This document shows positions 1 through 36,065 of a stretch of 36,065 bases of DNA, one piece after another. The stretch is from Nitrospirota bacterium (lineage in GTDB: Bacteria > Nitrospirota > Thermodesulfovibrionia > Thermodesulfovibrionales > JdFR-88). The stretch lies in NCBI GenBank assembly GCA_021789555.1, contig JAJYJK010000022.1:1-36065 (forward strand), read 5' to 3'. The position numbers and the translations under genes were made by a program. The stretch's first letter is position 1, and each line of letters opens with the position of its first letter. The notes below the pieces were generated by a model. It saw only the letters and a program-made list of their open reading frames with translations, had not been told where the DNA came from and did no database searches.

Positions 1-119
1 AAAAAGGCAACCGCAACCTCTTTAGGAAGATGAGCTTCCAGGCCCAAAAACCACTGGCGGCCACAACACCATGACCGGACATTTCTACTTTGCCGGAAAC
101 CGGACATTTCTACTTTGCC
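1..119. mobile_element. Probable insertion-sequence end with terminal direct repeats
   Basis: Two exact 21-bp copies beginning ACCGGACATTTCTACTTTGC lie at 74-94 and 99-119, a period of 25 bp. Multiple short repeats near the tip are typical of IS21-like and some other DDE-transposase elements, and similar motifs flank integrase-core genes in environmental bacteria (from memory, not searched). An open frame without a start runs from 3 to a stop at 72-74 and could be the last 23 codons of the element's final gene, but it has no recognisable motif. A perfect TTGACA hexamer sits at 120-125, immediately outside the second repeat. The rest of the element would lie upstream of this window. Confidence 0.4.
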
Positions 120-141
120 TTGACAAAATAACACATTTTCC

Positions 142-170
142 TTGACTTTTAGCCCCTGCGGACGTATAAG
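142..170 (+). promoter_or_regulatory. Sigma-70-type promoter for the lipoprotein-usp operon
   Basis: TTGACT (142-147) and TATAAG (165-170) are separated by exactly 17 bp, which predicts a transcription start near 177, about 20 nt before the ATG at 197. It lies just outside the putative insertion-sequence end, so the element may have supplied or displaced upstream regulatory sequence. This is the best two-box promoter match in the window. Confidence 0.6.
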
Positions 171-196
171 TTACCAAGGATGGGCAAGGGGGGCCG

Positions 197-814
197 ATGG
201 GGGGGCTGAAAGCAAGGGGGCAGGCAAAGAAGCGGGCAAGGGGACGGGTAGGGGGATGGGCAGGGATTTTTAAGATTTCCGCCGTCCTTTTCTGTCTTCT
301 GTTTGCCGTCGCGGGATGCGGCACTGTCGATTTAAACCGGGCCGTGACCGATACGGCCTGCGCCGGCAGGGCGCAATGCCTGAAAGACCTCAATCTGCCC
401 AGTCCGGCAGCGCCGGAATATGTATTCGTCGTTGATCCGTATACGCTCGACCAGAAGGCGAAAGGGTCATTCGGCGCGTCGCTTTTGGGGCCGGTCAACC
501 GTGCGGACGTGGACCTCTGCGTGGCGAAGGCGCTGGCGGAAGAGTTTGGGGACAAGGCAAGGATAGTCTTTGACAAGAAGGGCCTGAACGGGCCCTATGC
601 CGGGATAAAAATCGACAGGGCCGACTTCCGGAGCGCCTATACGGCGGGCTGGTCGATGGAGATAGATTACAGACTGACGGCCCGCGGCAAATCAATCCCT
701 CTTGCCGCGAAGACCGGAATAGAGAATTTCTGGAGCGCCCGGAAGGCGGTGGAGACCCAGTACCTGCGGGCCTGCCGGGTCCTCGCCAGAGAGGTGAAGG
801 AAAACCTGAAATGA
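197..814 (+). CDS. Putative lipoprotein, unknown function
   Basis: A 205-residue protein of no family I recognise. The N-terminus is unusually long and basic (about 22 residues rich in Gly, Arg and Lys). It is followed by a hydrophobic segment (about 24-40) ending in a VAGC lipobox with Cys41, so a diacylglyceryl-anchored envelope protein is expected. The mature part is mixed and carries two further Cys pairs-by-chance (around residues 55-62), with no repeats or membrane spans. The ATG at 197 follows a run of G that could act as a ribosome site; no better in-frame start precedes the lipobox, but the basic leader may in reality be shorter. The stop overlaps the next gene's ATG (ATGA), so it is co-transcribed with the universal stress protein. 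The lipobox is visible; any role is unknown. Confidence 0.7.
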   Translation: MGGLKARGQAKKRARGRVGGWAGIFKISAVLFCLLFAVAGCGTVDLNRAVTDTACAGRAQCLKDLNLPSPAAPEYVFVVDPYTLDQKAKGSFGASLLGPVNRADVDLCVAKALAEEFGDKARIVFDKKGLNGPYAGIKIDRADFRSAYTAGWSMEIDYRLTARGKSIPLAAKTGIENFWSARKAVETQYLRACRVLAREVKENLK

Positions 815-1704
815 AAATCCTGCTTGCCACCGACGGTTCGGAGCATTCGGAAAACGCCGCAAGGTTTCTCTTCAGGTTCAAGCTCACCATGGATGACGAG
901 ATAACCGTCCTGCACGCGATAGGCTGGATTCCCTTCCAGGAGGACATCGAATCCCTTTACAGGAATATCGCCTTCCTGAGAAAGGAAGTGGCCGGGAAAA
1001 TCCTGGACTCCGCCGTGGACATATTAAAGCCGCTGCCCGCCAGGATGAGCACCGCGATCGGGGAGGGGTTTGCGGACAAGGCCATCATGGATGCGGCCGC
1101 GGCCTCCGGCGCGGACCTGATCGCCATGGGGGCGAGGGGGCTGAAGGGATTTGGGGCCTTTCTGCTTGGGAGCGTGACCAGGGCGGTGGCCTCGCGTTCT
1201 ACGAAGCCGGTGCTTGTAGTCAAGGGCGCGCAAGGCGCGGCACCCGAAAAATTAAAGATACTCCTGGCCACGGACGGCTCCGATTCGGCGCTGGCCACGG
1301 CCGATCTCCTCGCCGTTTTGCCCTTGCCCCCGGACACAACCATCAAGCTGGTGAACGTCACCTGGTCCGCGGTCTCCGATGTCCCGGAGCGCTATATCAT
1401 CGAGGTGGACGAACTGGTGAGGGAGGAGATAGCAAGGGCGAGGGAAAAAGAATATATAGCCTCCGGAAAACTCCTGGAGGCGGCCAGGGCACGGCTGGCG
1501 AAATTCAAGGACATAAGCGGTGAGACAAGAATCGGAGATCCGGCGGCGGAGATCCTTGCGGAGGCCGACCAGTTTGGAGCGGACCTGATAGCCATGGGGT
1601 GCAGGGGACTAAGGGGTATAAGGGGCATGATGGGGAGCGTCTCAAGAAGGGTATTGGACCATGCAAAATGCTCCGTCCTGCTGGGCAGGATGTGCGGAGA
1701 GTGA
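811..1704 (+). CDS. Tandem-domain universal stress protein (UspA family)
   Basis: A 297-residue protein with two Usp domains, about residues 1-142 and 148-297. Each begins with a beta strand and an ATDGS motif (ILLATDGSEHS and ILLATDGSDSA). The first domain has the ATP-binding signature G-x2-G-x9-G-S (GARG, nine residues, GS). The second has GCRG followed by eight residues and GS, one residue shorter, so its nucleotide binding may differ. Tandem Usp proteins are cytoplasmic and usually bind ATP; their precise roles vary (energy or redox stress, starvation). The gene overlaps the upstream lipoprotein gene by 4 bp (ATGA), suggesting translational coupling. A specific stress cannot be inferred from sequence. 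Confidence 0.9.
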   Translation: MKILLATDGSEHSENAARFLFRFKLTMDDEITVLHAIGWIPFQEDIESLYRNIAFLRKEVAGKILDSAVDILKPLPARMSTAIGEGFADKAIMDAAAASGADLIAMGARGLKGFGAFLLGSVTRAVASRSTKPVLVVKGAQGAAPEKLKILLATDGSDSALATADLLAVLPLPPDTTIKLVNVTWSAVSDVPERYIIEVDELVREEIARAREKEYIASGKLLEAARARLAKFKDISGETRIGDPAAEILAEADQFGADLIAMGCRGLRGIRGMMGSVSRRVLDHAKCSVLLGRMCGE

Positions 1705-1764
1705 GGTGATGGGCGGAGCCCCCAACCCCGGATTAAGACCCCCGCCGGTAACTGTCTTTTTTCC

Positions 1765-1801
1765 TGATATAATCCGGCTTATACAATTTTTGTCCCGGAT
1801 T
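1765..1801 (+). promoter_or_regulatory. Extended -10 promoter with dyad upstream of nrdJ
   Basis: TGATATAAT at 1765-1773 is an extended -10 element (TG-n-TATAAT). No good -35 box is present 16-18 bp upstream. Directly downstream, AATCCGG (1771-1777) and CCGGATT (1795-1801) form a 7-bp inverted repeat with a 17-nt centre, overlapping the predicted transcription start. This position would suit an operator or a leader hairpin. It does not match the NrdR box consensus as I know it, and I see no cobalamin riboswitch in the 114-bp gap. Confidence 0.4.
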
Positions 1802-1818
1802 TAATAGGAGAAAATACC

Positions 1819-3552
1819 TTGGAGCTTACCCGGAACGCCCAGAAAGTCCTCAGGGCCAGGTATCTCCTGAGGGACGAGCATGGCGCCGCCATTGAAACGC
1901 CGGAGGAATTGATGAGGCGGGTGGCCCATAGCGTGGCCCGGGCCGAGACGAATTACGGCGGAGACGCCGCCCTCTGGGAAGACCGTTATTACGGCCTTCT
2001 CGCCGGCTTGAGGTTTCTACCCAATTCTCCGGCGCTGATGAACGCGGGCAAGCCGATGGGCCAGCTTGCCGCCTGCTTCGTCCTGCCGGTCGACGACTCG
2101 ATGGACAGCATATTCGGGACCCTCAAAAACGCCGCCAAGATACTTCAAAGCGGCGGGGGCACCGGTTTTTCCTTTTCCCACCTGAGGCCGAAATCGGACA
2201 TAGTGCGCTCTACCATGGGGATAGCCAGCGGCCCTGTCTCTTTCATGAGGATTTACAACACCGCCACGGACGTCATAAAGCAGGGCGGGGCCAGAAGGGG
2301 CGCCAACATGGGCATCCTGCGGGTGGACCACCCCGATGTGCTGCGCTTCATAAGGGCCAAGAGGGCGGCGGGGGAGCTGACGAATTTCAACATCTCGATC
2401 GCGGTGACCGACGCCTTCATGGACGCGCTCGGGAGGGGCGGAAAGTACTGGCTCGTAAACCCCCGCACCGGCGGGCCCGTAAAAGAGGCCGACGCGGGAG
2501 AGGTCTTCGACGAGATCGTATCCTGCGCGTGGGAGACCGGGGACCCGGGGCTTATATTCATAGACGTCATAAACAGGGATAACCCCACCCCGAAACTGGG
2601 CCGGATAGAGAGCACCAACCCGTGCGGCGAGCAGCCGCTGCTGCCCAACGAGGCGTGCGTCCTGGGCTCCGTCAACCTCTCCAAATATGCAATCGCGGGC
2701 GGCGGTGAGGCAAGACTGGACCGTGACGCGCTGGGCGCGGACGTCCGCATGGCCGTCCGCTTTCTGGACGGCGTCATAGATGTGAACCAATACCCGGTGC
2801 CGGAGATAGAGGCCATGCACAGGGGAAACAGAAAGATCGGCCTGGGGGTGATGGGTTTTGCGGACCTGCTCATCCTGCTTGGCGTCCGCTACGACAGCCC
2901 GCAGGGTTTCACCTTCGCCGGGGAGCTGATGCGTTTCATACAGGAAGAGTCGCATGCGGCATCCGTGGCCCTCGCGGCGGAGAGGGGCGCCTTCCCGAAT
3001 TTCAAAGGCTCCGTCTGGGACAAGCCCGGTGCGCCGCCCATGAGAAACGCGACCGTTACGACGATAGCGCCTACCGGCAGCATATCGATAATTGCCGACT
3101 GCTCAAGCGGCATAGAGCCCATATTCAAGATAGCCTTCAAGCGCCTGGTCCTTGACACCGAGCTCTTCGACGTGAACAAGCATTTCATCCGCATGGCCAG
3201 GGAGCGCGGTTTCTACAGCGATGAGCTGATGCAGGAGGTCATGCGGAAGGGCTCGCTGAAGGGCGTCAAAGGGGTGCCTCCCGATATAAAAGAGCTTTTC
3301 AGGACGGCCCACGAGATCGCCCCCCGTGACCATATAGAGATGCAGGCCGCATTCCAGAAATACACCGATAACGCGGTCTCAAAGACAATCAATCTCCCCA
3401 GGCGCGCCACGAAGGAGGATGTGGCAAAAGCATATCTTTTGGCTTATGATAAGGGATGCAAGGGAATCACCGTCTTTCGCTACGGGACAAAGAAGAGGGG
3501 AACGCTGGTGAGGCTCACCGAAGTGACAAACCTGGCGGACCTGGTGGATTAG
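1819..3552 (+). CDS. nrdJ: Adenosylcobalamin-dependent (class II) ribonucleotide reductase
   Basis: Reduces ribonucleotides to deoxyribonucleotides by a cobalamin-generated thiyl radical, in the cytoplasm, independent of oxygen. The 577 residues cover the catalytic ten-stranded barrel: LPNSPALMNAG (about 67-77), Cys86 in QLAACFVLP, the GGGTGFSFS loop, RRGANMG, and NPCGE with Asn267, Cys269 and Glu271 as the expected radical-site residues. Cys280 in ACVLGSVNLS is the likely partner of Cys86 for the active-site disulfide, and APTGSIS lies near the phosphate site. The start is TTG at 1819, supported by AGGAG eight bases upstream. Many relatives carry about 100-150 further residues with a C-terminal Cys pair for re-reduction; this protein stops after LADLVD and has no such tail. 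It is followed after 16 bp by pdxJ. Confidence 0.93.
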   Translation: MELTRNAQKVLRARYLLRDEHGAAIETPEELMRRVAHSVARAETNYGGDAALWEDRYYGLLAGLRFLPNSPALMNAGKPMGQLAACFVLPVDDSMDSIFGTLKNAAKILQSGGGTGFSFSHLRPKSDIVRSTMGIASGPVSFMRIYNTATDVIKQGGARRGANMGILRVDHPDVLRFIRAKRAAGELTNFNISIAVTDAFMDALGRGGKYWLVNPRTGGPVKEADAGEVFDEIVSCAWETGDPGLIFIDVINRDNPTPKLGRIESTNPCGEQPLLPNEACVLGSVNLSKYAIAGGGEARLDRDALGADVRMAVRFLDGVIDVNQYPVPEIEAMHRGNRKIGLGVMGFADLLILLGVRYDSPQGFTFAGELMRFIQEESHAASVALAAERGAFPNFKGSVWDKPGAPPMRNATVTTIAPTGSISIIADCSSGIEPIFKIAFKRLVLDTELFDVNKHFIRMARERGFYSDELMQEVMRKGSLKGVKGVPPDIKELFRTAHEIAPRDHIEMQAAFQKYTDNAVSKTINLPRRATKEDVAKAYLLAYDKGCKGITVFRYGTKKRGTLVRLTEVTNLADLVD

Positions 3553-3568
3553 GGGCGCACTGAAGGGC

Positions 3569-4300
3569 ATGGTCCTTCTGGGAGTAAATGTCGATCATGT
3601 CGCCACCCTGAGGCAGGCAAGGGGCGGCCGGGAGCCGGACCCTTTAATGGGCGCCGCCCTCGCCGTACTTGGCGGGGCCGACGGCATTACCGTCCATCTG
3701 AGGGAGGACAGGCGCCATATAAACGACCGCGACTTAAGGCTGATGCGGCAGCTCGTCTCGGTAGAGCTGAACCTCGAAATGGCTCCCGTGAAGGAGATGG
3801 TGAAAATAGCCCTCGAAACGAAACCCGACATGGCCACCCTTGTGCCCGAGAAGAGGCGCGAGCTTACGACCGAAGGCGGGCTTGACGCGAAGGGGGATTT
3901 TAAAAAGATCTCGGACGCCGTCAGGCGGTTAAAGGACGGCGGCATCCAGGTGAGCCTCTTTATAGACCCCGTGGGGGTAGCGGTCGAATGGGCCGCGAAG
4001 ACCGGCGCGGACATGGTGGAGCTGCATACGGGCTATTATTCAAACGCCCGGCCGTCAGCCAGGCATAAGGAATTGGAAAAGGTAAAATCCTCCATGGCCC
4101 TGGCCGGCAGCGCCGGCCTTATGGTCAACGCAGGCCACGGGCTGGACTACGCCAACGTCGCCGGGATTGCCCATCTGCCGGGGCTCAGGGGGCTTTACAT
4201 AGGCCACAGCATAGTGGGCAGGGCCGTGCTGGTGGGGATGAAGGAGGCCGTGGCCGGCATGAAAGCGCTTATTAATCTGGCCGCCGCGGACAAAAAATGA
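3569..4300 (+). CDS. pdxJ: Pyridoxine 5'-phosphate synthase PdxJ
   Basis: Condenses 3-amino-2-oxopropyl phosphate with 1-deoxyxylulose 5-phosphate to form pyridoxine 5'-phosphate, the last ring-closing step of the DXP-dependent vitamin B6 route. At 243 residues it has the usual family length. Signature sequences are GVNVDHVATLRQARGG at the N-terminus, ITVHLREDRRHI (catalytic-region His43 and His50), TLVPEKRRELTTEGGLD, and the late GHGLDY motif. The ATG at 3569 matches the normal family start and has AAGG just upstream. The 3' end overlaps acpS by four bases (ATGA), the same pdxJ-acpS pairing found in many Gram-negative bacteria. Confidence 0.96.
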   Translation: MVLLGVNVDHVATLRQARGGREPDPLMGAALAVLGGADGITVHLREDRRHINDRDLRLMRQLVSVELNLEMAPVKEMVKIALETKPDMATLVPEKRRELTTEGGLDAKGDFKKISDAVRRLKDGGIQVSLFIDPVGVAVEWAAKTGADMVELHTGYYSNARPSARHKELEKVKSSMALAGSAGLMVNAGHGLDYANVAGIAHLPGLRGLYIGHSIVGRAVLVGMKEAVAGMKALINLAAADKK

Positions 4301-4689
4301 TCATGGGTGTCGGCGTGGATATCGTGAAGGTGAAGAGGTTGAAATCCGCCGTGGACAGGTGGGGGCGGCGCTTCCTCGAACGGGTCTTTACCGGGGCCGA
4401 GATAGCCGCCTGTTATGAAAAGGCGGAGCCCTTCCGCTCCCTTGCGGTGCGCTTTGCCGCGAAAGAGGCCCTCATAAAGGCCTCGGGGGGAAAACTTTCG
4501 GGGATAGCTTTCAGGGAGATAGAGGTAGCGAACCTGGCGGGCGGCGCCCCGGTGATAAAAAAGCAGGGCAGACTCGCCCTGGCCCTTGCCGAATCGGGGA
4601 TAGAAAACCTGCACCTGAGCTTGAGCCACGAGGAGGAATACGGGGTTGCGATGGTCGTGGCCGAGGGCGAGGAGAGGGAAGCGAGGTAA
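4297..4689 (+). CDS. acpS: Holo-[acyl-carrier-protein] synthase
   Basis: Transfers 4'-phosphopantetheine from coenzyme A to apo-acyl carrier protein, activating it for fatty-acid and lipid A acyl-chain synthesis. The 130-residue length is typical of the homotrimeric AcpS group. The two signatures are clear: GVGVDIVKVKR with the Mg-binding Asp8, and RFAAKEALIKA with Glu57 and Lys56. The gene starts inside the pdxJ stop (ATGA), which suggests coupled translation; the second ATG at 4303 is an alternative start. A 28-bp gap separates it from the endonuclease III gene. Confidence 0.95.
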   Translation: MIMGVGVDIVKVKRLKSAVDRWGRRFLERVFTGAEIAACYEKAEPFRSLAVRFAAKEALIKASGGKLSGIAFREIEVANLAGGAPVIKKQGRLALALAESGIENLHLSLSHEEEYGVAMVVAEGEEREAR

Positions 4690-4717
4690 ACGCCCGTCTT
4701 TTGAAGCGGGATAAAAA

Positions 4718-5353
4718 ATGTTCGGAAACCGCGGGCATATGCAGGAGATAATAAGGCGGCTCAAAAAGGCATATCCCCGTGCGAGGACCGAGTTGAATTT
4801 TGAAACCCCCTTTGAGCTGCTGGCCGCCACAATCCTCTCGGCCCAGGCCACGGACCTTAGCGTAAACCGCGCCACGGAAAAACTCTTCAAAAAATACAGG
4901 AGCGTGAAGGATTTCGACGCCGCCCCGATTGAAGAGCTTGAGAAAGGCGTTTCCGGCATCAATTTCTACCATAACAAGGCCAGGAACATAAAGAGGTGCG
5001 CCGCGATAATACTTGAAAGACACGGCGGGAAGGTGCCGGACTCCATGGCCGCGCTTGTGGAACTGCCGGGCGTGGCCCGGAAGACGGCCAACATCGTGCT
5101 TTCAAACGCCTACGGCAAGAATGAAGGCATAGCGGTGGACACCCATGTGAAGCGCCTCAGCCAGAGGCTTGGCCTCACAAAAAAGACCGACCCGAACAAG
5201 ATAGAGGCGGAGCTTATGGCCATAACGCCCCAAAGCGAATGGGCGAACATCTCCCACATGCTGATACTGCATGGCCGGCGCGTCTGCGCCGCGCGCGCGC
5301 CGAAGCACAAGGAGTGCGTTCTCTACGGCATCTGCCCTTCTAATAATATCTGA
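4718..5353 (+). CDS. nth: Endonuclease III (Nth) with Cys-to-His change in Fe-S loop
   Basis: DNA glycosylase/AP lyase that removes oxidised pyrimidines. The 211 residues include the helix-hairpin-helix LPGVARKTANIVL with catalytic Lys122, and Asp141 in AVDTHVKRL. The C-terminal [4Fe-4S] loop normally reads C-x6-C-x2-C-x5-C. Here it is Cys190-x6-His197-x2-Cys200-x5-Cys206: the second ligand position is His, encoded by CAC at 5306-5308. Cys to His needs two base changes in the codon, so a single-base read error is unlikely. The cluster may be His-ligated, labile or absent. The alternative start is Met8 at 4739; neither start has a strong ribosome site. A 141-bp gap containing only a small GGGGC-TTT-GCCCC hairpin follows before the lipid A operon. 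Confidence 0.93.
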   Translation: MFGNRGHMQEIIRRLKKAYPRARTELNFETPFELLAATILSAQATDLSVNRATEKLFKKYRSVKDFDAAPIEELEKGVSGINFYHNKARNIKRCAAIILERHGGKVPDSMAALVELPGVARKTANIVLSNAYGKNEGIAVDTHVKRLSQRLGLTKKTDPNKIEAELMAITPQSEWANISHMLILHGRRVCAARAPKHKECVLYGICPSNNI

Positions 5354-5494
5354 AATTTTTTCCTGACCTTTCACCCGAAACTCATGTCCCGGTGGCCACC
5401 CGCCCTTAAGGTATAGGGGCTTTGCCCCCCATAAAAACTTGCCGAAATTTCTTGTTTAATGCAAAATATCTGATGGTGCTGATGAAGGGCCCAT

Positions 5495-6412
5495 ATGCTT
5501 AGGTTCGGAGTAATCGGGGCCGGCTATCTGGGCCGGCACCACGCGAGGGTCTATTGCGCCCTGGGACAGGAGATGGGCGGCCTGGAGCTGGCCGCCGTCT
5601 GCGACACTGACCCTGAAAGGGCGCGGGAGGTGGCCGAGACCTACGGGGCGAAGTTTTTCGCCGATTACCGGCAGATGCTGCCGATAGTGGACGCGGTGAG
5701 CATCGTGACGCCGACCGCCTCTCATCATGAGGTGGCCATGGGGTGCCTTCAGGCGGGCAAGGACGTCCTGATTGAAAAGCCCATCTGCGCCACGATGGCT
5801 GAGGCCGAGGAAATCTCGGCCCTTGCCGAGGAAAAGGGGCTCATCCTCCAGGCCGGACACATTGAGAGGTTTAACCCGGCCGCCCGAAAGGCCCTCTCGC
5901 TGGTCGATAGGCCTCTTTTCATAGAGGCCCAGAGGACCTCCCCGTTCCCAGAGAGGTCCCTGGACGTCGATGTCACCCTGGACATGATGATACACGACAT
6001 AGACCTCGCGCTCGCCGCCTTCGGCTGCCCACAGGTAAAGGACATAAAGGCCGCGGGCGCCCGCATAATCACCCGCAACCTGGACACCGCGCAGGCGTGG
6101 GTGGACTTTGAAAACGGCTGCTCCGCTTTTTTCAGCGCCAGCCGGGTCGCGGCGGAAAAAAGGAGGGTCATGGAATTCGTTGAAAACGGCAGATTCGTAA
6201 AGGCCGACCTGCTGGCCAAGCAGGTCACGCTGAAGACACGGGACGCCGAGGAGCGCATAGAGGCCGGCCCCGCCGAGCCGCTGAAAGAGGAGTTGATGGA
6301 TTTCGTAAGGTGCGTCAGGACGAGAATGGCCCCCAGGGTAAGCCCCCTCGAGGCCCGGCGCGCGCTTGAGCTTGCGCTCAAGATTTCCGCAATCATAAGG
6401 AGCGCTTCCTGA
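5495..6412 (+). CDS. gnnA: Gfo/Idh/MocA oxidoreductase, probable UDP-GlcNAc 3-dehydrogenase GnnA
   Basis: Predicted to oxidise the 3-hydroxyl of UDP-GlcNAc with NAD+, giving the 3-keto sugar that GnnB aminates. The 305-residue protein has the N-terminal Rossmann motif GVIGAGYLGRHHARVY and the family EKP motif at residues 94-96 (VLIEKPICA), followed by an HIERFNP segment and the mixed-sheet substrate domain containing MMIHDIDLAL. The family itself is broad. The specific call rests on order: it is followed two bases later by a DegT aminotransferase and then lpxB, matching the gnnA-gnnB placement beside lpx genes described in Acidithiobacillus ferrooxidans. The ATG at 5495 has AAGGG about 7 bases upstream. 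Confidence 0.8.
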   Translation: MLRFGVIGAGYLGRHHARVYCALGQEMGGLELAAVCDTDPERAREVAETYGAKFFADYRQMLPIVDAVSIVTPTASHHEVAMGCLQAGKDVLIEKPICATMAEAEEISALAEEKGLILQAGHIERFNPAARKALSLVDRPLFIEAQRTSPFPERSLDVDVTLDMMIHDIDLALAAFGCPQVKDIKAAGARIITRNLDTAQAWVDFENGCSAFFSASRVAAEKRRVMEFVENGRFVKADLLAKQVTLKTRDAEERIEAGPAEPLKEELMDFVRCVRTRMAPRVSPLEARRALELALKISAIIRSAS

Positions 6413-6414
6413 AA

Positions 6415-7569
6415 ATGTCTTCGATCCCGATGCTCGATTTGAAAAAACAGCTTGCAGGAATTAAAGACGAAGTGGTCGGCGAGGTCCTGGGCGTCATCGA
6501 AAGCGGCCAGTATATCCTGGGCCGGATGGTCGGCAGGCTCGAAGAGCATGCCGCGGCCTACATCGGCGCGAAGCACGCGATAGGCGTGGCCTCGGGGACC
6601 GACGCGCTCGCTCTTTCCCTGAGGGCGCTTGGAATAGGGCCGGGTGACGAGGTGATCACAACCCCCTTTACCTTCTTCTCCACCGTCGAGGCGATACTCT
6701 ATCTGAACGCGAAACCCGTCTTCGCCGACATAGACCCGGATACATTCAACATCGACCCTTCGAAGGTCGAGGAGAAGATAACGGCCAAAACCAGGGCCAT
6801 ACTGCCCGTTCATTTATTCGGATACCCCGCCGCTATGGGAAGGATTTTGGAGCTGGCCGGCCGGCACAATTTGAAGATAGTCGAGGACTGCGCCCAGTCC
6901 TTTGGCGCGACTATTAATCGAAACGGCCAAAAGGCGGGTAATCGAAACGGCCAAAAGTCTATTGAGCGAAAGAGCCTAAAAACTGGCAGCTTCGGGGACG
7001 CCGGCGCATTCAGCTTCTATCCGAGCAAGAACCTTGGCGCATATGGGGACGGGGGGCTTATAACGACAGACAACGATGAGATGGAAAGGCAGATAAGGCT
7101 CCTCAGGAACCACGGCTCCTCTGGCGGTTACATCCACCATTACGTCGGCTTCAACAGCAGGCTCGATGAGCTTCAGGCGGCGGTCCTCCTTGTAAAGCTC
7201 AAGAGGCTCGATGCCTATAATGAAAAAAGGAGGCAGAAGGCCGCCCTCTATGGCAGACTGCTCTCGGCAGCGAGCATCAAATGCCCGTCCGCGGATGACG
7301 GCGCATCCGGGCATGTCTTTCACCAGTACACCATTCGTCACCCCCGGAGGGACGCCGTGAGGGAAAAGCTCCAGGGGCAGCAGATATCCTCCATGGTCTA
7401 TTATCCCGTCCCGCTGCATCTCCAGCCTGCGTTGAGGTTCATGGGGCACAAGGAGGGCGATTTCCCCCGCGCCGAAGCGGCCAGCCGGGAGGTGCTCTCG
7501 CTGCCCATATACCCGGAGCTGGAGGACTCGGCGATAAAGCGCATCTCCAAGATCGTCTGCAGTGTCTAG
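6415..7569 (+). CDS. gnnB: DegT/DnrJ/EryC1 aminotransferase, probable GnnB
   Basis: Predicted PLP enzyme aminating the 3-keto-UDP-GlcNAc made by GnnA to UDP-GlcNAc3N, the precursor of lipid A with amide-linked acyl chains. The 384 residues carry ASGTDALALSLRALG (about 60-75), TPFTFFSTVEAI, the PLP-contacting EDCAQSFGA, and the Schiff-base Lys205 in FYPSKNLGAYGDGG, then RLDELQAAVL. Between FGAT and SFGDAG there is an insertion made of three 8-residue units (168-191), the first two nearly identical; homologues normally have only a short turn here. AAGGAG lies about 10 bases before the ATG. The stop TAG overlaps the GTG of lpxB by one base. Confidence 0.85.
   Translation: MSSIPMLDLKKQLAGIKDEVVGEVLGVIESGQYILGRMVGRLEEHAAAYIGAKHAIGVASGTDALALSLRALGIGPGDEVITTPFTFFSTVEAILYLNAKPVFADIDPDTFNIDPSKVEEKITAKTRAILPVHLFGYPAAMGRILELAGRHNLKIVEDCAQSFGATINRNGQKAGNRNGQKSIERKSLKTGSFGDAGAFSFYPSKNLGAYGDGGLITTDNDEMERQIRLLRNHGSSGGYIHHYVGFNSRLDELQAAVLLVKLKRLDAYNEKRRQKAALYGRLLSAASIKCPSADDGASGHVFHQYTIRHPRRDAVREKLQGQQISSMVYYPVPLHLQPALRFMGHKEGDFPRAEAASREVLSLPIYPELEDSAIKRISKIVCSV
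6916..6987 (+). repeat. In-frame 24-bp tandem repeat inside gnnB (three units)
   Basis: Three consecutive 24-bp units (6916-6939, 6940-6963, 6964-6987) encode NRNGQKAG, NRNGQKSI and ERKSLKTG. Units one and two share an identical 19-bp run (6915-6933 and 6939-6957); unit three is diverged. The insert sits a few residues before the conserved SFGDAG segment and 14 residues before the PLP lysine. Confidence 0.85.
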
Positions 7570-8723
7570 TGTCTAAAAACCTGCTTATAGTGGCCGGGGA
7601 GTCCTCGGGCGAGCTGTACGGGGCGCTGCTGGCCGCGGAGCTTCGCAGGATGGCCCCCGATGTTAGGATAATGGGCGTCGGGGGAGAGCGGATGAAGGCC
7701 GAAGGGGTCGAGATCATCCGCCAGGTATCGGGGGCCTTCGGGCTTACCGAGCTTGTCTCCCACATCAGGGACCTCAGGGCCACGTTTCGAGAGATACTGC
7801 AAAAGGCAGATCAAGACCGGCCGCAGGCGGCGGTGCTCATAGATTTTCCGGATTTCAATTTCCGGGCCGCCTCCGAGCTGAAAAAAAGGGGCGTGCCCGT
7901 CCTCTATTACGTAAGCCCGCAGCTCTGGGCCTGGCGGGCGGGCAGGATAAGAAAGATGAAGGGCCTGGCGGACAGGGTCGCCCTCATCCTGCCCTTCGAG
8001 CAGGAGATTTACCGGAAGGCCGGAATCCCGCATGAGTTTGTGGGCCACCCGATTCTAGATGAAATTTCCGGCATGATGCCGGACTCGCAAAAGGCAGCAC
8101 CGGATTCGATAAAGACGTATCTTGGGCTGGACAAAGCGAAACCGCTGCTGGCGCTGCTGCCCGGCAGCAGGCCGTCCGAGCTTGAAAGGCACCTGCCGCT
8201 TTTTTTTGACGTTATGTCCCTCTTCAAACGGGAATTCCCGGACTGGCAGTTTTTCATGCCCATCGCCCCTAATTTGAATACAGGCCCTTTCGGCGGGCTT
8301 TTCAGGGAGTTCAGGGAAAACGGTGTGGCCATCGGGAAGGGAAACGCCATTCGGGCGCTGGCCGCCTCGGACGCCGCCCTTGTCGCCTCCGGCACGGCGA
8401 CCCTCCAGGCGGCCCTCCTTGGGAAACCCTTCACCGTCGTCTACAAGCTCTCGCCCCTGACGTTTCTGATAGCAAAATCGCTCGTGAAGGTAAAATATGT
8501 CTCGCTTGTGAATATCCTCTGCGGGGGGCAGACAGTGAAGGAGTTTTTACAGGGGAAGGCAAGGCCCGGCGATGTGATGGAGGAGCTGAGGCAGATAGTC
8601 AAGGACCCCGGCTACAGGCAGCGCATGGTCTGCCGCTTCCGGGATGTCCGGGCGATGTTCGAGGGCAGGAGCGCCTCGGCGCGCGTGGCCCGGATGGTCT
8701 GCGAGATGGCGGGCTGGAGGTAA
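7569..8723 (+). CDS. lpxB: Lipid-A-disaccharide synthase LpxB
   Basis: GT19 glycosyltransferase joining UDP-diacyl-glucosamine with lipid X to form the beta-1,6 disaccharide of lipid A at the inner face of the cytoplasmic membrane. At 384 residues it matches the E. coli enzyme's length. Hallmarks in order: AGESSGELYGA (Glu where most homologues have Asp), GVGGERMKAEG, DFPDFNFR, YYVSPQLWAWR, GHPILDE, LLPGSRPSELERHLPL, ASGTATLQAALLGKP and LVNILCG. It begins with GTG sharing one base with the gnnB stop, so it is translationally coupled. If GnnAB act as predicted, its substrates carry a 3-amino, amide-acylated glucosamine. Confidence 0.96.
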   Translation: MSKNLLIVAGESSGELYGALLAAELRRMAPDVRIMGVGGERMKAEGVEIIRQVSGAFGLTELVSHIRDLRATFREILQKADQDRPQAAVLIDFPDFNFRAASELKKRGVPVLYYVSPQLWAWRAGRIRKMKGLADRVALILPFEQEIYRKAGIPHEFVGHPILDEISGMMPDSQKAAPDSIKTYLGLDKAKPLLALLPGSRPSELERHLPLFFDVMSLFKREFPDWQFFMPIAPNLNTGPFGGLFREFRENGVAIGKGNAIRALAASDAALVASGTATLQAALLGKPFTVVYKLSPLTFLIAKSLVKVKYVSLVNILCGGQTVKEFLQGKARPGDVMEELRQIVKDPGYRQRMVCRFRDVRAMFEGRSASARVARMVCEMAGWR

Positions 8724-8732
8724 AAGACGCCC

Positions 8733-10019
8733 TTGTTTTTCATCTATACCGTTTTATACGCCGTAATACTTCCTTTTTTCCTGCCGGGGGAGCTTTTGAA
8801 AAGGCCGAAGGGGGCGCGCATGGCCTGGCTTGCCCAGAAGTTCGGCCGCATGGGGAAAGAGATTTTCCAGGCGCGAAGGGAAGGGGGCAGCGCCGTATGG
8901 GTCCACGCCGTGAGCGTGGGCGAGGTGCTGGCGGCCGTGCCTTTTATTGAGGCCCTGAGGGCGAGGGGCCTGGAGCCGGTCATCTCCACGATCACGGAGA
9001 CGGGGCGTCAGGTGGCGCGGAAAAAATTTCCGGAAGGCCGGATAATCTATCTCCCCTTCGATCTTCCTTTTGCGTTTAAAAGGGCCGCAAGAGAAGTGAA
9101 ACCCCGGGCCTTCATCCTCATGGAGACGGAGCTATGGCCGAACGCCGTAAGGACCATGCACGGGCTTGGCATACCGGTTTTCATCGTAAACGGCAGGCTC
9201 TCGGAGAAATCCACCGCGGGCTACCGGAGGTTTCACTTTTTCTTCAAACGGGTCGTAAGCAAGCTGTCTTTAATATGCGTCCAGGACGAGGTCTATGCCA
9301 AGAGGGCGGCCCTGATAGGCGCGCCGGAGCAGAAGATTCTCGTGACAGGCAATTTTAAATTCGAGATGGGCGCAAAAGGCCCCTCCCTTGCGCCCGCCTG
9401 GCCCGTTTGGATGGAGAAGCTGACCCGCCCGGTCATCGTCGCCGGCAGCACGCACGCGGGCGAGGAAGAGTTTCTGATCGAAATTTACAAAAAACTGCAG
9501 ATGGAATTTCCCCTCCTGTCCCTGGTGCTCGTCCCCCGGCACCCGGAGCGGGCCCCGGAGGTCGGGGCGCTGATAAAAAAGGCGGGCATGAATTATATAA
9601 AAAGCTCCATGCCCGGTGTGGAGGAGGCGAGGGGAGAGACAATGGTTGATGCGGGACAGCCGGGCATTGTACTGGTGGACACCGTGGGGGAACTTTTTAA
9701 TATCTACTCGAAGGCGGATGTGGCCGTAGTGGGCGGCAGCTTCATCCCGCGGGGAGGACAAAACCCGCTTGAGCCGGCCTACTGGGGCAAGCCCGTCATT
9801 TGCGGGCCCGATATGAGGAATTTCACTTTCATGCCGGAATTCCTGAAGTCGGGCGGGGCGCTGACGGCAGATAAGGAGACGCTCCTTGAAAAATTGGCCG
9901 GGCTCCTGGCGGATGAGGGCAGGAGGACCGCGATGGGCGCGGACGCAAAAAAATTCTATCTCGAACGCTCCGGGGCCGTGGGAAAGACGGCAAATGCGAT
10001 AATGGCCGTGTTGGGATAA
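8733..10019 (+). CDS. waaA: 3-deoxy-D-manno-octulosonic acid (Kdo) transferase
   Basis: GT30 enzyme adding Kdo from CMP-Kdo to the lipid A precursor at the inner membrane. The 428 residues start with a hydrophobic anchor (about 1-20). They continue with HAVSVGEVLAAVP, the METELWPN segment, NGRLSEKS, GNFKFEMG, AGSTHAGEEE and LVPRHPERAPEV, and finish with the CMP-Kdo site in the DTVGELFNIYSKADVAVVGG region. The start is TTG at 8733, nine bases after the lpxB stop; GGAGG lies 14 bases upstream, a long spacing. No internal ATG preserves the anchor, so TTG is retained. Whether it adds one, two or more Kdo residues cannot be read from sequence. Confidence 0.95.
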   Translation: MFFIYTVLYAVILPFFLPGELLKRPKGARMAWLAQKFGRMGKEIFQARREGGSAVWVHAVSVGEVLAAVPFIEALRARGLEPVISTITETGRQVARKKFPEGRIIYLPFDLPFAFKRAAREVKPRAFILMETELWPNAVRTMHGLGIPVFIVNGRLSEKSTAGYRRFHFFFKRVVSKLSLICVQDEVYAKRAALIGAPEQKILVTGNFKFEMGAKGPSLAPAWPVWMEKLTRPVIVAGSTHAGEEEFLIEIYKKLQMEFPLLSLVLVPRHPERAPEVGALIKKAGMNYIKSSMPGVEEARGETMVDAGQPGIVLVDTVGELFNIYSKADVAVVGGSFIPRGGQNPLEPAYWGKPVICGPDMRNFTFMPEFLKSGGALTADKETLLEKLAGLLADEGRRTAMGADAKKFYLERSGAVGKTANAIMAVLG

Positions 10020-10029
10020 GATAAGGGCG

Positions 10030-11028
10030 GTGAAGGGTCTATTTGAGCTGGCCTATTATCTGGGCTACAAGTTCGACAGACGCCGGAAATCGGCGAAGGC
10101 GAAGCGGCTTCCAGGCGCAAAAGTCATAAGCGTGGGCAATCTCACGACCGGCGGCTCCGGCAAGACCCCGCTGGTCATCGCGCTTGCCAAAAGGCTCGCC
10201 GAAAATGGCCGGAGGGTCTCGGTGCTCACTCGGGGCTATAAGGGCGCGCTCCGCGGGCCGGCAGTCGTGACCGCGGCAATGGGCGCGGCGGATGCGGGCG
10301 ATGAGCCCCTCCTCATGGCCGCAAAACTTCCGGGCATCCCGGTCGTGAAAGGCAGGGACAGATATGCCGCCGGCCTCTGCGCGCTCGCTCTAGAGCCGAA
10401 GCCGGAGACGTTCATCCTCGATGACGGCTTTCAGCACTGGGGGCTCAAACGGGACCTGGATATACTCCTCCTGAGCGCGGACAATCCGTTTTATCTTGAC
10501 AAACTCCTGCCGGTCGGAAGCTTGAGGGAGCCGGTCTCCGAGATGAGGCGGGCCGGGATCATCGTGGTCAGCAGGTGCGAAAATAGGCAAGTCCCGCCGG
10601 ATTTCGAGGGGCAAATCAGGACATACAATCCGCACGCGCCCATATTCCCCGCCTGGTTCGAGCCGACGGGGGTGGTCAACTGCGGCAGCGGCAAAAAATA
10701 TCCCCCGGCCTGGCTCAAGGGCAAAGAGGTCTTTGCCTTTGCCGGCATCGGCGAGCCTTCCTCCTTCAAACAGAGCCTTCTCGACGCGGGCGCTTCCGTA
10801 AAGGGGTTTTGGAGGTTCGGAGATCATCATATGTTCCGGAGCGCGGAGATTGAGCGCATCAGGAAGAAGGCCCAGGGGCTGTGGATAATCACGACCGAAA
10901 AGGATATAATGAGGCTCGGAGGAGACAGGGCGGGCCTTTATGCCCTTTCCGTTGAGATGCGCACAATGGATGGGTTTTTTGCCGAGGCGCTTGAAAGGAC
11001 TTCGGAGGGGGAGACGGGGGCCTGTTGA
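10030..11028 (+). CDS. lpxK: Tetraacyldisaccharide 4'-kinase LpxK
   Basis: Phosphorylates the 4' position of the lipid A disaccharide using ATP, at the inner leaflet of the cytoplasmic membrane. The 332 residues contain the P-loop GNLTTGGSGKTP with Lys45, the family motif DDGFQHWGLKRDLDILLL, and TTEKDIMRL near the C-terminus. The start is GTG at 10030, ten bases after the waaA stop, with a weak AAGGG close by. It completes lpxB-waaA-lpxK. The msbA flippase gene often found beside these genes is not in the window. Confidence 0.95.
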   Translation: MKGLFELAYYLGYKFDRRRKSAKAKRLPGAKVISVGNLTTGGSGKTPLVIALAKRLAENGRRVSVLTRGYKGALRGPAVVTAAMGAADAGDEPLLMAAKLPGIPVVKGRDRYAAGLCALALEPKPETFILDDGFQHWGLKRDLDILLLSADNPFYLDKLLPVGSLREPVSEMRRAGIIVVSRCENRQVPPDFEGQIRTYNPHAPIFPAWFEPTGVVNCGSGKKYPPAWLKGKEVFAFAGIGEPSSFKQSLLDAGASVKGFWRFGDHHMFRSAEIERIRKKAQGLWIITTEKDIMRLGGDRAGLYALSVEMRTMDGFFAEALERTSEGETGAC

Positions 11029-11031
11029 ATC

Positions 11032-11430
11032 ATGATCAAGTACCTGAACGTCCGAAGCCGCCAGAGAAACGAGTTCATAGACATAACGGGTGAAGTGGAG
11101 CGGGCGCTGGAAGACTGCGGCATTGCAGAGGGCGTCTGCTACATATACGTGCCCCATACGACCGCCGGCGTCACGATAAACGAGGGGGCTGACCCGGCCG
11201 TTGCCCGCGATATCGTAAACAATCTGAGCCGCCTGGTGCCTCACGACCTCGGGTATTTCCACCGTGAGGGCAATGCCGACGCGCACATCAAGTCCAGCCT
11301 GACGGGGGTGGGCCTTCACGTGCCGGTCGAGGCCGGGAAACTTACCCTTGGCACCTGGCAGTCCATCTATTTTTGCGAGTTCGACGGCCCCCGCCACCGC
11401 AGGTGCGTGGTCAAGATCATACAAGGCTGA
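11032..11430 (+). CDS. YjbQ/UPF0047 family protein (secondary thiamine-phosphate synthase-like)
   Basis: A compact 132-residue protein of the YjbQ family. Members show weak thiamine-phosphate synthase activity in E. coli, but the true role is unsettled. Family signatures are VPHTTAGVTINEGADP, the HREGNADAHIKSSLTG segment with candidate metal-binding His and Asp, and the C-terminal LGTWQSIYFCEFDGPRHRR. It begins four bases after the lpxK stop, so it appears to be the last gene of the lipid A operon. The metabolic link to lipid A is not evident and may only reflect operon structure. Confidence 0.88.
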   Translation: MIKYLNVRSRQRNEFIDITGEVERALEDCGIAEGVCYIYVPHTTAGVTINEGADPAVARDIVNNLSRLVPHDLGYFHREGNADAHIKSSLTGVGLHVPVEAGKLTLGTWQSIYFCEFDGPRHRRCVVKIIQG

Positions 11431-11550
11431 TTGGGCAATAATCTAAAACGAGTGTGGTGCGCCGGGCGATCGCGGAACGAGGCCATGCGACGGCAGAAAA
11501 AATTCTGAAAAACGAAAACCGCTATTCCCCGGCATGAAAGACAAAGCATA

Positions 11551-12981
11551 ATGGCGAAAATGGAAGGTAAGAGATACGATGTCGTAATCGTGGGGGCCGG
11601 CCCCGCGGGCATCTTTGCCGCCCTCGAACTTTCGAAATCCGGGAAGCAGAAGGGCAAAAGGCCGAGGATACTGATGGTCGAAAAGGGGAGGGACATAACC
11701 GGCCGGCACTGTCCCATGAAGCTCCAGGAGGTATCCTGCGCGGCCTGCCCCGAATGCGGGCTTTTAAGCGGCTGGGGCGGGGCCGGGGCGTTCAGCGACG
11801 GCAAGCTGAGCCTCTCGCCCGATGTAGGCGGCTACCTCAAGGAATACATCCCGGAGCCCGAACTGCTGGAGCTGATCGATTACGTCGACGGCATATATAT
11901 CCGGTTTGGCGCCCCCAGCCGGTATTACGGAGGCGACCTTGAGCGGCTGGAAGACATAAGCCGCGAGGCGGCCAGGAGCGGCCTTCTATTCATACGCTCC
12001 AGGATCAGGCACATAGGGACGGACAGGGCGAAGGGGCTTCTTAAAAAAATGAGGGAGCACCTGGTGGGTCAAAAAAGGGTGGACGTGCTCTTCGAGACGG
12101 AGGTGCAACGCATACTGACTGCCCCCGCCGGCGGGACGAAAGGGTCCAGGGCGGTCGGCGTGCGGTTGAAAGACGGGCAGGAGATCGAGGCCGGTTTCGT
12201 CATAGTGGCCCCCGGCCGGGAGGGCTCCAAGTGGCTCGAGCAGGAAGTAAGGAGATTGAAACTCTCTACGGTCAACAACCCCGTCGATATAGGGGTGCGC
12301 GTCGAGGTCCCGGCCCCGGTGATGGAGCGCCTCACGGAAGTCACATACGAACCCAAGTTCATTTTTTATTCGAAGGCCTTCGATGACAAGGTGAGGACTT
12401 TTTGCGTGAACCCCTACGGCGAGGTCGTAAAGGAATACCTGAAGGGCATCTGGACGGTAAACGGCCACAGCTATGCAAAGAGAAGGACGCCCAATACCAA
12501 TTTCGCACTGCTTGTGAGCACCACCTTTACGGAGCCGTTCCATGAGCCCGTATCCTACGGCAGACACATAGCCCGGCTCGCCAATTTCCTCGGGCACGGC
12601 GTTATCGTGCAGAGGCTCGGGGACCTGCTGGGCGGCAGACGCTCCACGCCGGAGCGGATAGGGCGCGGGGTGTGCAGTCCTACCCTGAAGGACGCGACCC
12701 CGGGGGACCTTAGCTTCGTGGTCCCCTACCGGTATCTCAGCGACATATTGGAGATGATGGAAGCCCTTGACAGGCTGGCCCCCGGCGTAAACTCCAGGCA
12801 CACTCTGCTTTACGGAGTGGAGGTGAAATTCTACTCGATGAAGCCCAGGCTGACCGGCTCGCTCGAAACCGCGGTAGAAAACCTCTTCGCCGCGGGTGAC
12901 GGAGCGGGGGTGAGCAGGGGGCTGGTCCAATCTTCTGCGTCCGGCGTTATTGCTGCGAGGGAGATATTGAAAAGGCTCTAA
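11551..12981 (+). CDS. FAD-dependent oxidoreductase, COG2509 type
   Basis: A 476-residue flavoprotein. The N-terminal dinucleotide motif is DVVIVGAGPAGIFAALEL, followed by a Cys-containing block, SCAACPEC, which runs straight into GLLSGWGGAGAFSDGKLSLS, the hallmark of this group of predicted FAD dehydrogenases. The C-terminus carries the second FAD contact, LFAAGDGAGVSRGLVQSSASG. The substrate is unknown for the family. The ATG at 11551 is used here; Met4 at 11560 is equally plausible because no clear ribosome site is seen. The 120 bp upstream and 285 bp downstream hold no other gene I can support, so it is probably monocistronic. Confidence 0.88.
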   Translation: MAKMEGKRYDVVIVGAGPAGIFAALELSKSGKQKGKRPRILMVEKGRDITGRHCPMKLQEVSCAACPECGLLSGWGGAGAFSDGKLSLSPDVGGYLKEYIPEPELLELIDYVDGIYIRFGAPSRYYGGDLERLEDISREAARSGLLFIRSRIRHIGTDRAKGLLKKMREHLVGQKRVDVLFETEVQRILTAPAGGTKGSRAVGVRLKDGQEIEAGFVIVAPGREGSKWLEQEVRRLKLSTVNNPVDIGVRVEVPAPVMERLTEVTYEPKFIFYSKAFDDKVRTFCVNPYGEVVKEYLKGIWTVNGHSYAKRRTPNTNFALLVSTTFTEPFHEPVSYGRHIARLANFLGHGVIVQRLGDLLGGRRSTPERIGRGVCSPTLKDATPGDLSFVVPYRYLSDILEMMEALDRLAPGVNSRHTLLYGVEVKFYSMKPRLTGSLETAVENLFAAGDGAGVSRGLVQSSASGVIAAREILKRL

Positions 12982-13171
12982 GGCAGCCGGCCCAAAAAAT
13001 CCGCTCCTCCCGGTTCAACTTGAAATTCCACCTTGTTTCCCTCAACCACAGCCCCTCCCGCCCGTAAGGTTTTCTGCTATTAATGGGCGAGTAAAAAAGT
13101 GCCCGCATGAATTTCAAAAGGGCCTGCCAGCCGTATCAAGACGATAGGCGGGGCCTTCTATAGCCTGTCTC

Positions 13172-13192
13172 CCCATTGCCTGATATAATGGG
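13172..13192 (+). promoter_or_regulatory. Extended -10 promoter within a dyad, efflux operon
   Basis: TGATATAAT (13181-13189) is the same extended -10 sequence seen upstream of nrdJ. It is enclosed by a 6-bp inverted repeat, CCCATT (13172-13177) and AATGGG (13187-13192), with 9 bp between arms. A repressor bound here would block the promoter, which would suit an efflux operon. No regulator gene is adjacent. The remaining 285-bp gap from 12982 shows nothing else that I can support. Confidence 0.4.
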
Positions 13193-13266
13193 CATATCCG
13201 GGCGGGGTCTGAAAACATTTTAACTCTAACTTTTTTATCCTGTTGCTGTCTTTTGGAGCGGAGGAT

Positions 13267-14856
13267 GTGACGCGCATATTCCGCATCGAAACCGGGATTT
13301 TCTCCGCGGCGGCCGCCTTTCCGGCCGCCCTGCCGCCGCTGACGGCCCTTGCGTTGGCGGCCCTCCTGTCATTGATGGGATGCGCCGTGGGCCCCGCCTT
13401 CAAGCGGCCCCAGGCGCCCCCGACAGGCGCATATACGGCGGCCCCCCTGCCGGCAAGTACCGAAAGCGCGCCGGTTGCCGGGGGTGCGGCGCAATGCTTC
13501 AAGATGGGGGCGGACATCCAGGCAAGGTGGTGGGCGCTCTTTCACAACCCTGGGCTTGACCGGCTCATGCGTCTGGCGCTTGCCCGAAGCCGCACGCTTG
13601 CGGCCGCAAGGGCCGCGCTCGCCGTGGCCTATGAAAACGAGCGCGCGCAGGCCGGGGCGCTTCTCTATCCGGGAGTCGACGCGAAGGCCACCGCGGAGCG
13701 CCAGAAATTCTCAGGCGCCGCATTCGGCGAGCCGGGCGGCCCCGGCATCATCTTCAACCTCTTTAACGCCTCGGCGGAAGTCTCTTACCTGTTTGACCTT
13801 TTTGGCGGCTCCAGGCGCGCCATCGAGGCGCTTGGGGCGCAGGTCGACTACCAACGTTTCGAACTAGAAGGGGCATATGTCGCGCTTACGGCAAACATCG
13901 TGACGACAGCGGTGACAGAGGCCTCCCTGCGCGCGCAGATAGGAGCGACAAGGGAAATCCTCGCAATCCAGCGGGCGCAGCTTGGCATAGTCGAGCGTCA
14001 ACTGGGACTGGGCGGCGTATCGCTGCCGGATGTGCTGGCGCAACGGGCCGTGCTCGCTCAGACCAGGGCGACCCTGCCGCCGCTTGAAAAGGCGCTTGCC
14101 CAGAGCCGTCACCAGTTGGCCGTGCTCGCCGGGGCCTTTCCGGCCGATGAGCGCAAGTTGCCTCAGTTCGATCTCGAAGGTCTGAAACTTCCGCAGCAAT
14201 TGCCAGTTAGCCTGCCTTCGAGGCTTGTCAGCCAGCGCCCCGACATCCGCGCCTCCGAGGCGCTCCTCCACGCTGCAAGCGCGGAGATAGGCGTTGCGAC
14301 TGCCAACATGCTGCCCCAGATAACCTTTACGGGCGGCATCGGGTCGGAGACAACGAAGGCAAACGATCTCTTTGGGCGCAATACGAGCATCTGGAGCCTG
14401 GGGATGTCGCTCCTGCAGCCCGTTTTTCGCGGGGGAGAGCTGAAGGCAAAACGCCGCGCGGCCGTCGACGCCTATGAGCAGGCCCTGGCCCAGTATCAGG
14501 AGACCGTCCTGGAGGCGTTCCGGAACGTGGCCGATGTGCTCCGGGCGCTGGACAAGGACGCAGGTGCGCTCGCGGCCCAGGCCGAGGCCTGGAGCGCGGC
14601 GCGGGACACGCTGGACATCACCGGGAAACAGTTCCGGCTGGGCGCGGTGAGCTATCTGCAGCTCCTGAATGCCGAGCGTCAGTACCAGCAGGCGCGAATA
14701 GGCCTCGTCCAGGCCCGGGCGGCGCGCTATGCCGATACCGCCGCCCTGTTTCAGGCGCTTGGCGGAGGGTGGTGGAACCCCGCCCCAGGCGGGGCCGGCC
14801 GGCGGGCCGAGGCGGGCAAAAAGCCGGCAAGTTTTAAAGGCATAGGCCGCTCATGA
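13267..14856 (+). CDS. RND efflux outer-membrane factor, NodT/OprM type lipoprotein
   Basis: TolC-like outer-membrane channel of a tripartite efflux pump. The preferred start is GTG at 13267, with GGAG eight bases upstream, giving 529 residues; a TTG at 13243 would add eight residues but has no ribosome site. The signal sequence ends in LLSLMGC, placing the lipidated Cys at residue 39, followed by AVGPAFKRP, typical of NodT-family channels. Two outer-membrane-efflux repeats follow: ARWWALFHNPGLDRL with alpha-helical barrel sequence, then SLPSRLVSQRPDIRASEALLH and GGELKAKRRAAVDAYEQAL. Its stop overlaps the adaptor gene (ATGA). Placing the channel gene first in the operon is less common than last. 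Confidence 0.93.
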   Translation: MTRIFRIETGIFSAAAAFPAALPPLTALALAALLSLMGCAVGPAFKRPQAPPTGAYTAAPLPASTESAPVAGGAAQCFKMGADIQARWWALFHNPGLDRLMRLALARSRTLAAARAALAVAYENERAQAGALLYPGVDAKATAERQKFSGAAFGEPGGPGIIFNLFNASAEVSYLFDLFGGSRRAIEALGAQVDYQRFELEGAYVALTANIVTTAVTEASLRAQIGATREILAIQRAQLGIVERQLGLGGVSLPDVLAQRAVLAQTRATLPPLEKALAQSRHQLAVLAGAFPADERKLPQFDLEGLKLPQQLPVSLPSRLVSQRPDIRASEALLHAASAEIGVATANMLPQITFTGGIGSETTKANDLFGRNTSIWSLGMSLLQPVFRGGELKAKRRAAVDAYEQALAQYQETVLEAFRNVADVLRALDKDAGALAAQAEAWSAARDTLDITGKQFRLGAVSYLQLLNAERQYQQARIGLVQARAARYADTAALFQALGGGWWNPAPGGAGRRAEAGKKPASFKGIGRS

Positions 14857-15983
14857 TAAAGCGCATGGTCATCATGCTGGCGGCGGTGGGCCTGCTGTTT
14901 GGCGGCATATTCGCCTATCATGCGTACAAGCTGAGGATGCAGGCCAGGTCGATGGCCGCACACCCGCCGCCGCCCGCGGCTGTAAGCGCGATAAGGGTCC
15001 GGTATCTCTCCTGGCAGCCCGAGGTAAAGGCGGTGGGCAGCCTGCGCGCCGTGCGCGGGGTCGATGTGACCAGCGAGATTTCCGGCCTGGTGCGCCGTCT
15101 GTATTTCAAGTCCGGCCAGGAGGCCGGGAAAGACCAGACGCTTGTCCGGCTTAACGCGGACTCTGATATAGCGCTTCTGCATTCGCTTGAGGCCGCCGCC
15201 CAGTTGGCGCGCACCGTTTATGAGCGCGACAAAAAACAGTTCGCCGTGCAGGCCGTAAGCAGGGCCGCCCTGGATGCGGACGCCGCCGATTTAAAGGGCA
15301 AACTGGCCCAGGTGGACGAACAGAGGGCCGTGGTCTATAAAAAGACCATACGCGCCCCATTCGCGGGACGGCTTGGCATAAGCACCGTCAACCCGGGGCA
15401 GTACATCAATCCAGGCGACAAGATAGTCACGCTCCAGGCTCTCGACCTGCTCTACGCCGATTTTTACCTGCCGCAACAGGAAATCTCAAAAATCCGGCCG
15501 GGGCAGAGGGTCATCGCGGAAACCGATGCCTATCCCGGCGGCAGGTTTCAGGGGCGCATAACCTCCATAAACCCACAGGTGGACACCGCCACCCGCAACG
15601 CGGAGGTCGAGGCCACACTCAAAAACCACGGGCACAGGCTGCTGCCCGGCATGTACGTGACGGTAGACGTCCATGCCGGGGCGGCCCGGCGCTACCTGAC
15701 GCTGCCGCAGACGGCCGTCACCTATAACCCCTATGGCGAGACCGTCTTCGTGATTGTCGAGGGCGGGAAGGGGCCGGACGGAAGGCCCATACTGATAGCC
15801 AGGCAGGTCTTCGTGACAACTGGCGGTACAAGGGGCGACCAGGTGGCGATAATCTCCGGCATAAAAGAGGGCGATATGGTTGTGACGAGCGGCCAGATGA
15901 AACTCAAAAACGGAAGCCGCGTGGTGATCGACAACCGTATTGCGCCGGGCAATGACCCCGCCCCCCGTCCGCCGGACAGTTAG
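14853..15983 (+). CDS. RND efflux periplasmic adaptor (membrane-fusion protein)
   Basis: A 376-residue HlyD/AcrA-type adaptor linking the RND pump to the outer-membrane channel. One hydrophobic segment (about 5-23) anchors it in the inner membrane, and a proline-rich linker follows. The lipoyl-like half-motifs SEISGLVRRLYFKSGQ and TIRAPFAGRLG flank a short alpha hairpin, then a beta-barrel and membrane-proximal domain with TVNPGQYINPGDKIVTL and TYNPYGETVFV. No lipobox is evident, so the anchor is probably an uncleaved helix. It overlaps the channel gene by 4 bp and is 12 bp from the pump gene. Confidence 0.93.
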   Translation: MIKRMVIMLAAVGLLFGGIFAYHAYKLRMQARSMAAHPPPPAAVSAIRVRYLSWQPEVKAVGSLRAVRGVDVTSEISGLVRRLYFKSGQEAGKDQTLVRLNADSDIALLHSLEAAAQLARTVYERDKKQFAVQAVSRAALDADAADLKGKLAQVDEQRAVVYKKTIRAPFAGRLGISTVNPGQYINPGDKIVTLQALDLLYADFYLPQQEISKIRPGQRVIAETDAYPGGRFQGRITSINPQVDTATRNAEVEATLKNHGHRLLPGMYVTVDVHAGAARRYLTLPQTAVTYNPYGETVFVIVEGGKGPDGRPILIARQVFVTTGGTRGDQVAIISGIKEGDMVVTSGQMKLKNGSRVVIDNRIAPGNDPAPRPPDS

Positions 15984-15995
15984 AGGCCCTCCCGA

Positions 15996-18900
15996 ATGCG
16001 CTTCACGGATATATTCATCAGACGTCCGGTGCTGGCCACGGTGGTGAGCCTTCTCATTCTGGTTTTGGGACTGCGTTCGATGGGGCTGCTGAAGGTGCGC
16101 GAATATCCGGCAATCCAGAGCGCGGTCGTGACCGTATCGACCACTTACTACGGCGCCGACCCGTCTCTGGTCGCGGGTTTTATCACCACCCCGCTTGAAA
16201 GCTCCATCGCCCAGGCAGGCGGCATCGATTACCTGACCTCCACGAGCACGCTTGGGCAGAGCACCATCGAGGCCAATCTGCGCCTGAACTACGACGTGGG
16301 CAAGGCGCTGACCGAGATCAGCACCAGGGTAAACGCGGTGACCGATCAACTGCCCAGGGAGGCGCAGATACCGCAGATCACGGTGGCCGTCGGCGAGGCG
16401 GTCGATTCGATGTACATAGGCTTTTACAGCAAGGCGCTGCCGACAAACAAGATAACCGATTATCTCATCCGGGTGGTGCAGCCAAGGCTCCAGGCCGTGG
16501 ACGGCGTGCAGACCGCCGAGATACTGGGCGAGCAGCGCTTCGCGCTCCGGGCATGGCTGGACCCCGGGAAGATGGCCGCCTTCGGCGTCACCGGCTCGGA
16601 CATAAGCGGCGCGCTGGCCGCCAACGATTTCATCTCCGCCATAGGGCGCACCAAGGGCCAGATGGTGACGGTGGACCTCACCGCGGCCACGGGGCTGCAC
16701 ACCGTAGACGAGTTCAGGGACCTGGTCATCAAGTCCCGGGGCAATGCCATCGTCCGCCTGGGCGACGTCGCCAACGTGACACTGGGCGCGGAAAACTATG
16801 ACACATCCGTGTTCTTCGACGGAAAGAGCGCCGTCTACATCGGCATCAAGGTCGCGCCCAACGCCAACCTCCTTTCCGTCATCGCGGACATCCACAGGAT
16901 ATTCCCCTCAATCGCGGCGCAGATGCCCCAGGGGCTAAGCGGGCGCATCGTCTATGACGCGACGAAGTACGTGCACAGCTCCATCCGGGAAGTGATAAGC
17001 ACGATTGTCAAGGCGCTGCTGATAGTGACCCTGGTGATATTCATCTCGCTTGGCTCGCCAAGGTCGGTGGTCATCCCCACGGTGGCGATGCCGCTGTCGC
17101 TGATAGGGGCGTTTTTCATCATGCTGGTGCTGGGCTACACGATAAACCTGCTTACGCTGCTGGCCCTTGTGCTTGCGATCGGCCTTGTGGTGGACGATGC
17201 GATAATAGTGGTGGAGAATGTCCACCGGCACATCGAAGGCGGGATGCCGCCCATGGGGGCCGCCTACCAGGGGGCGCGCGAGCTTGCAAACCCCATCATC
17301 GCCATCTCGGTCGTGCTGGTTGCGGTCTATGCGCCCATCGGCTTCATGGGGGGCCTCACGGGGGCGCTGTTTACGGAATTCGCCTATACCCTGGCGGGGA
17401 CCGTGGCCGTCTCCGCTGTGATCGCGCTTACGCTTTCGCCCATGATGTGCTCGCGGTTCCTGAAACCCCATGCGCCCGGCAGGCAGCGGTTCGTGGCCTT
17501 CGTGGACCGCTGGTTCGGGCGCCTCCGGGGCGGCTACCAGCGCCTCTTGCACGGCTCGCTGAACTACCTGCCCGTGACCGCGGTATTCGCCGCGGCAATC
17601 CTGCTTAGCAACTACTTCCTGTACAAGAATTCAAAGAGCGAACTCGCCCCGACGGAGGACCAGGGCGTGATAATCGTCCTGGCCACGGCGGCGCCCGACG
17701 CCACGCTGGAGCAGACGATGCTCTACACCCGCCAGGTCTACAAGATCATGGCCGGCTACCCCGAGACCGATCACGTCTTCCAGCTTGACGGCATAAACGG
17801 GCTGAACTCCGGCATCGCGGGCATGGTCACAAAACCCTGGGACAAGCGGAAGGCGACTACCATGGAGCTTCAGCCGCAAGTGCAGGGGAAGCTGGGCCAG
17901 GTCACGGGCCTGCAGGCGGTCGCCTTCCAGCGCCCCCCGCTGCCGGGAGGCGGGCGGGGCCTGCCGGTGCAATTCGTCATCGGCGCAACGGAGCCGTACA
18001 AAAGATTGAACGAGGTGTCGCAGGCCCTGATGGACAAGGCGCGCGCAAGCGGGATGTTTGCCTATGTGGACAGCGACCTGAAGATAGACAAGCCGCAGAC
18101 AACAGTCTGGTTGGACCGCGACAAGGCGGCCCAGATGGGCCTGACGATGAGCGATATAGGCGGCGCGCTGGGGTCCATGCTCGGGGGCGGTTATGTGAAT
18201 TATTTCGACCTGTCGGGACGCTCCTACAAGGTGATACCGCAGGTGATGCGGCGTGACAGGCTGAACGCCGCGGACCTCGAGGGCTACTACATAAAAACCT
18301 TAAGCGGCGAATCCATCCCGGTGTCGACCGTCGCCAGGCTGAAGACGTCCGTGGTGCCTGAATCGCTCAACCATTTCCAGCAGATGAATTCCGCCACTCT
18401 CTCGGCGGTGCCGGCGGCGGGTGTGACGCTCGGCCAGGCCCTGGACGCGCTGCTTAAACTCTCCAGCGGCGTGCTGCCCGGCGGCTACAGCATCGATTAC
18501 GCGGGCCAATCGAGGCAATACGTGCAGGAATCAAAGGCCCTGATGGTCACGTTCTTCTTTGCGCTCATAATCATCTTCCTCGCGCTTGCCGCCCTGTTTG
18601 AGAGTTTCAGGGACCCCCTCATCGTCCTCATAAGCGTGCCGATGTCCATCTGCGGGGCGATGATATTCATAAGCCTCGGGGTCGGGGGGGCGACCCTGAA
18701 CATCTTCACCGAGGTCGGCCTGGTGACGCTGATAGGCCTTATCAGCAAGCACGGCATCCTGATAGTGCAGTTCGCAAACGACCTGCAGGGCGGGGGCAAA
18801 AGCAAGCGCGAGGCCGTGGAGACGGCCGCCGTCATACGCCTGCGGCCGATACTCATGACCACGGCGGCGATGGTGCTTGGGGTGCTGCCGCTGGTGACCG

Positions 18901-19067
18901 CCACCGGGGCGGGCGCGGAGGGCCGTTTCAATATGGGCCTGGTGATAATGACCGGCATTTCGATAGGCACCCTCTTTACGCTCTTTGTGGTGCCGGCCAT
19001 GTACATGCTGCTGGCCGCGGACCGCTCAAAAGGCGGGCGCCCGGAAGGGCCTGAAAAAATGAATTAA
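15996..19067 (+). CDS. RND multidrug efflux permease, HAE1 family
   Basis: A 1023-residue proton-driven inner-membrane pump of normal family length. Topology is standard: TM1 after FIRRPVLATVVSLL, a large periplasmic domain, TM2-6, a repeat of the layout, and TM7-12. The proton-relay pair Asp400-Asp401 lies in GLVVDDAIIVVENV and Lys918 in LISKHGILIVQF, matching the essential Asp/Asp/Lys triad of AcrB-like pumps; this argues against a metal-efflux (HME) pump. Likely substrates are hydrophobic or amphiphilic compounds, with specificity not predictable. Its TAA at 19065-19067 interlocks tail to tail with the stop of the minus-strand gene at 19064-19066. Confidence 0.95.
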   Translation: MRFTDIFIRRPVLATVVSLLILVLGLRSMGLLKVREYPAIQSAVVTVSTTYYGADPSLVAGFITTPLESSIAQAGGIDYLTSTSTLGQSTIEANLRLNYDVGKALTEISTRVNAVTDQLPREAQIPQITVAVGEAVDSMYIGFYSKALPTNKITDYLIRVVQPRLQAVDGVQTAEILGEQRFALRAWLDPGKMAAFGVTGSDISGALAANDFISAIGRTKGQMVTVDLTAATGLHTVDEFRDLVIKSRGNAIVRLGDVANVTLGAENYDTSVFFDGKSAVYIGIKVAPNANLLSVIADIHRIFPSIAAQMPQGLSGRIVYDATKYVHSSIREVISTIVKALLIVTLVIFISLGSPRSVVIPTVAMPLSLIGAFFIMLVLGYTINLLTLLALVLAIGLVVDDAIIVVENVHRHIEGGMPPMGAAYQGARELANPIIAISVVLVAVYAPIGFMGGLTGALFTEFAYTLAGTVAVSAVIALTLSPMMCSRFLKPHAPGRQRFVAFVDRWFGRLRGGYQRLLHGSLNYLPVTAVFAAAILLSNYFLYKNSKSELAPTEDQGVIIVLATAAPDATLEQTMLYTRQVYKIMAGYPETDHVFQLDGINGLNSGIAGMVTKPWDKRKATTMELQPQVQGKLGQVTGLQAVAFQRPPLPGGGRGLPVQFVIGATEPYKRLNEVSQALMDKARASGMFAYVDSDLKIDKPQTTVWLDRDKAAQMGLTMSDIGGALGSMLGGGYVNYFDLSGRSYKVIPQVMRRDRLNAADLEGYYIKTLSGESIPVSTVARLKTSVVPESLNHFQQMNSATLSAVPAAGVTLGQALDALLKLSSGVLPGGYSIDYAGQSRQYVQESKALMVTFFFALIIIFLALAALFESFRDPLIVLISVPMSICGAMIFISLGVGGATLNIFTEVGLVTLIGLISKHGILIVQFANDLQGGGKSKREAVETAAVIRLRPILMTTAAMVLGVLPLVTATGAGAEGRFNMGLVIMTGISIGTLFTLFVVPAMYMLLAADRSKGGRPEGPEKMN

Positions 19068-19837
19068 CCAGGGCTTTTCACTTCGGCCCTGAAGGGCGCC
19101 GTCCAGTAAAGCCCCAGATAGCCGACCAGGTGACGTTCGCCGAGGATGCTGTGGCCCGCCGAGAAAAGGAGGCTCATGCCTTCGGTGAAATTGTAGTATC
19201 CGCCAAAATTCAATATCCCTGTGCCCCGCCCGTCTTTCGTCGTTGCCCCCAGCGCGAAGACCTCCCCGCCCAGGGTGAGCCGCCTGCCTAATTCCCTCTG
19301 CGCCATCCAGCCGCCAAAAAGGTAATTCCTGCCGTCAGGGGCATGGTTTATTGTGAAACCCATCCCGCCGTAAGTCGTCCAGGGCCCGAAACTCTTCTGG
19401 AGCCAGATCGGGATTTTTTCCATCGCGCGTCCGTTTCCAAGCCCCCTCGATTCGCTGCCCGAGGGGAGCTCTATCATGGGGAAAATCCCCACCTGGGGCG
19501 AATTCGCGGTCTCCCGTATGAACCTGTATTTGACACCGGCCTCGATGTCCCCGGGGCCGTAGGCCGATGGGCCGTCCCTGGGCAGGGAAAGCGTAAGCGG
19601 TATGACCGCATGAAACTGGGTGTCCGGAGCGACACCCGCGTTGAATTCGAAGGCGGGCGCCTGGAGGGTCGTGCCGTCCCGCGCCCTGTCAATCGTGGAG
19701 AAGGCGTAAAACTCGTAATGCCCGTACTCCACGGGCGCCGGATCATCGGTCAAAAAAGGCGGCCCCGCGAAGGCCCGCGCGGAAATGGCTGAAAAAAGGC
19801 AAAGAGTCAATAAAAAAGGGAGGGACCGCCGATGCAT
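19064..19837 (-). CDS. Predicted outer-membrane protein, unknown function
   Basis: A 257-residue protein with signal peptide MHRRSLPFLLTLCLFSAISA and likely cleavage after AFA, giving a mature N-terminus GPPFLTDDPAPVEYGHYEFY. That opening and the following alternating beta-strand sequence resemble the transporter-like outer-membrane proteins often annotated as hypothetical (phenol-pathway MetA family). Ligand unknown. The open frame extends upstream into trxB, but the ATG at 19837 lies one base after the trxB stop and directly precedes the signal peptide, so it is the start. It is the last gene of a bfr-trxB-OMP operon and meets the RND pump gene tail to tail with no terminator between. Confidence 0.75.
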   Translation of the reverse strand: MHRRSLPFLLTLCLFSAISARAFAGPPFLTDDPAPVEYGHYEFYAFSTIDRARDGTTLQAPAFEFNAGVAPDTQFHAVIPLTLSLPRDGPSAYGPGDIEAGVKYRFIRETANSPQVGIFPMIELPSGSESRGLGNGRAMEKIPIWLQKSFGPWTTYGGMGFTINHAPDGRNYLFGGWMAQRELGRRLTLGGEVFALGATTKDGRGTGILNFGGYYNFTEGMSLLFSAGHSILGERHLVGYLGLYWTAPFRAEVKSPG

Positions 19838-19838
19838 G

Positions 19839-20834
19839 TTACGCCTGGTAATGCGAGCAGCGGTGGCGGGGGACCATGCCTTTATGTCCTTCCACGTAAT
19901 GCGCCGCGGCCAGCGCGGCCGTGCAGCCGTCGGCCGCCGCGATAACGATCTGGTTTGCGTATTTCTGCCTGAGGTCCCCGGCGACGAAGACGCCGGCAAC
20001 ATTTGTCTCGCATTTGCCGTCCGTGATGACGAAGCCCTGTTCGTTCATCCGGACGCCAGGGGGGATCAGGGCATTATTCGGCGCATAGCCGATAAAGATA
20101 AAGACGCCCTCAACCTGCAACCTGCCCTTTTCGCCGGTCTTTATATTTTCGAGGGCGACGGCCCGGACCCCCGTTTCGTCTCCCTCGATTTGCGTTAAGA
20201 CCGTGTTCCAGACCGGCTCTATTACGGGCTCGGCTTTCAGGCGGCCCTGGAGCAGCCTGCTTGCCCGAAGCTCGTCTTTCCGATGGACGTGGTAGACCTT
20301 TTTGGCCAGTTTCGCCAGATAGAGCGCCTCCTCCGCGGCCGTATCGCCGCCGCCGACGACGGCGACCGTTTTGTCCTTGAAGAAAAAGCCGTCGCATGTG
20401 GCGCAGTAGGAGACGCCGCTGCCCAGGTATTCGGCTTCTCCCGGGATGCCGAGCTTCCGCACGGTCCCGCCGAGGGCGAGTATCAGGGAAAGGCTGCGGA
20501 GCGTCTCCCCGCCGGCCAGCCCGACCGTGTGGACGTCGGCCCCGGCCTCCACCTGCGTGACTTCCCGCCGCATGACTTCGAGGCCGAAGGACTCGGCGTG
20601 GCGCAGCATTTTCTCCGCCAGCTCGAACCCGGTTATGCCCTGCATGCCCGGATAGTTCTCCACCTCTTTCGATATGGCAAGCTGTCCGCCGGCCAGCCCT
20701 TTTTCTATGAGCAGCGTCTTCAGGGCGGCCCGCTGGCAGTAGAGACCCGCGGTAAGACCCGCCGGCCCCCCGCCGACTATGATCACGTCATAACATTCTT
20801 CCGTATAATCAAGTCTGGCTTTCATATAATTCAA
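19839..20834 (-). CDS. trxB: Thioredoxin-disulfide reductase
   Basis: FAD/NADPH enzyme reducing thioredoxin. The 331 residues contain the FAD motif DVIIVGGGPAGLTAG, the redox pair Cys144-Ala-Thr-Cys147 in SYCATCDGFFF, the NADPH motif VAVVGGGDTAAEEAL and the C-terminal FAD contact GVFVAGDLRQK. It lacks the extra N-terminal domain of AhpF. The start is TTG at 20834 (GGAAG six bases upstream) or the ATG at 20825; the latter begins MKARLDYTEECYD. The start lies inside a triplicated 21-22-bp repeat shared with the end of bfr. Placement with bacterioferritin suggests iron/oxidative-stress expression, but reduction of thioredoxin itself is a housekeeping role. Confidence 0.93.
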   Translation of the reverse strand: MNYMKARLDYTEECYDVIIVGGGPAGLTAGLYCQRAALKTLLIEKGLAGGQLAISKEVENYPGMQGITGFELAEKMLRHAESFGLEVMRREVTQVEAGADVHTVGLAGGETLRSLSLILALGGTVRKLGIPGEAEYLGSGVSYCATCDGFFFKDKTVAVVGGGDTAAEEALYLAKLAKKVYHVHRKDELRASRLLQGRLKAEPVIEPVWNTVLTQIEGDETGVRAVALENIKTGEKGRLQVEGVFIFIGYAPNNALIPPGVRMNEQGFVITDGKCETNVAGVFVAGDLRQKYANQIVIAAADGCTAALAAAHYVEGHKGMVPRHRCSHYQA

Positions 20835-20861
20835 GTCCGGCTTCCATATGATTAAGTCTGG
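20798..20861 (-). repeat. Three tandem 21-22-bp repeats across the bfr-trxB junction
   Basis: On the plus strand three adjacent copies begin CTT: 20798-20818, 20819-20840 and 20841-20861. Each ends in CAAGTCTGG, CAAGTCCGG or TTAAGTCTGG. They include the bfr stop codon (20852-20854), the 17-bp gap, and the first codons of trxB. The copies differ at a few positions each. Confidence 0.85.
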
Positions 20862-21316
20862 ATGGACAGGAAAACGGGCAATGTCATCTGCGAGACCTGG
20901 TCCAAAAGCCCTTCTATGCCGTCTATGTGGTTGTCTTCGTCGCCAAGGATGTGTTCGAGTATCTCGCGCGTGGCGAAATCATTCGCCTCTCCCGCCTGTT
21001 TTATGGCGGAGTTGTAAGATTTTATCGCGCCTTTTTCCGCCTCGTGGTCGTTTTCGAGCTGCTTCAGGACATCAGGGCCGATATGGATTTTCCTCAGATC
21101 GGAGACGATCGGAACGCCTTCCAGAAAGAGTATCCTCCCGATGAGTTTTTCGGCGTGCTTCATCTCGGTAATGGCCCGCTTCTCGAAATGCTCATGCAGC
21201 TTTTTGTATCCCCAGTTGGAGCACATCTCCGAGTGCACCATGTACTGGTTGATTGCGGTCAGTTCGTCGGCAAGAAGCGAATTCAGCGTCTCGATCAATT
21301 CGGGATTGCCCTTCAT
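20852..21316 (-). CDS. bfr: Bacterioferritin
   Basis: A 154-residue haem-containing ferritin that oxidises and stores iron in a 24-subunit shell. All dinuclear ferroxidase ligands are present at canonical positions: Glu18, Glu51, His54, Glu94, Glu127 and His130. Met52, the haem axial ligand that separates Bfr from other ferritins, is in ITEMKHAEKL. The length matches the family, with a slightly different C-terminus ending LSIQT inside a tandem repeat. The start has a very strong AAGGAGG about eight bases upstream, the best ribosome site in the window, implying high expression. I looked for a Fur or PerR box upstream and could not support one. Confidence 0.95.
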   Translation of the reverse strand: MKGNPELIETLNSLLADELTAINQYMVHSEMCSNWGYKKLHEHFEKRAITEMKHAEKLIGRILFLEGVPIVSDLRKIHIGPDVLKQLENDHEAEKGAIKSYNSAIKQAGEANDFATREILEHILGDEDNHIDGIEGLLDQVSQMTLPVFLSIQT

Positions 21317-21396
21317 GAAAAAAACCTCCTTGGTAGAAAAATTTTAGACATTCGTGCATGTTATCATGTTTGGAGACGTAACGCAAATGGCGGATT

Positions 21397-21483
21397 TTAT
21401 CCTGTTATCGGCACTTTTGCGCCGCGTATCTTCCCCTGTTTGATGTCCGGGAGCGCCCGGTTCGCGTCCTCCGCCTCCTTATT
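21397..21483 (-). pseudogene. Remnant: C-terminal end of a zinc-type alcohol dehydrogenase
   Basis: On the minus strand 28 codons without a start run into TAA at 21397-21399. The peptide reads NKEAEDANRALPDIKQG and then KIRGAKVPITG. This closely resembles the last residues of medium-chain zinc alcohol dehydrogenases (pattern EEANxALxxLKxGxIRGxAVL). A stop codon lies directly upstream at 21484-21486, and the rest of the gene is absent. A REP-like palindrome begins 10 bp further on. The match is from memory of the family; the short length limits confidence. Confidence 0.5.
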
Positions 21484-21496
21484 TTAACTCGCAATT

Positions 21497-21516
21497 CCCT
21501 GCTGCTTGCCGCAGGG
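21497..21516. repeat. REP-like palindrome, copy A
   Basis: CCCTGCTGC-TT-GCCGCAGGG is a 9-bp stem with one mismatch and a two-base centre. It is related to the larger palindromes at 26111-26146, 26189-26224 and 35924-35957, all of which have an ATTCC-type left flank. It lies beside the dehydrogenase remnant and is not followed by a T run, so a terminator role is doubtful. Confidence 0.6.
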
Positions 21517-21533
21517 TGGTTCATTAAGTGAAA

Positions 21534-21567
21534 CCCTCTCCCTTTAAGGGGGAGGGTTGGGAGAGGG
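21534..21567. repeat. Intergenic CCCTCTCCC-type repeat, copy 1
   Basis: CCCTCTCCC (21534-21542) can pair with GGGGGAGGG (21548-21556) or perfectly with GGGAGAGGG (21559-21567), giving two mutually exclusive hairpins. A second family member lies between kdpA and kdpB (29559-29592). Such repeats are widespread in intergenic DNA of many bacteria. Here it ends about 46 bp before the large PPDK-like gene and could form in its leader transcript. Confidence 0.7.
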
Positions 21568-21613
21568 TGTTATACTTAAATATACTCTTTTTTTATTCGG
21601 GTGGAGATCAGAA

Positions 21614-24600
21614 ATGCCCGGCCGGATGGATATGATATGCAGTCTCGACTACCTGATAGGCACGCTCGCCACCGCCTACAAAGGCGTGCTCACCACGCTC
21701 GTTGCAAAGGATTTTTGCATCTGCGAAGCAGACGGGATTTCACTTTTCAAGGGCGCAATCCTTTCGATGCCTGCGGGAGATTATTCCGTCTCCCTCATAA
21801 AAGCAGGGGAGGAGCTTGCCCGCTCGCCCATTGCCTCGGGGGGCAGTTTCGAGCTTGCGGCCGAAAGCGCCCTGACGAGCGAGGCCCCGGACTTGCAGAT
21901 CGATATCCTTCAAAACGGAAGGCACATAGGCACTTTCCTTCTAAAGAGGGGCAAAGGGGGCGCCTTTCCCTTCTACACCCCGGCCTTCGAGCTCTCGGAG
22001 GAGATAAAGGGCGTGGATTTCAATCTCCTCACCCGGCCCCTCGAAGGCAGGCCGGGGCTTCTCCGGAAGGCGGAGGACATCGTCTACACGGCGCTCTCCG
22101 CCAAAAAGGACTGGCGGAAATTCTCCGATGAGCTGCACGGCCTGGCAAACGATCTCTTCTGGCAGCAGCGGGAAGTCTTTTACGGCTCGTTCGGCCTGTT
22201 CGTCAAATTCGCCCTCCTGGCCGCGCAGAAGTCCGAAGCGGGCATTAAGACAGAAAGACCCCTGGCGAATTTCCTGGACCTGATGGAGCAGCCGCTCTCC
22301 ATGGAGAGCGACGCCGGCAGGCTTGAAAAGGCCGTCGATGCGTGGCTGAGTGCGCTAAAGGGTTCCAGGGCGGAGCTTTCCCTCCGGCTCTCCCAATCGG
22401 CGAGGGTGCTGTCCGCGATAAATGTGAAATTCCCGCAGGCCGAAATCGGGCCGGCTGTCCGCGCCCTCTTTGCCTCTCTTTTGGAGAGGATAAAAAAGGC
22501 GCCCGCCCTGAGCGCGGAGGCCCTCGGCGAAATAAAGGGTTTCGTTTCGCCGGATGATTTTCGCGGGATTGAAAGATACGGTGAGGAGGCGAAAAAACGG
22601 CTTTTGGCGGAGATGGAGGAAGCGGGACGCCCAATCGTTGCCGCCGCGAAGACGGCAAAGGGCGTACAGCCGGAAATATATGCCGGGTTTTTCCGACAGA
22701 TGGAAAGACCGGGACTTGCCCTTCCGGATGAGATGGGGATGGTGGAGGGTTTTTTCGGCGCGGTCTCGAAAAATTTCAGCGGGGAAAGCGCACCCGCCTT
22801 TACCCGTGTTTTATTCGAGGTGCTCTCGCGCCTGAAGGAAAACCTCTCCGGCCGGGCCGGAGGCGCACTCATCACCGGTGTTGTAGGGTTCGCGGAAAGG
22901 CTGATGGCGGCGGGAAGGCCCGATTTATGCGTGGAGCTTCTCTCGAAGGTCGCAGGAGAGGGGATAGAGCTGCAAAAGGAGGTGGTCCTCAACGCCGCGA
23001 TGGCCTCCCGGATTCTGGCCTCGCGCGATGAGCTTTTGGCTTTCTATAAAGGCGTTTTGAAGCAGATAATCATTCCGCCGCCGGGCATACGCGGATATTC
23101 GACCGAGACGTGGGCCGAAAACGCAAACCCGCTCCATCTCGAACTCATTTCAAGATTTTTGGAGGTGCTTGGCGCGGGTGGCCCGGAACTTGACGACGTA
23201 AAGGCCCACGTGATATGCAATCTCTTTTTAAGCGGCGTTTTCATCCCGGATGACAGGCTCTTTCAGCGCAAGGTATCGGCATATCTGAATTCCCCCGCCA
23301 TGAAGGGGAATTTTCTCCTCAATTACATGCTGTTAAAGAGGCTCCCCGTTTATTTCAATGAGGTGGGGGCCACCGACATGATAAGGGACTACACCACCCG
23401 GATAGATTCCTGGGGAGACGACCCCGTGCTCTATTTCCTCAGGAAACAGGTCCATGTGAACGCGAGCAACTACAATATCCGCCTTGCCGAAGGCATTATG
23501 AGGGCGTGGGCGGCAAATGAACCCGCTCTCCTGGAGGCGCTCGTGCCCCAAGAGGTTTTTAAGGGCCTTGATAAAAAACTCCTGGAGGGCTATCACCGCG
23601 TGATGAGACCTCTCTTCGAGGCCTTTAACCTTAACCTCTTTGATGAGAAGGGGGACATCCGCTTCGAGGAGAAACTCCTCGATGTCCCGGAGGACCGCAT
23701 GAAAGAGGAGATTGAAAAGATACCAGGCGGGGAGGAGGCGCGCCAGAAGGTGCTCTTTCTTTGCAGGATATATCAGGAGATCGTGAAAAAATACGCCCTT
23801 TTCGGCGGGGCCGCAGTCCCCCGGACCGGCTCCGGCCTTCGAGAATTATTGGATAGCATGGAGTCGGCGAAGGTAAAATTTCTCTCGCCGGAAAAGACGG
23901 AGCCCCGGGAATCCCTCTATTTTAAACGGCACATCGCCTTCGGCATCCCGTCGGTGCTGGGCACCTATCACGAGGAGAAGTTCGACGCGTTTTCCGAATT
24001 CTTGAGGCTTGGGGAAAGGGCGAGGGTGGCCTTTGAGGGGATCATCTCCGGAATCGAAGCCGGGAGCGAGGGAGAAAAAACGGCCGAAAAAATCTCCGAA
24101 TGGGTGGAGGCGCCCGGCCTGGCCAACCGGCTTCTGACGGCTGGCGGGATTGCCAATTTCCAGGCGGATGAATTTTCAGTGGTCCTCGCATCCCTGGACG
24201 GGCTCCGGCCTGGACAGATACTGGACGTCCTTCGCATGTGGCAGAAGGAGATCAGATGGGCCGTGGAATCTTTCAACCGCATTTTCCTGCACCCGCTTGG
24301 CGAAGTGCTAAAGGCGACCCACCCCCTGTCCCTCCCCGGAGGGGCTGATTTTGAAAGGCCCCTTCATGGAGGGGATGATTTTGCCGTGAAGGCGGCGGAT
24401 ATCGTAATCAGGGACATGATGACGAGCATCCCCGGGTTTACGGAGGCCGACAGGCTCATAAACGTCGTGGCGGACAGGATTTCCGCCCGTATCGAGCGGG
24501 ACAAGATCGAGGGGAAGGGCGAGGCGGATATCGTCCCGGCCGGCCCCCGCCCGTCGCCTGGGGAAGAGACGGCGGATTTCCTCATGCTCGATGAGCTGAC

Positions 24601-26092
24601 GGACGCCCAGGCGATGAGGCTTGCTCCCATCATCGGGGGCAAGGCAAAAAACCTGGTCTATCTCAATAACAAGGGATTTTTGGTGCCTCCGGGCGCGGTC
24701 TTTTCCTCCGGACATACATGGGACTATGAGGAGTATACGAAAAGCGGGGGTTTCAGGTCGGCCCTGAGGAGCGCCGTAGGGAAGATAGAGCAAAAGACCG
24801 GGAAGGTCTTTGGCGGGGACAATCCGCTTTTCCTCTCGGTGAGAAGCGGCTCCTATATCTCGATGCCGGGCATTCTGGTGTCAATCCTTTACTGCGGAAT
24901 GAACGGCGAGACGATAAGGGGTTTCACAAAACACACTGGCAACGCGCTTCTGGCCTGGGATTCCTACAGGAGGTTTCTTGAGCATTTCGGGACGTCCGCC
25001 CTCGGCCTTGAGCAAAGACTTTTCGAAGGCATCAAGGGGGATTTCATAAAAAAATACAAGGCGGGCTCACTGGGACAGTTGGATGCCCGCCGCATGGAGG
25101 AGCTTGCCGGCCTTTATCTGGGCGCCCTCTCCGGGATGGGGTTTCAGATACCCGACGACGTATATGAGCAGCTGGGGCTTTCCGTCAGGGCCGTTTACGC
25201 CTCATGGTTTGGCGGGAAGGCCGTGCAGTTTGCGAGGATTACGGGGATGTCGCCAAAATGGGGCACTGCCGTCACGCTGATGCGGATGGTGTCCGGCAAC
25301 GCGCCCGGCGCGGGCGCGTCGGTCTTTTTTACCAGGGACCCGGCCACGCTGGAGGAGGAGGTTTACGGCGAGACGAAACAGGGCGCAACCGGCGACGAGC
25401 TTGTATACGGTGCCGGCATGGCCATGCCGGTTTCGAAGCGGGCCAGGATTGAGGGGCAGCTCAGCCTGGAGGAGAACGACCCGGAGCTCTTCCGGATGCA
25501 TAACGAGCTTGCCCGACGAATAGAAGGCGCACTGGGTGGGCTTCCGCAGGAAGTCGAGGCCACCTACACGCGGGAAGACGGCGGCAGGAAGATATACGTC
25601 CTTCAGACCAGGCGGATGGAATTCGACGCCCGGTTCATAGAACGGTTCGAGGAGATATGCAGGATGGAGTCCAGGGTGATAGGAAGGGGGATAGGGGTGC
25701 ACGGCGGGGCGCTAAGCGGGGTCGCCTCTTTTTCCGATTCCCCGGAGGCCATACGTGCGCTCAGGGAGCAGACCGGACTGCCTGTCATACTTCTCAGGCA
25801 GACGGCAAGCACCGCCGATGTCTCCCTGATGACTGAAGTGGGGGGGATAATAGCGGCTGCCGGCGGGGCGACCTCCCATGCCTCCATCCTGGCCCAGAAA
25901 TTCAACCTTACCGCGATAGCGGGCTGCGGGGACCTTAGGATAGGCCCCGGCCAGCCGGACAGAGAGGGAGGGCGGTTTTGCGCCCGGATAGGAAACGCCG
26001 TCATCCGGGAGGGCGAGCCCATAAGCATGGACGGCCAGACCGGGCTCATCTTTTCGGGCATCTGCCTGGACGTGACAAAAACGAGGCATTAA
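21614..26092 (+). CDS. Large PPDK-like protein: unknown N-terminal region, ATP-grasp, phosphohistidine domain
   Basis: A 1492-residue protein. The ATG at 21614 has GGAG seven bases upstream; a TTG 19 codons earlier lies in a repeat and is rejected. About residues 1-1000 match nothing I recognise: an opening likely beta-rich part, then largely helical sequence. From about 1006 (GGKAKNLVYLNNKGFLVPPG) runs a PPDK_N-type ATP-grasp: SVRSGSYISMPGIL, NAPGAGASVFFTRDP, GDELVYGAG, and KIYVLQTRRMEF near 1330. The swivelling domain follows with catalytic His1422 in GGATSHASILAQKFN, and the protein ends soon after. The PEP/pyruvate barrel of PPDK and PEP synthase is absent, so it is not a PEP-forming enzyme by itself. 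Rifampin phosphotransferase and glucan water dikinase share this module logic, with another domain supplying the acceptor. Acceptor unknown. Confidence 0.8.
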   Translation: MPGRMDMICSLDYLIGTLATAYKGVLTTLVAKDFCICEADGISLFKGAILSMPAGDYSVSLIKAGEELARSPIASGGSFELAAESALTSEAPDLQIDILQNGRHIGTFLLKRGKGGAFPFYTPAFELSEEIKGVDFNLLTRPLEGRPGLLRKAEDIVYTALSAKKDWRKFSDELHGLANDLFWQQREVFYGSFGLFVKFALLAAQKSEAGIKTERPLANFLDLMEQPLSMESDAGRLEKAVDAWLSALKGSRAELSLRLSQSARVLSAINVKFPQAEIGPAVRALFASLLERIKKAPALSAEALGEIKGFVSPDDFRGIERYGEEAKKRLLAEMEEAGRPIVAAAKTAKGVQPEIYAGFFRQMERPGLALPDEMGMVEGFFGAVSKNFSGESAPAFTRVLFEVLSRLKENLSGRAGGALITGVVGFAERLMAAGRPDLCVELLSKVAGEGIELQKEVVLNAAMASRILASRDELLAFYKGVLKQIIIPPPGIRGYSTETWAENANPLHLELISRFLEVLGAGGPELDDVKAHVICNLFLSGVFIPDDRLFQRKVSAYLNSPAMKGNFLLNYMLLKRLPVYFNEVGATDMIRDYTTRIDSWGDDPVLYFLRKQVHVNASNYNIRLAEGIMRAWAANEPALLEALVPQEVFKGLDKKLLEGYHRVMRPLFEAFNLNLFDEKGDIRFEEKLLDVPEDRMKEEIEKIPGGEEARQKVLFLCRIYQEIVKKYALFGGAAVPRTGSGLRELLDSMESAKVKFLSPEKTEPRESLYFKRHIAFGIPSVLGTYHEEKFDAFSEFLRLGERARVAFEGIISGIEAGSEGEKTAEKISEWVEAPGLANRLLTAGGIANFQADEFSVVLASLDGLRPGQILDVLRMWQKEIRWAVESFNRIFLHPLGEVLKATHPLSLPGGADFERPLHGGDDFAVKAADIVIRDMMTSIPGFTEADRLINVVADRISARIERDKIEGKGEADIVPAGPRPSPGEETADFLMLDELTDAQAMRLAPIIGGKAKNLVYLNNKGFLVPPGAVFSSGHTWDYEEYTKSGGFRSALRSAVGKIEQKTGKVFGGDNPLFLSVRSGSYISMPGILVSILYCGMNGETIRGFTKHTGNALLAWDSYRRFLEHFGTSALGLEQRLFEGIKGDFIKKYKAGSLGQLDARRMEELAGLYLGALSGMGFQIPDDVYEQLGLSVRAVYASWFGGKAVQFARITGMSPKWGTAVTLMRMVSGNAPGAGASVFFTRDPATLEEEVYGETKQGATGDELVYGAGMAMPVSKRARIEGQLSLEENDPELFRMHNELARRIEGALGGLPQEVEATYTREDGGRKIYVLQTRRMEFDARFIERFEEICRMESRVIGRGIGVHGGALSGVASFSDSPEAIRALREQTGLPVILLRQTASTADVSLMTEVGGIIAAAGGATSHASILAQKFNLTAIAGCGDLRIGPGQPDREGGRFCARIGNAVIREGEPISMDGQTGLIFSGICLDVTKTRH
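24338..24383 (+). repeat. In-frame 30-bp repeat with palindromic sequence inside the PPDK-like gene
   Basis: GGAGGGGCTGATTTTG (24338-24353) recurs as GGAGGGGATGATTTTG (24368-24383), a period of 30 bp or ten codons, encoding GGADFERPLH and GGDDFAVKAA. The left copy is preceded by CCCTCCCC (24330-24337), and CCCCTTC precedes the right copy, so GC-rich arms like those of the intergenic repeats are present. It may be a repeat captured in the coding frame. Confidence 0.6.
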
Positions 26093-26098
26093 ATGGAT

Positions 26099-26160
26099 AG
26101 CGAGCGTATTCCCCGTGGCTTGGGGACCAGTCCCCTTGCCACGGGGTCAAGCGAGCGAAT
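26099..26160. repeat. Nested palindrome (copy B) flanked by direct repeats
   Basis: Outer stem CCCCGTGGC (26111-26119) pairs perfectly with GCCACGGGG (26138-26146). Its loop contains a second hairpin, GGGGAC-CA-GTCCCC (26122-26135). The unit is flanked by AGCGAGCG direct repeats at 26099-26106 and 26150-26157, which could be a target duplication of a small non-autonomous element. It lies just after the PPDK-like gene; no T run follows. Confidence 0.75.
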
Positions 26161-26188
26161 ATGGTGAAAAAATTCCTTACATTAGATT

Positions 26189-26224
26189 CCCTGCGGCTTG
26201 GGGACCAGTCCCCTTGACGCAGGG
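26189..26224. repeat. Nested palindrome, copy C
   Basis: Outer stem CCCTGCGGC (26189-26197) with GACGCAGGG (26216-26224), one mismatch. The inner hairpin GGGGACCAGTCCCC (26200-26213) is identical to copy B, 78 bp away. It continues into GAAGATCAAT, which also follows the palindrome at 35924-35957, linking the two locations as one repeat family. Confidence 0.75.
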
Positions 26225-26277
26225 AAGATCAATGGGGAAGACCGGATGGATTTTGTCCCGCAAAAAGTTTAGAATCC

Positions 26278-26712
26278 ATGATGCCTGAAAATACATCGCC
26301 GGATAAAGCATTTATCCTCCACCCTATAGGCATTGTGCGCTCCGAGCTTAGATCGCGCGCCGAATGCCCCAAGCAGGGGCATGAAGGCGCACCCGAGGCG
26401 CAAATTGAGATCGCCCCCGCCTTCGCCCCCGCGCTTGACGGCCTATCCGCCGGGCAGGAGGTGCTGGTCATCACCTGGTTTCATGAAGGGCGGCGCGATG
26501 TGGTCAGCGTCCACCCGAGGGAAAATCCGGATGCGCCCCTCCGGGGCGTCTTCGCCACAAGGTCGCCGGACCGTCCAAACCCGATCGGCCTTCACCGGGT
26601 AGAGATACTTGAGATCGGACAGGGGCAAATCCGCGTCCGCCCGCTTGAGGCCATGGACGGCACACCCGTCATCGACATAAAGCCGCTCCTCTCCCGCTCC
26701 GAAGAAGGATAA
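26278..26712 (+). CDS. trmO: tRNA (N6-threonylcarbamoyladenosine(37)-N6)-methyltransferase TrmO
   Basis: Single-domain TrmO (YaeB/TsaA family), 144 residues, predicted to methylate t6A37 of ANN-decoding tRNAs with S-adenosylmethionine. Signatures: FILHPIGIVRSELRSR at the N-terminus, VLVITWFHEGRRDVV, GVFATRSPDRPNPIGLHRVEIL, and LEAMDGTPVIDIKPLL. The E. coli protein has an extra C-terminal domain that this one lacks, as in archaeal and many bacterial homologues. It starts with tandem ATGs (26278 and 26281) without a clear ribosome site; a TAGAAT box at 26270-26275 just before the ATG would give a nearly leaderless transcript if used. The stop is followed by AAACCGGGG, similar to the tail motif of kdpA and the SMR gene. 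Confidence 0.9.
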   Translation: MMPENTSPDKAFILHPIGIVRSELRSRAECPKQGHEGAPEAQIEIAPAFAPALDGLSAGQEVLVITWFHEGRRDVVSVHPRENPDAPLRGVFATRSPDRPNPIGLHRVEILEIGQGQIRVRPLEAMDGTPVIDIKPLLSRSEEG

Positions 26713-26802
26713 AAACCGGGGAATTGCCCGCGGGCCGCCCCTCCCTGAAGACAGGTCCCCTTCCATGTGATAAGATTCAAAAAGGAAAGGATAAAGGTGG
26801 AA

Positions 26803-27384
26803 ATGCTGAAGAAGATCATAGTGCCGGCCTGCCTCGTTCTGTTTTGCGCCTTTCCTTCAGTTGCGGCCGCCGCCGGGCAAAATTACATAGTCGCAAAGCT
26901 GGGGGCGTATTCTCCCCAATCAAACGATCTTAGCGGCTACTCATCCGATTTCGCGGGGGAGCTCGCCGCCGGGCATTATTTCAACAGCAACTTTGCGGCG
27001 GAGTTCGGTGTTGGCCATCTGCAGACCTCAGGGACTGTTCTTGTCAGCAACCGCAATATCTTTTTTGCCCAGGAAGACATAGACGCCACTTTCCTTGAAG
27101 CGACGGCGAAGGTGGTCTTCCCGGTCCCCTACTATTATTCCCCGGCCTATATGGATTTTTACGCGGGCGCGGGCGTGGGCGTCTATTTCGCAAATGACAA
27201 TGTCGACGCCATAGGATTTTCCCGGTCCGACACGGTTGGCGGTTTTCACATCCTGGGCGGGGTCGATTTCAATATTAACAGGGACTTTTTTCTGGGTTTT
27301 GAAGCCAAGTACCTTTGGGCAAAGCCGTTTGATACAAACCTGGACGGCCTTATCTTCACGGGCAATTTCGGATACAGGTTTTAA
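26803..27384 (+). CDS. Small outer-membrane beta-barrel protein
   Basis: A 193-residue protein with signal peptide MLKKIIVPACLVLFCAFPSV followed by AAAAGQNY. Eight or so amphipathic beta strands follow and the protein ends in GNFGYRF, a terminal Phe as expected for BAM-assembled barrels. It resembles the OmpA/OmpW-like barrel superfamily (YIVAKLGAYSPQS, FYAGAGVGVYF, GGVDFNINRDFFLGFEAKYLW), so OmpW-like is the best guess. The ATG at 26803 with AAAGG about five bases upstream is preferred to a GTG at 26767, because the signal peptide starts there. Ligand and regulation unknown. A 168-bp gap to the kdp region follows. Confidence 0.8.
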   Translation: MLKKIIVPACLVLFCAFPSVAAAAGQNYIVAKLGAYSPQSNDLSGYSSDFAGELAAGHYFNSNFAAEFGVGHLQTSGTVLVSNRNIFFAQEDIDATFLEATAKVVFPVPYYYSPAYMDFYAGAGVGVYFANDNVDAIGFSRSDTVGGFHILGGVDFNINRDFFLGFEAKYLWAKPFDTNLDGLIFTGNFGYRF

Positions 27385-27552
27385 AAAAAATCACCCGCTC
27401 CATGGTCTCCGGTCTCGCATGCCCCGGACAGTTTCCACCCCACCGGTCTTAACAGAATTTTTATGCAACGGGCCGCCATTTTTGCACTAACTTTATCCGG
27501 TTTCCTGTTATTCTTTAGAAGGAAAGGAGTTTTTCACTTTTCACCCTTTATC

Positions 27553-27633
27553 ATGGACGCGATATACATATTGCTCATTGCCGGACTTTTCGGCCTGTCC
27601 TTTTTGCTTGTGAAACTCTTCGGGAGAATTTAG
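27553..27633 (+). CDS. 26-residue membrane microprotein upstream of kdpF
   Basis: Short frame MDAIYILLIAGLFGLSFLLV followed by KLFGRI, i.e. one transmembrane helix with a basic end. It stops two bases before the kdpF ATG. Similar unannotated 25-30-residue hydrophobic frames precede kdpF in a number of bacterial kdp operons (recalled, not searched). The nearest strong ribosome site, GGAAAGGAG at 27521-27529, is 23 bases upstream, longer than normal, so translation is uncertain. TTGCAC (27482-27487) and TGTTAT (27506-27511), 18 bp apart, are a weak candidate kdp promoter. Confidence 0.45.
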   Translation: MDAIYILLIAGLFGLSFLLVKLFGRI

Positions 27634-27635
27634 CA

Positions 27636-27728
27636 ATGGATATCTTTTACTGGATAGGCGGCATCGTCACGGCCGTCCTGTTTGCATACCTGGTGGTAGC
27701 GCTGTTGAAACCAGAGATATTTTCATGA
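27636..27728 (+). CDS. kdpF: K+-transporting ATPase subunit KdpF
   Basis: A 30-residue single-span protein that stabilises the KdpABC complex in the membrane. The sequence MDIFYWIGGIVTAVLFAYLV ends with the family signature VALLKPEIFS. GGGAG lies about nine bases before the ATG. Its stop overlaps the kdpA start (ATGA), the usual arrangement. Confidence 0.88.
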   Translation: MDIFYWIGGIVTAVLFAYLVVALLKPEIFS

Positions 27729-29524
27729 CCGGAGGCGGCGCTTTGCAGATAGTTTTGTATTTCGGTATCCTGGGGGTCCTTGCGTGGCCGCTTGGCCTGT
27801 ACATGGCGCGGGTTTACGAGGGCGTCCCCTGTGGGCTGGACGGCGTGCTTGGCCCCTTGGAGGGTCTCATTTATAAGCTCTGCGGCATCCGCCCCGAAGA
27901 GGAGATGGACTGGAAGCAGTACGCCTTCGCCGTTCTGGTTTTCAGCGCGGCCGGGGTGTTTTTGCTCTATCTGCTCCAGCGCGCGCAGGGGATGCTGCCG
28001 CTAAACACGCAGAAATTCGGCGCGGTCTCGCCGGACCTCTCCTTCAATACCGCCATAAGCTTTGTGAGCAATACCGACTGGCAGAACTACGGCGGGGAGT
28101 CGACGATGAGCTATCTTACCCAGATGGCCGGGCTTTCGTTCCAGAACTTCCTTTCGGCCTCGGCGGGGATGGCGGTGCTCGTGGCGCTTATCCGCGGTTT
28201 CAAGCGGCACTCCGCAAACACAATCGGCAATTTCTGGGTGGATATGAGCCGCACGACAATTTATATCCTTATCCCGCTTTCGCTCCTCTATTCACTCCTG
28301 CTGGTCTCGCAGGGGGTCGTGCAGAGTTTCGATAAATACAGGACCGTCACACTTACCCGGACCGTCAACTACGAAACACCGAAGCTTGACGCGAACGGCA
28401 ATCCCGTCAAGGACGCAAGCGGCAGCCCCGTCATGGAAAGGGCGCAGACGAAGCAGCAGACAATCCCGCTTGGCCCCGCGGCCTCGCAGATTGCGATAAA
28501 GCAGCTCGGCACGAACGGCGGAGGATTTTTCAACGTAAACTCCGCCCATCCGTTCGAGGACCCGACGCCGTTTTCAAACTTCCTCGAGTGCCTTGCGATA
28601 CTGCTTATCCCGGCCGCGCTCTGCCTCACCTTCGGCAAGATGGTCGGCGACATGAGGCAGGGATGGGCACTGCTTGTCACCATGTTTTTGGTGCTCGCGC
28701 CGCTTACATTCCTATGCTCAAAGGCGGAGCAGGGCGGCAATCCGCATTTTTCTTCCATGGGGATTGATCAGGCCGCAAGCGCCCTGCAGCCGGGCGGCAA
28801 CATGGAGGGCAAGGAGGTCCGAAACGGGATCACCGGCTCCGCCGTCTGGGCCACATGGACGACGGCGGCCTCAAACGGCTCGGTCAACTCCATGCACGAT
28901 TCATTCACGCCGATAGGTGGAATGATGCCAATGCTGCTCATACAACTGGGCGAGGTCATATTCGGGGGCGTGGGCTCCGGCCTCTACGGCATGCTCATAT
29001 TCGCCATCATCACCGTGTTTGTGGCCGGCCTGATGGTGGGCCGCACGCCCGAATACCTGGGGAAAAAGATAGAGATGTTCGAGATGAAGATGGCCGCCTT
29101 CGCGGTGCTCACCGTAAACGCCCTGATAAAAGTGGGCACGGCGATTGCGGTCTCCACGAAGGCGGGGACAGCAGGGATTTCGAACCCGGGGCCGCACGGG
29201 TTTTCCGAGGTGCTCTACGCATTTTCGTCCTTCGCGGACAATAACGGCAGCGCCTTCGCGGGTCTCAACGGCGACACGGTCTTCTATAACACCATTGGCG
29301 GCATAATTATGTTTTTCGGAAGGTTTTGGGTGATCATCCCGGTGCTTGCCATTGCCGGCTCGCTCGCCAGGAAGAAGCACGTTCCGGCGGGGCTCGGGAC
29401 GCTGCCGACCCATACGCCGTTATTTGTGGTGTTTCTGATCGGGGTCATCATGATAGTGGGGGCCCTGACGTTCATGCCGAGCCTTGCGCTGGGGCCCATC
29501 GCGGAACAATTAATGTATCACTGA
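27725..29524 (+). CDS. kdpA: Potassium-transporting ATPase subunit KdpA
   Basis: The K+-channel-like, ion-binding subunit of the high-affinity KdpFABC pump in the cytoplasmic membrane. At 599 residues it is longer than the E. coli protein (557) but within the range of the long form, which has the extra loop seen here (LDANGNPVKDASGSPV). The four selectivity-filter regions are present: SNTDWQNYGGE, TNGGGFFNVNSAHPFEDP, GEVIFGGVGSGLYGM and FADNNGSAFAG. It overlaps kdpF by 4 bp. The last 14 bp of the gene are duplicated 24 bp downstream (29535-29548). Confidence 0.97.
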   Translation: MTGGGALQIVLYFGILGVLAWPLGLYMARVYEGVPCGLDGVLGPLEGLIYKLCGIRPEEEMDWKQYAFAVLVFSAAGVFLLYLLQRAQGMLPLNTQKFGAVSPDLSFNTAISFVSNTDWQNYGGESTMSYLTQMAGLSFQNFLSASAGMAVLVALIRGFKRHSANTIGNFWVDMSRTTIYILIPLSLLYSLLLVSQGVVQSFDKYRTVTLTRTVNYETPKLDANGNPVKDASGSPVMERAQTKQQTIPLGPAASQIAIKQLGTNGGGFFNVNSAHPFEDPTPFSNFLECLAILLIPAALCLTFGKMVGDMRQGWALLVTMFLVLAPLTFLCSKAEQGGNPHFSSMGIDQAASALQPGGNMEGKEVRNGITGSAVWATWTTAASNGSVNSMHDSFTPIGGMMPMLLIQLGEVIFGGVGSGLYGMLIFAIITVFVAGLMVGRTPEYLGKKIEMFEMKMAAFAVLTVNALIKVGTAIAVSTKAGTAGISNPGPHGFSEVLYAFSSFADNNGSAFAGLNGDTVFYNTIGGIIMFFGRFWVIIPVLAIAGSLARKKHVPAGLGTLPTHTPLFVVFLIGVIMIVGALTFMPSLALGPIAEQLMYH

Positions 29525-29548
29525 TAAAAACGGGTAATGTATCACTGA
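29511..29548 (+). repeat. Duplicated kdpA gene tail, 24-bp period
   Basis: TAATGTATCACTGA, the last codons and stop of kdpA (29511-29524), is repeated exactly at 29535-29548. The 10-bp spacer is TAAAAACGGG. Together with the preceding GA it forms the 12-mer GATAAAAACGGG, also found at the end of the SMR-like gene (32761-32772). Confidence 0.9.
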
Positions 29549-29558
29549 CCCTTCAAAA

Positions 29559-29592
29559 CCCTCCCCCTTAAAGGGGAGGGCTGGGGAGGGGG
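29559..29592. repeat. Intergenic CCCTCCCC-type repeat, copy 2
   Basis: CCCTCCCC (29559-29566) pairs perfectly with GGGGAGGG (29573-29580) and alternatively with GGGGAGGG starting at 29583. It has the same two-hairpin design as the repeat at 21534-21567. It lies between kdpA and kdpB and could reduce readthrough or stabilise the upstream message, lowering KdpB relative to KdpA. Confidence 0.7.
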
Positions 29593-29628
29593 TGGATTTA
29601 TTAGTTTAAGGAGGAGGTGGATTTATTA
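29586..29628 (+). repeat. 25-bp-period direct repeat before kdpB
   Basis: An 18-bp sequence of form GAGGRGGTGGATTTATTA occurs at 29586-29603 and 29611-29628, a period of 25 bp. The right copy lies in the kdpB leader and includes AAGGAGG-like sequence, so the duplication may have created a second ribosome-binding region. Confidence 0.85.
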
Positions 29629-29646
29629 AATGAGGTTGAGGCAATA

Positions 29647-31719
29647 ATGAGCAGGAAACAGAAAAGGTCTCTTTTTGAACCGAAGATAGTGCGCCGGGCG
29701 CTTTGGGATTCGGTCAGGAAACTGAACCCGGTCCACCAGATCAAAAACCCCGTGATGTTCGTCGTGGAGGTGGGCAGCGTCCTTACGACCCTGCTTTTCT
29801 TTCATGCCGTCATCACCGGCAGGGGGGAGGCGTCACCTGGCTTCATCCTTCAGATCGCCATCTGGCTGTGGATAACCGTGCTCTTTGCGAACTTCGCGGA
29901 ATCGATGGCGGAGGGCCGCGGGAAGGCGCAGGCCGACGCCCTCCGGAAGACCCGCAGGGACGTGATCGCCAAGCGCCTTTTAAAACCCAAAAAGGGGGCC
30001 GAGGTCGAGGAGGTCTCCTCTTCCCGGCTTAAAAAAGGCGATGTGGTCCTGGTGGAGGCCGGAGACGTCATCCCGATGGACGGCGAGGTGATCGAGGGCG
30101 TGGCCTCGGTGAATGAGAGCGCGATTACGGGCGAGAGCGCGCCGGTGATACGCGAAAGCGGCGGCGACCGGAGCGCGGTCACCGGCGGCACCCTCGTGCT
30201 TTCCGACTGGATCCTTGTGAGGATAACGAGCAGTCCCGGCGAGACCTTTTTGGACAGGATGATAGGCATGGTGGAGGGCGCGAAGCGCCAGAAGACGCCA
30301 AACGAGATAGCGCTCGACATACTTCTGGCCGGGCTCACCATCATCTTCCTGCTGGTGACGGCGACCCTGCTGCCGTTTTCGATATTCAGCGTGAAGGCCG
30401 CGGGGCATGGAAGCCCGGTCGCCATCACCGTGCTTGCCGCGCTTCTTGTCTGCCTGATCCCCACCACCATCGGGGGGCTGCTGTCGGCCATCGGCATAGC
30501 CGGCATGGACCGGATGATACAGGCAAACGTCATCGCCATGTCCGGGCGCGCGGTTGAAGCGGCGGGTGACGTGGATGTGCTGCTGCTGGACAAGACCGGC
30601 ACGATAACCCTGGGCGACCGGCAGGCCACCCTCTTCATCCCCGCGCCGGGCGTCGATGAAAAGACCGTCGCCGATGCCGCCCAGCTCTCCTCGCTGGCCG
30701 ACGAGACGCCTGAGGGCAGAAGCATCGTGGTCCTGGCGAAGGAAAGATACGGTATCCGGGAACGGGACATCCACGCCCTGGGCGCGCATTTCGTGCCGTT
30801 TTCCGCGCAGACGAGAATGAGCGGCGTGGACTTGGACGGCCGGGAGATCCGCAAGGGGGCGGCCGACGCCGTAGAGAAATACATACAGGGGCAGGGCGGC
30901 GCCTTTCCTTCCGATGTGCGCGTGGCTGTGGATGACATCGCCAGGCAAGGGGCCACGCCGCTGGTTGTCGCGGAGGGCCGCAGGGTGCTTGGCGTCGTCC
31001 GCTTAAACGACATCATAAAGGGGGGCATCAGGGAGCGCTTTGCCGAGATGAGGCAGATGGGCATAAAGACGGTCATGATCACCGGGGACAACCCGCTTAC
31101 GGCGGCGGCGGTAGCCGCCGAGGCCGGGGTGGATGATTTCCTGGCCCAGGCGACCCCCGAGACGAAGCTGAAACTCATCCGGGAGTATCAGGCGGGCGGC
31201 AGGCTGGTGGCCATGACCGGCGACGGCACAAACGACGCGCCCGCCCTGGCCCAGGCCGACGTCGCCGTGGCCATGAACACGGGCACCCAGGCGGCCAAGG
31301 AGGCCGGCAACCTGGTGGACCTCGATTCAAACCCCACAAAGCTCATCGAGATAGTGGAGATAGGAAAACAGCTCCTGATGACGCGCGGCACGCTCACCAC
31401 ATTCAGCATCTCAAATGACGTGGCCAAATATTTTGCCATTCTGCCGGCCGCGTTCATCTCCATATACCCCGCTTTGGGGGCGCTCAACATAATGCATCTG
31501 GCCACCCCGCAGAGCGCCGTATTGTCGGCCGTCATCTTTAACGCGCTCATCATCTTTCTGCTCATCCCCCTTGCGCTGCGCGGCGTTAAATATAAACCCC
31601 TGGGCGCCCAGATCGTATTGCGAAACAACGCGCTTATATACGGCGTGGGGGGGCTGATAGTGCCCTTCATCGGGATAAAGCTGCTAGACATGCTCATAAC
31701 GGCCCTTCATATCGTCTGA
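29647..31719 (+). CDS. kdpB: Potassium-transporting ATPase ATP-binding subunit KdpB
   Basis: P-type ATPase subunit energising KdpA. From ATG 29647 (GAGG five bases upstream) it has 690 residues; a GTG ten codons earlier has poor ribosome-site spacing. Motifs in order: the actuator loop ITGESAPV, the phosphorylated Asp315 in [23 protein letters not shown] of the nucleotide domain, [19 protein letters not shown], the hinge [18 protein letters not shown], and [16 protein letters not shown] at the membrane end. All catalytic residues appear intact. It is separated from kdpA by a 122-bp gap filled with repeats, unusually wide for this operon. Confidence 0.97.
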
Positions 31720-31734
31720 AACGGAGAGGGAAAA

Positions 31735-32310
31735 ATGTCAAGAATGATTCGAAGCGCGCTCATGTCCGTCCTGGTATTTACGCTCCTTGCGGGGGTTGTC
31801 TATCCGCTTGCGGTGACCGGCATCGCGCAGGCGCTCTTTCCGGCCAGGGCCAACGGCGGCATCATCAGGAAAGGGGGCGTTGCCGTCGGCTCCGCGCTCA
31901 TCGGCCAGCAATTCGATGGAGCGAAATATTTCTGGGGAAGGCTCTCGGCCACGACCCCCTATCCGTATAATTCCGCTTCTTCATCGGGGTCCAATCTGGG
32001 CCCCGATAACCCGGAGCTTTTCAAGGCAGTCCAGTCGCGGATAAATGCCCTGCGCGCGGCCGACCCGGGCAATCGAAAACCGATACCCGTCGACCTCGTG
32101 ACCTCCTCCGCAAGCGGACTGGACCCGGATATAAGCCCGGCTGCCGCCCTCTGGCAGGCCGGAAGGGTGGCAAGGGCCAGGGGGCTGGATGAGGCGGAAA
32201 TCCGCGCCCTCATCAGGGAAAATACCAGGGGGAGGTTTTTTGGGATATTCGGCGAGCCCTCCGTAAACGTGCTCAAGCTGGACCTTGCGCTCGATAAATT
32301 GAAAAAATAA
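31735..32310 (+). CDS. kdpC: Potassium-transporting ATPase subunit KdpC
   Basis: A 191-residue subunit with one N-terminal membrane helix (about 8-32) and a periplasmic domain, needed for assembly and ATP affinity of the pump. Conserved features: LLAGVVYPLAVTGIAQALFP, IGQQFDGAKYFWGRLSAT, SGSNLGPDNPEL, DLVTSSASGLDPDISPAAAL and GRFFGIFGEPSVNVLKLDLAL. A GGAGAGGG ribosome site precedes the ATG, 15 bp after kdpB. A 134-bp gap follows before the SMR-like gene. Confidence 0.96.
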   Translation: MSRMIRSALMSVLVFTLLAGVVYPLAVTGIAQALFPARANGGIIRKGGVAVGSALIGQQFDGAKYFWGRLSATTPYPYNSASSSGSNLGPDNPELFKAVQSRINALRAADPGNRKPIPVDLVTSSASGLDPDISPAAALWQAGRVARARGLDEAEIRALIRENTRGRFFGIFGEPSVNVLKLDLALDKLKK

Positions 32311-32444
32311 AAAAATCACGGGCGCCATTTTCCGGAGGCGTTATTTGTCCTTTTAGATCTTGAAGGAAAACGGGGACGGGAAGGAGCATGTGATTGTTGT
32401 TAAGATAAAATAGTGGAAATAATTCCTGTCAGGAGTAAATGAAT

Positions 32445-32765
32445 ATGCCTGTAGTAGCATGGTTTATCTTTGTACTTGCGGCGGTGCTCGAAGTGGGCGG
32501 CGACGCGCTGATTCGGCGCGGGCTCAGGTCCGGCGGACTTATCCTGATCGCGATCGGGTTTGGCATATTGGGTTGTTACGGGATCACGGTCAACATGGTG
32601 AGATGGGATTTTTCAAAACTGCTTGGCGTTTATGTAGGGGTTTTCGCCCTGGTCAGCGTCCTTTTCGGCCGTTTTGTCTTCAAGGAAAATATCGCAACCT
32701 TCACCTGGCTGGGGCTTCTTTTGATAATCGCGGGGGGCCTGGTGATTCAATTTGGTAACAGATAA
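32445..32765 (+). CDS. SMR-like four-helix membrane protein inside the kdp locus
   Basis: A 106-residue, very hydrophobic protein with four predicted membrane helices: AWFIFVLAAVLEVGGDAL, GLILIAIGFGILGCYGI, LLGVYVGVFALVSVLFG and WLGLLLIIAGGLVIQFG. Length, topology and a membrane Glu in helix 1 (AAVLEVGGDALIRRG) resemble small multidrug resistance/EmrE-type transporters, but several EmrE aromatic residues are missing, so the substrate is open. AGGAG at 32431-32435 is nine bases before this ATG and three before an ATG at 32439; the former is preferred. It lies between kdpC and kdpD, where no such gene is expected. Its 3' end is tandemly duplicated. Confidence 0.65.
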   Translation: MPVVAWFIFVLAAVLEVGGDALIRRGLRSGGLILIAIGFGILGCYGITVNMVRWDFSKLLGVYVGVFALVSVLFGRFVFKENIATFTWLGLLLIIAGGLVIQFGNR

Positions 32766-32800
32766 AAACGGGCAGTTTGGTAACAGGTAAAGGCGGGGGA
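32751..32800 (+). repeat. Duplicated tail of the SMR-like gene, 25-bp period
   Basis: TTTGGTAACAG at 32751-32761 recurs exactly at 32776-32786. The following parts ATAAAAACGGGCAG and GTAAAGGCGGGGGA are diverged copies, so the whole 25-bp unit is tandemly repeated. The first unit contains the SMR gene's stop codon and the 12-mer GATAAAAACGGG shared with the kdpA tail. Confidence 0.85.
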
Positions 32801-32826
32801 TTCGGGTATAACTAAAAAGGGCAACC

Positions 32827-35535
32827 ATGGACGAACGCAGGCCTAAGCCGGAGGAGTTTCTGGAGCAGGCGCGCCGTGAAGAGGAGCGCGGCCGTGAAGG
32901 GCAGCTGAAGATATTTTTCGGCTCGGCCCCCGGGGTGGGCAAGACCTATGCCATGCTCGAGGCCGCCCGGCAGAGACGCTCCGAGAATGTGGACGTGCTT
33001 GTCGGGCTCGTGGAGACCCACGGCCGCAAGGAGACCGAGGCGCTGCTGGAAGGTCTCGAAATCCTTCCCCGGCGCGAACTGGAATATCGCGGCACGAAAT
33101 TAAAAGAATTCGATCTGGATGCGGCGCTGGCCCGCAAGCCCGCCGTCATGCTGGTGGATGAGCTTGCCCACACCAACGCCCCGGGCTCGCGGCATAAAAA
33201 ACGCTGGCAGGACATCTACGAGCTGCTGGGCGCGGGCATCTCCGTCTATACCACGATGAACGTCCAGCACCTTGAGAGCCTGAACGACATTGTCACCCAG
33301 ATTACGGGCGTCAGGGTGCACGAGACCGTACCGGATTTCCTGCTTGAGCGCGCCGACGACATCGAGCTTGTAGACCTGTCCCCGGAGGACCTCTTGCGGC
33401 GGCTTCAGGAGGGGAAGGTATATGTGCCGGAATTGGCGGCCCGGGCAAGGGAGAATTTTTTCCGGAAGGGCAATCTGCTCGCGCTTCGGGAACTGGCGCT
33501 CCGCAGGACCGCCGACAGGGTCGACGAGCTGATGCGCAGTTACCGGCTTGTCAAAAGGGTCAAGGCGGTGTGGCCCGCGGCCGAAAGGGTCCTCGTGTGC
33601 GTAGGCCCGAACCCCCGCTCGATACGCCTCATACGGGCGGCAAAGCGTATGGCCGACAGCCTCAAGGCGGAGCTGATAGCGGCTTACGTCGAGGCCCCGC
33701 ACAAGGTGAAACCCTCTGAAAGCGATATGAGGCAGCTTGCCGAGCACATGCGCCTGGCCGAAAGCCTGGGGGCCGAGACCGTGACGCTGTCGGGGACGAA
33801 GGCATCCGAGGAGATATTGAATTATGCGCGGAGCAGGAACGTCACCAAGATACTGGTCGGCAAACCCACTCATGCCAGGTGGAAGGACAAGGTGTTCGGC
33901 TCCATGCTCGACGAGGTCGTGCGTGGCAGCGGAGACATGGACGTCTATGTGATAACGGGCGAGACCGCGGAGCCGGTGACCAGTCATATAGCGGAGGCCG
34001 CCCGGCCGCGCCCGGCCCCGAAAGAATGGCTCCTCAGTCTCTCGGCAGTCGCGGGCGCCACCGGGATAGCGTTTCTGTTGTCCTCTTATTCCACTATCAA
34101 CGTCGCCATGGTCTATCTGCTTGGCATCGTGCTCGTCTCGAGCCGCACGGGCAGCGGGCCTTCCCTGCTGGCGACCGTCCTTAGCATAGCTGCCTTCGAT
34201 TTTTTCTTTGTCCCGCCGATGTATACCTTCAACGTAAGCGACGCGAGGTATTTTTTCACGTTTGCCGTCATGTTCGCCGTGGCCCTTGTGATAAGCAGGC
34301 TGACGCTCAGGATCCGCCGGCAGGCGGTCGCCTCCAGCGACAGGGAAAGGAGGACCGCCGCCCTCTACGGGCTCTCCCGCGAGCTGTTGCACGAAAGGGG
34401 GATCGAACGAGTGGGCGCGGTCGCGACAAGACATCTGAGCGAGCTGTATGCCTGCCGTGTAGTGATACTCGTGCCCGACGAGCGTGACAAGCTCGCGGTG
34501 GCGACGACCGGCCCTGCTACCTTTGCCCTCGACCAGAATGAGATGAGCGTGGCCCAATGGGCCTTCGACCACCGGCGGGAAGCGGGACTGGGGACCGATA
34601 CCCTTTCCGGGGCGGAGGCGCTGTACATACCCCTTATAACGTCATCGAGGGCGGTCGGCGTGCTTGGCATAATGCCGGCTGCGGCAGAAGCGGGCTTTCC
34701 CGCAAGGGGCGTGGCCTTCGACTATGAGCAGATACACGCCCTGGAGAGCTTCGCAAACCAGATAGCGATGGCCGTGGACAGGGCGATGCTTGCCGAAGAG
34801 GCGCAGAAGGCCCTCCTGAGGGCGGAGGCCGAGGCCCTCAGGAGCACGCTTCTAAGCTCCGTCTCCCACGACTTGCGCACCCCGCTTGCCGCAATCACCG
34901 GGGCGGCCACCGCGCTTGCCGAGCGCGACATAGCCCTTGACAGGCTGGGCAGCCGCGAGCTTGTCCGGACCATCCAGGAAGAGGCGGAGCGCCTGAACCA
35001 GATCATCAAAAACGTCCTTGACATGACCCGTCTGGAGGCAAAGGCAATCAGCGTGAAAAAGGAGTGGCAGTCCATAGAAGAGATTGCGGGCGTGGCCCTG
35101 AACCGGCTCTCCGAGAAACTCGAAGGCCGCCCCGTGAGGGTGGATATCCCGACGGGCCTGCCTCTTGTCCCCTTTGACCCGCTGCTTATCGAGCAGGTGC
35201 TCATGAACCTCCTGGACAATGCCGTCAAGTACAGCCCGAAGGGCGCCCCCCTGGAGTTGTCCGCTAAGATAGAGGACGGCTCCCTGCTTTTCGAGCTGGC
35301 GGACCGCGGCCCCGGAATCCCATCCGGGGACGAGGAGCGGATATTTGAAAAATTCGTGCACGGCGCGGGGGGTGGCATAGGGTTGGGGCTTGCAATCTGC
35401 CAGGCCATCATCACGGCCCATAAGGGGCGCATCTGGGCCGAGAACCGGCCGGACGGCGGCGCGGTCTTCCGGTTTAACCTGCCCGTGGGGGAGCCCCCTC
35501 CGATGCCTGAGCCCGAAGAGCTTACGGAGGCCTGA
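32827..35535 (+). CDS. kdpD: Osmosensitive K+ channel sensor histidine kinase KdpD
   Basis: A 902-residue membrane kinase that senses low K+/turgor and phosphorylates KdpE. Domain order: N-terminal KdpD domain with Walker A GSAPGVGKT (32-40) and Walker-B-like VMLVDELAHTNAPGSRHKKR; Usp-like domain (about 250-370); four membrane helices of DUF4118 (about 400-500); a GAF-like segment (about 520-650); HisKA with His681 in SVSHDLRTPLA; HATPase with Asn798 in NLLDNAVKYSP, DRGPGIP and GIGLGLAICQA. All core residues are present, so the kinase looks intact. The ATG at 32827 follows a modest AAGGG. It is four bases from the truncated kdpE. Confidence 0.97.
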   Translation: MDERRPKPEEFLEQARREEERGREGQLKIFFGSAPGVGKTYAMLEAARQRRSENVDVLVGLVETHGRKETEALLEGLEILPRRELEYRGTKLKEFDLDAALARKPAVMLVDELAHTNAPGSRHKKRWQDIYELLGAGISVYTTMNVQHLESLNDIVTQITGVRVHETVPDFLLERADDIELVDLSPEDLLRRLQEGKVYVPELAARARENFFRKGNLLALRELALRRTADRVDELMRSYRLVKRVKAVWPAAERVLVCVGPNPRSIRLIRAAKRMADSLKAELIAAYVEAPHKVKPSESDMRQLAEHMRLAESLGAETVTLSGTKASEEILNYARSRNVTKILVGKPTHARWKDKVFGSMLDEVVRGSGDMDVYVITGETAEPVTSHIAEAARPRPAPKEWLLSLSAVAGATGIAFLLSSYSTINVAMVYLLGIVLVSSRTGSGPSLLATVLSIAAFDFFFVPPMYTFNVSDARYFFTFAVMFAVALVISRLTLRIRRQAVASSDRERRTAALYGLSRELLHERGIERVGAVATRHLSELYACRVVILVPDERDKLAVATTGPATFALDQNEMSVAQWAFDHRREAGLGTDTLSGAEALYIPLITSSRAVGVLGIMPAAAEAGFPARGVAFDYEQIHALESFANQIAMAVDRAMLAEEAQKALLRAEAEALRSTLLSSVSHDLRTPLAAITGAATALAERDIALDRLGSRELVRTIQEEAERLNQIIKNVLDMTRLEAKAISVKKEWQSIEEIAGVALNRLSEKLEGRPVRVDIPTGLPLVPFDPLLIEQVLMNLLDNAVKYSPKGAPLELSAKIEDGSLLFELADRGPGIPSGDEERIFEKFVHGAGGGIGLGLAICQAIITAHKGRIWAENRPDGGAVFRFNLPVGEPPPMPEPEELTEA

Positions 35536-35539
35536 GCGG

Positions 35540-35884
35540 ATGCCGGAACAGAAAGAGGCGATACTGCTTATAGAGGACGAGCCGCAGATGAGGCGTTTCC
35601 TGAGGGTCATCCTGCGGGGGCACGGCTACCAGATGTTCGAGGCCGCCACCGGGGGGGAAGGGCTTGCGCAGGCGGCGCAACGCAACCCCGAACTTGTCCT
35701 TCTTGATCTGGGATTGCCGGACATCGACGGGATAGAGGTGACCAGGAGGCTGAGGGAATGGAGCGACGTGCCTATCATCGTCATCTCGGCCAGGGAGCAG
35801 GAGCTGGACAAGATCAGAGCCCTCGACGAGGGCGCCGATGATTACCTGATAAAACCCTTCGGCAGCGGGGAGGCGGCGGTTTAA
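35540..35884 (+). pseudogene. kdpE: kdpE response regulator truncated after the receiver domain
   Basis: Starts normally at ATG 35540 with GGAGG nine bases upstream, right after kdpD. The 114 residues form an essentially full receiver domain: acidic pair in LLIEDEPQMRRF, phosphoacceptor Asp56 in LVLLDLGLPDIDG, Ser in VISAR, and Lys in DDYLIKPFGSGE. Normal KdpE continues with ELLARIR and a winged-helix DNA-binding domain of about 110 residues. Here the sequence changes to AAV and a stop; no downstream frame restores homology before the next gene begins at 36002. A 15-bp palindrome starts 40 bp after the stop. It could be a functional receiver-only protein, but loss of DNA binding by deletion or element insertion is likelier. 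Confidence 0.8.
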
Positions 35885-35923
35885 GGGCCTAACCGGCGCG
35901 TATCCAAAGGGATTAAGATTCCT

Positions 35924-35957
35924 GATCTTCCCCGCGGCCTCTGCCGCGGGGAAGATC
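35924..35957. repeat. REP-like palindrome, copy D
   Basis: GATCTTCCCCGCGGC (35924-35938) and its perfect complement GCCGCGGGGAAGATC (35943-35957) surround CTCT, a 15-bp stem with a 4-base loop. Further out, AGGGAT and ATCCCT also pair. The right flank GAAGATCAAT matches copy C. No T run follows, so it is not a clear Rho-independent terminator. Confidence 0.8.
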
Positions 35958-36001
35958 AATATCCCTATGGGGTATAATATTTCCCGTTTGCCTCATCTCC
36001 G

Positions 36002-36065
36002 ATGATCGCGAAATTCGACCTTGATGTCTCCAGCGGGTCGGACTTCCACGAGAAACCCAGCGAAG
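36002..36065 (+). CDS. 5' end of a gene cut by the window edge
   Basis: An open frame from ATG 36002 reads MIAKFDLDVSSGSDFHEKPS and continues past the window. A TATAAT box lies at 35973-35978, and an in-frame stop at 35975-35977 excludes an earlier start. The ending DFHEKPSE could lead into the ECGVFG-type N-terminus of amidophosphoribosyltransferase (PurF), whose catalytic Cys is exposed after processing of such leaders. That is only a guess from 21 codons. There is no good ribosome site. Confidence 0.4.
   Translation, partial: MIAKFDLDVSSGSDFHEKPSE

Follow-up and report, generated by a model that had tools for sequence, protein, structure and literature searches.

What does a dikinase phosphorylate when it shares the catalytic domains of PPDK and ends where the PEP/pyruvate barrel of that enzyme would begin? 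The question is raised by a single intact open frame of 1492 codons on the forward strand (21614-26092) of the window, that is, of the whole 36,065-nucleotide stretch of DNA analysed here, which forms one contig (C34) in an assembly of 2.85 Mb. The giant frame reported in the initial annotation is real: homologues of the same type at about 31-74% identity run over its full length, far beyond what chance would give, and the starts of these relatives differ from its own by no more than a few residues. The named nearest relatives of the genome are Nitrospirae MAGs. We distinguish two types of these proteins, A and B, and the window protein belongs to type A. The features to which we refer throughout are the following.

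21614..26092, + strand: whole gene, encoding a type-A dikinase-like protein of 1492 aa (open frame and full-length homologues)
21632..21949, + strand: beta-sandwich-like N-terminal domain, residues 7-112 (model of moderate confidence, and conservation)
22019..23020, + strand: helical, solenoid-like segment, residues 136-469 (model and conservation counts)
23021..24508, + strand: conserved helical module, residues 470-965, common to types A and B; proposed acceptor-binding module
23906..23974, + strand: predicted beta hairpin, residues 765-787 (DSSP strands 296-304 and 309-317 of the model)
24614..25633, + strand: PPDK-type ATP-grasp domain, residues 1001-1340 (PDB alignments, model superposition and residue counts)
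25634..26089, + strand: phosphohistidine (swivel) domain, residues 1341-1492, at the C-terminal end of the protein (Pfam PF00391 and model)
25877..25879, + strand: codon of His1422, the predicted phosphorylated histidine (equivalent to PPDK His455), in GGATSHA (sequence conservation)
26108-26146 and 26186-26224: two 39-nt palindromic repeats, an intergenic element with the core GGCTTGGGGACCAGTCCCCTTG

To assess the catalytic end of the protein, we compared it with known families and structures. Only two Pfam matches were obtained for the whole protein, PPDK_N at residues 1043-1266 (E 2e-14) and the PEP-utilisers mobile domain at 1390-1477 (E 1e-14), and phmmer against the PDB matched PPDK at 1004-1335 and 1345-1482, with a best E of 5.9e-52. 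Residues 470-1492 were modelled with AlphaFold2 from 34 sequences (mean pLDDT 86.7, pTM 0.85); in this model, residues 986-1492 superpose on residues 2-518 of PPDK (1dik; Z 43.3, rmsd 2.1 A, 471 aligned) and the swivel domain on 2fm4 (Z 16.0, rmsd 2.1, 128 aligned), and Foldseek matched the same model to 1kbl with an E of 3.5e-29. The PDB alignments pair K1010, R1077, E1315, Q1331 and R1333 with K22, R92, E323, Q335 and R337 of PPDK, residues that, together with His455, have established roles in that enzyme; these ATP-site positions are kept in 30-35 of 35 sequences, and His1422 is invariant in all 34 sequences long enough to include it. The PPDK-type ATP-grasp domain and the histidine of GGATSHA, both named in the initial annotation, are borne out by Pfam, by the PDB search and by the model (Z 43), and so is the missing barrel, as Pfam finds no PF02896 in the 1492-residue protein. 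The likeness to PPDK therefore covers the ATP-grasp and phosphohistidine domains, their order and the ATP-site residues, but the window protein lacks the C-terminal PEP/pyruvate barrel and carries about 985 extra N-terminal residues, and it scores 251 bits against the PPDK equivalog TIGR01828, below the cut-off of 843.

The same architecture recurs across the phylum. Homologues were found with a single-sequence query in 44 of 296 Nitrospirota genomes drawn across the phylum, and with a profile built on the central module in 94 of 395, a prevalence of 15-24% of the Nitrospirota genomes searched; the deep survey covered Nitrospirota. A tree built from the shared domains separates type A, type B and canonical PPDK into three clades, of which A and B are well supported; its long branches make the order in which the three split unreliable. 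Type A proteins have about 1400-1560 residues and type B proteins about 1270-1450, the first ~135 residues of type A appearing to be absent from type B, and wherever the surrounding assembly is uninterrupted, the module is part of a single frame of some 1270-1560 codons. Among the carriers of type B is a genus with small, complete genomes, and frame lengths suggest that a few genomes (e.g. G301 and G341) hold two copies, one per type. The idea that the protein might represent a new dikinase-type family, and the accompanying concern that its homologues might already be characterised, can both be addressed from the surveys and the tree: the full-length relatives form clades separate from canonical PPDK and make up an undescribed family, on which we found no paper in the open-licence PMC literature. 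Judged by its sequences, this is a widespread, undescribed family of PPDK-derived dikinases in Nitrospirota. An environmentally important phylum carries, in small, complete, isolate-like genomes among others, a widespread family with a highly conserved and unassigned module, and few acceptors are known for dikinases of the PPDK type.

If the barrel is absent, the acceptor would have to be bound elsewhere, and the N-terminal region is where the family differs from PPDK. Residues 1 to about 985 have no match in Pfam, NCBIfam or PDB sequence profiles, which agrees with the earlier placement of this region outside known families, and phmmer of residues 1-1000 against the PDB returned nothing but marginal condensin matches. 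In a model of the N-terminal side (mean pLDDT 79.5, pTM 0.65), residues 7-112 are predicted to fold as a beta sandwich, with residues 136-960 almost wholly helical; the single region of the initial annotation can accordingly be refined into three segments, the beta domain confined to type A, a variable helical segment and the strongly conserved helical module. Foldseek searches with the larger models, in all of which the module was part of a longer chain, gave weak solenoid-type matches only, and the N-terminal model gave no match below E 0.001 against viral models. Between the two types, the N-terminal segments align collinearly but weakly in hhalign (P 0.004, probability 9%), and a search of the type-B genome G031 did not recover the beta domain of type A. 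Cys9, Cys35 and His104 are invariant in the type-A beta domain (within residues 1-200, window 21614-22213) and may serve to bind a metal or in redox chemistry.

The distribution of invariant positions singles out the module. Within type A, all 34 invariant positions of the first 469 residues fall in 1-200, with none in 201-469. In the 496 positions of module 470-965 there are 34 that are invariant in types A and B together, 26 of them polar, charged or Tyr/Trp; such invariants number 16 in the 340 positions of the ATP-grasp domain and 4 in the 152 of the swivel domain, so that the module is constrained to a degree comparable with the catalytic domains. In the hairpin at 765-787, E766, K771-R772-H773, S780, Y785 and E787 are invariant in 35 of 35 sequences, and the invariant basic residues of the module include R591, R610, K611, H614, K771, R772, H773, K789 and R933. 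At complete loci among the 94 of 395 genomes, the module always lies within the large fused frame and never apart from the dikinase domains. Because it holds more polar and charged invariants than the ATP-grasp domain, module 470-965 is likely to be the acceptor site and is the best candidate predicted from these counts, and its many invariant Arg, Lys and His residues suggest that the acceptor would be a small anionic metabolite, either a carboxylate or a phosphorylated compound.

The genomic neighbourhood of type B adds a functional hint. Of 18 type-B loci retrieved, 15 have a GAPDH-like gene (~405-446 residues) directly downstream on the same strand, with gaps of -44 to 94 bp; L077:10795-12009 is an example of this divergent family of ~410 residues with insertions, and the remaining 14 loci provide the others. 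Across the 296 genomes surveyed, the GAPDH-like gene is present in 29 of 29 type-B genomes and in one further genome with no detected dikinase, and in none of the type-A genomes (Fisher p 2e-39, uncorrected for shared descent). It lies on a different contig in three type-B genomes (G252, G156 and G168), and in G156 the dikinase runs to the end of its contig. The GAPDH-like protein scores 309 bits against a GAPDH-I cut-off of 367 and keeps the catalytic Cys and His and the phosphate-site Arg, and its NAD-selecting Asp motif, INDLTD, has become VNxGRxxG. Changes at this Asp permit the use of NADP in known GAPDHs (PMC9145139), and the GAPDH-like dehydrogenase is probably NADP-preferring. Type A has neither this partner nor a constant neighbour in the loci compared, so the functional hint comes from the sister type B, where the strict link narrows the substrate to a short, assayable list.

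To account for these observations, we propose, as a reasonably probable explanation, that the protein is a PPDK-derived dikinase that works autonomously, forms AMP and acts through a phosphohistidine, with its acceptor in the N-terminal module 470-965. ATP would phosphorylate His1422 with release of AMP and PPi (or AMP and Pi), a step that is strongly suggested by the conserved ATP site and histidine. The swivel domain would then swing off the ATP site, as is suggested by homology with PPDK and RPH (PMC5371819, PMC4844700), and the phosphoryl group would be delivered to an acceptor bound by the module, a transfer that we infer from the conservation described above. The module would in this way stand in for the PPDK barrel, although it precedes the ATP domain in the chain.

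For type B, the product may be an acyl phosphate, because the dikinase is in an operon with a GAPDH-like dehydrogenase, and this NADP-type partner would reduce it; 3-phosphoglycerate or a related acid is the candidate acceptor. Type B would then be an ATP-to-AMP dikinase that makes an acyl phosphate, for instance from 3-phosphoglycerate, as the AMP/PPi counterpart of phosphoglycerate kinase (PGK) with the GAPDH-like reductase as its partner, a specific assignment that we consider quite unlikely. Such a role, for instance in gluconeogenesis, may not carry over to type A. A PGK-like role would also be redundant, because a normal PGK is present in 30 of 30 genomes tested and a normal GAPDH in 29 of 30. 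If the assignment were true, it would add a third dikinase chemistry to central metabolism, related to PGK as PPDK is to pyruvate kinase. A second, divergent PGK (438-residue frame, ~260 bits) is found beside the normal one in the genome of the window (G000 contig C62:76304-77509) and in about 10 other genomes tested, and it does not track the dikinase.

Module 470-965 could instead be a regulatory or protein-docking scaffold rather than an acceptor site, and the whole protein a protein kinase or regulator, with a phosphohistidine domain that passes phosphate to partner proteins, or binds them, and a helical N-terminus on which they dock. VadK (Rv1127c) of M. tuberculosis, a PPDK without the pyruvate domain that has been proposed to act as a histidine kinase on proteins, provides a precedent (PMC13400623); the N-terminus of our protein is helical and solenoid-like, and in type B the target might be the GAPDH-like protein that constantly accompanies the dikinase. 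We nevertheless regard this reading as unlikely: the matches to solenoid folds are weak, the GAPDH-like partner is missing from type A, and a single module in which 26 polar or charged positions are invariant resembles a small-molecule site. VadK itself has PPDK-type ATP and His domains and no pyruvate domain, as in the window protein, but it comprises only the ATP-binding and catalytic-His domains, and no comparable N-terminal module has been described for it (PMC13400623).

The preferred reading, an autonomous dikinase with its own acceptor module, can also be set beside the dikinases HpeHI, CreHI and PpsAB, which share an ATP-grasp and swivel pair of PPDK/RPH type (HpeI, 9goj; Z 17.6, rmsd 5.8, 249 aligned). 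The aromatic dikinases of the HpeHI type are two-component systems, made up of two proteins with an RPH-like acceptor domain (PMC12167813), whereas the window protein is one chain of 1492 residues and is kept as one chain across the family.

Another possibility is a glucan or polysaccharide dikinase like plant GWD, in which the beta domain would bind sugar. Like the window protein, GWD is a very large dikinase whose N-terminal region is long, and residues 21-111 of type A resemble the beta domain of a GH2 beta-glucuronidase (6ec6; Z 7.7, rmsd 2.4, 82 aligned), although this beta-sandwich resemblance is weak and of a common level. In GWD the ATP domain comes after the His domain, whereas the window protein has the order of PPDK, ATP and then His; Pfam detects no carbohydrate-binding family (CBM) in the N-terminal region, type B lacks the beta domain, and there are no glycogen or starch genes among the identified neighbours in the window. 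A sugar-polymer acceptor is, in our judgement, very unlikely.

Highly improbable is a kinase for antibiotics or other small xenobiotics of the rifampin phosphotransferase (RPH) type. The ATP-grasp/His logic is shared (5hv3; Z 26.6, rmsd 3.5, 355 aligned), and with RPH and the small-molecule dikinases the window protein also has in common a non-pyruvate acceptor logic and a His domain at the C-terminal end. In RPH, however, the acceptor domain lies between the ATP and His domains, whereas here the ATP-grasp domain (1001-1340) leads directly into the swivel domain (1341-1492). The ATP domain is nearer to PPDK than to RPH, the extra module precedes it and was not matched to RPH by the searches made here, and the family is spread broadly inside one phylum, with no plasmid copies. 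Taken across these comparisons, the protein is predicted to function like PPDK, RPH, the HpeHI type and GWD and is a member of none of them.

That the protein is a degenerate PPDK, one part of a split PPDK or the chimeric product of a recent rearrangement is scarcely credible, for although its C-terminal third is PPDK-like and has no barrel, it is conserved over its full length across many genera, with an intact ATP site and intact flanking genes. A split PPDK in particular was rejected: the genome has no stand-alone barrel gene, and its sole PEP barrel sits in a separate, complete PPDK of 914 residues on contig C32, so the window protein is neither the PPDK of this genome nor half of it. Another frame containing PPDK_N (1083 aa) occurs in the same genome (L002, G000 contig C1, 7779-8426).

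The surroundings of the gene, in which the initial annotation had noted repeats and a broken gene, had been taken as signs of a mobile or recently rearranged locus. The repeats are indeed present and belong to a REP-like dispersed palindrome with 10 copies across the genome, but the flanking genes that have a Pfam match look complete. Upstream of the dikinase gene, on the opposite strand, are a thioredoxin-reductase-like gene and a ferritin; downstream come TrmO, an outer-membrane protein and the Kdp operon. With intact neighbours, a dispersed repeat, a wide spread in Nitrospirota and no dikinase copies found among plasmids or viral contigs, we rejected a mobile or rearranged locus. One neighbouring frame on the reverse strand (19067-20002) has no Pfam match and is probably an intact secreted or outer-membrane protein with its start near 19837.
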